The position numbers and the translations under genes were made by a program. The notes under the pieces are model-generated. The model did no database searches. It saw only the letters and a list, made by a program, of their open reading frames with translations, and was not told where the DNA came from. From Flammeovirgaceae bacterium (GTDB taxonomy: Bacteria; Bacteroidota; Bacteroidia; Cytophagales; Cyclobacteriaceae): a DNA stretch of 64,000 bases. The stretch spans positions 1 through 64,000 of the forward strand of contig JAJTGQ010000072.1 in the NCBI GenBank assembly GCA_021299455.1, given 5' to 3'. Shown piece by piece: positions 1 to 64,000 of the stretch; position 1 is the first letter of the stretch, and each line of letters opens with the position of its first letter.

Positions 1-2
1 AA

Positions 3-119
3 AGAAGGTATACCCCAGACGTCTTGTTCATTCCATCTGCTGGAACCCTTTCAAATTGGCATATTCTTACACGCGAGTGGACGGGAATGATCACTTACAA
101 ACTGATGGGATACGTCTAA
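3..119 (+). CDS. C-terminal end of an unidentified CDS entering the window from the left
   Basis: Frame open from base 3 reads RRYTPDVLFIPSAGTLSNWHILTREWTGMITYKLMGYV then TAA at 117-119; convergent with dadA-like stop. Confidence 0.45.
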   Translation, partial: RRYTPDVLFIPSAGTLSNWHILTREWTGMITYKLMGYV

Positions 120-1360
120 TCGAATCGATGGGGATCGAATCTATCAATTGACATCGTAGTCTTTTCTTGTGCAACTAATTCTTTTACTAACATACCTGTG
201 CCGGGACCAAGGCTTAACCCCATCATCGAATGGCCTGTGGCGATTACTAAGTTGTTAATTTTCTTTGATCGCCCAATATACGGAAGCCCATCGGGAGAAC
301 ATGGACGCAATCCATGCCATATCTCTTCCTTCTTAGGAATCTCTACTTTCATCTCAGGGTAATACTTAGGAATTGAATCTACAATGCCTTGTATTCGGTT
401 CATACTAATACTGTGATCGATTCCCGTTATTTCCATGGTGCCACCAAATCGAAGTGTATTTCCCATTGGGGTTACCGCTACTCGTGCTTCTAAGAAAATA
501 GAAGGAATCCGGGTATTTTTTTGAACATTCTCTATCGTGAAACTATATCCTTTACCTGCTTGCATCGGCAATGACAAATTCAATTTAGTCGCTACCAACG
601 CTGACCAACTTCCCGTGGCCAAAACAACTTCATCAAAATTAAACTCTTCGTTCTCGGTCTTTACTGACTTTATTTTGCCAGACTCCATAACAAAGTCGAT
701 CACTTCCGTTTTGTCTTTTATAACAACGCCTTTGTCCTTCAAGTATGTTTTTAGTTGATTCACGAAAAGCTGTGGAGTAACATGAGCATCGCCAGGAAAG
801 TAAACCCCTCCCCTTACGTTTACTCGAACATCGGGTTCAAGTTTCTGAACTTCTTGGGCAGAAATAAGGTGAGCTTCAATGCCATGTGCATTGGCCAGTG
901 CCGCTGTCTCCTTTTCCTCGTGTTCCGTTTCCCTAGTTTGATACAACATCAATAGTCCACGTTCATTATATCCAAAGTCGAATGGAAGTTCTGTCGACAG
1001 CTGCTTAAACATTGACTTGCTGAGTAAACTAATTTCTTTTAACGCAGGCGCGGATCTCTCAACATGTTCTTTCGTAGCACTTTTGTAAAAATGGTAGCCC
1101 CATTTGATAAGATCTCCACTAAGGCGAGGCTTTACATAAAACGGACTGCTTGAATTGAACATCCATCGGATGCCTTTGGAGATCATGCCCGGTGCTGCTA
1201 ATGGAATCAGGTGACTAGGTACAATCATTCCCGCATTTCCAAATGAGCAACCATCTTTCATTTCAGATTGCTCTATGATCGTGCATTGATAACCAGCCTT
1301 GGTTAAATAATAAGCCGAACTTAGCCCAATAATACCACCGCCAATAACACCAGCTCGCAT
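116..1360 (-). CDS. FAD-dependent oxidoreductase, D-amino acid dehydrogenase (DadA)-like, probably D-hydroxyproline oxidation
   Basis: GVIGGGIIGLSSAYYLTKAG Rossmann FAD motif and C-terminal GLRPCSPDGLPYIG...TGHSMMGLSLGPGTG; MRAGVIGGG start at 1360 preferred over the ORF-track start at 1381. Confidence 0.85.
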   Translation of the reverse strand: MRAGVIGGGIIGLSSAYYLTKAGYQCTIIEQSEMKDGCSFGNAGMIVPSHLIPLAAPGMISKGIRWMFNSSSPFYVKPRLSGDLIKWGYHFYKSATKEHVERSAPALKEISLLSKSMFKQLSTELPFDFGYNERGLLMLYQTRETEHEEKETAALANAHGIEAHLISAQEVQKLEPDVRVNVRGGVYFPGDAHVTPQLFVNQLKTYLKDKGVVIKDKTEVIDFVMESGKIKSVKTENEEFNFDEVVLATGSWSALVATKLNLSLPMQAGKGYSFTIENVQKNTRIPSIFLEARVAVTPMGNTLRFGGTMEITGIDHSISMNRIQGIVDSIPKYYPEMKVEIPKKEEIWHGLRPCSPDGLPYIGRSKKINNLVIATGHSMMGLSLGPGTGMLVKELVAQEKTTMSIDRFDPHRFD

Positions 1361-1362
1361 AG

Positions 1363-1620
1363 TCAATAGTGGAAGCGACAAGAAATAATGTTAATTGAAT
1401 CGTTGGTTACCTCATAAACCAACCGGTGCTGCTGAGTTATTCTTCTTGACCATTTTCCTTGAAGGGAATGTTTCAATGGCTCTGGTTTTCCAATACCTGA
1501 AAAAGGGGATTCTGAAATGGCAGTAATCAAAATAATTATTCGAGAGGCTATTTTTGGATTTTTCTCTTTCCACTCATCCAATTGTTGTAAAGCCAGTGGA
1601 CTAAAGAGAATCTTTCTCAT
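1363..1620 (-). CDS. YoeB/Txe-type toxin (RelE superfamily)
   Basis: SPFSGIGKPEPLKHSLQGKWSRRITQQHRLVYEV...ISCRFHY is a strong YoeB-type signature; ATGA overlap with upstream antitoxin. Confidence 0.85.
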   Translation of the reverse strand: MRKILFSPLALQQLDEWKEKNPKIASRIIILITAISESPFSGIGKPEPLKHSLQGKWSRRITQQHRLVYEVTNDSINIISCRFHY

Positions 1621-1856
1621 TTAAAGTACTTCTCCTGAAGTTCAGCTAAAGTAAAAGGAACTCCCTCTCCTTTTGCCAACTCATCCATTGACTGATACAA
1701 TTGATTTTTGTTGTTTTCGGTTGATAAGAGATAGTCGGTTTCAGTCATTGCATCTGAAACTATAATTTCTATTTCTCTACTTTGAAATGCATCTTTTATC
1801 GATTGAATGATGTTCTCCGAAAGTTCATTCGCTTTTAGTTTATAGGTTGTTGTCAT
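1617..1856 (-). CDS. Cognate antitoxin of the YoeB-like toxin
   Basis: 79 aa, immediately upstream of and overlapping the toxin; C-terminal TETDYLLSTENNKNQLYQSMDELAKGEG resembles the YefM toxin-binding tail. Confidence 0.7.
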   Translation of the reverse strand: MTTTYKLKANELSENIIQSIKDAFQSREIEIIVSDAMTETDYLLSTENNKNQLYQSMDELAKGEGVPFTLAELQEKYFK

Positions 1857-1876
1857 AATTCAAATTTAACTTTTTT

Positions 1877-2881
1877 TTATAAAACTTGAAACCCGTATGC
1901 ATACGGATCGTCATCGGGATCGATAGAAATTGTGTTGTGACCATAAATCTTGGCCCAGCCTTCCACACTTGGAATAATGGCCGGCTTTCCATGCAATTCA
2001 GTTTCTTCTTCTATGCGACCTATAAACTTTGAGCCGATGATGCTTTCGTGAATAAATTCATCACCCCGTTTCAGCTTTCCTTTTGTATACCATTGTGCGA
2101 GGCGAGCAGAAGTACCTGTTCCGCATGGCGAGCGGTCAATGGCTTTGTCGCCATAGAAAACTGCGTTGCGAGCCGTAGAACTAGGATCAATCACTTTGCC
2201 TGTCCATAAGATATGGCTACATCCGTTGATCGTTGAATCATCCGGATGGATAAAGGTGTGCTTATTATTAATATCTTGCCGTAGTTCTCTACTCCAGCTT
2301 ACTAACTGATCGGCTGTATGGTGTTCTATACCTTTAAAATTTTGTTGCACATCAACGATCGCATAAAAATTTCCACCATAGGCCACATCCAAATTTAGCT
2401 CGCCCAAATCAGGGCAAGTAGCTTTTATGTTCTCTGCTGTCAGATAAGCCTTGACGTTTCTGATCTTCACTGACTTTACCTTTTTTCCTTCTTTCTTGTA
2501 TTCAATTCGAACCAGACCCGCTGGCACTTCCAGATTTAGAACGCCCGGAGTTTTAGGAATGACCAAGCCTTCTTCAATAGCGATAGTAACAGTTCCTATC
2601 GTGCCATGTCCACACATGGGCAAACAGCCACTTGTTTCAATAAACAAAACGCCAACGTCATTTTTGGGGTCAGATGGGGGATATAAAATACTGCCACTCA
2701 TCATATCGTGACCACGCGGTTCAAACATCAAGCCTTTGCGTATCCAGTCGTACTCTTTTAAAAAGTGCTGACGCTTTTCGCTCATGTTTTTTCCCTCCAA
2801 CTTCGGTCCTCCTTCTGCCACCAATCGAACCGGATTACCACAGGTGTGAGCATCAATGCACTTGAAAATATTCATACCATC
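1877..2881 (-). CDS. 4-hydroxyproline epimerase / proline racemase family
   Basis: CIDAHTCGNPVRLV, SGCLPMCGHGTIGT and DRSPCGTGTSARLAQ active-site motifs; start placed near MNIFKCIDAHT. Confidence 0.9.
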   Translation of the reverse strand, partial: DGMNIFKCIDAHTCGNPVRLVAEGGPKLEGKNMSEKRQHFLKEYDWIRKGLMFEPRGHDMMSGSILYPPSDPKNDVGVLFIETSGCLPMCGHGTIGTVTIAIEEGLVIPKTPGVLNLEVPAGLVRIEYKKEGKKVKSVKIRNVKAYLTAENIKATCPDLGELNLDVAYGGNFYAIVDVQQNFKGIEHHTADQLVSWSRELRQDINNKHTFIHPDDSTINGCSHILWTGKVIDPSSTARNAVFYGDKAIDRSPCGTGTSARLAQWYTKGKLKRGDEFIHESIIGSKFIGRIEEETELHGKPAIIPSVEGWAKIYGHNTISIDPDDDPYAYGFQVL

Positions 2882-2944
2882 GTTGTTTGTTGATCGTTGT
2901 TGGTTAACCGTGCTTGCAAGCAACGACTAACGAACACCCAACAA

Positions 2945-4432
2945 CTATTTCGTCCATGTATTATTAAACAGTCTCCAGATACCCAACGGATTTCCATCTT
3001 GCAATTCTTCCGGTAATAGTAAATTCGGAAAATTTTGAAAAGCCAAGGGCCTTGCGAAGCGCTTGATGGCATCTATTCCGACAGCCGTAAACCGAGAATC
3101 CGTTGTTGCTGGAAAGGGGCCACCATGATTCATGGAGGGGCAGACCTCCACTCCGGTTGGAACCCCATTGATAATTAATCTACCCGCTTTCTCAATCAAC
3201 ATATTAACCAAACTAGAATACTTAGCTATCTCGACCTCATCACCAAAAATACTGGTCGTCAACTGACCATTCAGGTGATTTACAACAGCGTGAAGCTCAT
3301 TGACATCCCTGCATTTTACAATCAATGAAAAGGGGCCGAATACTTCTTCCGCCAACAAAGGATTTTTCAAAAAAATGGAAGCATGCACCGAAGCCACAAG
3401 AGGCTTGCCTTGATTTTCGGTAGCACTAGAACTGGATTGACCTTCAACCGTAACTCCTTTCTGTTCCAAAGTATGAGCTAAGCGCTTATTATAATTATCT
3501 GCAATTCCCTGATGAAGCATAATGCCCGGCAATGCATTGTAGATTCCCTCAGACAAAGATTTAATAAATCGATTTAGTCCATCATTTTCTATGGCCAAAA
3601 TTAAACCAGGATTGGTGCAAAATTGTCCGACACCTTGCGTAATGGAGCCGACCAAAGCTGCTGCTGTTTTCTCAGCCTGTAGACCCAAAGTGTCAGGTAA
3701 TAAGATCACGGGATTGATGCTACTCATCTCTGCGAAAACTGGAATCGGTTGTGCACGTTGACAAGCTAAATCAAAAAGTGCTTTGCCCCCCGCTAATGAA
3801 CCCGTAAAACCCACTGCTTTTGTCAGAGGATGTTTCACCAATACCTGCCCTACTTCAAAACCATTTCCATGCAAGTGCTGAAATACACCCTTCGGCATTC
3901 CTGTTTTATCAATTGCTTTTTTGATGGCGATCGCGACAAGTTCAGATGTCGCAGCATGTGCAGGATGGGCCTTCACGATAACGGGACAACCTGCTGCTAA
4001 AGCAGAGGCCGTGTCACCTCCGGCCGTTGAATAAGCCAAAGGAAAATTAGCTGCTCCAAAAACTACTACCGGTCCAATCGGTACCAACATCTTCCGAATG
4101 TCGGGCTTGGGCAATGGAGTGCGATCAGGCAACGCGGTGTCTACTCTGGCTTCGACCCACGAACCTTGCTCAACCAGATCCGCAAACATTCGACACTGCC
4201 CGGTGGTTCTACCACGTTCACCAATAATGCGAGCTTCTGGCAGATTGGTTTCGCGCATAGCAGTACGCACTAACTCCTCTCCCAACGCTTCCATTTCGTC
4301 TGCAATGGCGCGGAGAAATTCTGCCTTCTTCTTTCCGTTGATGTTCTTGTAGGAAAGAAATGCAATTTGTGCTTCTTGTAAGGCAGCTTCTACTTGCTCT
4401 AACGTTGCGTCCATATTCGATTCAAGGATCAA
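2945..4432 (-). CDS. Aldehyde dehydrogenase, alpha-ketoglutaric semialdehyde dehydrogenase type
   Basis: FGAANFPLAYSTAGGDTASALAAGCPVIVKAHPAH, FTGSLAGGKAL, GQFCTNPGL motifs; position in hydroxyproline operon. Confidence 0.88.
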   Translation of the reverse strand: MILESNMDATLEQVEAALQEAQIAFLSYKNINGKKKAEFLRAIADEMEALGEELVRTAMRETNLPEARIIGERGRTTGQCRMFADLVEQGSWVEARVDTALPDRTPLPKPDIRKMLVPIGPVVVFGAANFPLAYSTAGGDTASALAAGCPVIVKAHPAHAATSELVAIAIKKAIDKTGMPKGVFQHLHGNGFEVGQVLVKHPLTKAVGFTGSLAGGKALFDLACQRAQPIPVFAEMSSINPVILLPDTLGLQAEKTAAALVGSITQGVGQFCTNPGLILAIENDGLNRFIKSLSEGIYNALPGIMLHQGIADNYNKRLAHTLEQKGVTVEGQSSSSATENQGKPLVASVHASIFLKNPLLAEEVFGPFSLIVKCRDVNELHAVVNHLNGQLTTSIFGDEVEIAKYSSLVNMLIEKAGRLIINGVPTGVEVCPSMNHGGPFPATTDSRFTAVGIDAIKRFARPLAFQNFPNLLLPEELQDGNPLGIWRLFNNTWTK

Positions 4433-4441
4433 GATTGATTT

Positions 4442-5338
4442 TTATAATTTGGGCCTCTTACTGATACCTTCTCGAATAATTTTTAAGATCCGTTCTCTTT
4501 CTTCTCCAACTAAGGTGAGCCGAGGTTTACGAACATGTTCTGAACCTATGCCTGCTTCCTGCTCTGCCAACTTAATGTATTGGACTAACTTCGGATGAAT
4601 ATCTAATTCAAGCAATGGAAGAAACCATCGGTAAATTTCCAGCGCCTCTGCGATCTTATTTGTCTTTGTCAATTTGTAGACCGCCACCGTTTCTTTTGGA
4701 AATGCACAAACGAGACCTGCCACCCAACCATGGGCACCCAGCATGAGCTCTTCCATGGCAATGGTATCTACACCGCACAAAATTTTAAATCGGTCACCGA
4801 ATCGATTGATCATTCGTGTGACATTGGACACATCGCGGGTTGATTCTTTAACAGCTTGAATGTTCTTGTTTTCAACCAGCTCAGCAAACATATCCAACGT
4901 AACCTCAATCTTGTAATCGACAGGGTTATTGTAAATCATAATCGGCAAACTCGTTGAATTAGCAACATCTTTAAAATACTGTACGGTTTCCCGATGATCT
5001 GATTTGTAACGCATCGGAGGCAACATCATCAATCCTTTGGCCCCACACTTCTCAGATTCGTTGGCAAGTTTAATTGCTTCCCGCGTGCTACCTTCCGCTA
5101 TGTTCATGATCACAGGCACTTTACCAGCAACCTTATCGACTGCAAATCGAAGCAACTCAAATTTCTCTTCATTACTCAATACACTGGATTCTCCTAGTGT
5201 GCCTCCGAGAATAATGCCATCGACACCGGCATCTAACTGGGCTCGTAGATTTTTCTCAAAGAGTGGCAGATCTAATTTATCCTCTTCCGTAAACTTCGTG
5301 GTAAGTGCCGGGAAAACGCCATGCCAATTCAAACTCAT
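4442..5338 (-). CDS. Dihydrodipicolinate synthase family protein (probable hydroxyproline-pathway deaminase/lyase)
   Basis: GVFPALTTKF, GGTLGESSVLSNEEK, MIYNNPVDYK, AVKEST motifs of the DapA/NAL family. Confidence 0.88.
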   Translation of the reverse strand: MSLNWHGVFPALTTKFTEEDKLDLPLFEKNLRAQLDAGVDGIILGGTLGESSVLSNEEKFELLRFAVDKVAGKVPVIMNIAEGSTREAIKLANESEKCGAKGLMMLPPMRYKSDHRETVQYFKDVANSTSLPIMIYNNPVDYKIEVTLDMFAELVENKNIQAVKESTRDVSNVTRMINRFGDRFKILCGVDTIAMEELMLGAHGWVAGLVCAFPKETVAVYKLTKTNKIAEALEIYRWFLPLLELDIHPKLVQYIKLAEQEAGIGSEHVRKPRLTLVGEERERILKIIREGISKRPKL

Positions 5339-5385
5339 ATCTGTCGTTTTAATTTAGACAAATATAGAAAGCTTGTAGATATGTT

Positions 5386-5408
5386 GGTTGATCAAAGAAC
5401 GATCAACC
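5386..5408. repeat. 8-bp perfect inverted repeat GGTTGATC-N7-GATCAACC overlapping the metallophosphoesterase stop codon
   Basis: Read directly; no T-tract, so terminator function is uncertain. Confidence 0.5.
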
Positions 5409-6695
5409 TTCCCGCTTCAACTCAAAAATAGTAATCTCCGGAGGCATACCTACTCTGCCCGGATACCCTAAATACCCAAACCCCCGATTGACATACAAGT
5501 ACTGATTATCTTCTTGATAGAGTCCTCCCCATTGCCTGTAAACGTGCTGGACAGGCGTCCAGGTGAAGTCGCCAATGTTTACACCAAACTGAGCGCCATG
5601 TGTATGTCCGGCAAACATCACATCAATATCTTTATAAGTTGGTCTCACCTGAGCATCCCAATGGGTAGGATCATGTGACAACAATAATTTAACGGCTGCC
5701 TCTTCTGTGCCAAGGTATGCTTTATCCAATAGGCCATGTTTTGAAAACCGTGTTCCCCAATTTTCAATACCCAAAATGGCAAGCTTCTCACCTCCCAGTT
5801 CCAAAAAGCGCTTTTCGTTCATCAACAGGTCGAAGCCTAATTCTTTGTGGGCTGTAATTAAATCATTGAAGTTCTGCTGCTTTGCTTCTTTACTAGCCCA
5901 ACTCTTGTAATCTCCATAATCATGGTTGCCGGTAATTGAAAATACACCCATTGGAGCACGTAGCTTATTGAATACATCCATGTATTCTTTAACCTCACTC
6001 GATTCGTTGTTTACTAAGTCTCCTGTAAAAAATATAGTGTCAGGCTTTTCCTTGAGTATCATCTCTACTCCACCTTTTACAGCCGTCTTGTTCCAAAAAC
6101 TACCAGAATGGATATCAGATAGCTGGGCAATCTTAATTCCATCAAATGCTTTCGGAAGGTTCGGAAGTTTGATTGCCACCTTGCGTATTCGGTAATCATG
6201 TGCCCCCGAAATAATGCCGTAGGCAAATGCACCTAATGGAACCGAAGCAGCAATCAAGGCTGTCTTTGACAGAAATTCAGACCTTGTGATTACTTCTCCT
6301 GTACTGGTGCCCGAAGTACCTTTTTGAAATAGCGAAATTATCCACCGTACTCCACGCTGAAGATCATCAATAAACAAAAACAGTATACCTACTATCTTGG
6401 AAAAGTAGGTAGCTACTATGCCCGTAATAATCCAGTTGCGAAAATTAGAACTGTATCGGTAAGGATCATCAAACGTCCACCAAAAAAGCGCCAAGACGCA
6501 TAAAATAGTTGGAATCCAAAATCCAAAGCGAATAACTTCTTTCCAAAGGGGTGACCAATTCTTACTAACAACCAATACTCCCTGAAAGAAATAATAGTCG
6601 ATCGACAAGAAGATGAAGATAAAAATGAAAATTGTCATGAGTCGTTTACTCATAAAGCAAAAAGCATCTTGCAACAGAGTCGTAAGATGCCACAA
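5403..6695 (-). CDS. Membrane-anchored metallophosphoesterase
   Basis: N-terminal TM helices; QLSDIHSGSF, FTGDLVNNES, TGNHDYG, FAGHTHGAQFG metallophosphatase motifs. Confidence 0.9.
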   Translation of the reverse strand: MWHLTTLLQDAFCFMSKRLMTIFIFIFIFLSIDYYFFQGVLVVSKNWSPLWKEVIRFGFWIPTILCVLALFWWTFDDPYRYSSNFRNWIITGIVATYFSKIVGILFLFIDDLQRGVRWIISLFQKGTSGTSTGEVITRSEFLSKTALIAASVPLGAFAYGIISGAHDYRIRKVAIKLPNLPKAFDGIKIAQLSDIHSGSFWNKTAVKGGVEMILKEKPDTIFFTGDLVNNESSEVKEYMDVFNKLRAPMGVFSITGNHDYGDYKSWASKEAKQQNFNDLITAHKELGFDLLMNEKRFLELGGEKLAILGIENWGTRFSKHGLLDKAYLGTEEAAVKLLLSHDPTHWDAQVRPTYKDIDVMFAGHTHGAQFGVNIGDFTWTPVQHVYRQWGGLYQEDNQYLYVNRGFGYLGYPGRVGMPPEITIFELKREG

Positions 6696-6717
6696 TAATA
6701 TTTTAAGTAACCTTCAA

Positions 6718-9700
6718 TTAGTGTATCTCTACAGGTGCGGCCACAGGTAAGACTTCCACCATGTTCCTTTTAAAAACCTTCATTTTCAATTTTGCAATTA
6801 ACAAGTACATAACCGGAACTAAAAACAAGGTTAGAAATGTACCGAAGATCAAACCAAAGATCATTGTCCATGAAAGTGGTCCCCAGAAGGCAACGTTATC
6901 GCCACCAAAATAAATGTGTGGATTAAATTCAGTGAACAAGGTTACAAAGTCGATGTTCAAACCAACGGCCAACGGAATCAATCCGAGTGTTGCCGCCATT
7001 GCCGTCAATAAAACAGGCGTCATACGGGTTTTGGCTGCTTCGGCTATTGCCTCGCGCAACTCCATGCCTTGTGCTACCAACAAATCGGTAAACTCTACCA
7101 ACAAAATACCATTGCGTACCACAATTCCCGCCAAGGCCATCACTCCCACACCAGACATGACAATGGAGATTTCCATTTTAAAGAGCGAAAAGCCAATTAG
7201 CACACCAATGATACTGAACAGAATTTCTGCCATGATGATGATCGGCTTGCTGGTGGAATTAAACTGAGTTACTAATATCATAAAGATTAATCCGAAGGCT
7301 AGCACAAAAGCGACAACCAAGAAGGAGGAAGTCTCTGCTTGATCTTCTTGAGCACCTGTCATTTTAATAGTAACTCCTTCTGGGGATGGAAATCCCGAAA
7401 GTTTATCAGTAATATCGGCCACAACATTATTGTCATTAAAACCACCCAAAACATTTGAAGAAAGTGTAATCACGCGTTTTTGGTTAATCCTGCGAATACC
7501 TGCATAACTATTAGAGTATTCTGTTTTCGCCACGGCCGAAATCGGGACTTGGCGGACTTGACCTCCCATGCTCATATCACGATAGGTCAAAGGCAAATTC
7601 ATCAAGGTATTGATATCATTTCTATATTTTTCATCAACGCGCAGAGTGATTTCGTAATCATCATTCTCATCGCGGAATTTTGAAACTTCACGACCGTTGA
7701 TGGCAATATTTAATGCCTGCCCAATCTGCCCAGTAGAAATACCTTCACGGTTTGCTTTCTCACGATCAATAACTACCAAAATCTCAGGTTTATCACTTTG
7801 GAAATCTGATTTTAACTCTTCAACACCGGGCACTTGAAGCGAATCTAAGTAGCGCTGTAAGTGATCGGCAGTCGAAACGAGTACACCAAAATCTTCAGAG
7901 GCAATTTCAATGTTAATTGGTTTGCCTGTAGGTGGCCCGTTAGCTTCCTGATTGACAGAAATTTCAGCACCTTTAACTCCCTTTACTGCTTCCCTTATCC
8001 TATTTAAGTATTCTTTGGTCGATTGACTATTGCGCTTAGAAAACTTAACAAAGGCAACAGAAACTTTACCTAAATGTGGCTGTGGTTGGGTACCAGAAAA
8101 TGGATCTTCAGAAGCACCGACTGCCACATTTGTAATAATTGACTCAACTAAAGGATTGTCTTTACCAACGACTCCAACTACTTTTTTCTCCACAATTGCA
8201 GTTACAGAGTCTGTTATCTTTTGATCGGTACCAATTGGCATTGTCACATATGCGAATATGAAGTTTGGATCACCTTGAGGGAAGAATACAACAGGTGGGT
8301 TCCTCCATATGGTAAATGCAATTGAGAGCCCAAATAAAACTATAACGCTTACCACAACCCAAATAGGGCGATAGGCAATTAAAAATCTAGCGATAATCTT
8401 TTTATAGCCTTCTTGAACGCCAGGCCAAAAATCTGTTTGAAAGTGGGAGATAACCCGCACCAAATAAAAATGATACAACGCATAAATACCAAACATAAAG
8501 ATGGTGAAGTTGCCCATGCCATACCAACCTACTACATAGCTCATCAGCGCTAAAGAACCCATGACGATGGCCGTCACTTTAAACCCACGGGTGATCTTGC
8601 TCTTGTTTTCATGATCGTGATTGTGCTCGGTCATAAAATCTGCAGCAAACACCGGATTGATGATATACGCCACCAACAACGAAGCCAACAAAGCTACAAT
8701 CAAAGTAACGGGCAAGTACACCATAAACTTACCAATAACACCCGGCCAAAACGCTAATGGAATAAAAGGGGCTAACACCACCAATGTACCCGACAATACA
8801 GGCAAGAAGACTTCACCCGCAGCAATTTTAGCTGCTTTGCGGATCGGCACCTTTCCATTATCAAAAACACGGTGCGTGTTTTCAATCACCACAATGGCAT
8901 CGTCCACTACAATTCCTAAAGCTAATAAGAATGAGAATAATGTCATTAAGTTAAAGGTGTAGCCTAAAGCTGGAAAAACTAAAAATGCTATAAAACTTGA
9001 AATGGGAACCGACATGGCAACGAAGAAAGCATTGGTGGCGCCCATGAAGAACATTAAAATAATAACCACTAACACGAAACCAATAATGATAGTATTAATC
9101 AAGTCATGCAGCGTAGTACGCGTGTTCTCCGATTGGTCGGCCGTGATGGTAATATCAGTTCCTGGAGGAAGTATGTTTGCTTTGAAATCCTTTACCACCT
9201 CGTTGATTTGATCGGAGGCAATCACCAAGTTCTCGCCACTTCTTTTAATCACATTGAGTGTGATCACATTTTTACCATCCAAACGCGCGTAGCTTTCTTG
9301 CTCTTTGTGAGAGTCTATCACTTGGGCAATCTCTTTCAAATAGATCTTGCCTCCTTTGGTTGACCCGATGATCGTGTTCGCAATCTCATCTGCGGAATTG
9401 TATTCACCGTTCACCGTCAATGAACGCTTCATGCCACCAACGGACAATTGACCGCCTGGTATGACAACGTTTTCGGATCCGATTGCTTGCTGCACATCAT
9501 CTAAGCTCAACCCTGCGCCTGCTAGCTTGAACATGTCAATGTTTATCTGAATTTCACGTGTAAGAGCACCTACAATTTCTACTTTCCGTATTTGCTTGAT
9601 GCCTTCAATGGCATCCTGTAGCTGCTCAGCATATTTCTTTAGCGTAGTCAAATCGTAATCGCCAGAGAGGTTGATATTCATGATGGGTTGAGCAGAGAGG

Positions 9701-10119
9701 TCAATGTCGATTACTTGTGGATCCTCTTTCAAATCGGTAGGAAGCTTAGACTTGGCACGATCTACAGCATCCTTCACATCTGTCTTAGCTTTATCTACAT
9801 TCACATCTGTTTGAAACTCGATGATGATACTGGACACGCTCTGCACCGAACTGCTCTTTATTTTTTTCACCCCAGCAATTGCCTTGCATTCCTTCTCTAT
9901 CTCTTTGGTGATCAAATTTTCCATATCGGAAGGAGACGCCCCCACGTATACCGTTGTCACAATAATTTGAGGGAAAACTACCTCCGGAAAATTCTCTTTT
10001 GGTAAGCTTACATACGTGAACATACCCGCCAAACAGATGATGACCGTGGCCACGTAAATGCTTACCTTATTATCAATCGCCCAACTGGTGGGGCCAAATT
10101 CTTTTTCGATGTCTTTCAT
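6718..10119 (-). CDS. RND efflux transporter permease (AcrB/MMPL superfamily)
   Basis: 1133 aa; repeated TM blocks, GIVVDDAIVVIEN, GIVVRNGILLVEF motifs. Confidence 0.93.
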   Translation of the reverse strand: MKDIEKEFGPTSWAIDNKVSIYVATVIICLAGMFTYVSLPKENFPEVVFPQIIVTTVYVGASPSDMENLITKEIEKECKAIAGVKKIKSSSVQSVSSIIIEFQTDVNVDKAKTDVKDAVDRAKSKLPTDLKEDPQVIDIDLSAQPIMNINLSGDYDLTTLKKYAEQLQDAIEGIKQIRKVEIVGALTREIQINIDMFKLAGAGLSLDDVQQAIGSENVVIPGGQLSVGGMKRSLTVNGEYNSADEIANTIIGSTKGGKIYLKEIAQVIDSHKEQESYARLDGKNVITLNVIKRSGENLVIASDQINEVVKDFKANILPPGTDITITADQSENTRTTLHDLINTIIIGFVLVVIILMFFMGATNAFFVAMSVPISSFIAFLVFPALGYTFNLMTLFSFLLALGIVVDDAIVVIENTHRVFDNGKVPIRKAAKIAAGEVFLPVLSGTLVVLAPFIPLAFWPGVIGKFMVYLPVTLIVALLASLLVAYIINPVFAADFMTEHNHDHENKSKITRGFKVTAIVMGSLALMSYVVGWYGMGNFTIFMFGIYALYHFYLVRVISHFQTDFWPGVQEGYKKIIARFLIAYRPIWVVVSVIVLFGLSIAFTIWRNPPVVFFPQGDPNFIFAYVTMPIGTDQKITDSVTAIVEKKVVGVVGKDNPLVESIITNVAVGASEDPFSGTQPQPHLGKVSVAFVKFSKRNSQSTKEYLNRIREAVKGVKGAEISVNQEANGPPTGKPINIEIASEDFGVLVSTADHLQRYLDSLQVPGVEELKSDFQSDKPEILVVIDREKANREGISTGQIGQALNIAINGREVSKFRDENDDYEITLRVDEKYRNDINTLMNLPLTYRDMSMGGQVRQVPISAVAKTEYSNSYAGIRRINQKRVITLSSNVLGGFNDNNVVADITDKLSGFPSPEGVTIKMTGAQEDQAETSSFLVVAFVLAFGLIFMILVTQFNSTSKPIIIMAEILFSIIGVLIGFSLFKMEISIVMSGVGVMALAGIVVRNGILLVEFTDLLVAQGMELREAIAEAAKTRMTPVLLTAMAATLGLIPLAVGLNIDFVTLFTEFNPHIYFGGDNVAFWGPLSWTMIFGLIFGTFLTLFLVPVMYLLIAKLKMKVFKRNMVEVLPVAAPVEIH

Positions 10120-10155
10120 GTTTTCTCGATTCGTTAGTAAAAGAAGTCAGAAGAT

Positions 10156-10213
10156 AGAAATCAGAATTTAGAATTTAGAACATAACGATTCTATATTCTA
10201 AATTCTGACTTCT
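10156..10213. repeat. AT-rich hairpin repeat (AGAATTTAGAATTTAGAA...TTCTATATTCTAAATTCTGA)
   Basis: Left arm agaaatcagaatttagaatttagaa pairs with attctatattctaaattctgacttct across a 7-nt loop. Confidence 0.75.
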
Positions 10214-10221
10214 ATGCTCTC

Positions 10222-11349
10222 TTAGATTTTAATCAATTCACCATCATTCAACCCTTGGTACCCAACAGTAATAATCTTGTCGCCCGATTTCAATGTACTT
10301 ACCTGAGCAAGATTTCCATATACGCCAATTACCTTAACGATATTCTTTTTGGCAACTAGTTTTCCGTCAACTGTCTCTGCGGTGTAAACGACTTTCTGTC
10401 CATTGATATCTTGCACCACATTCACGGGCACCACTATGGCCGCTGCTTCAGAATGAAAAATGAGCTTTAGCTCGCCAGACATGTTGGGGCGAAAATCGTT
10501 GTTGCTCGCCAATGCAATTTCAACAGGAAAGGTGCGAGAAAGTTGATTGATGGCCTTTCCAACGAAGGTAACTTGACCACTCACTGACTTGTTCAAGTCG
10601 CCAAAAGCAATCTGCACTTTATTTCCTTTCTTAACATCGGTCACATATGCTTCGGAAACATTTGCAATGAATTTCAATCGATCGCTGCTTACTACGCGAA
10701 AAGCAGGAGCACCAGGCGCGGCATTTTGTCCAATCTTTACATCAACAGCATCAACCGATCCGCTAATAGGCGACTTGATGAGAGCCATATCTAACTGTTC
10801 CTTGATAGTTGCCAATCTGCGCTCCAAACTTTCTTTGTTATTCTTTGCTTGAAGATATTGGACTTCAGTTCCAATTTTTTGATCCCAAAGATTTTTTTGA
10901 CGATTATAAATGGTGGTAGCTAAATCTAACCCTGATTTTACCTCTTCCATTCCACGCAAGGTGAGCGAGTTGTCAATTTGTGCAAGCGTTTGTCCTTTAG
11001 AAACAACATCTCCTTCACGTACAAATACTTGTGTTATGATACCCATCGTCTTAGCACTCACTAAGATATTATCCACGGCTTCGATAGCTCCTTGCGTGGT
11101 GATGTAGTGATCAAAGGGACGTGCTGTTAATTCAATAACTCCAACTTCTTTTGAGCGCCTTGTTCCGGATTCCGAGGCTTTTGTATCTACTCCTTTTTCC
11201 AACTCACTAATCCGTGTGGCCAACTCGGCCTGTTGTGCCTTTAAGTCTTTCAACTGTGTTTCTTTGTCTTTTGAAGATCCGTTGCAAGCAGCAACTACAA
11301 TAGCTATCACGAATAGGGCTAATAGTTTTGTGTACAATTTTGATTTCAT
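10222..11349 (-). CDS. Efflux RND periplasmic adaptor subunit (MFP/HlyD family lipoprotein)
   Basis: Lipobox VVAACNGSS, coiled coil, VREGDVVSKGQTLAQID, IKSPISGSVDAVDVKIGQ. Confidence 0.92.
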   Translation of the reverse strand: MKSKLYTKLLALFVIAIVVAACNGSSKDKETQLKDLKAQQAELATRISELEKGVDTKASESGTRRSKEVGVIELTARPFDHYITTQGAIEAVDNILVSAKTMGIITQVFVREGDVVSKGQTLAQIDNSLTLRGMEEVKSGLDLATTIYNRQKNLWDQKIGTEVQYLQAKNNKESLERRLATIKEQLDMALIKSPISGSVDAVDVKIGQNAAPGAPAFRVVSSDRLKFIANVSEAYVTDVKKGNKVQIAFGDLNKSVSGQVTFVGKAINQLSRTFPVEIALASNNDFRPNMSGELKLIFHSEAAAIVVPVNVVQDINGQKVVYTAETVDGKLVAKKNIVKVIGVYGNLAQVSTLKSGDKIITVGYQGLNDGELIKI

Positions 11350-11368
11350 ATCGGTGTGTTTGTGGGTT

Positions 11369-12823
11369 TTAATTTTTTGATGGAGGAACTAATTTGCCGA
11401 ACGCTTTATCCAAATCTACTTTGGCAATCATGGCATCGAACATGGCAGAGTAATAGTTTGTCTGCGCCTGGCGTAAGCTGTTCTCTGCATCTACAACTTC
11501 CAGATTTGAGCCAACGCCTTGTTCGTATTTTATCTTGGTTATACGGGCTACATTGTTGGCCAAATCCATATTCTCATTTTGAGCACTTAGCGATGTAATC
11601 GCATTTTCAAAATTAATCGAAGCCTGCTTGATCTGAAGGTCGATCCCTTGCTTCAAGTTTCTGAAGCCATTTTCGACTTTTTTCAGTGTCAATCTTTCTT
11701 GCTGAATTTTATAATGCTTTTGAAAGCCCCCAAAGAGTGGAAGGTTTAGTGAAACACCAAAAAGAGAATAACCATACCACTTGTCGGGCCCAACCTGACC
11801 GTTATCAGAGATATTTGAGGACGTAGAAAAAACCCCGCCAATATCAGTTGACTGCGTGAAATACCCTAAATTGGCAAAAGCCGACAGAGTAGGAAGTGCG
11901 CTCGCATACTGATTTTTTAAACTAAGTGCTTGAAGACGTTGGTTCGCTTCTAATACCCGATAGTCAGAACGGGTTTTGTAGTCCCAACCTTCTTTATAAC
12001 CCACTAAATCTAAATCTACTTTTGCATCGGCTATCTTTCCTGCCACTTCTAGCGGTTGGTCAAGTGCATAGTTCATTTGAAACTTCAGCAGTTCAACACT
12101 CAAATCCCGAATCCTTAAAAAATTATCTCGCTCGGTTTTTAGATTATTATAGGCCACCCGAATTCGGTCTACATCAATTCCTTCTGCGAATCCGTTTTTA
12201 TTCAGCGCTAACGTGTTTTTCAATAATGAATCGAGTCGCGAAATATTGTTGTCAAACAATTCAGCTCGCTCCTGATTAATCAAAACAGAATAGTAAGCCT
12301 TCGTCACTTGTTCAACTACTTGTTCTTTTGTCTGAATCGCGGTCTTAACGGATAAATCCTTATATGCCTTGGACGCCTGAAGGCCAACGATATAAGAACC
12401 ACTAAAAAGCAATTGGTTTACATTAATACCTGCATCACCGCTACTTTTCAATTGAAAAAAGTTCTGAGAGGCAATCACGTCATTGTCGCCAAGCCCGGGC
12501 AAAAAATTAGGATAGTCTGCGGCAGGCAGATTAGAAAAACCGAATGCCCTTTGCTTTGTTGAAAAAAATCTTCGTAGGTTCTCGTTGTGTTGGACTGAGA
12601 TGCTCCCGTCTACTTGAGGTAGCCCAAGAGCTGCCGTCTCCTTTACTTTGGCCGCTGCGATCTGCTGATCAATTTGGGCATTCTGCACATTCACCGAATT
12701 GATCAACGCATACTCAATACACTGTTCCAATGTAAAGGAAGAAGGTGTTTGTTGCTGTGCTCGTGCACCACCGGCCGTAACAAAGGCGATGGCAATTAAT
12801 AATTGTTTATAAAACTGATTCAT
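11369..12823 (-). CDS. TolC family outer membrane efflux protein
   Basis: FTLEQCIEYALINSVNVQNAQI N-terminus; KIKYEQGVGSNLEVVDAENSLRQAQTNYYSA. Confidence 0.92.
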   Translation of the reverse strand: MNQFYKQLLIAIAFVTAGGARAQQQTPSSFTLEQCIEYALINSVNVQNAQIDQQIAAAKVKETAALGLPQVDGSISVQHNENLRRFFSTKQRAFGFSNLPAADYPNFLPGLGDNDVIASQNFFQLKSSGDAGINVNQLLFSGSYIVGLQASKAYKDLSVKTAIQTKEQVVEQVTKAYYSVLINQERAELFDNNISRLDSLLKNTLALNKNGFAEGIDVDRIRVAYNNLKTERDNFLRIRDLSVELLKFQMNYALDQPLEVAGKIADAKVDLDLVGYKEGWDYKTRSDYRVLEANQRLQALSLKNQYASALPTLSAFANLGYFTQSTDIGGVFSTSSNISDNGQVGPDKWYGYSLFGVSLNLPLFGGFQKHYKIQQERLTLKKVENGFRNLKQGIDLQIKQASINFENAITSLSAQNENMDLANNVARITKIKYEQGVGSNLEVVDAENSLRQAQTNYYSAMFDAMIAKVDLDKAFGKLVPPSKN

Positions 12824-13460
12824 TCTTATAGTTGGTTATGGGTGTTATTGAATTGTATTTGTATCTCTGATAAAGCCTTCTTCCTTTGTCAGTACAAAGG
12901 CCGTAAACGAAGTGATCGAAAAACTGCGACTGTACTTCAACAAGGTTGTATTTTTCTTTTGGGAAATGTTGTTCGTCAAAAGCCGCTTCAATAAGAACTA
13001 ATCGGCTGATGGCTATGACTTCCGGATTGATTTCAGGGCGAAAGTAGCCTTCATCAATACCCTGCTTAAGATTTCTAACGATGGAGCGCATAATGAAATC
13101 ATTCTTGTGGTTAAGCCACAGCGCCCATGACTTTGGGTGAAATTTCTGTAAATCAAAAAGAAGCGATGGGTTCATGTCTTCCATATCGCACCGCAACCGA
13201 ACTGAAATCTTATTGAGCTCATCAATGGCATTTTCAGACGCAGCTGTGATTTCAAGGTATTCACGTTCCTCGCGCGCCATGTGGGTTTGCGACATTACTG
13301 TCACAAGCTCATCTTTGTCGGCAAAATGCTGGTAAAGGGTTTTTTTTGATACCGCCAGTTGTCTCGCGATATCGTCCATGGAAACACTTCGGATTCCATA
13401 CTTCATGAAAAGTGCTTCCGCTCCGGCTAAAATTCTACTTTTTGTCTCTTGTTCTTCCAT
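12807..13460 (-). CDS. TetR/AcrR family transcriptional regulator
   Basis: SRILAGAEALFMKYGIRSVSMDDIARQLAVSKKTLYQHFADKDEL HTH; likely start MEEQETK at 13460; overlaps tolC start by 17 nt. Confidence 0.92.
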   Translation of the reverse strand: MEEQETKSRILAGAEALFMKYGIRSVSMDDIARQLAVSKKTLYQHFADKDELVTVMSQTHMAREEREYLEITAASENAIDELNKISVRLRCDMEDMNPSLLFDLQKFHPKSWALWLNHKNDFIMRSIVRNLKQGIDEGYFRPEINPEVIAISRLVLIEAAFDEQHFPKEKYNLVEVQSQFFDHFVYGLCTDKGRRLYQRYKYNSITPITNYKNESVL

Positions 13461-13586
13461 AATCGGGTGCGAAACTAAGGAAACTTTAGATATTACAAAA
13501 GTTTCCTCGGTTTCCCTCAACGCCATTTGCAGCTCAGGGTTGCAGTTTTACAAACTTTTTTTTGAAGTTTTTTTGAGCTTATTGCA

Positions 13587-13937
13587 TCAATCGATTGAAA
13601 CGCCTGCATTGCCGGCAGAACTTCCAGATTTAGGTGAACACCATTTGTCTTTCATTTTCGCTTTGAAACGTTCACGCTCCTCGGGTGTCATCCCTTGCCA
13701 TTTTTGTTTCCAGTAACCTCGCCATTGGCCGTTGTGGCGATGTCCGCCTTTGCCAAAACCCGAAAACAATATTTTGCTCAAAACCAGCAAACCCAGGGTT
13801 TGCCAAAAGTCTATTGCCGGTCCATGAAACAAATCAGGTACCAACCAATTCCATAGATACATCGTCACAAGTGTAAAAGCAGAAACCGCCAACACACCCA
13901 ACACCACCATTCCTCCAATCCACAATCCTTTTTTCAT
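13587..13937 (-). CDS. Small membrane protein of unknown function
   Basis: 116 aa, two predicted TM segments, GMTPEERERFKAKMKDKW tail; downstream of an ECF sigma factor. Confidence 0.65.
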   Translation of the reverse strand: MKKGLWIGGMVVLGVLAVSAFTLVTMYLWNWLVPDLFHGPAIDFWQTLGLLVLSKILFSGFGKGGHRHNGQWRGYWKQKWQGMTPEERERFKAKMKDKWCSPKSGSSAGNAGVSID

Positions 13938-13977
13938 AACTCTATCTTTTTAACTTTTTAATTAACATCTTCAATCT

Positions 13978-14050
13978 ATAGAATTCAGAATTTAGAATTC
14001 GGAATTCAGTTTCAATAAGATCATTCTGTATTCTGTATTCTAAATTCTAT
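13978..14050. repeat. AT-rich hairpin repeat, second copy (ATAGAATTCAGAATTTAGAATTC...ATTCTGTATTCTGTATTCTAAATTCTAT)
   Basis: Imperfect ~28-nt inverted arms, same word composition as 10156-10213. Confidence 0.72.
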
Positions 14051-14074
14051 CTTCCAAATTCTTACTTTCAAACA

Positions 14075-14650
14075 TTAGCTCACCACATCATCATAAAACC
14101 GTTGCAATCTCTTGCGAAGTGCGAGTATCGCATATCGCTTTCTGGACAGCAGCGTATTGATTGACACACCCGTTTCGTCTGCTATCTCGCGAAAACTTTT
14201 TTCCTCCATTTCATTTTGGATGAAAATTTCTCGTTGATCTGCCGGCAATTCAGCCAGTGCATCGGTGATCTCGTCCCAAATGGCCTCGCGCAGAAGTGTT
14301 GACTCTGGAGTATTGTCTAGATCAGGCAGAATATCCTGCAAGGTCAATGGTACATCATCCTCCCTACCTGAGACCAATTCAAAATCCGTGCGCTGCGGAC
14401 GTGAAGCATCTCTGCGATAACGATCAATGATTTTATTGCGGGCAACACTATAAAGCCAGGAAGTAACGCGATCCAACGATTCAATGGTCTCGAACCCAGA
14501 GACAAACTGAAAAAACACATCCTGAAGGATATCCTCCGCCTCTTCCACCGATGACACTCTACTACGGATGAATCCGAGCAGCTTGTCTTTCTCGTTCAGG
14601 AATGTGTTTTCTTTTATTTGTTGCATCGCCAAATCCATCTGCCGCGCCAA
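14075..14650 (-). CDS. RNA polymerase sigma-70 factor, ECF type
   Basis: EDILQDVFFQFVSGFETI, SWLYSVARNKIIDRYRRDA, LPADQREIFIQNEMEEKSFREIADETGVSINTLLSRKRYA. Confidence 0.93.
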   Translation of the reverse strand: MARQMDLAMQQIKENTFLNEKDKLLGFIRSRVSSVEEAEDILQDVFFQFVSGFETIESLDRVTSWLYSVARNKIIDRYRRDASRPQRTDFELVSGREDDVPLTLQDILPDLDNTPESTLLREAIWDEITDALAELPADQREIFIQNEMEEKSFREIADETGVSINTLLSRKRYAILALRKRLQRFYDDVVS

Positions 14651-14745
14651 TTTTTACCATAGACGGCAAACCCTTTCGTATTATTTTACAAAACTGTAAA
14701 AAAGAATGCGCAAGTAGTCATCGGCAAAGTGACTACTTTTGAAGC

Positions 14746-15543
14746 TTGGAAAACGTCATGCATATTTCATACGCGAATTCGCAGCTCTCATACACCAAAA
14801 CGGGTGCTGGCAGTGCGGTTTTAGTTCTTTTTCACGGTTTTGGCCAGAATCGAAACGCCTTCCACCAGTGGGAAGAAGCATTAAAGGATTCTCATACACT
14901 TTACTCATTCGACTTGTTCTTTCACGGAGCCAGTCATTGGAATAGCCGAAGCCCTGTAGAAAAAGACGATTGGAAAGAAATCATGCTTTTGTTTTTAGAA
15001 AAAGAAAACATTAAAAAATTTGGTGTAGTTGGATTTAGTCTGGGTGGAAAATTTGCGATGATTACTGTAGAAGCTTTTCCATCTAAGGTAACTGAGCTCA
15101 CGCTGCTGGCGCCCGATGGAATCAAGACCAGTTTCTGGTATAGCCTCGCCACCTACCCTATTGCAGTGAGAGCTCTTTTTAAAAGCATGATACTTCACCC
15201 CAATCGCCTTTACAGACTGACAAAAATTTTGAGACGACTAAAAATAGTGGATCAAGGGTTGTTGCGTTTTGCGGAGTCTCAGATGGATACAGAAGAAAAA
15301 CGGAGACGTGTTTACTTTGCCTGGGTCTATTTTAGGCACCTAAAACCGGATCTGAACCAACTCGTATCATTGCTTAACCAACATGCCACATCATGTAGGC
15401 TTCTGATTGGCAAGTACGACAAGGTGATTCAAGCTGAAAACATGAAGACGTTTGTAGGGAAAATCAGAAAAATACAGTTTGACGTAATAGACGCGGGGCA
15501 CAATGACCTAATTCCAAAGTCTGCTATTTACCTCTCAAAATGA
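14746..15543 (+). CDS. Alpha/beta hydrolase
   Basis: VLFHGFGQNRNAF, GVVGFSLGGKFA nucleophile elbow, DAGHNDL His. Confidence 0.9.
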   Translation: MENVMHISYANSQLSYTKTGAGSAVLVLFHGFGQNRNAFHQWEEALKDSHTLYSFDLFFHGASHWNSRSPVEKDDWKEIMLLFLEKENIKKFGVVGFSLGGKFAMITVEAFPSKVTELTLLAPDGIKTSFWYSLATYPIAVRALFKSMILHPNRLYRLTKILRRLKIVDQGLLRFAESQMDTEEKRRRVYFAWVYFRHLKPDLNQLVSLLNQHATSCRLLIGKYDKVIQAENMKTFVGKIRKIQFDVIDAGHNDLIPKSAIYLSK

Positions 15544-15570
15544 ATGTAAAATTGCAGGTTTCAACAATCG

Positions 15571-16440
15571 CTAAAAGGCGAAATGATAGCCCACACTTAT
15601 GTTTACCGGCAGCGGCTTTGTTAACCCTGTGACGGTACTGCTATTCTGCAGCGAGGTGAAATCCCGATCAAACTCAGAAGAGCGAAACGCTACCACCAAA
15701 CCAAAGAGCCAATAGTTGGTTGGAGTTCTCCGCGACTTCAATTGAACGCCCCCGCCCAATGAAAACCCATTATACAATTTATTATACTGAGATGCCCCAA
15801 TTATAGCTATTGCCGCATTATAGCCATAGATCAAATTAATATAGGGAGATACCCTGCCGTCAGGGGAGGTTTTCACTGTAACTCCACCATTGACGCCAAA
15901 GCCGGCTATTACATACCCACCGGCCAAAAACACCCCCAAGTATTTGCTGGGTAAAACGGTGAGGCGTGCACCAAAACCTCCGTAGTCTATACCAAGGCCT
16001 GCACCAAAACGAAAGTAAGAATATTCTGACTCAGAAAAGCCAGAAGGCTTACTTATAACTAGCTTATCCTCCTCTGCATATTTACTTCGGTTGGCAACGA
16101 CCACGTCTTTCGAAGCTGGGCGCAGCTTTATGTCTCTAATATATATCTGTATCCCAAACTCGTTTAAAAACCGCGCAACGGAAACTTTTTTTTGATACTC
16201 TATTTCACTTAAAAACGTGACCGAATAAATTTCGGTAAGGTTGAAGCTCCCAGCCTCGGTAAACAAAGACCGGCCTGAAACATTAACAATATCCGTACTA
16301 ACACGTGTACTATCAACCAATTTAATCAATGTTGTTTGACCGCGTAATTCCAGATTGCTAATGAATACGCAAACAAGCAACATGGCCAGCCTCATTAATT
16401 CCCTATCCCAGTCCCTTAAATAAAAACTCATAAATGACAC
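15571..16440 (-). CDS. Hypothetical exported / outer-membrane-like protein
   Basis: Signal-like N-terminus, alternating hydrophobic C-terminal half ending in VSVGYHFAF-type aromatic terminus. Confidence 0.6.
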   Translation of the reverse strand: MSFMSFYLRDWDRELMRLAMLLVCVFISNLELRGQTTLIKLVDSTRVSTDIVNVSGRSLFTEAGSFNLTEIYSVTFLSEIEYQKKVSVARFLNEFGIQIYIRDIKLRPASKDVVVANRSKYAEEDKLVISKPSGFSESEYSYFRFGAGLGIDYGGFGARLTVLPSKYLGVFLAGGYVIAGFGVNGGVTVKTSPDGRVSPYINLIYGYNAAIAIIGASQYNKLYNGFSLGGGVQLKSRRTPTNYWLFGLVVAFRSSEFDRDFTSLQNSSTVTGLTKPLPVNISVGYHFAF

Positions 16441-16507
16441 AGTAAAGGCTTCAAAAATAACTAGAATAATCCATCTATAAGCCTAAATTTGCGCTTTCAA
16501 AAAGCAA

Positions 16508-19500
16508 ATGATTGTATTCTTTCGCTCATCATCCAATGTGATTTATTCCGTTGGCCATACCTCTCCTTTTACAACGTCCGATTTCGAAAAATTAACCTGG
16601 CTGTTTGGTGGTGCCAAACCACTTATTGACAAATCACTAAACGGAAAATTCATCGGTCCAAGAAAAGAAATGATCACCCCTTGGAGCACTAATGCGGTAG
16701 AGATCACGCAAACCATGGGTATTTCTGGCATCGAGCGAATCGAAGAGTTCTTCGAGTCAACTTCAGTTGTACCAACCTATGACCGGATGTTGCAACACTT
16801 ATACGAAACACTGGATCAGGAAATATTCACCATTCACCACACACCCGAGCCGATTCTCGAAATTAACGACATCAAAAAATACAGCGAAGAAGAAGGACTA
16901 GCCTTAAGCGAAGAAGAAATAGAATACTTGAAAGATGTCAGCTTTAAATTAGGAAGAAAATTGACCGATAGCGAAGTGTTTGGCTTTTCACAAGTCAACT
17001 CGGAGCACTGTCGCCACAAGATATTCAATGGAACTTTTATTATTGATGGTGAGGAGAAAAAATCAACACTCTTTCAACTGATCAAAAAGACATCGAAAGA
17101 AAACCCAAACTACATCGTATCTGCTTACAAAGACAATGTAGCCTTTATCAAAGGTCCAAGGATCGAGCAGTTCGCTCCTACCCAACAAGATATTCCAGAT
17201 TATTTTGCCATCACCGATTTTGATTCTGTCATTTCTCTAAAGGCCGAGACTCATAACTTCCCAACAACAGTGGAACCATTTAATGGAGCAGCAACCGGAT
17301 CAGGAGGAGAAATTCGCGATCGACTTGCTGGAGGTAAAGGCTCGTTGCCGCTAGCTGGAACAGCTGTATATATGACTTCCTACTCGCGACTAGAAGTAAA
17401 CAGAAGTTGGGAAAAGAATTTATCACCCAGAAATTGGCTCTACCAAACGCCCGCTGAAATTTTGATCAAAGCCTCTGACGGAGCCAGTGATTTCGGAAAT
17501 AAGTTTGGGCAACCACTGATCTGCGGAAGCTTGCTGACTTTTGAGCATATCGAAAACAATAAAAAATTTGGTTACGACAAAGTGATCATGCAGGCGGGTG
17601 GTATTGGCTTTGGAAAAGAAAAAGATAGCCAAAAAGAACACTTGCAAGCGGGCGATCAAATTGTGATGATGGGTGGTGATAACTATCGAATCGGCATGGG
17701 AGGGGCTGCTGTATCATCTGTTACCACGGGACAGTTTGCCAACGCACTCGAGCTAAATGCAATTCAGCGTTCCAATCCGGAAATGCAAAAGCGTGTGATG
17801 AATGCGATTCGCGCGATGGTAGAGTCTGACAATAATCCGATCGTATCCATTCACGACCATGGAGCAGGAGGGCACTTAAATTGTTTCTCTGAGCTACTAG
17901 AAGAAACAGGAGGCACCATTGAAGTCGACAAAATTCCAGTGGGAGATCCAACTCTTTCCTCGAAGGAAATTATCAGCAACGAATCGCAAGAACGGATGGG
18001 AGTTGCCATTCACCAAAAAGATGTAGATGCACTGAAGCGGGTATCGGATCGCGAACGAGCTCCCATGTATGTAGTGGGCCATGCAACAGGTGATCATAAA
18101 TTTAAATTTGCCGGGGCTAACCATTCGATCAATCCGGTGGAATTGGAGATGAATCATTTGTTTGGTTCTTCGCCAAAAACTATCCTTACTGACAAGACAA
18201 CAGCAGCTGATTTTTCTGATATCCTTTACGATCCCACCAAGCTGCAATTTTATATTGAACAAGTTTTGCAATTAGAGGCCGTTGCCTGCAAAGACTGGTT
18301 GACCAACAAGGTAGATCGATCAGTATCTGGGAAAGTAGCCACCCAGCAAACCTGTGGCCCCATTCAACTTCCGTTGAACAATGTGTCAGTAATGGCGTTG
18401 GATTTTTTGAGCAACAAAGGCATTGCAACTTCCATTGGACATGCACCCGTTGCTGCACTGGTTGACCCCGCCAAGGGAAGTAAATTGGCGATAGCAGAAG
18501 CATTGACTAATTTAGTTTGGGCACCACTAACACACGGACTTAAAGGCGTATCGCTTAGTGCGAATTGGATGTGGCCGGCAAAAAATGAAGGGGAAAATGC
18601 ACGCCTCTATCAAGCGGTGGATGCCGTCAGTCAGTTTGCTTGTGCGTTGGGCATCAATATTCCTACAGGGAAAGATTCACTTTCAATGACACAAAAGTAT
18701 CCGAAAGGAGAAGTAGTATACGCACCCGGAACAGTTATCATTTCTGCAGTGGCAGAAGTCAGTGATATCCGCAAAACAATTTCGCCCGCATTGGAGCCAA
18801 TTGTAGGATCACAACTCATCTATGTTGATTTCTCAAAAGACGATTTCAAATTGGGAGGCAGTAGTTTTGGTCAGGTGGCAAATCAACTTGGCAAGGAAGC
18901 CCCTACCGTTAAAGATGATGCCTATTTCATCAGGGCATTTGAAACAATTCAGGCATTGATTGATGAGCACCTAGTTCTTGCCGGACATGATATTTCTTCA
19001 GGCGGATTGATCACAACGCTGTTAGAAATGTGTTTTCCTACTTTGAACAGCGGTATTGATTTAAACGTTGACACACTTGGAAATGATTTAATAAAAATAC
19101 TTTTTTCTGAGAACCCAGGAGTTGTCATTCAAGTTAACTCTGAGCAAGTATTACAAGTCTTAAAAAATCAAAACTTAAGGTACTACATCATTGGTACTTT
19201 GACCAACGACTACCAACTGACTATCTCAACTTCAACATTAAACCCCGATAGCTATCGGGGTCAACATTCAACATTCAACATTTCCGAATTAAGAGATACC
19301 TGGTTCCACACCTCCTACTTGCTTGATAAAATCCAACGGCCAAAAGGTCACGCTGAAAAGAGGAAAGCGAATTTTAAAAAGCAACCACTCTCCTACCAAT
19401 TTCAATCGGGTTTCGATGGGAAGTTCTCAACCTATGGAGTCGATCCCAAACGAAGAACCCCATCTGGTATAAAAGCAGCGATCATCAGAGAGAAGGGAGT

Positions 19501-20224
19501 GAACGGAGATCGCGAAATGGCCTACGCACTTTACTTGGCTGGCTTTGATGTGAAAGACGTCCACATGACCGATCTTGTAGCAGGCAGGGAAGATTTAAGT
19601 GGCGTGAACATGATTGTGTTTGTGGGTGGCTTCTCAAATTCCGATGTGCTAGGTTCAGCGAAAGGTTGGGCGGGTTCATTCTTGTACAATCCGAAAGCAA
19701 AAGCTGCATTAGACAATTTCTATGCGCGACCTGATACATTGAGTTTAGGTGTGTGTAATGGTTGTCAGTTAATGATGGAATTAGGATTGGTCTATCGTGA
19801 AATGCCAATGGCCGATCATCCTAAAATGCATCACAACGGTTCCGGTAAATTCGAATCAACCTTTATTACGATCAGCATACCAAAAAACAATTCAGTTATG
19901 CTCTCCAGCTATGAAGGCGCACAACTTGGTGTTTGGCTGGCGCATGGCGAAGGGATGTTCAAATTAAAAAACCAATCCAACTATAAGATTGGCGCAACCT
20001 TTACCTATCCCGAGTATCCGGGTAATCCAAATGATAGTGAACACTCAGTTGCTTCTTTGTATTCGACAAACGGAAGACATCTGGCAATCATGCCACATAT
20101 TGAGCGCAGTTTATTTCCCTGGAACTGGCCTTACTATCCTACGGACAGAAAACAACAAGACGAAATTTCACCTTGGTTTGAGGCTTTTGTAAATGCTAGA
20201 AAGTGGGTGGAGAAAAAAGTATAA
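16508..20224 (+). CDS. purL: Phosphoribosylformylglycinamidine synthase
   Basis: SEVFGFSQVNSEHCRHKIFNG, SLKAETHNFPTTVEPFNGAATGSGGEIRD, glutaminase LGVCNGCQLM. Confidence 0.97.
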   Translation: MIVFFRSSSNVIYSVGHTSPFTTSDFEKLTWLFGGAKPLIDKSLNGKFIGPRKEMITPWSTNAVEITQTMGISGIERIEEFFESTSVVPTYDRMLQHLYETLDQEIFTIHHTPEPILEINDIKKYSEEEGLALSEEEIEYLKDVSFKLGRKLTDSEVFGFSQVNSEHCRHKIFNGTFIIDGEEKKSTLFQLIKKTSKENPNYIVSAYKDNVAFIKGPRIEQFAPTQQDIPDYFAITDFDSVISLKAETHNFPTTVEPFNGAATGSGGEIRDRLAGGKGSLPLAGTAVYMTSYSRLEVNRSWEKNLSPRNWLYQTPAEILIKASDGASDFGNKFGQPLICGSLLTFEHIENNKKFGYDKVIMQAGGIGFGKEKDSQKEHLQAGDQIVMMGGDNYRIGMGGAAVSSVTTGQFANALELNAIQRSNPEMQKRVMNAIRAMVESDNNPIVSIHDHGAGGHLNCFSELLEETGGTIEVDKIPVGDPTLSSKEIISNESQERMGVAIHQKDVDALKRVSDRERAPMYVVGHATGDHKFKFAGANHSINPVELEMNHLFGSSPKTILTDKTTAADFSDILYDPTKLQFYIEQVLQLEAVACKDWLTNKVDRSVSGKVATQQTCGPIQLPLNNVSVMALDFLSNKGIATSIGHAPVAALVDPAKGSKLAIAEALTNLVWAPLTHGLKGVSLSANWMWPAKNEGENARLYQAVDAVSQFACALGINIPTGKDSLSMTQKYPKGEVVYAPGTVIISAVAEVSDIRKTISPALEPIVGSQLIYVDFSKDDFKLGGSSFGQVANQLGKEAPTVKDDAYFIRAFETIQALIDEHLVLAGHDISSGGLITTLLEMCFPTLNSGIDLNVDTLGNDLIKILFSENPGVVIQVNSEQVLQVLKNQNLRYYIIGTLTNDYQLTISTSTLNPDSYRGQHSTFNISELRDTWFHTSYLLDKIQRPKGHAEKRKANFKKQPLSYQFQSGFDGKFSTYGVDPKRRTPSGIKAAIIREKGVNGDREMAYALYLAGFDVKDVHMTDLVAGREDLSGVNMIVFVGGFSNSDVLGSAKGWAGSFLYNPKAKAALDNFYARPDTLSLGVCNGCQLMMELGLVYREMPMADHPKMHHNGSGKFESTFITISIPKNNSVMLSSYEGAQLGVWLAHGEGMFKLKNQSNYKIGATFTYPEYPGNPNDSEHSVASLYSTNGRHLAIMPHIERSLFPWNWPYYPTDRKQQDEISPWFEAFVNARKWVEKKV
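19242..19261. repeat. Perfect 20-bp palindrome ACCCCGATAGCTATCGGGGT inside purL
   Basis: Read directly; reverse complement is identical; followed by CAACATTCAACATTCAACATT. Confidence 0.95.
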
Positions 20225-20233
20225 ATTCTGAAT

Positions 20234-23047
20234 CTACCTGCCACAAATTTCTTTGTAAGAACAATACTCGCATGTCTTAATTTTTCTTGTTTGGTCAAAT
20301 GGTTGTTTGGGGTCAAATAATTCAGTTAACAAAACAACGAGGCTATTTTCAAATTCCGGCAGGAGATATTTGACATCCTGGATAGACTCACCTTTCAAGT
20401 TGAGGCCATATTCAAACTGGTCATTGAAAATCTCTTTTCTGTTGATGAGGCCCGGTTGAAGTTTAACTTTTGAATTTCCCTTCACCCGATCGTATACCCA
20501 GGAATAAAACAGCGCTTGAAAAGCCGCTTTGTTTCTCTTATCGTCATCACGATCAAACAAAGAAGTAATTGAGCTAAAGGAATTCTCGTCCTTTCCAGTT
20601 TTATAGTCTATGATACGGACAACATCTTCCTTTCGATCCACACGATCTATCTTGCCACCCAGTAGAATAGTCAGTTTCTCATTAATAGGAAAAGAGGTCT
20701 TAAAATCTTCCTGTTCCAGCATGTCGATAAAAAAAGGCGCATAGAGTTCATCTTTTCTCAACACGTGATCGGCCATCTTCTTCACCATCTCGTTGACCAC
20801 TAATTGTTGCCCTTGGTATTCTACTTTCTTTTTGTCGTTTAACTTAAAGTGCTTTCGATAGGCTCGTTCAACGAGCAGGTCTAACTTTTTAGGTAAATCA
20901 TTGAAATGTTCTGCACCTACCTCACCTACCTCACCTACCTCCCCTATCTCATCATTTGATTTCAAATCCGAATAGAAAAACTGCATCACGTCATGAAACA
21001 GATTACCAAAAATGCGGGCATCAGCTTCCTCTTCGACCTCTTTCTCTTCTTTCAATCCAATCAAGTTATTGAAATAGAATTTCAGGCGGCATTCCAAATA
21101 CACATTCAGCGCTGATGGAGTCAGTTCTTTGGTCACATATCGTTGCAATTTCTCCATCACGTTTAAGCCCTTCTGTAAAGTGATTGTAGATGGCTGACGT
21201 AAAGAGATAGAACTGTATAAAATCTTTTTTGTGTAGGGCCATTGAGCCTCATAGATGATCTGATATAAGTAACGACTCATCTCTCCGCTGCCGAGTACAT
21301 CAGGTTCGGTATTGTAGTATAGACTCACTTGCTCACTCCGCTGCAATAGTCGGTAAAACAAATAACCGTACATGGCGTCTTGGTGGGTATAAGTGGGTAA
21401 TCCATACGCCTTCCTAATAGAATGCGGTAGATAAGAGCCTTGGCGTGGTGCGGCTGGCCATAAGCCCTCATTCAATGACAACACATGTACGTGTTTAAAA
21501 TCTAAATTGCGTGTCTCCAACACACCCATAATTTGAATTCCCTTCAATGGCTCTCCGCTAAACGGAATCTTCTCAGATCGGGCGATCTGCCTAAATAGCT
21601 TTTGAAGCATAGCCAACTCCATTGGCTCATCCGCAGCGAGTTCTTGCAGTTTTGTCAAAATACGATGAAAGTAAAATGCAAACTCTTTATCCAACATTCC
21701 ATTGGATGGAGCAGTGGCAAAAAGAGTAATCACGTCAAGTAAATAGGGAATGAAATCGCCCTCATTCACTATTCTAAAAATCGATGCAAGCACTGTTCCC
21801 TCTCCTTCAAAAACATGTTCATCCAGGTGCACTTGATTACGACTCGTAATAAACTTTTTCAACGCGGCAACTTCTCCCCCAGCCATTGAATTGAGGTAGG
21901 GATGGTTAAGAACAGCCATTACACCTTTAAAATAAAATTCCTCTTTTCTTTTTGTTCGATGGAGGTCAAACAAAAAATCAATGAGCGAAAAGTAGGGTGT
22001 ACTTATCAGCGGGAAGCCCATCGTTACATTGATTGATGAAATCGCAGATGGCAGCGAATATAAAAGAGGCATTAGCAAAGTCTCATCTGGCAACACAATT
22101 ACGTGACTTCTTTCTTTATCAAGAGTACCTTGATCCACTAATTGTTGGGCTAATAATTTTGGTTGCCCGGCTTTCTGCGGTACACCATAAATGTTAATTT
22201 GCTTTCTTGATGAAAAATGGGAAGCTGGTCGTTCACTAAATGTTTTGCCCAACACCGGATGCTTACGATATAAGCGAAAGAAAGCGCCTGCTTCCCGATG
22301 TTCGGAAGAGACATAAAACTCATCTTCATCCCAGAACACTGAAGCATTTTGGTTTTCCACAAACCAGCACATCACCTTTTCCTCTGCAGTGGTCAACGCA
22401 TTGAATCCCGCGAATATCATCTGCTTTTCAGCCGGAGGAATCGCGTTTGTTGCGAACTGTTCAGCCACTATTCGATGAATCATCCCTGAGTAGGCAGTTC
22501 CATTCAGCAGAAGGGATTCCCTGAATTCTTTGTACACCGGATACAGATTTTTCCAAAGTGATAAAAATCGATTTCGTGTTTCCTCTGTGCTAAACTCCAC
22601 ACTCTGCCAAAAGTCTTTCAGGAATACTTTCTGTTCTTCCGTCAGGTAGTCAAAGTATTGATCGACCTCTTTCAGGTTGCTGATATCGCGAAACAAAAAC
22701 TCCGCATTGACCATGTATTTATCCAGTTCATCGAAATCACGCAGCAACATCTCTCCCCAATAGTAGAATTGATCTATCTTCTCATTACTGCCCGTTACTT
22801 TTTTAAAGGCTTGATAAAGCTTTACGATCGAAGTCAGTTTATCTACCTCTTGCAAAGTAGAATAACTGTTAATTAACTCTTCAATTGTGAGTATAGTTGG
22901 GCTCCATTTAGGGGAACTCAGATCCTTCGCCAACTCCTGTTTAAAATAAAGCGCAGCCCTTCTATTTGGAAAAACCACTTGGAGACGATCCCAATCCGGG
23001 TAATCTTTTTTAACGACATCAGCTATATCTTGTAAAAAACTCCTCAT
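20234..23047 (-). CDS. AddB-like PD-(D/E)XK nuclease/helicase-like protein
   Basis: C-terminal nuclease core KIDRVDRKEDVVRIIDYKTGKDE; Cys set YLECRLKFYF plus CEYCSYKEIC compatible with an AddB-type Fe-S cluster. Confidence 0.85.
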   Translation of the reverse strand: MRSFLQDIADVVKKDYPDWDRLQVVFPNRRAALYFKQELAKDLSSPKWSPTILTIEELINSYSTLQEVDKLTSIVKLYQAFKKVTGSNEKIDQFYYWGEMLLRDFDELDKYMVNAEFLFRDISNLKEVDQYFDYLTEEQKVFLKDFWQSVEFSTEETRNRFLSLWKNLYPVYKEFRESLLLNGTAYSGMIHRIVAEQFATNAIPPAEKQMIFAGFNALTTAEEKVMCWFVENQNASVFWDEDEFYVSSEHREAGAFFRLYRKHPVLGKTFSERPASHFSSRKQINIYGVPQKAGQPKLLAQQLVDQGTLDKERSHVIVLPDETLLMPLLYSLPSAISSINVTMGFPLISTPYFSLIDFLFDLHRTKRKEEFYFKGVMAVLNHPYLNSMAGGEVAALKKFITSRNQVHLDEHVFEGEGTVLASIFRIVNEGDFIPYLLDVITLFATAPSNGMLDKEFAFYFHRILTKLQELAADEPMELAMLQKLFRQIARSEKIPFSGEPLKGIQIMGVLETRNLDFKHVHVLSLNEGLWPAAPRQGSYLPHSIRKAYGLPTYTHQDAMYGYLFYRLLQRSEQVSLYYNTEPDVLGSGEMSRYLYQIIYEAQWPYTKKILYSSISLRQPSTITLQKGLNVMEKLQRYVTKELTPSALNVYLECRLKFYFNNLIGLKEEKEVEEEADARIFGNLFHDVMQFFYSDLKSNDEIGEVGEVGEVGAEHFNDLPKKLDLLVERAYRKHFKLNDKKKVEYQGQQLVVNEMVKKMADHVLRKDELYAPFFIDMLEQEDFKTSFPINEKLTILLGGKIDRVDRKEDVVRIIDYKTGKDENSFSSITSLFDRDDDKRNKAAFQALFYSWVYDRVKGNSKVKLQPGLINRKEIFNDQFEYGLNLKGESIQDVKYLLPEFENSLVVLLTELFDPKQPFDQTRKIKTCEYCSYKEICGR
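20914..20950. repeat. 9-bp tandem repeat (CACCTACCT)n inside the addB-like gene
   Basis: cacctacctcacctacctcacctacctcccctatctc, encodes IGEVGEVGEVGAE. Confidence 0.85.
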
Positions 23048-23051
23048 GTGC

Positions 23052-26000
23052 TCATTTTACTTCCACCCACCTTCTTTCCTCGAAATAAATTAAATACCCA
23101 GTCACCTTTTTCCAGCCCATCTGAGTCAACAGGAGAATATAGTCTTTTACTTGTGCTTCGTCCTTGGGAGAAGGAACTCCAGTTTTATAGTCAACCACCC
23201 AAACTTGATCTCCTTTTATTGCAACTCTATCTATTCTCCGTTCCAATCCGTCCGTTGTAAACAGTGATGCCTCCATTTTGCAAGTAGCTGCTTCATCAAA
23301 GCAAGATTGCAAAACGGGAATATCAACAACCCAATTAATCAATTCTTCCAATTCCAATTTCTCGCTATCACTTATAGTTCCATTTAATCTCGCATTGGCA
23401 ATGACGGTAGAAACATCCTTTTTTGTTCTTAGTTGCGAGAGCAGGGTATGAAGAAAGATTCCATAATTAATTTTTTGCCTTTTCTCAGAGGGTGCAAAAA
23501 ACTCCATACCATTCGCCCGAACTTGCAAACGATCTCTCCAAGGCGTAACGGTGTAGCTTTTTAATGAGATCACGCCATCCATCTTCTCTTGGCTTTTACT
23601 GACGATGTCAATCTCCCCCATCTCTAAAGTATTTTTCTCATCCGACCAATTTGACTTTAAGATTGCACTTTGCTCAATGGCTTTGTAGGCAAGCTGGCCA
23701 ACATGAGATAGTTTTAGCTCTTTTTTCGGATCTATTTTTACTTCCGGAGCGAATGCTATCAGACCTAATTCGGCTCGAGTAAATGCAACATACAATAGGT
23801 TTAGGTTATCTAAATAAACCCTTCGCGTTTCCTCCCGATAGGCGTCTTTGAAAATAGTTTGCTCTAGCTTATTTACATAACGAACTGGAATAAATCCAGC
23901 GTCTGCAAAAAGTGGATGCTCTGATTTAAACCATAACAGCAATTCTTTGTTACTGTGCCCAAGTTCCCAATCTAAAAATGGAATGATCACATACTTAAAC
24001 TGAAGCCCCTTTGCTTTGTGAATGGTGATAATTTGTGCGGCATTCACTCCGCCTGCCACTTGAATTGATTTTTTTTGGCGATTTAACTCCCACCACTCTA
24101 AAAAGGAAGTTACGTCACTCCTTTCTCTCTGCGAAAACTCTTGAATAATATCCTGGAATGACTGGACATAAACTATCTCTTCTGTGACGTTGCCTAAGTT
24201 GAAAATTTGAATCAGATTCTCCACCATTTCAAACAATGGAAGAGCTGATAACTTGTCGCGTTGGTGTAGAAAAGAGGTCGGAACCCATTTACCTAGTGAT
24301 TTTGTCTTTGAGTCTGAAAATAGTTCATCCAACTCGCTGAAAGCCTGCACTGGCCACAACTTTTGATATTCATAAGCCAAGTGCGCACGGGCAATCTGAT
24401 GGTCCGCGTTGCTGATGATCCTCAACGCATTGAGCAATACTTGCACACAGGACGCACGATCTACCATCAATGATTCATTGGACACTACGTCATACTGATA
24501 GTTCTTCTTCGCATTTGAAGAGGTGCGATACTCCATGAACCGACTGGCAATCAATTTCCCTTCTCGATTATCACGAACTATTAAAGCAATATCCTTGATT
24601 GCAACACCCTTTTCCTGCAGTTCTTCGACTTGTAACGGAAGGCGTCTCAAAGAAATTTCTTCAAATGAAACGTCAATTTCAGATTCTAAAAATTGAATCT
24701 TTACATAGCCTTTGTCAGGATCAACAAACGTTTTCTGTTGTACCTGCTTATAAGCTTCCTGAGGAAATGAACTCTCTGAGAGAGTAGCTATTAGTTGGGA
24801 GGCTGTCTCAAAAAGAGCGTTGTTGAAAGATACAATATTGCCATTGCTGCGATAATTGGTGTCTAAATCTTTAGTAGTCGTGAGCACATCGCTGATATCA
24901 TTCTTCAACTGATTTTGCAAAATAGAAAGATCACCACCGCGCCAGCGATAAATAGATTGTTTGATGTCCCCTACGATCAGACTTGAATAGTTCTGAGCGA
25001 TGCCGTTCTGGATCAATGGAAGCAAATTTTTCCATTGCAGACCAGACGTATCCTGAAACTCATCTAACAAAAAATGACGATAGAATGAGCCGACCTTCTC
25101 GTAAATGAACGAAGCATCTTGCTCTTGCATCAGCTTATTCAAAAACTGGGGAGCATCAGAGAGCAACATTACATTTTCGTCACTCAGGTACTTTCGCTGA
25201 GTGCGTAGAATATCAGAAAGCAACCCAAATGAATACAAGTTTTTAACGACTTGATCAATAGACAAATAAACTTCTATATTTTGTTGGATAAAATCAACCA
25301 ACTTTGCAAGATCAGGCTGCCACTTAGATCGTGCCATTAATTGGACCAACGCAAGATTCTTTGATGACTTGTGCCCCCACTTTTCAGGATCGCCAATGAC
25401 ATCCGCAACCGTATTGGAAGGAAGAACTACTTCCTTGGACAGCTTTCTAATATACGAGTACAGTCCTTTAGATTTGCCTGTGAAGTCATCGGGGACTAAT
25501 CGACTCTTTTCAAACTCCGCCATTAACTCTTTCGCTGTTTCGCTGACAGTCCGCTCTATAGAATACTTTTTCTCATTCAACCTTTTTCGAAACGTCTTGA
25601 AAAATGCTTTGTCATCCGTTACCTGTAGAACACCTTCCTCAATTAGCTTAAATTCCTCTTTCTCAATTAGCTTCGCAAAGTTGAGCAGCGCTTTTCGCAC
25701 ATCCCAGTCTTTTCCATCGACCAGTTTATCCATCGAGAAATCAATAACCCAGCCACGCAATTCAACATTGTCGCTTAATTGTGCCATTAGCAACGCGATC
25801 ACTTCTTCTTGAACAGCAGCATTGTCTACTTCCAGTCGGAAATTGCCTAATAATCCTGTTTCTCGAGTAAACGAGCGAATGATCCGTTGAAAAAATGCAT
25901 CAATGGTGTTAATCGAAAATTCAGAATAATGGTGCAAAAGAAAATCAAGAATCTCCTTGCTTTTCTTACGCAAATCGATTGGCGTTAACCAAATACCCGC

Positions 26001-26240
26001 TTTCCGCTGCTCTTCAATAATTTCAATCGCCAAATCTTGACTTTCTCCATTAGAAAAAGCACTTAGGTATTGAAGAATCCGGTCCTTCATCTCTTGCGTG
26101 CTCTTATTGGTAAATGTCATCGCCAGAATGTAACGAAAATAGTCGGGACGCTTTAGTGCTAAACGGATATACTCGCGCGCCAAAACCCGTGTCTTGCCGG
26201 AACCTGCAGACGAACGATAGATATGAAAGGGTTTTTCCAA
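23052..26240 (-). CDS. UvrD/AddA-like helicase with C-terminal PD-(D/E)XK nuclease domain
   Basis: IYRSSAGSGKTRVLAREY Walker A, LLDEFQDTSGLQWKNLLPL, ITIHKAKGLQFKYVIIPF, ERRIDRVAIKGDQVWVVDYKTG. Confidence 0.92.
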   Translation of the reverse strand: MEKPFHIYRSSAGSGKTRVLAREYIRLALKRPDYFRYILAMTFTNKSTQEMKDRILQYLSAFSNGESQDLAIEIIEEQRKAGIWLTPIDLRKKSKEILDFLLHHYSEFSINTIDAFFQRIIRSFTRETGLLGNFRLEVDNAAVQEEVIALLMAQLSDNVELRGWVIDFSMDKLVDGKDWDVRKALLNFAKLIEKEEFKLIEEGVLQVTDDKAFFKTFRKRLNEKKYSIERTVSETAKELMAEFEKSRLVPDDFTGKSKGLYSYIRKLSKEVVLPSNTVADVIGDPEKWGHKSSKNLALVQLMARSKWQPDLAKLVDFIQQNIEVYLSIDQVVKNLYSFGLLSDILRTQRKYLSDENVMLLSDAPQFLNKLMQEQDASFIYEKVGSFYRHFLLDEFQDTSGLQWKNLLPLIQNGIAQNYSSLIVGDIKQSIYRWRGGDLSILQNQLKNDISDVLTTTKDLDTNYRSNGNIVSFNNALFETASQLIATLSESSFPQEAYKQVQQKTFVDPDKGYVKIQFLESEIDVSFEEISLRRLPLQVEELQEKGVAIKDIALIVRDNREGKLIASRFMEYRTSSNAKKNYQYDVVSNESLMVDRASCVQVLLNALRIISNADHQIARAHLAYEYQKLWPVQAFSELDELFSDSKTKSLGKWVPTSFLHQRDKLSALPLFEMVENLIQIFNLGNVTEEIVYVQSFQDIIQEFSQRERSDVTSFLEWWELNRQKKSIQVAGGVNAAQIITIHKAKGLQFKYVIIPFLDWELGHSNKELLLWFKSEHPLFADAGFIPVRYVNKLEQTIFKDAYREETRRVYLDNLNLLYVAFTRAELGLIAFAPEVKIDPKKELKLSHVGQLAYKAIEQSAILKSNWSDEKNTLEMGEIDIVSKSQEKMDGVISLKSYTVTPWRDRLQVRANGMEFFAPSEKRQKINYGIFLHTLLSQLRTKKDVSTVIANARLNGTISDSEKLELEELINWVVDIPVLQSCFDEAATCKMEASLFTTDGLERRIDRVAIKGDQVWVVDYKTGVPSPKDEAQVKDYILLLTQMGWKKVTGYLIYFEERRWVEVK

Positions 26241-26364
26241 AGGGCGACTTAAACCGCCTAGTTACGATTTTTTTGTTGGTTACGAAATGCTGGATTCCAC
26301 TTTCAAAACAGCAAAACAATTGTTGAACGGGAGGATAATTTTCTTACATTCGAGAAGTCTATAT

Positions 26365-28647
26365 ATGCGAAAACTATACCTTTTGTGGCCTAAGCTGATC
26401 TATTCATTTCCTATACAGCTGTTGCTAAACAATTTTAGAAGAAACATCGTCCTGATGATATGCTGGGTGCTTCTTTTTGCCATGATGACGGGAAAATTTG
26501 GCAAATACCTTGGCATCCCCTATTTGTTCCTCGATCCAGAATATCTTAATCAAGTAAACTTCATGAGTTTTTTCTGGTTGGGCCTTCTTTCCGCAGGGTT
26601 TGCGATGGCTTTCCACATTACTTGCTATATCTCCGATGGACACCGTTTTTCATTTGTCGGCACCTTGCCTAGCCCCTTCCGCAAATTTGTTATCAACAAC
26701 AGTATTATCCCAATTGTTTTTTTAGTCGTCTATATATACCAAGTGATTGTGTTTCAAATACACAACGAGCATTGTTCAACAGGTCAACTTATTTCCAGAA
26801 TCGGTGGATTTTTGGTTGGATATGTTTTTATGACTTTTCTTTTTTCCCTCTACTTCAAGTTTACTAACAAAGATATCTTCAGGTACATGGTTTGCCGAAT
26901 TGATGAAAAAATCAAAGACAATGTAAAAGTAGCTCGGGCTAGTGCGATGAAAAAACTTGACATTGCCCGCAAGAAACAAGTCCGGGTAGACCGTTATATA
27001 AGTAGTAACTTATCGATAAAACCGGTTGAAGATATCAACTTCTTTGATCGCGCTACGGTGCTACAGGTATTCGATCAAAATCATTTCAATCTCGTCATTA
27101 TTGAACTTTTTATTTTCTTCATGGTGACGATTCTTGGAATCTTTAAAGATTACCCAGCCTTTCAGTTACCTGCAGCCGCCAGCTTTATGACTTTCCTGAC
27201 TATTTTCGTTATGCTCTTTGGTGCATTCTCCTATTGGTTTGGAGGTTGGTCATCTACTGTGGGATTAATTGTTTTTCTAGTCATTAACTTTTTGGTGGGC
27301 GATGATTTCTTTTCAAAAAAATATCAGGCTTTTGGGATGGATTACAGTATGATGGCATCGCCATATAATTCAGCGGTGATTCAGCAGCAGATAGATAGCG
27401 CATCCATCGAACAAGACCGAGCAGCTACATTGGTTCAATTAGAAAACTGGAAAAATAAGTTCGTTGGGCAAGACAAGCCGAAGCTCGTACTATTGTGCGC
27501 AAGCGGGGGCGGTAAGAGAGCAGCCTTATGGACACTCAATGCCTTACAACAGGCCGATAGCTTGACGAAAGGTAAGTTGATGGAAAATAGTGTGCTCATT
27601 ACAGGCGCATCGGGTGGACTGATTGGGGCCAGCTATTTCCGCGAACTGGTACTAAGAAAAAAACTAGGAGAACCTATACAACCCTACGCCAATATTCATC
27701 GTCAACGAATATCTACCGACAATTTGAACCCCCTCATTTTTAGCCTCCTTGCCAACGATCTATTTGTTGGATTTACGAAATTCAACTATGGTGGACTGTC
27801 TTATCAGCGAGATCGAGCCTACACCTTTGAAGATCAACTTAATCAAATTACCAAGGGGCTGATGGATCGACCTATTGTATCATACAATCAGTACGAAACG
27901 GCAGGTATTATCCCACTTCTAATATTATCTCCTACTGTCATAAACGATGGACGTAAAATCTACATCGCTTCCCGTCCCATTGGATTTATGAATGCAGAGC
28001 TTGAAAATTTTAGCGACTACAACACGGAGAAAGTGAGCGGAGTTGATTTTCATCGATTTTTTAAAGATCAAGGCGCTGAAAACCTCCGCTTTCTTTCAGC
28101 ACTGCGGATGAGCGCCACTTTTCCATACATCACACCAAATACTACCCTTCCTACCGACCCGCCAATTCAAATGATGGACGCAGGCATCTCAGATAACTTT
28201 GGCTTGTCCGATGCGGTCAGGTTTGTGTATGCATTTAGGGAATGGATAGATGAAAATACCTCAGGTGTAGTTTTTGTTTCTATCCGCGATTCACCCAAAC
28301 TTCATACCATTGCCGAAAAGAAGGGTCAAACTATCCTGGATGCACTTACTCAGCCGATTAGCTCTGTGTACAATAACTTTGAGAATTTCCAAGACATCAC
28401 GAGTGACCTGCTCATCGGTCAGGCTCATTCTTGGTTAAAGGCACCTATTGACCGCGTGGACATTCAGTACCAGGCTGAAAGCTATGTAGACCTACTCCAA
28501 GGAATGGATAGTATTCGTCAAAACAATGCGCGAGCTTCACTAAGCTGGAGGTTGACAACCCGTGAAAAAGAAGGTATCGTTTCCAACATCAACTCCGAAA
28601 AGAATAAAATCGAATTGAAAAAACTCAAATTTTTGTTAAGCAATTGA
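26365..28647 (+). CDS. Patatin-like phospholipase with long multi-TM N-terminal region
   Basis: VLLCASGGGKRAALW oxyanion motif, ITGASGGLIGASYF (GxSxG), MMDAGISDNFGLSD (D-G/A); start placed at MRKLYLLWPKL. Confidence 0.82.
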   Translation: MRKLYLLWPKLIYSFPIQLLLNNFRRNIVLMICWVLLFAMMTGKFGKYLGIPYLFLDPEYLNQVNFMSFFWLGLLSAGFAMAFHITCYISDGHRFSFVGTLPSPFRKFVINNSIIPIVFLVVYIYQVIVFQIHNEHCSTGQLISRIGGFLVGYVFMTFLFSLYFKFTNKDIFRYMVCRIDEKIKDNVKVARASAMKKLDIARKKQVRVDRYISSNLSIKPVEDINFFDRATVLQVFDQNHFNLVIIELFIFFMVTILGIFKDYPAFQLPAAASFMTFLTIFVMLFGAFSYWFGGWSSTVGLIVFLVINFLVGDDFFSKKYQAFGMDYSMMASPYNSAVIQQQIDSASIEQDRAATLVQLENWKNKFVGQDKPKLVLLCASGGGKRAALWTLNALQQADSLTKGKLMENSVLITGASGGLIGASYFRELVLRKKLGEPIQPYANIHRQRISTDNLNPLIFSLLANDLFVGFTKFNYGGLSYQRDRAYTFEDQLNQITKGLMDRPIVSYNQYETAGIIPLLILSPTVINDGRKIYIASRPIGFMNAELENFSDYNTEKVSGVDFHRFFKDQGAENLRFLSALRMSATFPYITPNTTLPTDPPIQMMDAGISDNFGLSDAVRFVYAFREWIDENTSGVVFVSIRDSPKLHTIAEKKGQTILDALTQPISSVYNNFENFQDITSDLLIGQAHSWLKAPIDRVDIQYQAESYVDLLQGMDSIRQNNARASLSWRLTTREKEGIVSNINSEKNKIELKKLKFLLSN

Positions 28648-29628
28648 GCGCATTACCGACTCAATAGCAATTGTTTGAGCGCACTTAAAGTGACCCTTCG
28701 GGCAGTCTTTAAATCCATGTAACCCGCAAGGACGACAATCCAATTTTTCTTTTGTTTCTATAACTGTAGAATTGCTCGACAAAGGACCAAAACCAAATGA
28801 TGGAACGGTAGAACAATAGATCACCGTAACCGGTGCATTCATAGCCGAAGCAAGGTGCATGGGTGCCGAGTCATTCACAAAATTCATCTGGGCATCTCTC
28901 ATCAGCGCTGCCGACTGTAAGAAGCTTAACTTACCCGCCAAATTGGTGACAGTTGAAATTCCAGACGCTAACCGAATTGATTCGCAAACGATATGATCGC
29001 TGGGAGCACCCAAAAGGAAAACTGACTTCACTTTGTGGTGAACACATTGAATTAGTTCAATCCATTTTTCAGCGGGCCATTGTTTTGTAAACCAAACCGA
29101 AGTAGGCGCAATACAAAAGTAAGATGATGTTTGATACCCCTTCACGAAATCGTAGTCGCTAACAGAAGGATAGAGACGAGGCATTGCGGCCTCACTATCC
29201 GTTAATTGTTCTATTAACTTTTGGTTACGTCCTATCTCATGTAGCTGACCGATCTGGTGTTCTATCTTAAAAGTAAATAAAAATGAGAGTGGATTTTTAT
29301 CAAATCCAATCTTCGTTTTGGCACCGGAAAAAAGCGCGATAATACCTGTTGTTAAAAACCGCTGAATATTCAAAAGCACCTCATATTTTGCTTCCCGTAT
29401 TCTCCGAATTAACAAAAACAGATTTCGATACTTGTTCTTCTTGTCAAAAACAATGACTTCGCGAATGAATGGATGATTTGCCAACAATGATTCATTTCCT
29501 TTTCTGAGCAGAAAATCGATAGTTGCATCGGGATAGAATTGATGAATTTTCTCTACGAGTGCCGTGGCCAAGATCACATCACCAATAAAAGCTGTTTGAA
29601 TAACTAAAAAAGACTTCGGCCGCTCCAC
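28636..29628 (-). CDS. Glycosyltransferase family 9 (lipopolysaccharide heptosyltransferase-like)
   Basis: FLVIQTAFIGDVILATALVEKI, FVNDSAPMHLASAMNAPVTVIYCST, CRPCGLHGFKDCPKGHFKC. Confidence 0.88.
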   Translation of the reverse strand: MERPKSFLVIQTAFIGDVILATALVEKIHQFYPDATIDFLLRKGNESLLANHPFIREVIVFDKKNKYRNLFLLIRRIREAKYEVLLNIQRFLTTGIIALFSGAKTKIGFDKNPLSFLFTFKIEHQIGQLHEIGRNQKLIEQLTDSEAAMPRLYPSVSDYDFVKGYQTSSYFCIAPTSVWFTKQWPAEKWIELIQCVHHKVKSVFLLGAPSDHIVCESIRLASGISTVTNLAGKLSFLQSAALMRDAQMNFVNDSAPMHLASAMNAPVTVIYCSTVPSFGFGPLSSNSTVIETKEKLDCRPCGLHGFKDCPKGHFKCAQTIAIESVMRSIA

Positions 29629-30164
29629 TACTTTTTATTTTCTGATTTATAGTAGGTGACAGCTTTGGAGATAATCTCGAGTGCAATTTCTTTTCCCTGA
29701 AACTCAGGCACGGTAACCACTTTGTTTTCAAGTTTTTTATAGCTCTCAAAAAACTCCTTCAGTTCTAACTTAAAATGAGCCGCCAATTCGCTGATATCTC
29801 TTAAGTGTTTTGTGTTTGCATCGTTTTCTGCGACTGCCAGAATCTTGTCATCGGCCAATCCCTGATCGATCATACGCATCACCCCTACCACGCGCGCTGG
29901 AACTAAACACAAAGGTTGAATAGGCTCTCTACACAAAATCATAATGTCTAGCGGATCCATATCATCACCCAGTGTCTGTGGTATAAATCCATAATTGGCG
30001 GGGTAGTACACCGCAGAGTAAAGAATTCGATCAAGCTTCAGTAAACCAGTTTCCTTATCTACTTCATACTTTGTTCTCATCCCGGTCGATATCTCAATAA
30101 TCCCATTGACAAATTCAGGAGGGTTTGATCCGATAGGGGCTTCATGCCAAGGGTGTTTAATCAT
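29628..30164 (-). CDS. ppa: Inorganic pyrophosphatase
   Basis: EISTGMRTKYEVDKETGLLKLDRILYSAVYYPANYGFIPQTLGDDMDPLDIMIL. Confidence 0.95.
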   Translation of the reverse strand: MIKHPWHEAPIGSNPPEFVNGIIEISTGMRTKYEVDKETGLLKLDRILYSAVYYPANYGFIPQTLGDDMDPLDIMILCREPIQPLCLVPARVVGVMRMIDQGLADDKILAVAENDANTKHLRDISELAAHFKLELKEFFESYKKLENKVVTVPEFQGKEIALEIISKAVTYYKSENKK

Positions 30165-30192
30165 ACTTCGGTTTTTGAAGCAAGGTAATAAT

Positions 30193-30226
30193 AAAAAAAG
30201 TTGGCTGACAACTGGTGTCAGCCAAC
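30193..30226 (-). terminator. Rho-independent terminator downstream of the MFP gene
   Basis: Perfect 11-bp stem GTTGGCTGACA-ACTGG-TGTCAGCCAAC followed on the minus strand by a 7-T run. Confidence 0.88.
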
Positions 30227-30256
30227 ATCTTCCATGTTTACTGTATCGTCTACGAC

Positions 30257-31642
30257 TTATTTTTTATCGTCCTTTTTATCATCCTTTTTCATGGCCTGCA
30301 CAATTTTGTCACCATCCTTCAACCGTTTGGAAACAACCAGAAACGGACCCGTAACCACTTCCACGCTATCGGCAAGACCAGAGATGATTTCGATGTTATC
30401 ATAGTCGCTGATACCTGTCTTTACTTCCACCATTTTCGCTACGCCTTTGTCATTGACAAACACCACTACTTTGTCTTCCTTTTTCTCGACCTTTGCTTTA
30501 TTGTCTGACACTTGAGGTTTTTCATCATCATCGTCTTTTGGTGGACCGCCCTCTGTTTTATTGTCTTTTTCGGTGTTGCGGGTAGTCACTGCCGTCAACG
30601 GAACAGACAACACATTATCTTTCTTGGTCGTAATAATTTCCACACTGGCAGTCATCCCCGGGCGGAAAGGGAAACGATTTCCTTGTTTGATTAAATCTTC
30701 ATAGGAAGAACGAAGGATCAATATCCGAACTTCAAATTCCGTAATCGCATCGGCCGAGGTTTTATCGCGAGCTGTATTAGCAATATTGGTTACAATTCCC
30801 TTAAACTGCTTTTCCGTGCTGGCATAAGAGTCTACATCGATCAAAACTGTGTCATTCAAATGAACCCGAACGATATCATTTTCATTCACGTTCACACGAA
30901 CCTCCATCTTGTTAAGGTCAGCAATACGAAGCATTTCAGTTCCTGTCATCTGCGCTGTTCCAACAACTCGTTCTCCTTTTTTAACGTTAAGTTTTGACAC
31001 GATACCTTTCATAGGTGCATACACAGTTGTCCTTCTCACGTTCTCAGCCGATTCTCTAACGGTAGCGTTCGAACTGTTCACCACATATTTAGCTGCTTCC
31101 AGTCCTTGTGTTGCCGACCTTAAATCATTTTGAGCCACCTTATAATTCTGTTGCGCAAGCTGCCAATCTGCTTCAGAAATTACCTTTTCGTTCCAGAGCT
31201 TTTCTTGTCTTTTATAATCTTGCTCAGAGCGCATGAAAGTTGCCTCCGCCCTCGACAAAGAAGCTCTTGAAGATTCCAGATTTGCTTTTTGCTGGCTGAG
31301 CAAAGCCTCCGACCTCTCTAACTGACTGAGCCATACATCAGGCCTAATTTTTACCAACACTTTTCCGGTTGAAACAGAATCTCCGTCTTGAACATTCAAC
31401 TCAATAATTTCTCCAGATACTTCAGGTGCCAATTTCACTTCGATCACAGGTTGAACAGTGCCCGAAGCACTTACTTTTTCTGTAATGGATGTCTTCTTTG
31501 ACTTTGTGAACTCCACCTCCAAATCGCGCGATTTGCCTATCCATCCCTGGGACTTGCCTAGCACTAAAAAGATGATGAGGAAAACAACGATTCCAATTCC
31601 CCAGTAAAGGAGCTTGTTAGATTTTTTCTTTTGCTTTGCCAT
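30257..31642 (-). CDS. HlyD/MacA-type periplasmic adaptor
   Basis: SGTVQPVIEVKLAPEVSGEIIELNVQDGDSVSTGKVLVKI, VYAPMKGIVSKLNVKKGERV. Confidence 0.9.
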   Translation of the reverse strand: MAKQKKKSNKLLYWGIGIVVFLIIFLVLGKSQGWIGKSRDLEVEFTKSKKTSITEKVSASGTVQPVIEVKLAPEVSGEIIELNVQDGDSVSTGKVLVKIRPDVWLSQLERSEALLSQQKANLESSRASLSRAEATFMRSEQDYKRQEKLWNEKVISEADWQLAQQNYKVAQNDLRSATQGLEAAKYVVNSSNATVRESAENVRRTTVYAPMKGIVSKLNVKKGERVVGTAQMTGTEMLRIADLNKMEVRVNVNENDIVRVHLNDTVLIDVDSYASTEKQFKGIVTNIANTARDKTSADAITEFEVRILILRSSYEDLIKQGNRFPFRPGMTASVEIITTKKDNVLSVPLTAVTTRNTEKDNKTEGGPPKDDDDEKPQVSDNKAKVEKKEDKVVVFVNDKGVAKMVEVKTGISDYDNIEIISGLADSVEVVTGPFLVVSKRLKDGDKIVQAMKKDDKKDDKK

Positions 31643-31654
31643 TCGTAAAAAGTA

Positions 31655-33091
31655 TTAATAGTCTATTGGTTTACCTTGATAAAAGTCGAGTACTTTCTTT
31701 TTGAAGATCAAGTCATACTTAGCTCTCACCTGATCTGATTTAGCTTGAAATAAATTATTCTCTGACACTTGATAATCTACGTAGTTGGAAGCTCCAGCAT
31801 CATAGCGCTGTTTTGTCATACGAAAAGCTTCTTCGCGGGCCTTCACTGCTTTCGCAGAAGAGGCAAAGGTTTTGGCGGCAGCCGTAGCATCATTGTGTGC
31901 TGTTTCAATGGCTTGGCGAAGTCTGTTTTCTACATCGGTTAAGTTGATGAATGCTTGCTCTTTGGTAACCTTATTTCTTAACACGTTTGCCCTCGCATTG
32001 AATGCATTAAAGACAGGAATGGTTAGCCCAATTGACACCGTTTGTGCAATATTATCTGATATCTGATTGTTAAAAGGTTTTTCAACTATTTCACCTCCAA
32101 TTGTGGCAGACCTAAAAGATCTAACAACTTGGGTTTGATCGTTCCCCAAGTAGCCAATAACCGGACTTGGGTCAATGATGCCATTTTGAAAAATCTTTGC
32201 TGCACTTGAATAATTGGTAAATGCCCCTGCATTTAAATTCAAGCGTGGGTACAGGCTTCCTCTTGCAGCCTTGAGTGCATAATTGGCACTCTCGGTACGG
32301 TAAACAGCTGCTTTTATTTCTGGAAGATTCTGCTTTGCTAAGTCATAGATTTGCTCGGTGGTCTGATCTAGTGATAAATCCTCTACGGTTAGTGCAGGCA
32401 CCTCTACTTCCATTTCAGTTGACGCTGGTAATTGCAAAGACTGTTTCAATTGAAGAAGTGATAAGTTGTAGTTATTCTCCCGCTGAATGAGGTTGAGTTC
32501 GTTAGTCGCATCTTGTGCCTCTAAATCGAGTACGTTACCCAGCGGAACGGAGCCGGCTTGTTCCAATTTTTTAGTTCGTTCCAATTGTTGTTGAGTTGTC
32601 TTCAATTGAAACTGTGCGTTTTGAAGAAGCTCTTGATTAAAAATAACAGAAGTGTAAAAAGTAATTACAGAAAGTATCACATCGTTCTTTGCCTTAGTCA
32701 GATCATTTTCGGCTGCTGCCTTATCGTTAACACTTTGCTTGATGGTGTTCAATACTCGAAATGCATTAAAAAGCAAAAGGTTAGCGTTTGCATTCGCATT
32801 CGCATTATTAATTTGTTGATCAATGAATAGGTTGGTGGTTGGGTCAATTGAACGGCCAAAGTTTGCGCCCCCGGAACCTGACACATTGAGGGAAGGCAAC
32901 ATCGTATACCTGGATTGATCCAAAGTAATGTCTGCATTGCGCAAGCCAAGCGCACTTCTCTTTACCGTTAAGTTATTTTGTAGTGCAATCTCAATACATT
33001 CTTTCAGTGTGTAAACCTTTTTGCCGCTTTGGGCAAAAGAGAGAGAGAACAAAAAAACAAAAACAAGTGTTGCTGTAAAATTCTTACTCAT
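31655..33091 (-). CDS. TolC family outer membrane efflux protein
   Basis: YTLKECIEIALQNNLTVKRSAL, RYDAGASNYVDYQVSENNLFQAKSDQVRAKYD. Confidence 0.92.
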   Translation of the reverse strand: MSKNFTATLVFVFLFSLSFAQSGKKVYTLKECIEIALQNNLTVKRSALGLRNADITLDQSRYTMLPSLNVSGSGGANFGRSIDPTTNLFIDQQINNANANANANLLLFNAFRVLNTIKQSVNDKAAAENDLTKAKNDVILSVITFYTSVIFNQELLQNAQFQLKTTQQQLERTKKLEQAGSVPLGNVLDLEAQDATNELNLIQRENNYNLSLLQLKQSLQLPASTEMEVEVPALTVEDLSLDQTTEQIYDLAKQNLPEIKAAVYRTESANYALKAARGSLYPRLNLNAGAFTNYSSAAKIFQNGIIDPSPVIGYLGNDQTQVVRSFRSATIGGEIVEKPFNNQISDNIAQTVSIGLTIPVFNAFNARANVLRNKVTKEQAFINLTDVENRLRQAIETAHNDATAAAKTFASSAKAVKAREEAFRMTKQRYDAGASNYVDYQVSENNLFQAKSDQVRAKYDLIFKKKVLDFYQGKPIDY

Positions 33092-33092
33092 A

Positions 33093-33770
33093 TCAACGAT
33101 TGATGTCTGGTATATAAATTACTTCTTTTATCCAACTGAGACTCTGCAAGTACTCAAATGTTACAGGCTTGATGCCTGAATCCATTTCAATTACCTGGCA
33201 AGCCAAATCATTTTTTCCTTTTCTCGACACCGACATGGTGGCAATATTGCAGTCATCGTGCGCGATAACATCAGCAATAAATGCAATGCTGCCTTTTACA
33301 TCGGCCGCGAAGATAATAATCGTATGTAAATTGGCCGTAAAGTCAGCTTTAAATCCATTGATTTCGGCAATGTTTATCATGCCACCTCCACGGCTTTCGC
33401 CCAAAACTTCAACAGTACGATCCCCTTTCGTAAGCTCCAGTCGAATAGAATTCGGGTGCAATGTTGATGCATTTCCCACCGATTTAAAGTGGTAGGCCAA
33501 GCCCTTTTCACCCGCTATCTCTATTGCGTCTTTAATTCGTTTGTCGTCAGTCGCAAAATCCATGAGGCCGGCCAAGATGGCTCGGTCGCTTCCGTGGCCT
33601 TCATAAGTACGCGCAAAGGAATTATAAAAAATGATCTCAGCTTGATCTGGTATGCCGCCCAAAACCTTAATTGCAGCCTTAGCAATCCTCACCACCCCAG
33701 CAGTATGGGAACTGGACGGGCCAATCATAACCGGGCCAATCATATCAAAAACACTGCTTTTTTCAGACAT
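33093..33770 (-). CDS. sdaAB: L-serine ammonia-lyase, iron-sulfur-dependent, beta subunit
   Basis: SVFDMIGPVMIGPSSSHTAGVVRIAKAA, GHGSDRAILAGLMDF, ACT-like C-terminus. Confidence 0.9.
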   Translation of the reverse strand: MSEKSSVFDMIGPVMIGPSSSHTAGVVRIAKAAIKVLGGIPDQAEIIFYNSFARTYEGHGSDRAILAGLMDFATDDKRIKDAIEIAGEKGLAYHFKSVGNASTLHPNSIRLELTKGDRTVEVLGESRGGGMINIAEINGFKADFTANLHTIIIFAADVKGSIAFIADVIAHDDCNIATMSVSRKGKNDLACQVIEMDSGIKPVTFEYLQSLSWIKEVIYIPDINR

Positions 33771-33882
33771 ACGCGTTTTTAACGGAAGAAATCTGAAAAG
33801 GATATTCTTTTGAGGGTATTTTTAACCCTGTTTCTGGTATTTCTTACGAGCGGCAAAAATAAGCTTTTCTTATTTCATCGGC

Positions 33883-34677
33883 CTAAACTGCAATTGGGGC
33901 TTTTATTGAAGGATGTGATTGATAATTTAAAATCTCAAAATCTTCAAATCGATATTCAAAAATAGAATTTGGTTTTCGTTTAATATTCAGTGTTGGCAGA
34001 TCGAATGGTTCTCGAGATAGTTGAAGGTTTACCTGATCGATGTGGTTATTATATATATGGGTATCGCCACCTGTCCAAACAAACTCACCAACCTCTAAGT
34101 CACATTGTTGGGCAACCATATGTGTTAAAAGTGCATAGCTTGCAATGTTAAAAGGCAGCCCCAAGAACACATCGGTACTTCGTTGAAGTAGCATACACGA
34201 TAACTTACCACCTGCCACATAAAATTGAAACAACGCGTGGCAAGGTGGCAAAGCCATTTTCTCTACATCTGCGGGGTTCCAAGCCGTAATAATATGCCGC
34301 CTTGAATCAGGGCTACTTTTAATTTGATCGATAACTTTTGCTAGCTGGTCTATTTTTTCTCCATTGCGACCAGGCCAAGAACGCCATTGATATCCGTAGA
34401 CCGGCCCCAGATTGCCATCCCTATCAGCCCACTCGTCCCAAATTGAAACACCGTTATCCTTCAAATATTTAATGTTGGTGTCACCGCTAATGAACCACAA
34501 AAGTTCATAGATGATCGATCGAAGATGCAGTTTCTTTGTAGTAATCAGGGGAAATCCTTTTTGAAGATCAAATCGAATCTGGTACCCAAAAACAGAAATT
34601 GTTCCAGTACCCGTCCTGTCTGTCTTACCAATTCCATTTTTAAGAATGTGCTTAAGTAAGTCGTGGTATTCTCTCAT
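33883..34677 (-). CDS. thyA: Thymidylate synthase
   Basis: [70 protein letters not shown]. Confidence 0.98.
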
Positions 34678-35109
34678 TTTTTATTGATAAAACTCAAAGG
34701 TAAAAAAACGAACGATACCAATGAAGACGCTTCTAAACACAGGTTTAGACCGAGCTGAAAATTGAAAAGTATACGGAAGGATGAGCATGCTGAAAAGCGA
34801 GTCGGAATAGCGCTTGGCGAACACATCGAATCGCAATCTCCTGGCTGCAATTACGAGGAATCGATTAACTTCGATTCTCTGAAAAAAGGCATGCTAGAAA
34901 TTCTACTCAAGGAATAAGGGCATGGACAACATCAAGCTGAGAATCAATGCAACAAAAATATTGCTACTCACCGTAAAACACCGAAATTGACGTTCAATCT
35001 TGTATCACAAGATGGAGTGAAAAAATGCAAAATACGGTAAAGAGGCTAAAAAAGGCCACTAAGATTTCAGTTTTTGTCTTAGTTTTGTTAATTAAGAAAT
35101 ACCCAAAAA

Positions 35110-36054
35110 ATGGCCAAAAGCCCGTTTTCTGAAACTCATAAGTCGGACATTGCCTCGAGTCTTGTAAAAGCAATGTTCGCTGTTGCAATCACACTATGCT
35201 GTACCTCCGCAGAGGCTCAAAATATTGAGGCCTTTGGCTTATATGGTGGCTTCAACTTCCCCATTACAATGGATGAGGGTCTTGCAAAAGATCCCAGGTA
35301 TCTTGGCCAACTAACTTTTCGCACAACTCCTATTGGTTTTTCCTATGGTTATGACAAGGTTGGATTTGGATTTGTGCTAACACCATGCTATTTACAGGTC
35401 GGGCAGCAATTCATCATTCGAAATTCTATTGCCGGTGAGATTGGTAGCCGTGATATTCAAATGGATTACATTAGCCTCCCGATCGCATTAAAGTTACATA
35501 TAAATGATCTAGCTTTCTTCCGACTTAGCGCAATATTGGGTCTAAATGTCAACTATCTTTTGAAAGGCAGAGAAACAATTTCGCACGCGGCCTCTAAAGT
35601 CACCTACCCCGCAGGCATAACAATACCAACAGACCCTGGTTATGTAGCTGTCTATGATGGAGTATTCGTGCCTGCTGTTAATGATTTTGAATACGTTTCG
35701 AACGACAAATTCAATTCGATTCAGCTTTTTGCAGCAGTGGGGCTGCGCTCTGATTTCGATTTGAATGATGAATGGAGTATTAACTTTGATGGTCGCGCCA
35801 ATTTCGGACTTTTCGACTCACGCCAAACGAGCTATGTGAATCAACTAAAGAACCCATCAGGAGGTGCGGACTTCAACGGAAACCCTGGAGCGCCCGATCT
35901 TCCAGGGCAAAGGCGCGATATTTATTTGAGCGTAAGTATTGGCATTTCAAAAATCATCCAAACGAAAATTAAATTTAAAACCAAGCAAACGGGTAACATA
36001 AATAGAAGAGGGAGCAATATTCCGAAACCTCGAAATCGCAGACCAAAAGGCTAA
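35110..36054 (+). CDS. Outer membrane beta-barrel protein (PorT-like)
   Basis: Signal peptide, FGLYGGFNFPI, GFSYGYDKVGFGFVLTPCYLQVGQ, DYISLPIALKLH. Confidence 0.72.
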   Translation: MAKSPFSETHKSDIASSLVKAMFAVAITLCCTSAEAQNIEAFGLYGGFNFPITMDEGLAKDPRYLGQLTFRTTPIGFSYGYDKVGFGFVLTPCYLQVGQQFIIRNSIAGEIGSRDIQMDYISLPIALKLHINDLAFFRLSAILGLNVNYLLKGRETISHAASKVTYPAGITIPTDPGYVAVYDGVFVPAVNDFEYVSNDKFNSIQLFAAVGLRSDFDLNDEWSINFDGRANFGLFDSRQTSYVNQLKNPSGGADFNGNPGAPDLPGQRRDIYLSVSIGISKIIQTKIKFKTKQTGNINRRGSNIPKPRNRRPKG

Positions 36055-36065
36055 TACAACTTAGT

Positions 36066-36503
36066 TTACGAAATCAAGAGAGTAACTCGCTTCATCGCCT
36101 CTGTGTGGCTTTGCCCGTGATGTATATTACTCTGAATAGTATCCACCAGTTCCTTTACACGATCACGGTTATATCCGAATTTGACTGCAAAAAAATGTGA
36201 TAACTTCATTTCTTCGCTGTGTACATTCTTATCAATACTCATCATATGAACTAAATCATACAACTGATGGAATTTTTCGTTTGCATCGGTTGGGACTTCA
36301 AATTTAATATTGTTCGGGTTCTTTCGAATTTCTTTCAATTGTCCTTCACTGATTCCATTTCGTTTAGCAATTGATTTTAATAGATCATACTCCACCTCGT
36401 CAAAACTACCGTCCACCGCGGCCATTTCAATCAGATTTTTCATGTGGCTTTTAGCATTGGTCTTACCCTGACTGAAAGCGCCCAACAGGTCTTTTAAATT
36501 CAT
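36066..36503 (-). CDS. TerB-like (tellurite resistance TerB) domain protein
   Basis: HMKNLIEMAAVDGSFDEVEYDLLKSIAKRNGIS acidic TerB-like helices. Confidence 0.72.
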   Translation of the reverse strand: MNLKDLLGAFSQGKTNAKSHMKNLIEMAAVDGSFDEVEYDLLKSIAKRNGISEGQLKEIRKNPNNIKFEVPTDANEKFHQLYDLVHMMSIDKNVHSEEMKLSHFFAVKFGYNRDRVKELVDTIQSNIHHGQSHTEAMKRVTLLIS

Positions 36504-36575
36504 ATGAACTCGGTTTAGAATAATAAAAATACGCGATTTATTATGAATTCAAAATGAATTTAGACTATCGCTCTG

Positions 36576-37610
36576 TTAAATCTCTTGGCTTTTCCTGACA
36601 CGGACAAATGCCGAAAATAGAGTTAATTGGTTTCTAGATCGGACAAGATTCTGGCCTTCAAATTGGGAGCCATAATAAACGTCATTATCTAGATAATCGG
36701 TTAAAAAACGTAGGGTTTGCATATAAACCAAGAATTGCCCAGCCAAGAAAAATGAGTTTTGCTCTTTGGTTGACAGGGCGCCTTTCATGCCCTCTGAATA
36801 CCCCTGAACAATCGCATGGTAGAAAACAGGCCTGACCTCGATTTTAGATAAATCTATTTCCTCTTCGTTGGTCGGTGACACGTAAGTTCTCATCATGTCG
36901 CCTACATCGCTGAAGAAGTAGCCCGGCATTACAGTATCCAAGTCGATGACACAAATACCCTTATTGTCCAAATCGAACAACACGTTGCTGATTTTAGTAT
37001 CATGGTGAGTGACGCGCAGTTTGAATGCTGGATTCATGCGAATGCGATTGTATTCATCCACTAATTTCGCGTAACTTCTGATTTGTGCAATCTCATTGGA
37101 ACAAGCATTAACCCGTTGCGGATTGCCTTTTAGAAGCACGCTTTCAAATTGTTTGTAGCGATAGGCCAAATCATGAAAATTGGGAATCGTCACTTGAAGT
37201 TGCTTAGCATCAAAGTCGGAAAAAATGCTTGAGAACTTACCAAACTGTAGCGCTGCCTCATAAGCCTGATCGGGCGTTTCAACCACTTGAATGGTTTTAG
37301 AGTTTTTAACAAACGGGGTGAGTCTGAAGTACCCGCTGCCCTCTTCGTAGGCTAACTCTTCGCCACTTTCTGTTTTAATTGCCGATACCAGAAAATAGTC
37401 AGACTCGATTGCCGTTAGATGATCTGCCAGCAACCGAATATTGGTGGCGATCTTCTTAGGCTCTTTAAAAACGTTATCGTTAATGCGCTGAAGAATGAAG
37501 TTCTCCCCTTTTGCGCTCACCTTCCAGGTTTGGTTAATCAATCCACCAGAAATTACTTCTAAGGAAGCGTTTTGAAAGTGAGAGCCATATTGTTGAAGGA
37601 TGTTGTTCAT
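36576..37610 (-). CDS. Aminoglycoside phosphotransferase (APH) family kinase
   Basis: FILQRINDNVFK, RVTHHDTKISNVLFDLDNKGICVIDLDTVMPGYFFSDVGDM. Confidence 0.87.
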   Translation of the reverse strand: MNNILQQYGSHFQNASLEVISGGLINQTWKVSAKGENFILQRINDNVFKEPKKIATNIRLLADHLTAIESDYFLVSAIKTESGEELAYEEGSGYFRLTPFVKNSKTIQVVETPDQAYEAALQFGKFSSIFSDFDAKQLQVTIPNFHDLAYRYKQFESVLLKGNPQRVNACSNEIAQIRSYAKLVDEYNRIRMNPAFKLRVTHHDTKISNVLFDLDNKGICVIDLDTVMPGYFFSDVGDMMRTYVSPTNEEEIDLSKIEVRPVFYHAIVQGYSEGMKGALSTKEQNSFFLAGQFLVYMQTLRFLTDYLDNDVYYGSQFEGQNLVRSRNQLTLFSAFVRVRKSQEI

Positions 37611-37618
37611 ATGCTTAT

Positions 37619-37680
37619 CTCACGCAAAGCCGCTAAGGCGCAAGGTCAATTTATTGAAAGCTTCGCGCCTTTGAATGAAA
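37619..37680. repeat. Intergenic CGCAAAG-type dispersed element (CACGCAAAGCCGCTAAGGCGCAAGG...CTTCGCGCCTTTG)
   Basis: Imperfect inverted arms aaggcgcaag / cttcgcgccttt; resembles CGCAAAG-rich repeats recalled from other genomes. Confidence 0.5.
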
Positions 37681-37683
37681 CTA

Positions 37684-40600
37684 TTACAATACAACGTTTA
37701 CAATCCTCCCAGGCACCACAATCATCTTCTTAGGTGGTTTGCCTTCCGTCCACTTTTGCACAATTTCTGAAGCCAGTACAATTTTCTCAATGTCTTCTTT
37801 AGGCATATCTAAAGCGAACTCCATTTGAGCGCGCACTTTTCCATTGATGGAAATCGGATAGCTAAACGTACTCTCCACTAAATACTGGTCATCGTACTTT
37901 GGATAAGTTGCCGTCAAAATACTTTCACTATGTCCCAACTTTTCCCAAAGTTCTTCTGCAATGTGCGGAGCAAACGGAGAAAGAGCGATTACCAATGGCT
38001 CAACGATGGCCCGCTTATTACATTTTAAAGAACCTAATTCATTAACACAAATCATGAACTCACTTACCGAAGTATTGAAAGAAAAATTCTCAATATCCTG
38101 CTCTACTTTCTTGATGGTTTTATGAAGCACTTTCAATTCTTCACGTGTAGGCTCTGCCTCACTGACTTTCAAATTGCCTGATTGGTCATGGATCAAATTC
38201 CAAACTTTACGCAAGAACTTAAATACCCCATCTATGCCTTGTGTACTCCACGGCTTTGAAGCTTCCAATGGCCCTAAGAACATTTCGTACATGCGGAGTG
38301 TGTCGGCACCATAGCTGTCGATGATTTGATCTGGGTTAACTACGTTGAAATAAGACTTCGACATTTTTTCGATAGCCGAACCGCAGATGTATTTGCTTTC
38401 CTCCAGTATAAATTCAGCACTAGCAAAATCAGGCTTCCATTTCCTGAAAGCATCTAAATCAAGTTCCAATCCCTGTACGATACTTATATCAACATGTAAT
38501 TCGTCAGTTTCATGATTACTTTTCAACCCAGATGAAACAAATTTATTAGAACCCCTAAGCCTATAAACGAATCTAGAATCCCCTGTAATCTTTCCCTGAT
38601 TAATCAACTTCTTAAACGGTTCATCAAATTTAAGGTAGCCAAGGTCGTGTAACACTTTTGTCCAAAGGCGAGCATATAGCAAATGTGCGACTGCATGCTC
38701 TGCTCCACCAATGTACACATCCACTTGGTTCCAATAGTCCAATGCTTTGGGATCTGCGAAAGCGGTTGTGTTGTGTGGATCCATGTAGCGCAAAAAATAC
38801 CAGGCTGCACCTGCATGGGTTGGCATGGTGTTGCTGTCGCGTTTCTCGTTTGGCTTAAAGTTGATCCAATCCGTCAGGTTGGCCAATGGCCCTTCTCCAT
38901 TGCCCGATGGCTTGAAGTTATCAGAAGGCGGTAACTCTAAGGGAAGGTCGCTTTCCTTCATGGCATAGGGCATATCGTCCTTAAATACGACAGGGAACGG
39001 CTCGCCCCAATAACGTTGGCGACTCCAACCTGCATCGCGCATTTTATAGTTTACTTGTCGTTTGCCAATGCCTTTCTCTTCCAACTTTTGGATGGCCACA
39101 TCAATGGCATCACGCATCACTAAACCATTTAAAAAACCGGAATTTTCGAGAATAGCATCTTTTGTTGGATTGGCTTCTTCTCCACTATACTGCGAACCGA
39201 TGATATTGGTAATAGGCAACTTAAAGTGCTTCGCAAACTTATGATCACGCTCGTCACCACATGGTACGGCCATGATCGCACCAGTTCCATAACCGGCCAA
39301 TACATATTCACTGATCCAAATAGGAATTTGCTTTCCGTTGAATGGATTGGTTGCGTATGCACCTGTAAACGCTCCCGTGATTTTCTTCACTTCAGCCATT
39401 CGATCCACTTCCGATCGGCTCTCGACATACTTTAGGTACTTATCAATGTCTTCTCTCTGTGCTTTTGTCGTTATTTGTTTAACCAGTTCATGCTCTGGCG
39501 CAATCACCATAAAATCAACACCAAAAATCGTATCGGGGCGGGTGGTAAACACCGTGATTTTACGTGGGTTGACCTCACCCCGTTGCCCTGCGTCCTTTTC
39601 GGAGAAAACCTCACCCCCCAGCCCCCTCTCCACAGGAGAGGGGGAGGCGAGCTCCGATTTGATTTTTTCCAAAACTTCCGACAGCGAATTCAAGACTTGC
39701 TCGTTGCTAAACCGGATTACTCTAAAACCCTCGGTTTCAATAATTTTCGTTCTTTCTTCGTCTTCGCGTTTTTGATAATGATGAATAGAGCCGTCTAGCT
39801 CAACGACTAATTTTTTCTCAATACAAACAAAATCAACAATAAATTTCGCAATGGCATGCTGCCTCCTAAATTTTTGCCCTAGATTACTGTTCCGAACCGC
39901 TTGCCAAAATCTATCTTCTGCCTCTGTTGGTTCTCTCCTATTCTCGCGGGCATTTTCTTTTAGAGCGCCCCACGTTTTTGAATCGGTTGTAAAAACAAAA
40001 TCTTGCGCATAGACTTCATCGGAAGCACCCCCCCTCTCCTCCGGAGAGGGGCTGGGGGTGAGGTGAAAATTGATACTTGCTCCAACACTCTTCCCAATCC
40101 AATTCCGCTGGATGTCTTTCATCGACTCGCTAAAATCGATTTCATCCAATCCTTTCAACAAGCGATCGGCATATTCAGTGATGCGCAAACTCCATTGGCG
40201 CATTTGCTTTTTCACGACAGGAAAACCTCCGCGGTAACTCACACCATTGATGACCTCATCGTTGGCAAGCACAGTGCCTAATGCTTCGCACCAATTGACA
40301 TCCGTATAGGCAAGGTATGCCAAACGGTATTGCATCAATATTTCTTGTTGCGTTTTTTCATCAAATCCTTTCCATTCAGCTGCGCTGAAACTCTTAATTC
40401 TAAATTTTGAATTTTGAATAGGGTGAGGTGCGCTTCCTTCCTTTTCAAAAATCTTAATTAGTTCGGAAATGCGTTCCGCCTTTTCTTTTTTACGGTTGAA
40501 CCAGCTATCGAAGATTTGCAGGAAGATCCATTGCGTCCATTTGTAATAAGAAGGATCGCAGGTTTGCACCTCACGACTCCAGTCGTAGCAAAATCCTATT

Positions 40601-40980
40601 TTCCCTAACTGCCTTTTAAAATTATTGATATTATCCTGTGTTGAAATAGCGGGGTGAATGCCATGCTCCAGTGCATATTGCTCAGCGGGCAAACCAAATG
40701 CATCGAAGCCCATCGGGTGCAACACATTAAAACCTTTGATCCGTTTAAATCGTGCGACAATGTCAGAAGCAATATAGCCGAGTGGATGCCCTACATGAAG
40801 ACCAGCCCCAGATGGGTAGGGAAACATGTCCAGGACGTAATACTTTGGTTTTGACGTATCGTTGGTGACTTTATAAAGGGCACGCTTTTCCCACTCATTA
40901 CGCCACTTCTGCTCAATGTTTTTGATCTCTTCTTTGCTGTAATCGGCCATTTCAATAAGTCTTATTTTTAAGAACCGCAA
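37684..40980 (-). CDS. leuS: Leucyl-tRNA synthetase carrying an in-frame DUF559/Vsr-like nuclease insertion
   Basis: PYPSGAGLHVGHPLGY (HIGH), ITVFTTRPDTIFGV and GTGAIMAVPCGDERDHKFA (editing), EKMSKSYFNV (KMSKS); 1098 aa uninterrupted frame with the foreign block between NWIGKSVGASINF and KITVFTTRPDT. Confidence 0.95.
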   Translation of the reverse strand: MRFLKIRLIEMADYSKEEIKNIEQKWRNEWEKRALYKVTNDTSKPKYYVLDMFPYPSGAGLHVGHPLGYIASDIVARFKRIKGFNVLHPMGFDAFGLPAEQYALEHGIHPAISTQDNINNFKRQLGKIGFCYDWSREVQTCDPSYYKWTQWIFLQIFDSWFNRKKEKAERISELIKIFEKEGSAPHPIQNSKFRIKSFSAAEWKGFDEKTQQEILMQYRLAYLAYTDVNWCEALGTVLANDEVINGVSYRGGFPVVKKQMRQWSLRITEYADRLLKGLDEIDFSESMKDIQRNWIGKSVGASINFHLTPSPSPEERGGASDEVYAQDFVFTTDSKTWGALKENARENRREPTEAEDRFWQAVRNSNLGQKFRRQHAIAKFIVDFVCIEKKLVVELDGSIHHYQKREDEERTKIIETEGFRVIRFSNEQVLNSLSEVLEKIKSELASPSPVERGLGGEVFSEKDAGQRGEVNPRKITVFTTRPDTIFGVDFMVIAPEHELVKQITTKAQREDIDKYLKYVESRSEVDRMAEVKKITGAFTGAYATNPFNGKQIPIWISEYVLAGYGTGAIMAVPCGDERDHKFAKHFKLPITNIIGSQYSGEEANPTKDAILENSGFLNGLVMRDAIDVAIQKLEEKGIGKRQVNYKMRDAGWSRQRYWGEPFPVVFKDDMPYAMKESDLPLELPPSDNFKPSGNGEGPLANLTDWINFKPNEKRDSNTMPTHAGAAWYFLRYMDPHNTTAFADPKALDYWNQVDVYIGGAEHAVAHLLYARLWTKVLHDLGYLKFDEPFKKLINQGKITGDSRFVYRLRGSNKFVSSGLKSNHETDELHVDISIVQGLELDLDAFRKWKPDFASAEFILEESKYICGSAIEKMSKSYFNVVNPDQIIDSYGADTLRMYEMFLGPLEASKPWSTQGIDGVFKFLRKVWNLIHDQSGNLKVSEAEPTREELKVLHKTIKKVEQDIENFSFNTSVSEFMICVNELGSLKCNKRAIVEPLVIALSPFAPHIAEELWEKLGHSESILTATYPKYDDQYLVESTFSYPISINGKVRAQMEFALDMPKEDIEKIVLASEIVQKWTEGKPPKKMIVVPGRIVNVVL
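39608..39647. repeat. Flanking inverted repeat A (ACCTCACCCCCCAGCCCCCTCTCCACAGGAGAGGGGGAGG)
   Basis: Inverted copy of 40028-40065; internal hairpin CCCCCTCTCC/GGAGAGGGGG. Confidence 0.93.
40028..40065. repeat. Flanking inverted repeat B (CCCCCCCTCTCCTCCGGAGAGGGGCTGGGGGTGAGGTG)
   Basis: Reverse complement CACCTCACCCCCAGCCCCTCTCCGGAGGAGAGGGGGGG aligns with repeat A with a few indels and mismatches. Confidence 0.93.
40396..40419. repeat. AT-rich repeat half-copy inside leuS (AATTCTAAATTTTGAATTTTGAAT)
   Basis: Encodes IQNSKFRI; same word family as the intergenic hairpins at 10156 and 13978. Confidence 0.6.
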
Positions 40981-41038
40981 AAATAAGCCAAAAGCCTGAA
41001 ATGACCTTCTTAATTTAGCGAGCTATCAGCCATGCTCA

Positions 41039-42592
41039 CTACCATTTGCGCCTTGTAGTACTCCTTCTTGGCGTAGTACCAAACAGCATCCCGAATACAC
41101 CTCTTACGACCTCTTTTCCAATTTGTTTGGTAATTGGTGAATTGATTACCTGCTCAAACGTACTCTTTTCAGCCCTTGCCGTGCGTGCAGGTTTTTGCTC
41201 TTCTACTTGCTGCTTTGCCTCGGCTTGCTCTTCCTCCTGAGCTTTCAGTTTTTCAGTCAATATTTCAAACGCACTTTGGGGATCAATCACCTCCTGGTAT
41301 TTTTTGAAAATCGCAGACTGATTCAATTGCTCTTTATACTCACTTTCAGTCAAGGGCCCCATCAAGGAAGCAGGTGGAGCCAAATGCACAGTGACAGTTT
41401 CCGTGGGAATACCCTTCTCGTTTAAAACCGTTACGAAAGCCTGGCCGGTGCCCAATTGAGTAAACTGTTTCTCCAAATCGTAAAATTCAGACTGAGGAAA
41501 AGTTTTTACCGTTTCCTTCAGCGCCTTCACATCATTGGGGGTAAATGCACGTATCACATGACTTACCCTGTTGCCTAATTGTGATAAAACAGTTGGCGGT
41601 ATATCTTGTACCAACTGCGAACAAAAAAAGATGCCCACGCCTTTGGAACGAATGAGTCGAATTACTTGTTCGATCTGATCCATGAATGCTTTGGGGGCAT
41701 CCTTGAACAACAAATGCGCCTCATCAATGAAGAACACCAACTTGGGTTTATCCAAATCTCCAGCCTCTGGTAGTTTTTGATAGAGTTCAGCCAACAACGA
41801 AAGCATGAACGTAGAAAAAATCGCAGGCTGACTTTGCACATCAGATACGTTTAGTAAACTGATCACTCCTCTCCCATCCACCTTTTCCATTAAATCCTCG
41901 ATGTCAAAAGATTTCTCGCCAAACAACTGCGCTACACCCTGTTGCTCCATCGCCACAATTTTTCGCAGGATGGTGCCAGCCGTTGATGATGAAATTTTTC
42001 CATAAGCTTCTTTGATTTCTGCTGCACCCGCGCCTTCTGACAAATAGTTAAGAACCTTTTTCAAGTCATTCAAATCAACAATGGGAAGTTTTTTGTCATC
42101 CGCATATTTGAATAGAATCATCAATACACCACTCTGAATCTCATTTAGCTCTAAGACCTTGCCTAACATCACAGGGCCAAATTCAGTAACCGTGGCACGC
42201 ATCTGCGCTCCGATTTTTCCACTAAGTGAATAAAGCTCAATTGGAAATCCAGTAGGTTTGTAGCCTTCAAGACCAATTGATTTTAATCGCTCGTTGATCT
42301 TTTCATTAGGCGCACCTTCTTTTCCCAATCCCGAAACATCGCCCTTCATATCAGGCATAAAAACGGGGACACCTGCCAGCGAAAGCTGTTCGGCCATCAA
42401 TTGAAGTGTACGTGTTTTTCCCGAGCCTGTAGCACCTGAGACAAGGCCATGGCGATTCATCATTTTCAATGATAGGTTTACCTTTGCCTCTTTCACAATT
42501 TCACCTTCGAACACCCCAGCACCTAAGAAAATTGAAGCAGACGGGAATGAGTACGAAGAAGCAATGTCCGTAACGAATTTCTCTTTTGACAT
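41039..42592 (-). CDS. HerA-like / DUF853 ATP-binding protein
   Basis: RHGLVSGATGSGKTRTLQLMAEQL Walker A, KLVFFIDEAHLLF Walker B, C-terminal TPRRSTTRRK. Confidence 0.88.
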   Translation of the reverse strand: MSKEKFVTDIASSYSFPSASIFLGAGVFEGEIVKEAKVNLSLKMMNRHGLVSGATGSGKTRTLQLMAEQLSLAGVPVFMPDMKGDVSGLGKEGAPNEKINERLKSIGLEGYKPTGFPIELYSLSGKIGAQMRATVTEFGPVMLGKVLELNEIQSGVLMILFKYADDKKLPIVDLNDLKKVLNYLSEGAGAAEIKEAYGKISSSTAGTILRKIVAMEQQGVAQLFGEKSFDIEDLMEKVDGRGVISLLNVSDVQSQPAIFSTFMLSLLAELYQKLPEAGDLDKPKLVFFIDEAHLLFKDAPKAFMDQIEQVIRLIRSKGVGIFFCSQLVQDIPPTVLSQLGNRVSHVIRAFTPNDVKALKETVKTFPQSEFYDLEKQFTQLGTGQAFVTVLNEKGIPTETVTVHLAPPASLMGPLTESEYKEQLNQSAIFKKYQEVIDPQSAFEILTEKLKAQEEEQAEAKQQVEEQKPARTARAEKSTFEQVINSPITKQIGKEVVRGVFGMLFGTTPRRSTTRRKW

Positions 42593-42610
42593 AAGTTGCT
42601 TACGATAATG

Positions 42611-43129
42611 TTATAATTTCTTTTTCAGAAGCCAATCAATTTGTGGGTCATCGCCCATTTGAAAAATATGTTCACCAAATTTCTCAAAACCCCACTTATC
42701 ATAAAAATGCTGCGCGTTGAAGTTACGCTCCCAAACACCCAACCAAATCCAATCATAGTGATTTTCCCTTGCATAAATCAACGCCTTTTCCATCAAATGT
42801 TTACCAATCTGTTTTCCGTGATAAGCGGTGTCAATGTAAAGGCGCTGAAGTTCGATGGTATTTTCCCCGATTTCATTCTTGACCTCGTCATTGACACGAA
42901 GCCTTAAAAAACCAACCACTTTCTCTCCATCGCAAGCTAAATAGAGTACTGAAAGTGGTTCGTAATATTCGTCCTGCAGTTTCGACAGACTATATGATTC
43001 CGTAAAAAACGACTCCATATTTTCGGGCGTATTGGAGTCTGCAAACGTGTCGTCATAAGAGCTAATAGCAACTTCGCGCATAGCTGCTGTATCTTCCAAC
43101 GTTGATAGTCTGATGGTGATTTTCTCCAT
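42611..43129 (-). CDS. GNAT family N-acetyltransferase
   Basis: LQRLYIDTAYHGKQIGKHLMEKAL, WLGVWERNFNAQHFYDKWGFEKFGEH. Confidence 0.92.
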   Translation of the reverse strand: MEKITIRLSTLEDTAAMREVAISSYDDTFADSNTPENMESFFTESYSLSKLQDEYYEPLSVLYLACDGEKVVGFLRLRVNDEVKNEIGENTIELQRLYIDTAYHGKQIGKHLMEKALIYARENHYDWIWLGVWERNFNAQHFYDKWGFEKFGEHIFQMGDDPQIDWLLKKKL

Positions 43130-43148
43130 ACAGCAAAATAAAAAAGAA

Positions 43149-43169
43149 ACCCCACTTTAAAGGCGGGGT
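43149..43169 (-). terminator. Putative Rho-independent terminator downstream of the DUF3078-like gene
   Basis: On minus strand ACCCCGC-CTTTAAA-GTGGGGT followed by TTCTTTTTTATTTT. Confidence 0.78.
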
Positions 43170-43190
43170 CTTCTTATAAATTATAAAGAA

Positions 43191-44123
43191 TTATTTCTTA
43201 TCCTGAAAATTCTGGAATGTATACGCGACCCCCAAAGACAGCGCCTGACTTATCTGAATTTCTTTGTCCTGGTCATAAAAATACATCGCGATACCACCGA
43301 AACTGACATTGATAAACTTATTCACCTTTGCCGTCAGATTCAAGTCCAATCTATGATCAATTCTATCTAGCTCCAGTTTTTCGTAATCGGCAAACAGAAT
43401 ATAACGCCACTTCAAGTTTATGTTGGTAGCAATGTCTTTATTAAATTCTGCCAATAATTGAAATGCCAGCCACTGGTAACGAACACTTTCACCTAGTTTC
43501 ACACCATAAGGAGTAGGGTTTGTGATCGGATTATAAAACCGATTGACATCATTAACAATTGTAGCTCGTGGCGAAAATGGTGAAAGTCGCAGTTTGAAAA
43601 AAGTATTAGGATGATATTCAAATCCCAGAGCCGCGGTAATGTACGCAGGGGCAAAGGCACCAGAGATCAGAGTACGTTGCTCTACACCTACTGCGTCTTT
43701 TGCATAGGAAAATCCGTCAGCAAATTGAGATTGTAAATTGGCAGAAACTGAAAAATCCCATTTCGGATTGATGGCACGGCCATAGCGGGTGTCCAAGAAA
43801 ATACGATCAAGGGTTTTACGAGTACCCTGCCCTGCATTATTGACCATACCATACAGGAGATCAATTTCATTGTCCCAAGAATTTATTCCGTTTTTATAGT
43901 TGGCCTTATAATTCAGATACGCATTGAACCCAATGGAATTTATTCCCCCGGCTTTCCAATTAGAAGAAAAGGAGGCTTGATTGAGGTTGAGGCCAGCTTT
44001 AAATGCCTTTTTCCAATGGGTCAAGGTGTCAACTTTAACAACTTGAGCATCGGTATTCTGAAAACAGACCAAAAAAGCAATTGATAGAATAGCGCAGTAA
44101 CAATGACTTCGAGATTTGAGCAT
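43191..44123 (-). CDS. DUF3078-like outer membrane protein
   Basis: THWKKAFKAGLNLNQASFSSNWKAGGINSIGFNAYLNYKANYKNG...WDNEIDLLYG. Confidence 0.82.
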   Translation of the reverse strand: MLKSRSHCYCAILSIAFLVCFQNTDAQVVKVDTLTHWKKAFKAGLNLNQASFSSNWKAGGINSIGFNAYLNYKANYKNGINSWDNEIDLLYGMVNNAGQGTRKTLDRIFLDTRYGRAINPKWDFSVSANLQSQFADGFSYAKDAVGVEQRTLISGAFAPAYITAALGFEYHPNTFFKLRLSPFSPRATIVNDVNRFYNPITNPTPYGVKLGESVRYQWLAFQLLAEFNKDIATNINLKWRYILFADYEKLELDRIDHRLDLNLTAKVNKFINVSFGGIAMYFYDQDKEIQISQALSLGVAYTFQNFQDKK

Positions 44124-44171
44124 AAATTCAACTTTGGTTTTTCGTAAAAATACAAAACCAACGATAAACCT

Positions 44172-44588
44172 CTAAATATTGCTCAGGCGGATCTCATCCA
44201 AGGCTACTTCTGTGAGGGGCTTGGTAATGAATTTAATTACGAAATCATTGTTGACAATTTTATCGATGTCGCGCTTATTGTCAGAACTCGAAAGGATGAT
44301 GACTTTGCATTTATTGCGAACTAGCTCTCCAAATTTTTCGAACTCGTAGAGGAAAACAAAGCCGTCTACAATTGGCATGTTTATATCCAGGAAAATAATA
44401 CTAGGCAGGTTATCCGCATCACCCTGAAATTCACGTAAATAATCTAAAGCTCCCTTGCCGGAACTCTTAACTTCTACCCTTTTTGCGAATTTCGTTATCT
44501 CAATAATACGCTTGCTGATAAAATTATCGGTATCATTATCGTCAACCAACATCACCAAATCCAATACTTTTGCAGTATCTATCACCAT
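44172..44588 (-). CDS. Stand-alone response regulator receiver protein
   Basis: VMLVDDNDTDNFISKRII, IIFLDINMPIVDGF, VIILSSSDN. Confidence 0.9.
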   Translation of the reverse strand: MVIDTAKVLDLVMLVDDNDTDNFISKRIIEITKFAKRVEVKSSGKGALDYLREFQGDADNLPSIIFLDINMPIVDGFVFLYEFEKFGELVRNKCKVIILSSSDNKRDIDKIVNNDFVIKFITKPLTEVALDEIRLSNI

Positions 44589-44744
44589 TCTTTTGCTTTT
44601 TTAGTTGACTACTCCACCAAACTTGAACTTCAGTTCGAATTTTGAAGTGGTAAAATTATTCATTTTTTGGAGTTTTAATGAAAGGCAGTAGTAGAGAATC
44701 AAATTTAAGTAAGTTATCTGCCAAATAAGCATAAATAAGATGGG

Positions 44745-46514
44745 TTACTTTCTCTTAACCCTAATTTTCTCCCCTTCTTTTACACTTAATTCTTTTTTGT
44801 CGTTCCAGTCCATTAAATCCTTGATGGTCACACCATATTGCCTGGCAATTGCATAAAGCGTGTCTTGCTGGGTCACCGTGTGCGTAAACGAATTGTTGGC
44901 GGTTGGGTTGACTTCAGGCGCAGGGCTTGCATGTAACTTTTCCTCTATTTTTTGGGGATACAAAATAATCTTCTGCCCGATCGTGAGGCTTCCATTAATT
45001 GATAAACTATTCCATTTGGCAACGTCAACCACTGACACCCGATAGGATTTTGCGAGGGAATACAAAGTTTCTCCCTTTTCCACAGTGTGCTCAGTCACTA
45101 GTTGGCTTTCATTCACGCTTCCGGCAGCTTGTTGAATTATCTCTTTTTGCTGAATAATCTGAATTTCAGCCGAGTCACTCAAATGTAGAGAGTGACTTGT
45201 AGGTGTTACTTCCCAATTGAAAGATTCTTGTGCTAGTGAAGCGATCTGCTCGTTAGGAACCTCAGGAAGTTTCTGCATTGGCTGGTCTACTTGTTTTTTC
45301 GAAGTAAGCCAAACGATTGAACCGACCTGCAGCCTGCCTTCGTCAACGCCCCTGTTCCATTTCTTTATCTTCTTTAGCTGAATGCCATATTGTTGACTGA
45401 TCGACCACAGATCATCGTCAATTTTTACTTTGTGCTGCAATACGGTTGAGGATGTCTTCTTGCGCTCCATAAAGTAAAATGCTCCGGCTTCGACAGAATG
45501 ATCTATTTGCATTTCGTTAAACTTTAAGAAGCGCGCCAATGTAATCCCGGCTTGGTTCGTCAACCCTACCAATGATTCTCCTTCCAGTGCTTTTATGGCT
45601 CTTAATCCATTAATAAATTTTACTTCGCGATTCTGTTGCTCCTTCCTGGGCGCCATTGGTTTTGCTTTTGATGCTTTTTTTGAAGCCAATACTGGAGCTG
45701 GGCTCGTTATCCCATTCATGACACCGTTCGGAACCACGACAACATAGGCTCGGTCGTCTGGAATCATACCCGTTAATGCCCACTTGTTGTATTCGCGAAG
45801 AATAGACTCCTCTACATTTACTTCTTTAGCCACTTCGGCCAGCGACTTGCTTGCTCTCAACTCAATGGCTGCAGCGGTGATTTGAGGAGGCCCGTCAACG
45901 GCATTTTCAAACGCTACCTTGTGGGCAATGAATTTCTTAATGTACCAATAGGTATCAGCTGTAACTTCAAAATGACGCTTTCCGTTGTGCCTGTCTCCGA
46001 CTGATCTTTTTGCACCACCTGCTCCCATCTGGTAGGCTTGCAGGGCAAGTATCCAATTGTCGAATTGCTGATTGTTTTGTTTGAGATACTTGGCGGCACC
46101 TCGTGAAGCCGAAAAAATATTCATCCGCTCGTCAATTTGCGAATCCACTCGTAGCCCCATACTAATAGCAGTAAAGTCCTTAAACTGCCAGAACCCAACA
46201 GCATTGGAGACAGAGACCGCATCGGCCACCAGGGAGCTCTCCTGCAATACAAGGTATTTCAAGTCTTCAGGTACATTCTCCTCTGCAAAAATCTGGTTGA
46301 TGATAGGAAAATAACGCTTGGCACGCTCCACCTTTTGATCAAAATACTTTGGGTTTCGCACAAGCGCATCCACATCCTTTTGAATTTCGCGTCTTGCCTC
46401 ATCGCGAATAGCGAGAGTCATATCTGCAAAATGCATTTTGTGGGGAACCACAGGAGCTTGTGCGTACGAGGCAGTAACTCCAAAAAAGATGAGTGCAACT
46501 GCAAAAAATCTCAT
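44745..46514 (-). CDS. Lytic transglycosylase with LysM domains (MltD-like)
   Basis: YLVLQESSLVADAVSVSNAVGFWQF SLT motif and three C-terminal LysM blocks. Confidence 0.92.
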   Translation of the reverse strand: MRFFAVALIFFGVTASYAQAPVVPHKMHFADMTLAIRDEARREIQKDVDALVRNPKYFDQKVERAKRYFPIINQIFAEENVPEDLKYLVLQESSLVADAVSVSNAVGFWQFKDFTAISMGLRVDSQIDERMNIFSASRGAAKYLKQNNQQFDNWILALQAYQMGAGGAKRSVGDRHNGKRHFEVTADTYWYIKKFIAHKVAFENAVDGPPQITAAAIELRASKSLAEVAKEVNVEESILREYNKWALTGMIPDDRAYVVVVPNGVMNGITSPAPVLASKKASKAKPMAPRKEQQNREVKFINGLRAIKALEGESLVGLTNQAGITLARFLKFNEMQIDHSVEAGAFYFMERKKTSSTVLQHKVKIDDDLWSISQQYGIQLKKIKKWNRGVDEGRLQVGSIVWLTSKKQVDQPMQKLPEVPNEQIASLAQESFNWEVTPTSHSLHLSDSAEIQIIQQKEIIQQAAGSVNESQLVTEHTVEKGETLYSLAKSYRVSVVDVAKWNSLSINGSLTIGQKIILYPQKIEEKLHASPAPEVNPTANNSFTHTVTQQDTLYAIARQYGVTIKDLMDWNDKKELSVKEGEKIRVKRK

Positions 46515-46560
46515 TGCCTCAAAGGTAGTAAAAAGAAAGACAGAACAGATTCCCAGATTG

Positions 46561-47202
46561 TTAATTTTTGATCTTTTGAATCAACATTAACCCATCGCGT
46601 AGTGGCAAGAGCATACAAGAAACACGGCCGTCTTTTGCTACTTTTTCGTTGAATGAGGCAATAGCCTGGGTATCCTTATCGAGTTTTTTCTGTATCACTT
46701 TTCCGCTCCAAAGCACATTGTCAGCAATAATAAAACCACCTACCTGTACTTTCTCAAATACGAGATCATAGTAAAGGCTATAATTCTCTTTATCTGCATC
46801 TATAAAGACCAAGTCGAACTGAGTATACAAAGTGGGTATCAATTGAGATGCATCGCCAATCAAGTAGTTTATTGCGCCACCTAATTTTGCCTCATCAAAA
46901 TAACCACGTACCCGAGTTTCCAGTTCTTCATTATTGTCAATCGTCACGATTTGCCCGCCCGACTGAAGACCTTCTGCCAGGCAAATCGCTGAATATCCGG
47001 TAAAGGTTCCAATTTCTAAAATCGCGGAAGGTTGGATCATCTTACTGATCATTGAAAGGAACCTACCTTGCAGATGACCAGACACCATGCGCGGCATCAG
47101 GATATCTGCCTGTGTATCCCGATAAATCTTTTTTAACAAATCAGATTCTACCGATGTGTGGGCTCGGGCATAGTTATCAATCTCGAGAGGTATAAACTCC
47201 AT
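46561..47202 (-). CDS. O-methyltransferase (class I SAM, COMT-like)
   Basis: AILEIGTFTGYSAICLAEGL, DLVFIDADKENYSLYYDL, IIADNVLWSGKV. Confidence 0.93.
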   Translation of the reverse strand: MEFIPLEIDNYARAHTSVESDLLKKIYRDTQADILMPRMVSGHLQGRFLSMISKMIQPSAILEIGTFTGYSAICLAEGLQSGGQIVTIDNNEELETRVRGYFDEAKLGGAINYLIGDASQLIPTLYTQFDLVFIDADKENYSLYYDLVFEKVQVGGFIIADNVLWSGKVIQKKLDKDTQAIASFNEKVAKDGRVSCMLLPLRDGLMLIQKIKN

Positions 47203-47206
47203 TCGT

Positions 47207-48445
47207 CTATTTGGGCTCCATGATCAAACAACTCAATTCATCTTCTTTAAACATCTCATTGGCAATTTGCTGAAGCTGATGTGCGGTTATCTCCTTTACT
47301 CTTCCTTGCAATTCTTCGAATGTGACTATCTTTTTTAAGTCCAATAAGTTGCGGGCCATCATCATCATAAAACTGATGTTGCTCTCTTCAGCCATCGCCA
47401 AGTGCCCCAGAATTTGCTCTTTGGAGGAGGCCAGTTGTTTTATACCAAGCGGCATATCGCGTAGTTTTTTCATCTCCACTTTCACCAGCTCAATACTTTT
47501 TTTCATTTGAGAAGGCTCGGTACCAAACGAGATCATAAAAATACCCGTATCTGTAAAGGGTACAAAGTGCGATCCTATTGAATACACAAATCCATACTTC
47601 TCGCGAAGTGCCAGATTCAGACGCGAATTCATTCCCGAACCACCTAGTATACTGGTGAGAACATAAAATGCACTTCGCTTTTCGTCAGTCACTTTGTAAG
47701 CAGGCCGCCCGATGGCACACCTCCCCTGCCTGACCTCACGCTTCAAGGCAAGGTCTTTTGCTTTGTAGTTTGTAAATTTTTTTCTTCTCTTTACCGATGC
47801 CACAGCCGGTATACGACCCAAGTATTTTTCAGCCAATTGGATGACCTTTTCCATCGAAATATTCCCAACGGATGAGAAGATGATTCGAGAAGTATCTAAG
47901 TGCTCTTTAACAAAGGATTTAAAATCGGTCCGCTTAAACTTGCTCACTGTCTTTTTTGTGCCTAGTATATTCATGCCAAGCGAGTGTCCAGAAAAAATGA
48001 GAGAGTCAAACTCATCCTGTAATGAATCTTCTGGGTCATCGTAATACATCGACATCTCTTCTAATATCACATGCCGCTCTTTTTCAATTTGCGCGGCCGG
48101 AAAAACAGAATCGAACGTGATGTCTGCCAGTAATTCAATGGCTCTTTCAAAATATTCATCGCGAAGGGAGGCGTAGAACATGATCTTCTCCTTATCGGTG
48201 AAGGCATTTAATTCTCCTCCCAAGGATTCCAATCGATTGAGGATATGGAAGGACTTTCTTTTTTTGGTGCCTTTGAACGCCATGTGCTCCCAGAAATGGG
48301 CGATGCCCTGGTTATCGGGACTCTCGTCTCTACTGCCTATATCGAGCATGATGCCACAATGAACAATCTTGGTGGAGGCAACCTGGTTGTGAACCACCCG
48401 GATTCCATTGGGTAATGTGTGGATTTCGTAATTTCTCATTTGCAC
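47207..48445 (-). CDS. M16 family metallopeptidase
   Basis: GIAHFWEHMAFKGTKKR (HxxEH), ERHVILEEMSMYYDDPED. Confidence 0.93.
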   Translation of the reverse strand: MQMRNYEIHTLPNGIRVVHNQVASTKIVHCGIMLDIGSRDESPDNQGIAHFWEHMAFKGTKKRKSFHILNRLESLGGELNAFTDKEKIMFYASLRDEYFERAIELLADITFDSVFPAAQIEKERHVILEEMSMYYDDPEDSLQDEFDSLIFSGHSLGMNILGTKKTVSKFKRTDFKSFVKEHLDTSRIIFSSVGNISMEKVIQLAEKYLGRIPAVASVKRRKKFTNYKAKDLALKREVRQGRCAIGRPAYKVTDEKRSAFYVLTSILGGSGMNSRLNLALREKYGFVYSIGSHFVPFTDTGIFMISFGTEPSQMKKSIELVKVEMKKLRDMPLGIKQLASSKEQILGHLAMAEESNISFMMMMARNLLDLKKIVTFEELQGRVKEITAHQLQQIANEMFKEDELSCLIMEPK

Positions 48446-48569
48446 GGCAAAGTTAGCAATTCAATGGTAGGCTGCGCCCAAAAATTTTCCCATCAACGAA
48501 CGATACCGACCGCTCGCGGGCATCAACTTTTAATGCGTGTCGATATTTTTTAAAATTGAGAGCTATTTT

Positions 48570-48586
48570 TTGGCACTACACTTGTA
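48570..48586 (+). promoter_or_regulatory. Sigma-54-like -24/-12 element TTGGCACTACACTTGTA
   Basis: GG-N10-GT geometry close to YTGGCACGRNNNTTGCW; the -12 C is T. Confidence 0.3.
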
Positions 48587-48599
48587 ACACCTTTCAACC

Positions 48600-48848
48600 A
48601 TGGAAACACAAAAAGTAAAAACCTGCTTCACCATTACATTTACCCCTGATCAATACCAACGCGCTGTGTCTTATGTAGAAGATATGAGCAAACACCCACA
48701 GCGGGTTTACTGGCAAGGCAAAGAGGGGAAATCAAAAGAAGAATTAGTCATTGAGCAAATTGCTCATCGCGTACTGTCGGGGTTTTACAACAACGAGCCG
48801 TTCAAAGCAGGCAAACAGATTGTGCGGATGGATAGCATGACGTATTAG
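48600..48848 (+). CDS. Small protein of unknown function
   Basis: 82 aa isolated plus-strand ORF in a non-overlapping position, ordinary codon composition. Confidence 0.65.
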   Translation: METQKVKTCFTITFTPDQYQRAVSYVEDMSKHPQRVYWQGKEGKSKEELVIEQIAHRVLSGFYNNEPFKAGKQIVRMDSMTY

Positions 48849-48865
48849 TCGACTCTTGCTGACGA

Positions 48866-49723
48866 CTAAATCCGATCGATCACTTTTTCAATCAGCGACT
48901 CCACTACTTTTGTGGAATCTTTTGAGAATTTGTTTTTCATCCGATTCGCGATAATCGCATTGACACTTAGCACGTCATGTCCCAGCAACCTACCCATTGC
49001 ATAGTAAGCGGCTGTTTCCATTTCAAAATTGGTAAGCCAAAACTCGCCTTTGTGATAGTAGTTCAAGTCTTCCAATAATTTCGGAAATCGAATAGGAACG
49101 CGTAGCTCTCTTCCTTGTGGGGCGTAAAAGCCAGGGCAAGTCACGGTGTTGCCCACCTGCATATCAAAAGCCAGTTGCTTGCGAAGCGTTTCAGAGCCTT
49201 GAGCTACATACGGCATAAACGGAAGGCCAATCTTTTTCTGAATATCGTGGGCCACGCCCGTCTCAAAGTCATCCATGGGCAAATCATAGAAATTCATGAG
49301 ATTATCAAAGCCCACGGCATAGTCCGAAACCAAATGAGAACCAACGGCAATATCTTCTTGCAAAGCCCCCGAGGTACCAATCCGAATAACCTTTAGCTTT
49401 TTCTTCTTCGCCTTGGGTTCTCGTGTTTTCAAATCGATGTTCACCAGGGCGTCCAACTCGGTAAAAAATATTTCAATGTTATCAGTTCCGATTCCTGTGC
49501 TGATTACAGTAATCTTTTTTTCATTATACTTGCCCACGTGAGTGATAAACTCTCGTTTGTTCATTTCAAACTCAACTTCATCAAATAGTTGACTTATCAT
49601 ATAAACCCGGCTAGGGTCTCCCACCGCAATAACAGTATCAGAAATATGCTTTGGTAAAAGATTGAGATGGTAGACGCTACCATCTTTATTCAGAATCAAA
49701 TCGGTCTCTGTGTATTTGGGCAT
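48866..49723 (-). CDS. Nucleoside phosphorylase (uridine phosphorylase-like)
   Basis: ITVISTGIGTDNIEIFFTELDAL, IRIGTSGALQEDIAVGSHLVSD, NFEMETAAYYAMGRLLGH. Confidence 0.9.
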   Translation of the reverse strand: MPKYTETDLILNKDGSVYHLNLLPKHISDTVIAVGDPSRVYMISQLFDEVEFEMNKREFITHVGKYNEKKITVISTGIGTDNIEIFFTELDALVNIDLKTREPKAKKKKLKVIRIGTSGALQEDIAVGSHLVSDYAVGFDNLMNFYDLPMDDFETGVAHDIQKKIGLPFMPYVAQGSETLRKQLAFDMQVGNTVTCPGFYAPQGRELRVPIRFPKLLEDLNYYHKGEFWLTNFEMETAAYYAMGRLLGHDVLSVNAIIANRMKNKFSKDSTKVVESLIEKVIDRI

Positions 49724-49734
49724 ATTCAGTTTAG

Positions 49735-50373
49735 TTATCGGCTTACCTTTTGTGCAGGATTTCCAAAAACGGTTTCTCCTGCTTTCACTGACGCTATCAC
49801 CACAGAACCAGCACCAATTCGTGCACCCTTTCCAATCGTCACTCCAGAAACGATCGTGACCCCGGAGCCGATAAATACTTCGTCTTCTATCTGCACACCA
49901 GAATTGATGTTTGAACCAGAGCCCACCTGCACCAAATCTCCCAAAGTGGCCTCAACACCTACCGACACATTAGCATGAATCAGGCAATAGCTTCCCATTT
50001 TTGCAGCCGGTGCCAGGTACGCTCCATAATCAATAAAGTTGCCATGGCCGATTTCTGCTTTGGGAGAAATAAATGACTTGGGGTGTACAGCATTCACGGG
50101 TTGTACGTGACGAACGTCTTTCAACACACTCACAATATTTTTTCTAAGCTTATTGTCATCAATGGCAATAAATGCCTCACACTTTTTACCAATCAACTTC
50201 AAAAAGCCATCGTCATCGGTATCACCTAATACCACCACTTCATCAATAATTAATTTATGTAGTTTCTTATCGTCATCTAAAAAACCATAAACAACTACGC
50301 CATTGTTTTCAAAAATATCTTTCGCAGCTCGGCCGAGCGCGTTTGCCCCAAAGATGATAACCGGATTCTCCAT
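49735..50373 (-). CDS. NeuD-like sugar O-acyltransferase (left-handed beta-helix)
   Basis: VIIFGANALGRAAKDIFE Rossmann-like N-terminus and hexapeptide repeats IHANVSVGVEATLGDLVQVGSGSNINSGV. Confidence 0.9.
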   Translation of the reverse strand: MENPVIIFGANALGRAAKDIFENNGVVVYGFLDDDKKLHKLIIDEVVVLGDTDDDGFLKLIGKKCEAFIAIDDNKLRKNIVSVLKDVRHVQPVNAVHPKSFISPKAEIGHGNFIDYGAYLAPAAKMGSYCLIHANVSVGVEATLGDLVQVGSGSNINSGVQIEDEVFIGSGVTIVSGVTIGKGARIGAGSVVIASVKAGETVFGNPAQKVSR

Positions 50374-50398
50374 GGTACAAAGGTAGGGATTGATCGAA

Positions 50399-51655
50399 CT
50401 ACTTGGTAAGAAAAGAAAGGCGATTCATCAAATAGTTAAGCAATGGATTGCGGAAAGAAAAAACAAAAATCATAAACGGGAGAAATCCCACCCGATAGCG
50501 CGAGAGTGTGCCAAAATTGGGTGTCGACAACGCGAGAAATACACAAAGCACGACCGAAAAAACAAAAAGAGGAATGACAAATGGAGGGCTTTTCTTTCGG
50601 GCAGATGCCAAATAGGAAACAGCTAATACAAAAATGATCAGATTTTCCAGGGAGGCGAGTGCTGATGGAAGGCCACTGGCCTCAAAAGGCAATGGCCTGA
50701 ACAGGGCAGAGAACAAAGCCCACGGAGAATTAAGCGCCATACTCACAACAGTAGGCTCAAGGTTATAATAATGAATATAGTTATTGCTTTTTGATTGCAA
50801 AACGGACAGGTCATGGTTAGAAACGATTACCTCCATTACCCGCTCAAGGTGAAAATTAGGGTGAGCAAAACTTGCCGCTGCAGCAAGCAACAGAAACACA
50901 CCGAGCCAACCTAAACCTGATTTACGCTGCGAAATTTTTCTATTCTTGGTTAAAATGAAAACAAACAAAGACGAGAACCAGGCAGCAATAATAATACCCA
51001 ACCAATAGTATTTGATCGACCAACCTATCCAAACAGAAAAAAACACCAACGCCCATTGTACAAGGTGCACTTTTGCACCATACAAAAGTCGAATGAGTAT
51101 AGCTGTTAGATAATAAACTGCGGCCATTGCCAACGTTTCCTTCAACAAACCGGAAGACCAAAAAAGTATCGATGGAAATAAAAAAATGGCTAACGCTGCT
51201 GCTCGGGTTGAGTCCGGGGCGAATCTTCTCAGTTGAATAAACAAAAACCAGCTTGAAAAAAATGAAACCAACGAAAAATAGGAAGCGGTTACCCAATAAT
51301 TGTTGCCTGAAACTAAATTCAAGAGACTGACTATTTTTACAAAAAGAAACGAGCGGTCATGCACATATAAAAAATGTGTAACCGTACTTGTGTCGTTGCT
51401 AGCCAGGAATAGATCCCAAAATTGAGAAAAGACAGACGTTGCAAGAAGAGATAACTTTTTTGCTTCCTCAAAATAAGTCCATGTGTCTCCTCCCGGATAG
51501 TAGTACGTATACACGAGCCCAAGCGATAGGGCAGCCAACCACTTGATAAAAAAAGCGAACCAATAAAATTTCTGCAGGTCGACCCCAAACGAACGCTGGA
51601 AACCGATGGCAAAGCCAATGATCGCTATACAATTTACGATTAATAGAGCACTCAT
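50399..51655 (-). CDS. Polytopic membrane protein of unknown function
   Basis: Many TM segments; start MSALLIVNC at 51655 overlaps the upstream stop (ATGA). Confidence 0.72.
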   Translation of the reverse strand: MSALLIVNCIAIIGFAIGFQRSFGVDLQKFYWFAFFIKWLAALSLGLVYTYYYPGGDTWTYFEEAKKLSLLATSVFSQFWDLFLASNDTSTVTHFLYVHDRSFLFVKIVSLLNLVSGNNYWVTASYFSLVSFFSSWFLFIQLRRFAPDSTRAAALAIFLFPSILFWSSGLLKETLAMAAVYYLTAILIRLLYGAKVHLVQWALVFFSVWIGWSIKYYWLGIIIAAWFSSLFVFILTKNRKISQRKSGLGWLGVFLLLAAAASFAHPNFHLERVMEVIVSNHDLSVLQSKSNNYIHYYNLEPTVVSMALNSPWALFSALFRPLPFEASGLPSALASLENLIIFVLAVSYLASARKKSPPFVIPLFVFSVVLCVFLALSTPNFGTLSRYRVGFLPFMIFVFSFRNPLLNYLMNRLSFLTK

Positions 51656-52938
51656 TGAGGACGAAGGAGTGACGCACCAACCACACAATTGAGGCAATCT
51701 CGTTTCTGGCAAAGGGTATTGTATTGTTCGATCAATGCCTGTGAATCAAACGAAGATTGTAGTGACATGCCAAGACCCGACCATATTTTAGTGATCTTAT
51801 TTACTTCTGCGGGGATGTGCTGAAGAATTTCCATGGCGCGATCAACATACCGCTGATCATCTTTGGCCTTTCCATACGCCACCCACAAAGGAACAATCGT
51901 GTTGATGATCACGTTCTCTTTCGATGCCTGCCCGAACGAGTGAATTTTTGTTTTCGATTTTCGGGCAAAATGAAAATGAGAATGCCAATAAACCGAGGGC
52001 GAACACGATAAAACAGATTGCAATTTAACAAATGAATCTGCCTCGATGAATGTCGGGAAAAGACTCTTTTCCGATGCCATCAGTGAAGCAAATTGTGCAA
52101 TGCGAAGCGTGGGAAAGTTGGCAGGCCGCAAACGAAGGAACTTCCATTGAGCCGTGGAAAGACGGGAATCGTAGATCGAATATTTTTTGGAAAGAAATAG
52201 ATATTCTTCAAACAATGCCGTGACATATTCATCCTTCGTTTTTGTTTCCAGCATGCCTGCCTGGCCAAACAGCAACGCCTCCAACTGTAATAAATTAGAA
52301 GAGTGCTTTGCAATAATTTTATAAGGAAGGGATTTTGCCAATTGAAAGAAAGATTCGCTGTTAATTTTAAATCCGAAGTTTCTGGCTAAAAGCTGATAGG
52401 CGGTTTCTTGCCAATCGCCTCCGTTGGATTGCAATACCTGCTGCGCCTCGTGGGCTTTATATTCCAGCCTTTTCAAAAGCGATTTTTCTACCATCGACAA
52501 CTTGATCAATTCATCGGCAGACTGAAATGATTTTTCGCAGGGAATGACGGTGCCACTGGTAATCAGTTTTCGGTAGGCCTTCAACAACGATTCATCTACC
52601 CGATCCTTCAATTCAATGGTTGGAATAACCGACCCATCCATTCTTGTGATTACTTCATCTCCTTCCCAAACCACGTGAAGGATCACGTTTTCATACGCCT
52701 TGTCTTGAGTGTGTGAATGCGCTATCCAATCGGAAGCTTTCTGATGTATCTCCACATTCCCCACCCAATCAAGGTCACCGATACGAATCTTGGCACCCGA
52801 AAAATCTGGACCGGCATTCGTATTGAGCCAACCGGTTTTAAATATCGATACTTGCTCACCCTGCTGTGTTTCCAGATTGGCTTTATCGAAATATTGGAAT
52901 TGCCAGATATAGTGCAGAAAAGATTCGTTCATTGCCAT
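51652..52938 (-). CDS. DUF2851-like protein
   Basis: MNESFLHYIWQFQYFDKANL, GWLNTNAGPDFSGAKIRIGDLDWVGNVEIHQKASDW. Confidence 0.85.
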   Translation of the reverse strand: MAMNESFLHYIWQFQYFDKANLETQQGEQVSIFKTGWLNTNAGPDFSGAKIRIGDLDWVGNVEIHQKASDWIAHSHTQDKAYENVILHVVWEGDEVITRMDGSVIPTIELKDRVDESLLKAYRKLITSGTVIPCEKSFQSADELIKLSMVEKSLLKRLEYKAHEAQQVLQSNGGDWQETAYQLLARNFGFKINSESFFQLAKSLPYKIIAKHSSNLLQLEALLFGQAGMLETKTKDEYVTALFEEYLFLSKKYSIYDSRLSTAQWKFLRLRPANFPTLRIAQFASLMASEKSLFPTFIEADSFVKLQSVLSCSPSVYWHSHFHFARKSKTKIHSFGQASKENVIINTIVPLWVAYGKAKDDQRYVDRAMEILQHIPAEVNKITKIWSGLGMSLQSSFDSQALIEQYNTLCQKRDCLNCVVGASLLRPQ

Positions 52939-53012
52939 GTATCCATGACAAGCTACTACATAAAATAATACGAATCAATGTAGAAGCCATCTCAAAAATC
53001 AATTTCAATGGC

Positions 53013-53033
53013 AGCCTGAGCTTGTCGAAGGCT
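53013..53033. repeat. Dispersed intergenic repeat AGCCTGAGCTTGTCGAAGGCT
   Basis: Word recalled as a recurrent intergenic repeat; a shadow ORF reads SLSLSKA through it. Confidence 0.65.
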
Positions 53034-53107
53034 ACTTCGATTTCACAAAGCTGGTTTCGGCATACTCAACTTGATAATCTGCTATTTTTGGGAGGGCTTG
53101 TGGATAC

Positions 53108-53926
53108 CTATCTCACGTATTTATGGAGATAATGGCTCATTTCGTCCTGAACTTTTTTAGCCGCTGCCGTTGCCGCTTCAGCGAAATCTTCACCGGCAGA
53201 TGCGTAGATAATTGAACGGGACGAATTCACCAGAAGACCGCACTGCGCATTCAACCCGGCCTTTGACACAGCCTCTAAATCTCCGCCTTGAGTGCCCACG
53301 CCCGGAACCAAAAAAAAGTAATCGGGGGCGAGTGCCCGAATGGCTCCAATTTTATCGGCATGCGTTGCCCCCACCACGTACATCATCTTGTCGGGGGTTG
53401 CCCACCGCTGCGAGGCAAAGATCACTTCCTGAAAAAGGTATTTTCCGTCTTGCGTTTCAATGAGCTGAAAGTCTGTACTACCTGGATTAGAGGTATGTAC
53501 CAATAAAATCGTCCACTTGCCTTCAAATTCCAAAAATGGCCTCACCGAATCTTCGCCCATATAAGGCGCCACTGTGAGCGCGTCAAAATCCATTTGCTGG
53601 AAAAAAGCTTTTGCGTAAAGTGTAGAGGTGTTTCCAATGTCACCTCGCTTAGCATCCGCTATCGTAAAACATTCTTTGGGAATATATTCTAAAGTGCGTT
53701 GCAAACTCTCCCAGCCTTTATAGCCCGATGCTTCGTAAAACGCGATATTGGGTTTATAGGCTACGCAGTAATCTTTCGTGGCGTCAATAATTTTTTTATT
53801 GAATTCAAAGATGGGATCAGGTAACCGAAGCAAATGCTTCGGTATCTTTTCAAGGTCGGTATCTAGTCCAACACACAGGTAAGACTGCTTTTTTTTAATT
53901 TGTTCGAAAAGCTGATCGCGGGTCAT
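53108..53926 (-). CDS. pyrF: Orotidine-5'-phosphate decarboxylase
   Basis: [40 protein letters not shown]. Confidence 0.96.
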
Positions 53927-53946
53927 ACTAAAAAGTAGTCTGCATC

Positions 53947-54603
53947 CTATCGTACGTCAATAATTTCCACACCAGGATACTTTTTAGGATCGAAGCTAAA
54001 AAAGGTATCATCTATCTTCAAATTGGGAGTAAACTTAGTGATCACATACTTGTACCTATTGCCTGACTTGTCAAACATCGTCCAGCTCTGGATACTCTTG
54101 TCCTTCTTGGCAATCATCATTTTTATCTTGAAGTATTGGGCATTTTTCTTTTCGGGCACGAGGTCGATTTCCTCATACACCTGACCCCCTTCTGTCTTTT
54201 CTCCCAAAAAAAGATACCGGAAACCCTTTTTATAAATATCAAAAATCTTTACCGGATTTATATCATCTGAATTTGGGTCAAAGTTATCGATGTTGACTTC
54301 CTTTGCCGAAGGGAGATAAGTCCACACGGTAGTACCATTATTGACAATCTCCTGATCGTCCAACAACAATCTAAATTTCTCACCCTTGACTGTGATCTTG
54401 CCTTTCACTTCTTCTTTTACTCCTTCTGTTTCATTGGTCATCAAGGTGGCGAGACTGGCTTCAAAGTTGGCAATCGACTTGTATTTTTTGCTCATTGCTT
54501 CCAAAATCTCCAATGCCTTTGGATCATATTGAGCCATTAGTAATTTTCCAAAAACCAGAAAGGCAGCCAGTAAAACAAACTTTTTCATTGCCATAAAATT
54601 CAA
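53947..54603 (-). CDS. lolA: Outer membrane lipoprotein carrier protein LolA-like
   Basis: Signal peptide; [37 protein letters not shown]. Confidence 0.88.
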
Positions 54604-54604
54604 G

Positions 54605-57055
54605 TTAACTATGTCGTTCTTTCAAATCAGTCAATAATTGTTCCAAACTCATTTCATCTTTGATTAAAACTTCACGCGCCTTTGACCCTTCAAAAGGCCC
54701 CACTATTTCTGCGGCTTCCAGCTGATCTATCAGGCGACCGGCACGGTTGTAGCCCAATTTCAATTTTCGCTGGATCAATGACGTACTTCCTTGTTGATGC
54801 ATGACGATCAACCTAGCTGCCTCTTCAAATAGGGCATCCCGTTCGGATAAATCTACTGAATTTGCTCCCCCATCATCTTCGCCTTCGAATTCCGGCAACA
54901 TATAAGCCGAATCGTAGCCGCGTTGTGAACCGATAAACTCACACACTTTTTCTATTTCTGGTGTATCTACAAACGGACTTTGCAAGCGTATTACGTCCGA
55001 TCCATTAGAAAACAGCATATCGCCCATCCCAACGAGTTGGTCGGCACCACCCGAGTCTAAAATAGTACGCGAATCTACTTTTGAAGTAACACGAAAAGAC
55101 AATCGCGCAGGGAAATTTGCTTTGATCACCCCGGTGATAACATTAACAGAAGGGCGTTGAGTAGCGACTACCAAATGAATACCGATAGCGCGTGCCAGTT
55201 GAGCTAACCTAGCGATGGGGGTTTCAACTTCTTTGCCAGCGGTCATCATTAAATCGGCCAACTCATCAATTATCAAAACGATATAAGGCAAAAAACGATG
55301 ACCTTCTTTCGGGTTGAGTTTTCGGGAAATAAACTTCGCGTTATATTCTTTCAGATTTCTGGCTCCGGCATCTTTCAAAATTTCATACCGGTTCTCCATT
55401 TCGATACACAGGGAGTTAAGCGTATACACCACTTTCTTTGTGTCTGTGATAATTGCCTCTTCGCTATTGGGAAGCTTGGCCAGATAGTGTCGCTCAATTT
55501 TACTAAACAATGACATCTCCACTTTTTTTGGATCGACCAACACAAACTTCAGTTGGCTGGGGTGCATTTTGTAAAGAAGCGAGGTAAGAATAACATTAAG
55601 TCCTACTGATTTTCCCTGGCCTGTCGCCCCTGCTACCAGCAAGTGAGGCATTTTCGCCAAATCAATGACCAGCAATTCGTTTGAGATTGTCTTCCCTATT
55701 GCAATGGGCAAGTCTTTGTCCGATTTTTGAAACCGCTCTGAAGCTAACACTGATCGAATACTAACCATTTCACGGTTTTTGTTCGGCACCTCTATACCAA
55801 TTGTACCCTTGCCTGGAATGGGTGCAATGATGCGGATACCGAGCGCAGATAAACTCAGCGCAATGTCATCCTCCAGGTTTTTAATTCGTGAAATTTTTAT
55901 TCCCGCCTCAGGGACAATCTCATACAAAGTAACGGTAGGCCCAATGGTTGCCTTGATGCTTTGTATACCAATTTTGAAATTGGTAAGCGTTGCCAATATT
56001 TTGTCTTTATTTTGATTGAGCTCCTCTTGACTTACCTGGACTTTCCCAACTTCGTACTCGTTTAATAGATCGATGGGTGGGAACTTGTAGTTACTCAGCT
56101 CAAGTGTGGGATCATACAAACCTTGTGCCTCCACCAATTTCTCAGCTAAGGCATCCGTTTCCAAGACTGGCTCTTCAATAGTAAAAAGTGGTTCTTCTTT
56201 TTCGATTCTCGGGGGTTCTACTTCCAATAGAATATCCTGAATTGGCTTCGCAACTTCAGGCTTGCTTTCAAATAAAACAGGTTCAGGTTCTTCGTCTGCA
56301 AGCGTAGGCCAATGGTCCCGATCATCTGTATAGGTTGGCTCAACCCGATCATCATCGGTTGATGCCAGTGCTGCGTTGCCCATAGGCTTTGGATCTTTTA
56401 CGTGAAAAGCGTTGATGGCTGTTACGTTGAAATAATAAATAATGAAAACAAACAAGCTTAACACCAATAGTAAAAACGTTCCCCACCCAAAAAGGCTGTC
56501 TGCTATTTTAGACAACTCATAGCCCAACCCACCACTCAAAAAACTAATTTCATTGACGCCCGCAAGACTATGTGTGAGATAGCCCAAAAGCAGGCTGAGC
56601 CACAAGCCGGAAAATGTGGAGAATACAAAAACTGAAAACACAGACACAAGTTCTCTCTTGAAAACCATTTTGAAGCCAAGAAGAAAAAGAATGGGCGGAA
56701 TAAAGAAGGCAGAAATACCCATCCACTTGAAAACCAAATAATGGCTTGTCACCGCACCGTATAAACCCAACCAATTTTCAGCCTCTTTGCCAGAGTCTAG
56801 AAGAGTAGTGGACCAAAGAGCTTCAACAACACTTTGATCGGACTTTCCGGTGAATAAATAAGACAAAAATGCGGTGAACAAATAAACCGCTGATATGATC
56901 AGGAAGAAGCCAAGGGCTAACCCCAGGCGAGGATCTTGAAAAAAGGAAAAACTGAATTTACTTTTCGGCTTAGTAGCCTTAGGCTTCTTTTCCTTTTCGG
57001 GTTTCTTAAATGTATTGGACTTGTAGGTATTTTCGGCCATCTCAGAATTGCGCAA
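54605..57055 (-). CDS. ftsK: DNA translocase FtsK
   Basis: N-terminal TM region; PHLLVAGATGQGKSVGLN, VLIIDELADLMMTAGKEVE, GMGDMLF and C-terminal gamma-like winged helix. Confidence 0.96.
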   Translation of the reverse strand: MRNSEMAENTYKSNTFKKPEKEKKPKATKPKSKFSFSFFQDPRLGLALGFFLIISAVYLFTAFLSYLFTGKSDQSVVEALWSTTLLDSGKEAENWLGLYGAVTSHYLVFKWMGISAFFIPPILFLLGFKMVFKRELVSVFSVFVFSTFSGLWLSLLLGYLTHSLAGVNEISFLSGGLGYELSKIADSLFGWGTFLLLVLSLFVFIIYYFNVTAINAFHVKDPKPMGNAALASTDDDRVEPTYTDDRDHWPTLADEEPEPVLFESKPEVAKPIQDILLEVEPPRIEKEEPLFTIEEPVLETDALAEKLVEAQGLYDPTLELSNYKFPPIDLLNEYEVGKVQVSQEELNQNKDKILATLTNFKIGIQSIKATIGPTVTLYEIVPEAGIKISRIKNLEDDIALSLSALGIRIIAPIPGKGTIGIEVPNKNREMVSIRSVLASERFQKSDKDLPIAIGKTISNELLVIDLAKMPHLLVAGATGQGKSVGLNVILTSLLYKMHPSQLKFVLVDPKKVEMSLFSKIERHYLAKLPNSEEAIITDTKKVVYTLNSLCIEMENRYEILKDAGARNLKEYNAKFISRKLNPKEGHRFLPYIVLIIDELADLMMTAGKEVETPIARLAQLARAIGIHLVVATQRPSVNVITGVIKANFPARLSFRVTSKVDSRTILDSGGADQLVGMGDMLFSNGSDVIRLQSPFVDTPEIEKVCEFIGSQRGYDSAYMLPEFEGEDDGGANSVDLSERDALFEEAARLIVMHQQGSTSLIQRKLKLGYNRAGRLIDQLEAAEIVGPFEGSKAREVLIKDEMSLEQLLTDLKERHS

Positions 57056-57161
57056 AAATAACCAAATAACAGGAAACTTTCGAACTTATTTAGCGATCAC
57101 GGGCTCGCTCAAACCACTGTAAAACTTCGAAGAAAATTTCCCACCGACTAGTTTAACGCTT

Positions 57162-57671
57162 TTACGGCATTGCCCCACTCTTTTGAAACAGTTGTAAAAA
57201 TGGAATTGCTCGACCAAAATCCAACTCCCATTTCAGCAACAATCCATTGGCAATTAACGCCAACACAATCATCAAAAGAAGATAGAAGCGAAAGTGTTTC
57301 TTATCTAGAAAAGAGAACAAAGACAAAGCAACGGGCACAATTGCAACAGCAAAAGGAAACAAGGGAAAGATGACAAGCCCAATAACTCCGATGCTAACCG
57401 AAAGTAAATGACCCATCCGAAAAAGAAGTTGTTGTTTGTCCTGGCTATTCAACAATCCGGCCACTCCAAATAGGACATACGCATCCAATGGCAGCAGTAT
57501 AGCCAACCCGATAATACCAAAACCCCACGTGCCACCATTCGTGCTAATCGTTTTGATCGTCAATGGTATTGCCACCAAAATAGAAAGAAGGATTAGTGCA
57601 ACACCTGCCCATTTGTTGATTGATTTTATTTGTTCCTCGATTGCAGACATTACCTTTGGCTTATACCACAA
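57162..57671 (-). CDS. Membrane protein of unknown function
   Basis: 169 aa, multiple hydrophobic segments. Confidence 0.68.
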   Translation of the reverse strand: MWYKPKVMSAIEEQIKSINKWAGVALILLSILVAIPLTIKTISTNGGTWGFGIIGLAILLPLDAYVLFGVAGLLNSQDKQQLLFRMGHLLSVSIGVIGLVIFPLFPFAVAIVPVALSLFSFLDKKHFRFYLLLMIVLALIANGLLLKWELDFGRAIPFLQLFQKSGAMP

Positions 57672-57697
57672 GTAGCAGAAGCAATGAGGATATGCTA

Positions 57698-57711
57698 CTG
57701 ATAACTGTCAC
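57698..57711. promoter_or_regulatory. Candidate CRP/FNR-type operator CTGATAACTGTCAC
   Basis: NTGAT-N4-GTCAN half-site geometry upstream of 57803. Confidence 0.4.
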
Positions 57712-57802
57712 CCCTGAATGCGACTCTTATCATAACGTATTGAATCTATAGAGCGCATCTTTAAAGAAAAAAGAAAGAAACCAAGCAAAACAAATAACAC
57801 TT

Positions 57803-58219
57803 ATGATTTCTGTAACCTCCACCACCGACAAGTATATATTGCAACCTTCCCTGATAGCCAAACATAAAAAAACACTAGATTGGTTATCGACATCGCTTTT
57901 CTGGAAAAAGGAAATGTCATTTTTTCAAAAGTTGCTGGATAACATCGCCCCTAAGCTATCGGCAATACCAGACAAACAAAGGCTTGATCATTTTCAGCAC
58001 TTTATCACTTACTATAATGCGGAATTGATTGACAGTCTTCGCACTAAGTTAAGGCTACACGAAAAAAATTTGGCAGAAATGCTTGAACAAAAAAATGAAC
58101 TGGTCAAAAAGTACTTTGAGGAGCACGATGAACTAATGGGCGCCTTAGAAGGTGCCAACACTCAAATTTTGCTGACAAAAGAAGATTTATTTGATTTTGT
58201 TGGAAAAGCAATGACGTAG
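57803..58219 (+). CDS. Hypothetical helical protein
   Basis: 138 aa, helical, lies ahead of a DUF2267 gene. Confidence 0.65.
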   Translation: MISVTSTTDKYILQPSLIAKHKKTLDWLSTSLFWKKEMSFFQKLLDNIAPKLSAIPDKQRLDHFQHFITYYNAELIDSLRTKLRLHEKNLAEMLEQKNELVKKYFEEHDELMGALEGANTQILLTKEDLFDFVGKAMT

Positions 58220-58269
58220 CTTCCGCTTCGTAGAAAGTATACAATTGGAAATTATTTAATTCTTTTTTT

Positions 58270-58722
58270 ATGGCACTCCACTTTGAAAAACATGCAGCAA
58301 AAGGAAACGAATTTGTAAACCGTCTGGCAGCACACCTGAAGGACGAAGACAATCGCGATCGGGCGGGGCGTGTGCTACGCTGCGTGCTAAGGGTCCTTCG
58401 CGACCGCATTACCCCCGAAGAGTCATTCCAACTGATGGCACAACTGCCAATGGCCATTAAGGCTATCTATGTTGATGGGTGGATGCCGCAACGGCATCAT
58501 GCCAGAATAAAAACCATGCATGAATTTGCCGAACAGGTGATAAAAGAAGACGGCTTATTGGCATGGCGGGATTTCTCCACGGTAGAAGATGCGCTACTAG
58601 CCTGCGAAGCGGTTGTCAAAACGATCGCTGACTATGTTACAGCTGGAGAACTGCATCAGGTTATTGCGGTTTTACCTGAGGATATGAAAGCCTCCTTTCT
58701 TAAATGGGCTCACACCCCGTAG
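58270..58722 (+). CDS. DUF2267-like protein
   Basis: FVNRLAAHLKDEDNRDRAGRVLRCVLRVLRDRITPEESFQLMAQLPMAIKAIYVDGW. Confidence 0.88.
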   Translation: MALHFEKHAAKGNEFVNRLAAHLKDEDNRDRAGRVLRCVLRVLRDRITPEESFQLMAQLPMAIKAIYVDGWMPQRHHARIKTMHEFAEQVIKEDGLLAWRDFSTVEDALLACEAVVKTIADYVTAGELHQVIAVLPEDMKASFLKWAHTP

Positions 58723-58748
58723 GTCATGATATCGATTGAAGTCTGGCT

Positions 58749-59291
58749 TTACTGGTGAGGATGATTCTTTTTCGGAAATTGTCGCAGAGACGCTTCAACC
58801 GCTCGGTTGACATTAGCTTCTGTAAGAGATGGATATAAATCGAAATAGGATACAGCTACTGAACGCCATACCATCTTACCCTGTTGCTTGTCAATCAAAT
58901 CAATGATAAAAGTGCCTTTTAAAAGAAGTACTTCTTCTCTGCTCGTAAACGGAATAAACTGATGGACCTCATCGGGGCGGTGGTAGGCATAACCGGTATC
59001 CGTTTTCATCACCACTTGAACATCCATCAATAAATCCGGGCTGTCAGAATTAAACGCAACACCCTTTCGACCCATCTCAGATTTTATGGCTTTCTGCATA
59101 TAGCTCCTAATCAGCGAATCATTCAGGTAACTGGGGCCCCGGAAGGTGAATTCACAACTTTCCAACCAACAAAAAGTTTGATATTTACTAAAATCATGAT
59201 TTGGGAGTTGCAGGGTGTGAACTTTCACCGCGCAACTTGCCGCCACCAGCAATAGGGCAAGCCAAAAGGGAGCTAATCGTGTCATTTTCAT
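58749..59291 (-). CDS. DUF4136-like lipoprotein
   Basis: Lipobox VAASCAVKV; HDFSKYQTFCWL, KGTFIIDLIDKQQGKMVWRSVAVSY. Confidence 0.82.
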   Translation of the reverse strand: MKMTRLAPFWLALLLVAASCAVKVHTLQLPNHDFSKYQTFCWLESCEFTFRGPSYLNDSLIRSYMQKAIKSEMGRKGVAFNSDSPDLLMDVQVVMKTDTGYAYHRPDEVHQFIPFTSREEVLLLKGTFIIDLIDKQQGKMVWRSVAVSYFDLYPSLTEANVNRAVEASLRQFPKKNHPHQ

Positions 59292-59333
59292 TTTTCAAAT
59301 TTAAGAGCCTTGACTTTCATACTAACTATCATA

Positions 59334-59729
59334 CTACACAAGCCGCCTACTACGCAGAAAACTGCCATACAACATGAGCATAATACCCAGTACAGCAAAC
59401 ACAAGTTGCAATGGGTGCGTATCCGGTAACAAATAAACTTGTATCAACGTCCAGCCCGTAAGAATAGCTCCTTGAAGCAAAATAATAGTTGGATAGGCTT
59501 CTGCTTTAGCTATCGCGAAGCCTGCGGCTACCAAACTCAGCACCCCCACAAGTACAAGAAGTAGTAGTCCCGGCATTTTATAGTCCGGGAACGGAATAGT
59601 CATTTGACTCGGATCACCCAATCCCAGCGAACTTCCGGAAGGATCAGTCAATAACAAAGTGCCTCCGACACACGCACACAAGCCCGTGACTATCAACAAA
59701 ACAATTGCAATTAATCGAGCCCAATACAT
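59334..59729 (-). CDS. Small membrane protein of unknown function
   Basis: 131 aa with four hydrophobic segments. Confidence 0.68.
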   Translation of the reverse strand: MYWARLIAIVLLIVTGLCACVGGTLLLTDPSGSSLGLGDPSQMTIPFPDYKMPGLLLLVLVGVLSLVAAGFAIAKAEAYPTIILLQGAILTGWTLIQVYLLPDTHPLQLVFAVLGIMLMLYGSFLRSRRLV

Positions 59730-59775
59730 CTTGATTTCTTTCCGACAAAGCTATAAAACCAAGATGAATTATTCC

Positions 59776-59789
59776 ATGACAAATGTCCA
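59776..59789. promoter_or_regulatory. Candidate CRP/FNR-type operator ATGACAAATGTCCA
   Basis: Imperfect palindrome 22 bp centre-to-centre from the perfect one. Confidence 0.4.
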
Positions 59790-59797
59790 AAACTAAG

Positions 59798-59811
59798 ATG
59801 ACACGTGTCAT
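59798..59811. promoter_or_regulatory. Perfect 14-bp palindrome ATGACACGTGTCAT, candidate operator in the hsp20 divergent region
   Basis: ATGAC-N4-GTCAT, same architecture as CRP/FNR-family 5-N4-5 sites. Confidence 0.55.
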
Positions 59812-59906
59812 GCAAAAATCAGTCAACTATCATTGCTCCACCTTCTATCATGGTCGTACGTTTGTATCGGATTTCTCCACTAACCAAACAAGAAATCCAA
59901 GAATAT

Positions 59907-60365
59907 ATGAAAACGTTAGCCAAAAGAAACGTAGATGTATTTCCATCACTCGTTTCCGATTTTTTCAGAACCAGCCCATTTATGACTGGATTGTTTGATG
60001 TTGACATGGACTTGCTTCCTGCAAGACTTGGCGTGACAGTGCCTTCAGCTAATTTTACAGAAAACGAAAAAGAGTATACGATTGAATTAGCTGCTCCCGG
60101 CTTAAGTAAAAAAGATTTCACCATAGAGATGGAGAATGACCTGCTAACTATTAGCGCTGAAAAAGAAGAAGAGAAAAATGAAAAGGAAAATGGGTTTACA
60201 AAGAAAGAGTATTCTTTCAACACATTTAGTCGTTCATTTACTCTTCCAGAAAACGCCAAATCAGAGAAGATCGATGCGAAATATGAAAATGGTATTCTCA
60301 CAATCAATGTTCCAAAAAAGGAGTTGACTCCTCAAAAACCAAGAAAAGAAATACCTGTTTCATAG
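59907..60365 (+). CDS. Hsp20/alpha-crystallin family small heat shock protein
   Basis: NFTENEKEYTIELAAPGLSKKDFTIEMENDLLTISAEKEEEK...FTLPENAKSEKIDAKYENGILTINVPKK; start MKTLAKRN preferred. Confidence 0.95.
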   Translation: MKTLAKRNVDVFPSLVSDFFRTSPFMTGLFDVDMDLLPARLGVTVPSANFTENEKEYTIELAAPGLSKKDFTIEMENDLLTISAEKEEEKNEKENGFTKKEYSFNTFSRSFTLPENAKSEKIDAKYENGILTINVPKKELTPQKPRKEIPVS

Positions 60366-60413
60366 TTTAAAGAAGCGCTACTACCTTCATGAAATCGGGT
60401 AAGTGCTAGGATT

Positions 60414-60462
60414 GGCCAGATTTTATTCATTCAAAAATGAATGATTTAAGTCTGGCCTTTTT
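60414..60462 (+). terminator. Rho-independent terminator after hsp20
   Basis: GGCCAGA...TTCATTC/AATGAA...TCTGGCC followed by TTTTT. Confidence 0.88.
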
Positions 60463-60538
60463 GCGTGCGGTCAAAATAAAATAGATATTGCCATTAATCG
60501 TTTTGTGATATCTTGCAACTGCGATATAAAAGCTTACT

Positions 60539-62239
60539 ATGGCGGTTGATCCGAAAGTCGAAAATACCCACCAACTTCTCCAAGTAACGAATAACGAATT
60601 TGAGACACTTTTTAATCATGCAACCATCGGGATACTGATGACTGATAGCAACGGGTTGGTCGTCAATTTCAACAAATATGCCGAACAACTTTTCGGTTAC
60701 CAAAAGGAAGAGGTAATGGGGAAGCCTGTTGAGTTACTTATCCCACACGGAAAAAGGGTGGCACACATAGCCCATCGAACAAACTTCAACGAGCATCCAA
60801 CTAATAGAGTGATGGGTGCTGCCAACGAATTGTTTGCAAAACGAAAAGACGATTCTGTTTTTCCCGTTGAAATCAGTTTGAGTCATTTTAAAAATGACAG
60901 CCAACTATTTGTAATCGCATTCATTATTGATATTGCGGTGCGTAAGCAAAATGAAGATTTACTCAAAGAGCAAAAAAATCAAGTGCTGCAGTTTGCTGAA
61001 CAAACTAAACGCCTCAACGCAGAATTGGAGAAAAAAATAGAAGACCGCACAAAGATGTTGAAAGAGACGTTAGAGGCGTTAGAAAACACGCAGCAAGAAA
61101 CAACCAAAGCGCTCAATTTTCAAAAGGCCATACTCAACCATGCCGGAGCATGTATTATCGCTACCGATACTCATGGAGTCGTCCAGTTGTTCAACAGCAC
61201 CGCGGAAGAATACCTGGGTTACTCCAAGAGCGAAGTTATTGACCAAGTGAACGTTGTTCAATTCCATCTGGCTTCGGAGATTCAGGCAAAAGCAGCTGCC
61301 TTTTCGAGAGAGATAGGTAAAATCGTAACCCCGGACTTCAATGTTCTATCTGCTAAGTCAATGGATGATTTACCCAATGAGCATGAATGGACATATGTCC
61401 GAAAGGACGGCACTACATTTACCGTTTCGCTCAATGTAACAACCTTGCGGGATGCACAAAATAGCATTTCCGGTTTCCTCGGGGTGGCGGTTGATATTTC
61501 TGAGATAAAAAAATATCAAAATAGTCTCCAGGTTGCGTTAGAAAAGGAAAAGCAACTGGGGGATTTAAAATCTCGGTTTGTCACCATGGCTTCGCATGAA
61601 TTCCGAACGCCATTAAGTACCATTCTTTCCTCTGTATCGCTCATCGACAAGTACACAAGTGTCGAAGATTTGGAAAAAAGAGAGAAGCATGTTAAGCGCA
61701 TCAAAAGTGCCGTGGGGAATATGAAAGATATCCTGGAGGACTTTTTATCTCTGGGTAAAATGGAAGAGGGGAAAATACAACTCAATCCTGAACTACTAAC
61801 CCCTGCCGAGCTGCGCGATGAGCTGGAGGCCGTGATACAAGAAATGCAGCGACTGACGAAACCTTCCCAACAGATCACCCACACCTTTACAGTTACTGAA
61901 GATTGTAACGTTGATCGGAAAATGCTGCGGCATATCATGACGAATTTGATTTCAAATGCGATCAAATTTTCTCCGGAAGGCAGTTCCGTTGACGTCAGTT
62001 GTGAAAACAAAAAAAACGAATTGGCCTTCACTATTCAAGATACGGGAATCGGCATATCGGAGGCAGATCAGAAGCACTTATTTGAGCGGTTTTTTAGGGC
62101 TGAAAATGCGTCAAATATACAAGGCACTGGTCTTGGCCTCCACATCATTAGTAGGTACCTGGATCTTGTTAATGGACACATTGAACTTGCCAGCAAATTG
62201 AATAAAGGCAGCACGTTCATCGTACACATTCCGCAATAG
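60539..62239 (+). CDS. PAS-domain sensor histidine kinase
   Basis: Two PAS-like regions; MASHEFRTPLSTILSSVSL H-box; NLISNAIKFSPEGSSV, DTGIGISE, GTGLGLHIISRYLDL. Confidence 0.95.
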   Translation: MAVDPKVENTHQLLQVTNNEFETLFNHATIGILMTDSNGLVVNFNKYAEQLFGYQKEEVMGKPVELLIPHGKRVAHIAHRTNFNEHPTNRVMGAANELFAKRKDDSVFPVEISLSHFKNDSQLFVIAFIIDIAVRKQNEDLLKEQKNQVLQFAEQTKRLNAELEKKIEDRTKMLKETLEALENTQQETTKALNFQKAILNHAGACIIATDTHGVVQLFNSTAEEYLGYSKSEVIDQVNVVQFHLASEIQAKAAAFSREIGKIVTPDFNVLSAKSMDDLPNEHEWTYVRKDGTTFTVSLNVTTLRDAQNSISGFLGVAVDISEIKKYQNSLQVALEKEKQLGDLKSRFVTMASHEFRTPLSTILSSVSLIDKYTSVEDLEKREKHVKRIKSAVGNMKDILEDFLSLGKMEEGKIQLNPELLTPAELRDELEAVIQEMQRLTKPSQQITHTFTVTEDCNVDRKMLRHIMTNLISNAIKFSPEGSSVDVSCENKKNELAFTIQDTGIGISEADQKHLFERFFRAENASNIQGTGLGLHIISRYLDLVNGHIELASKLNKGSTFIVHIPQ

Positions 62240-62313
62240 CCTTCAAAAAAAAGCAGTAGGCTAGTGCACTCGATCAATTGATTTTGTCACTATCTTTGAA
62301 AAAGCTTCATACC

Positions 62314-63372
62314 ATGAGTAAAATATTGATCATTGAAGATAACCTGGAAGTGCGTGAAAACACGGCCGAGATTCTCGAATTGGCACAATACAAAGTGATT
62401 ACAGCCGAGAATGGAAAAACGGGCGTAGAACTAGCCATAAAAGGGAAGCCAGATCTAATCATTTGCGATATTATGATGCCCGTTTTAGACGGATATGGCG
62501 TGTTGCATATGCTCAGCAAAAACCCGGAGACAGCCGCAATTCCCTTCATATTCTTGACGGCAAAGTCTGAAAAATCAGATTATCGAAAAGGGATGGAGCT
62601 AGGTGCGGATGACTATATTACCAAACCTTTTGACGACACACAGTTACTCAACGCAATCGAAATCAGGCTTAAAAAATCGGCACAGCTCAAAAAGTCGTTC
62701 TCGGCAGATGCTGAAGGCATGAACGCATTTATGGAGTCTGCACAACAGCACACAAAGCTCAAGCTTACCGACAAGGCGCGTCAGACCCAATCTTACAAAA
62801 AGAAGTTTATTCTTTACCAGGAGGGACACCGACCGCAGTATCTGTATCTTGTAGTTGCTGGCAAGATTAAGACCTATAAGACGAACGAAGACGGGAAAGA
62901 ATTCATTACTAACATTCATACCCAAGGAGATTTTATAGGATACACGCCCATCCTGGAAGACTCGGCCTACAAAGACAACGCAGAAGTATTGGAAGAAGCT
63001 CAGTTAATGCTGATCCCCCGAGAAGATTTTCTTTCTCTAATTAGCCACGACAACCAATTGGCAAGGCAGTTTATCAAACTTCTAAGCCACAACATTGTCG
63101 AAAATGAGGAAAGGCTGATCAACCTCGCTTACAATTCCGTGCGCAAGCGTGTAGCAATTGGCTTATTAGAAGTACACTCAAAATTCAAGACTGCACCCAA
63201 CAGCAACCCTTCGCTGGAGATTTCCCGAGAAGACCTGGCACAAGTGGTTGGCACGGCCACCGAATCATTGATCCGCACATTGAGTGAGTTTAAGGGTGAT
63301 AAATTAATTGATATTAAAGAAGGGAAAATAAGAATTCTGGAAGAATCCAAACTGAGGAACCTGCTGGGGTAA
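62314..63372 (+). CDS. Receiver domain fused to a CRP/FNR-type cNMP-binding and HTH module
   Basis: ILIIEDNLEVRENTAEIL, DLIICDIMMPVLDGYG, FLTAKSEKSDYRKGMELGADDYITKPFD; then cNMP-fold and SREDLAQVVGTATESLIRTLSEFKGD HTH. Confidence 0.93.
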   Translation: MSKILIIEDNLEVRENTAEILELAQYKVITAENGKTGVELAIKGKPDLIICDIMMPVLDGYGVLHMLSKNPETAAIPFIFLTAKSEKSDYRKGMELGADDYITKPFDDTQLLNAIEIRLKKSAQLKKSFSADAEGMNAFMESAQQHTKLKLTDKARQTQSYKKKFILYQEGHRPQYLYLVVAGKIKTYKTNEDGKEFITNIHTQGDFIGYTPILEDSAYKDNAEVLEEAQLMLIPREDFLSLISHDNQLARQFIKLLSHNIVENEERLINLAYNSVRKRVAIGLLEVHSKFKTAPNSNPSLEISREDLAQVVGTATESLIRTLSEFKGDKLIDIKEGKIRILEESKLRNLLG

Positions 63373-63382
63373 AATTCTTTTT

Positions 63383-63763
63383 CTATTGATTCATCTGTTC
63401 GCCTTCTGAGTTTTGTTGTTCTAACGGCCAATGATCAGTGTGGGAAATTTCTACCCACACGTTTCCGGATTTTCGTAACACCTTCACAATTAAGTTAGCA
63501 TATTGCAAAAAATCCTTTTTGATGCTGGCGATGGATCTGTTTTTACTTACACTAATCGTGAACGGATTTTTCTGAACCAACTGGAAGTCATCGCCCAACT
63601 TATCTTTATGAATATTCCCGTTGATAACCATAGTCTTGAAGAGCTCCATTTTCAAATAGGGATAAAACCGACTAAAGTTCTTTCGTATTTCTCCAATCCT
63701 TATTCCATTTTCAATTAAGACCTCCATTTTTCCATCCGATTCAAGCTTACTACTCGTAACCAT
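63383..63763 (-). CDS. Hypothetical protein
   Basis: 126 aa ORF, convergent with the regulator gene; start may be internal (MEVLIENG). Confidence 0.6.
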   Translation of the reverse strand: MVTSSKLESDGKMEVLIENGIRIGEIRKNFSRFYPYLKMELFKTMVINGNIHKDKLGDDFQLVQKNPFTISVSKNRSIASIKKDFLQYANLIVKVLRKSGNVWVEISHTDHWPLEQQNSEGEQMNQ

Positions 63764-63825
63764 AGATCATCAAATTCATATTCAAAATTATGTTATTCTC
63801 ATATTGTACAGCGCTAACATTTGCC

Positions 63826-63936
63826 GATGAAAAAGCTGATTGTTGTCATTGCTATGATCTTTTCAAGTATCAGTTAGCCTCTGACCCAAAAAAATATTGG
63901 TCAAACTAACTATATCAAATTTGAAGGATTGATCAA
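63826..63936 (+). pseudogene. Possible degenerate small exported-protein gene
   Basis: MKKLIVVIAMIFSSIS signal-like start, then in-frame TAG, then PLTQKNIGQTNYIKFEGLIN* in the same frame. Confidence 0.3.
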
Positions 63937-63945
63937 CTAGACAAA

Positions 63946-63959
63946 ATGATTTTTGTCAT
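63946..63959. promoter_or_regulatory. Candidate CRP/FNR-type operator ATGATTTTTGTCAT
   Basis: ATGAT-N4-GTCAT near the window end. Confidence 0.45.
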
Positions 63960-64000
63960 GTGAAGAGCTGAAATTTCTCGAAACACGGGTCTTTACAACC

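Follow-up and report, generated by a model that had tools for sequence, protein, structure and literature searches.

The receiver-CRP locus

The window, a stretch of 64,000 nucleotides from a Flammeovirgaceae bacterium (contig JAJTGQ010000072.1), encodes a 355-amino acid transcription factor (62305-63369, plus strand) composed of a receiver, a cNMP-type domain and a winged helix-turn-helix. Pfam matches above cut-off (Response_reg 1.6e-28, cNMP_binding 5.2e-20, HTH_Crp_2 2.1e-12) give it the β-roll and HTH_Crp domains of the CRP/FNR superfamily; its output is thus not the LuxR/NarL-type helix-turn-helix of FixJ. The upstream gene (60539-62239, plus strand) codes for a PAS-PAS-HisKA-HATPase kinase that, from its domains and adjacency, is probably the cognate sensor. 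In 72 of 78 loci the receiver-CRP gene is immediately preceded by a kinase gene. Pfam agrees with the domain make-up that the initial annotation had read for both proteins.

The receiver-CRP protein retains the residues for receiver phosphorylation, with D12, D55 and K107 found in 79/79 sequences and T85 being Thr or Ser. The segment TESLIRTLSEF, quoted in the initial annotation for its FNR- and CRP-like Glu and Arg, is present and both residues (E320, R324) are invariant in the 79 sequences. The E-xx-S-R helix of FNR is not reproduced, with Ile (I323) at the FNR Ser position in 77 of 79. The same sequences have no FNR-type cysteine cluster, their sole conserved Cys being C54 in the receiver. 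The cAMP-pocket Arg-Ser is not kept either, the region aligned by eye reading D/E then N/S/T. The fusion is present in 198 of the 395 Bacteroidia genomes sampled, about half, and is apparently unstudied: literature searches for a receiver-CRP regulator of Bacteroidota and for the tandem operator returned no study, and none of the solved structures listed covers both the receiver and the CRP parts. The nearest papers are a map of flavobacterial transcription start sites (PMC9723704) and a CRP/FNR meta-regulon study, which predicts MalR-like carbon sensing for Flavobacteriales/Saprospiraceae CRP/FNR homologues (PMC8510549).

The first PAS domain of the kinase has its best PDB matches among heme O2-sensor PAS domains of DosP and FixL. 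Its H76 aligns without gaps to DosP H77, the proximal heme ligand, and is kept in 68 of 76 aligned kinases, suggesting that this domain probably binds heme. The distal heme residues are not kept, N96 and A94 occupying the positions of the FixL/DosP Arg and of DosP Met (M95), so that the ligand may not be O2.

A paired operator at a fixed distance from the -7 box

Four sites of the form NTGAY-N4-GTCAN had been proposed in the initial annotation as CRP/FNR-type operators read by the neighbouring regulator. Direct reading of the sequence locates all of them exactly: CTGATAACTGTCAC at 57698, ATGACAAATGTCCA at 59776, ATGACACGTGTCAT at 59798 and ATGATTTTTGTCAT at 63946. The sites are genuine but the motif was worded too narrowly, the consensus being the slightly wider TGAY-N4-RTCA; the site at 59776 carries one mismatch to the motif as first written. 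Counted alone, the original motif shows no enrichment across the window (7 matches versus 3.96 expected, a number reached in 16 of 100 shuffles), and the genome count of TGACNNNNGTCA is close to that of its reversed control (34 versus 35), making single-motif counting uninformative.

The strength of the motif comes from comparison. Of the intergenic dyads enumerated around 80 receiver-CRP orthologues, none is as over-represented as TGAC-N4-GTCA (56 versus 1.3 expected), and in a palindromic enumeration of these loci it ranks first among real dyads together with TGAT-N4-ATCA. Intergenic sites number 248 at a gap of 4 versus 4-22 at any other gap, a unique peak that gives the operator the two inverted TGA half-sites at fixed spacing characteristic of CRP/FNR proteins. 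The architecture is more specific than initially seen, since the predicted operator is often a pair: exact sites lie 22 bp apart, start to start, 42 times, 23 bp apart 5 times, and at most twice at other spacings. Allowing one mismatch raises the 22-bp pairs to 64.

Pairs are also set at a fixed distance from the TAnnTTTG -7 box of Bacteroidota. Boxes begin at +57 (60 times), the distance from the start of the pair, and at +35 (29 times) versus 0.38 elsewhere. The flavobacterial -7 box spans -12 to -5 in a map of transcription start sites (PMC9723704), which together with these distances puts the site centres near -41.5 and -63.5. In 55 of 70 cases the predicted start nucleotide (+1) is a purine. 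The pattern holds in 43 loci less than 70% identical and in tandem matches fetched genome-wide. This predicted placement, with an activator site at -41.5, is the geometry of class II activation.

In the window, the perfect palindrome TGACACGTGTCA (59799-59810, no strand) probably serves two divergent promoters as their common distal site (-63.5), judging from their geometry. Its minus-strand partner is a proximal site (-41.5) with one mismatch (59777-59788), 22 bp away, and the -7 box TAGCTTTG (59746-59753, minus strand) lies exactly 57 nt from the pair start, ahead of gene 59334-59729. On the plus strand, a degenerate proximal site with two mismatches (59821-59832), again 22 bp from 59799, and the -7 box TACGTTTG (59857-59864), 58 nt from 59799, precede the Hsp20 gene (ATG at 59907). 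This divergent arrangement replaced an assignment of the perfect site to Hsp20 only, and ATGACAAATGTCCA was rejected as a weak lone site, being one half of a 22-bp pair.

The palindrome TGATAACTGTCA (57699-57710) is likewise half of a pair, with the one-mismatch site CGACTCTTATCA 22 bp away (57721-57732), neither being assigned to a strand. The -7 box is weak both ways (CATCTTTA forward at +57, TACTTGTG reverse at +58), which leaves the gene driven by this pair uncertain. The palindrome TGACAAAAATCA (63947-63958, minus strand) is a single proximal-type site for gene 63383-63763. Its -7 box, CAAATTTG (63916-63923, minus strand), has one mismatch and stands at a distance of exactly 35 nt, measured from the start of the site. 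Two 22-bp pairs with at most one mismatch occur in the window versus none in 40 Markov-resampled copies. Rfam gave no match.

Predicted target genes

Stress-type genes had been noted near the sites, and Pfam identifies Hsp20, DUF2267 and also DUF4136 proteins. The small heat-shock protein Hsp20 (59907-60365, plus strand; PF00011, 8.4e-25) is a probable target, 7 of the 80 loci having an Hsp20 homologue among the site targets. The divergent gene (59334-59729, minus strand) codes for a predicted small membrane protein of 131 amino acids without Pfam match, a probable target from its composite promoter with exact spacing. Another probable target is the 126-amino acid protein of an unnamed family (63383-63763, minus strand), also without Pfam match; homologues are found in 29 of 80 loci, and in 17 loci a member of the family is targeted by a site. 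The pair 57699/57721 lies 104 bp upstream of the gene for an uncharacterised 138-amino acid protein (57803-58219, plus strand), a possible target and likely the first gene of an operon that includes the DUF2267 gene (58270-58722, plus strand; PF10025, 1.5e-25), which could be controlled through it.

The genome, covered by pattern searches and sequence stretches, has further predicted targets in PPK2, PPDK, an SQR-like oxidoreductase, an MBL-fold/rhodanese protein and a YgaP-like protein. A universal stress protein gene of the same genome (C119) carries a site pair. Predicted target families overall are the kinase itself, universal stress proteins, cbb3 oxidase, CcoI-like ATPase, HemA, Hsp20 and DoxX; those in relatives include cbb3 oxidase, CcoI-like ATPase, HemA, HemN-like and ScdA/Ric-like proteins. 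This genome yielded no cbb3 oxidase, which was dropped as a target here, and the respiratory branch of the relatives is thus missing or unassembled. The targets are most likely low-oxygen and stress genes, a comparative result in line with the resemblance to hypoxia/dormancy regulons proposed at the outset.

A candidate low-oxygen regulatory system

The explanation that we hold with good confidence is that the receiver-CRP fusion uses the sites as its operators and, driven by the kinase, would activate low-oxygen and stress genes. Sequence statistics establish the operator, its pairing, the promoter geometry, the target families and the co-occurrence with the regulator. The neighbouring PAS kinase, its first PAS domain probably heme-bound, would report low oxygen (or NO or redox state) and phosphorylate the receiver of the receiver-CRP protein. 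Phosphorylated dimers would then bind directly to the TGAY-N4-RTCA pair, 22 bp apart on the same DNA face, and the bound pair at -41.5 and -63.5 would activate sigma-A promoters carrying the TAnnTTTG -7 box in the manner of class II CRP/FNR proteins. The genes switched on would be those of the kinase itself, universal stress proteins, Hsp20 and energy-reserve/stress functions and, in relatives, also those of a high-affinity oxidase and heme supply.

Oxygen would be the signal sensed by the kinase. With receiver-CRP still as the reader, the kinase may instead sense NO, sulfide/redox state or general energy stress, a tentative but serious alternative to which the divergent distal heme pocket, the SQR-like, MBL-fold/rhodanese and YgaP-like targets of this genome and the ScdA/Ric-like targets of relatives would lend themselves. 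However, the cbb3 oxidase, CcoI-like ATPase, HemA and HemN-like targets of relatives point to oxygen supply, and oxygen limitation induces cbb3 oxidase and heme genes in Flavobacterium psychrophilum (PMC9723704).

A different CRP/FNR protein, for example a classical Fe-S FNR, is unlikely to be the reader of the operators, with the receiver-CRP gene no more than a neighbour. Stand-alone CRPs that share its recognition helix (VGTATE[ST]xIR) and have FNR-like cysteines do adjoin identical pairs in genomes without receiver-CRP and apparently read the same operator there, so that the operator alone does not identify its reader in those genomes. Their position beside the same pair also led us to reject the receiver as the cause of the 22-bp pairing. 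However, no Fe-S FNR with that helix is found in this genome (E 1e-44), whose three other CRP-type proteins with helices read have different recognition helices. Among 394 Bacteroidia genomes, an exact pair is carried by 57% of those with receiver-CRP only (and is absent from the remaining 43%), by 53% of those with only a stand-alone Fe-S-type FNR that shares the recognition helix and by 10% of those with neither, statistics that ignore phylogeny. Comparative genomics supports the adjacent receiver-CRP protein, with its PAS kinase, as the reader proposed in the initial annotation.

Repression by the receiver-CRP protein at these sites is slightly less probable still: CRP/FNR proteins are able to repress and pairs are also found near divergent genes, but the sites, centred at -41.5 and -63.5, keep a constant distance on the upstream side of the -7 box, as class II activators do, and do not cover that box or the start. 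Chance matches, to which the unremarkable single-motif counts would conform, are refuted for the motif in general by dyad enrichment, the gap-4 peak, 22-bp spacing, co-occurrence, the window pairs, the -7 box distance and the genome-wide tandem matches, leaving this reading hardly credible, although an individual site, for instance 63837, could still be one.

The two classes of reader suggest a broader hypothesis, whose chances we judge evenly balanced. Across Bacteroidia, two interchangeable sensors would share a single recognition helix and a single paired operator, an Fe-S FNR sensing O2 directly and a receiver-CRP protein informed by a heme-PAS kinase, as a natural sensor swap with conserved regulon; activation by two dimers 22 bp apart would then be a distinct class of CRP-type promoter. 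The stand-alone Bacteroidota Fe-S FNR (e.g. L219 P0001) has a near-identical recognition helix and the same paired operator, but a Cx2C...C motif replaces the receiver and it presumably senses O2 directly. FNR and ANR share with the receiver-CRP protein the CRP fold, the helix Glu and Arg, N4-spaced TGA half-sites and the class II position; the fusion differs in having no Fe-S cysteines, Ile for the Ser of VETISR, a phosphoreceiver in front and TGAC besides TGAT half-sites. E. coli CRP is alike in the fold and order of the two C-terminal domains, whereas its cAMP-contact Arg-Ser is replaced here by D/E-N/S/T and its TGTGA-N6-TCACA operator by TGAY-N4-RTCA.

The system is best read as a FixL/FixJ/FixK-like low-oxygen cascade putatively compressed into two proteins. 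With the rhizobial cascade it shares a FixL-related PAS kinase with the heme-ligand His, the receiver and CRP/FNR activator steps, the TGAT-N4-ATCA core and, in relatives, cbb3 oxidase and its assembly ATPase as targets. It differs in that receiver and CRP-type activator are a single protein without LuxR-type FixJ output, and in its paired operator with fixed 22-bp spacing and phylum-specific -7 box. The defined operator, pair spacing and -7 box distance make the regulon predictable genome by genome, giving a testable account of low-oxygen adaptation in aerobic Bacteroidota. The DosR regulon of mycobacteria contains universal stress proteins, an Hsp20-type chaperone, a phosphoribosyltransferase and erythromycin-esterase-like proteins. 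All of these recur among the targets here, and DosS is likewise a kinase of heme-sensor type, but DosR has a NarL/LuxR helix-turn-helix and an unrelated operator. The link to the FixLJ-K and DosR regulons is one of function, not of descent of the regulator.

A paired operator and its promoter geometry

The four NTGAY-N4-GTCAN sites of the initial annotation are read directly in the sequence at exactly 57698, 59776, 59798 and 63946. The Hsp20, DUF2267 and DUF4136 genes located between them agree with the stress-type surroundings that it described, and 62305-63369 (+) does code for a regulator with receiver, cNMP-binding and HTH_Crp domains (receiver-CRP), near a PAS-PAS histidine kinase encoded at 60539-62239. 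With 7 motif matches against 3.96 expected, the window alone proves nothing. TGAY-N4-RTCA palindromes starting at 57699 and 57721, and at 59777 and 59799, form pairs with starts 22 bp apart; the window holds 2 such pairs with at most one mismatch versus 0 in 40 Markov-resampled copies. The imperfect site ATGACAAATGTCCA is thus the partner of the perfect one.

In 80 loci of regulator orthologues (52-67% identical), each taken with flanks of up to 10 kb in both directions, ORFs were called and palindromic dyads (4- and 5-mers, gaps of 0 to 14) enumerated in intergenic DNA. Runs of N aside, TGAC-N4-GTCA ranks first: it is seen 56 times in 38 loci where 1.28 are expected, and the 1.29 Mb of coding DNA contain 8 copies. 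TGAT-N4-ATCA comes next, with 90 observed versus 6.5 expected in 50 loci. The enumeration did not take the annotated motif as input and so recovers its 5-N4-5 layout independently. Intergenic TGAY-Nx-RTCA sites number 248 at gap 4 versus 4 to 22 at every other gap. At least one TGAY-N4-RTCA site occurs in 73 of the 80 loci, with a density of 1.69 per kb in intergenic versus 0.084 in coding DNA. Exact pairs are found 42 times at a start-to-start spacing of 22 bp, 5 times at 23 and at most twice at any other, and in 64 cases an exact site has a one-mismatch partner 22 bp away.

The Bacteroidota -7 box TAnnTTTG begins exactly at +57 from the pair start in 70 oriented pairs (T 53, A 63, T 67, T 67, T 57 and G 53 of 70). 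When every site is counted, the box is present 60 times at +57 and 29 times at +35 from the site start, with a mean of 0.38 elsewhere. A flavobacterial start-site map assigns the box to -12 to -5 (PMC9723704), which places the palindrome centres at -41.5 and -63.5. At the predicted +1, 55 of the 70 pairs have a purine. Position -41.5 is that of CRP and FNR as class II activators. Pairs fetched genome-wide, chosen independently of the regulator neighbourhood, show +57 seven times in one locus set and four times in another, other offsets occurring at most once. The pattern is kept in 43 loci thinned to pairwise regulator identity below 70% (136 sites at gap 4, 24 pairs at spacing 22, 32 boxes at +57); operator, pairing and promoter geometry are statistically established.

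Receiver-CRP and its probable kinase

Phosphoacceptor D55, together with D12 and K107 of the receiver and E320 and R324 of the recognition helix, is invariant across 79 regulators, in which I323 stands in place of the FNR serine. None of the 79 has the FNR cysteines, and the cAMP-contact Arg-Ser is absent from them in an alignment inspected by eye. Tested for the FixJ, Fe-S FNR and cAMP-CRP families, receiver-CRP lacks defining features of each and is therefore placed outside all three. A 53% identical receiver-CRP lies on a contig labelled Deltaproteobacteria (locus L088), reflecting mis-binning or horizontal transfer.

The kinase gene is directly upstream of the regulator gene in 72 of 78 loci. 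The best PDB matches of its PAS1 are the heme PAS domains of DosP (4e-13) and FixL (4e-12); an ungapped alignment pairs H76, retained in 68 of 76 kinases, with DosP H77. PAS2 gives weak and partial matches. Heme binding is likely; the distal residues of PAS1 differ from those of the heme PAS matches, so that O2 is no more than a candidate ligand. Operator binding, phosphorylation, heme and signal are inferred, and the two proteins would work like a shortened FixL-FixJ-FixK cascade.

Candidate readers of the operator

Stand-alone CRP proteins could also read the operator. In 394 Bacteroidia genomes searched for the exact pair, receiver-CRP and stand-alone FNR (E 1e-50), the pair occurs in 81/141 of those that have receiver-CRP alone, 42/79 of those that have FNR alone, 47/57 with both and 12/117 with neither; the reversed pattern occurs once. 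Its association with receiver-CRP has an odds ratio of 4.8 (Fisher p 1e-13, uncorrected for phylogeny). Genome G318 was excluded; it matches the paired pattern 109 times and the reversed control 61 times, presumably from repeats. Where receiver-CRP is lacking, stand-alone CRP proteins have the same recognition helix, VGTATE[ST]xIR; most carry FNR-like cysteines and several adjoin identical pairs, which argues that the operator goes with the helix, not with the receiver. A search of the window's own genome found no stand-alone FNR of this type, and the recognition helices of three other CRP-type proteins in it (contigs C142, C119 and C81) differ, so that receiver-CRP is the only known candidate reader there.

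Probable target genes

Taking the next gene downstream of a site as target, the 80 loci give the kinase (39 loci), USP (22), COX1/ccoN (20), a CcoI-like P-type ATPase (12), HemA (9), DoxX (8), Hsp20 (7) and a HemN-like radical SAM protein (4). Sites in the window's own genome precede genes for USPs, PPK2, DoxX, 2-oxoacid:ferredoxin oxidoreductase, a phosphoribosyltransferase, fasciclin, CHAD, an erythromycin-esterase-like protein, YtxH, PPDK, an SQR-like oxidoreductase, an MBL-fold/rhodanese protein, a YgaP-like protein and cytochrome c. The observation of the initial annotation and its main inference, control of site-bearing stress genes by receiver-CRP and the PAS kinase, are upheld, and the set of genes recalls DosR-type regulons. 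A search of this genome, 96.5% complete, for a COX1-family (PF00115) heme-copper oxidase found none, in contrast with relatives where cbb3 ccoN is a leading target.

Searched for across the own genome, the combination of one site and a correctly spaced -7 box, with at most one mismatch, occurs 33 times, and its reversed control 8 times. The window accounts for two of the 33, which lie upstream of 59334-59729 and of 63383-63763. In the Hsp20 intergenic region, the minus strand carries the -7 box TAGCTTTG at +57 from the pair with palindrome 59799, and the plus strand TACGTTTG at +58 from the same palindrome, which can serve as distal site common to two divergent promoters. The -7 boxes of the 57699/57721 pair are weak in either direction, making the DUF2267 operon at most a possible target. 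An additional exact TGAY-N4-GTCA match, TGATTGTTGTCA at 63837-63848, absent from the initial annotation, has no -7 box at the expected distance. The best test promoter in this genome is that of a universal stress protein gene on contig C119 (locus L139, 12642-13478), where an exact pair at 22-bp spacing is followed by a -7 box without mismatch, TATTTTTG. The 126-aa product of 63383-63763 (-) has no Pfam match; its homologues adjoin receiver-CRP in 29 of the 80 loci and are site targets in 17, and it represents an unnamed family tied to the receiver-CRP regulon.
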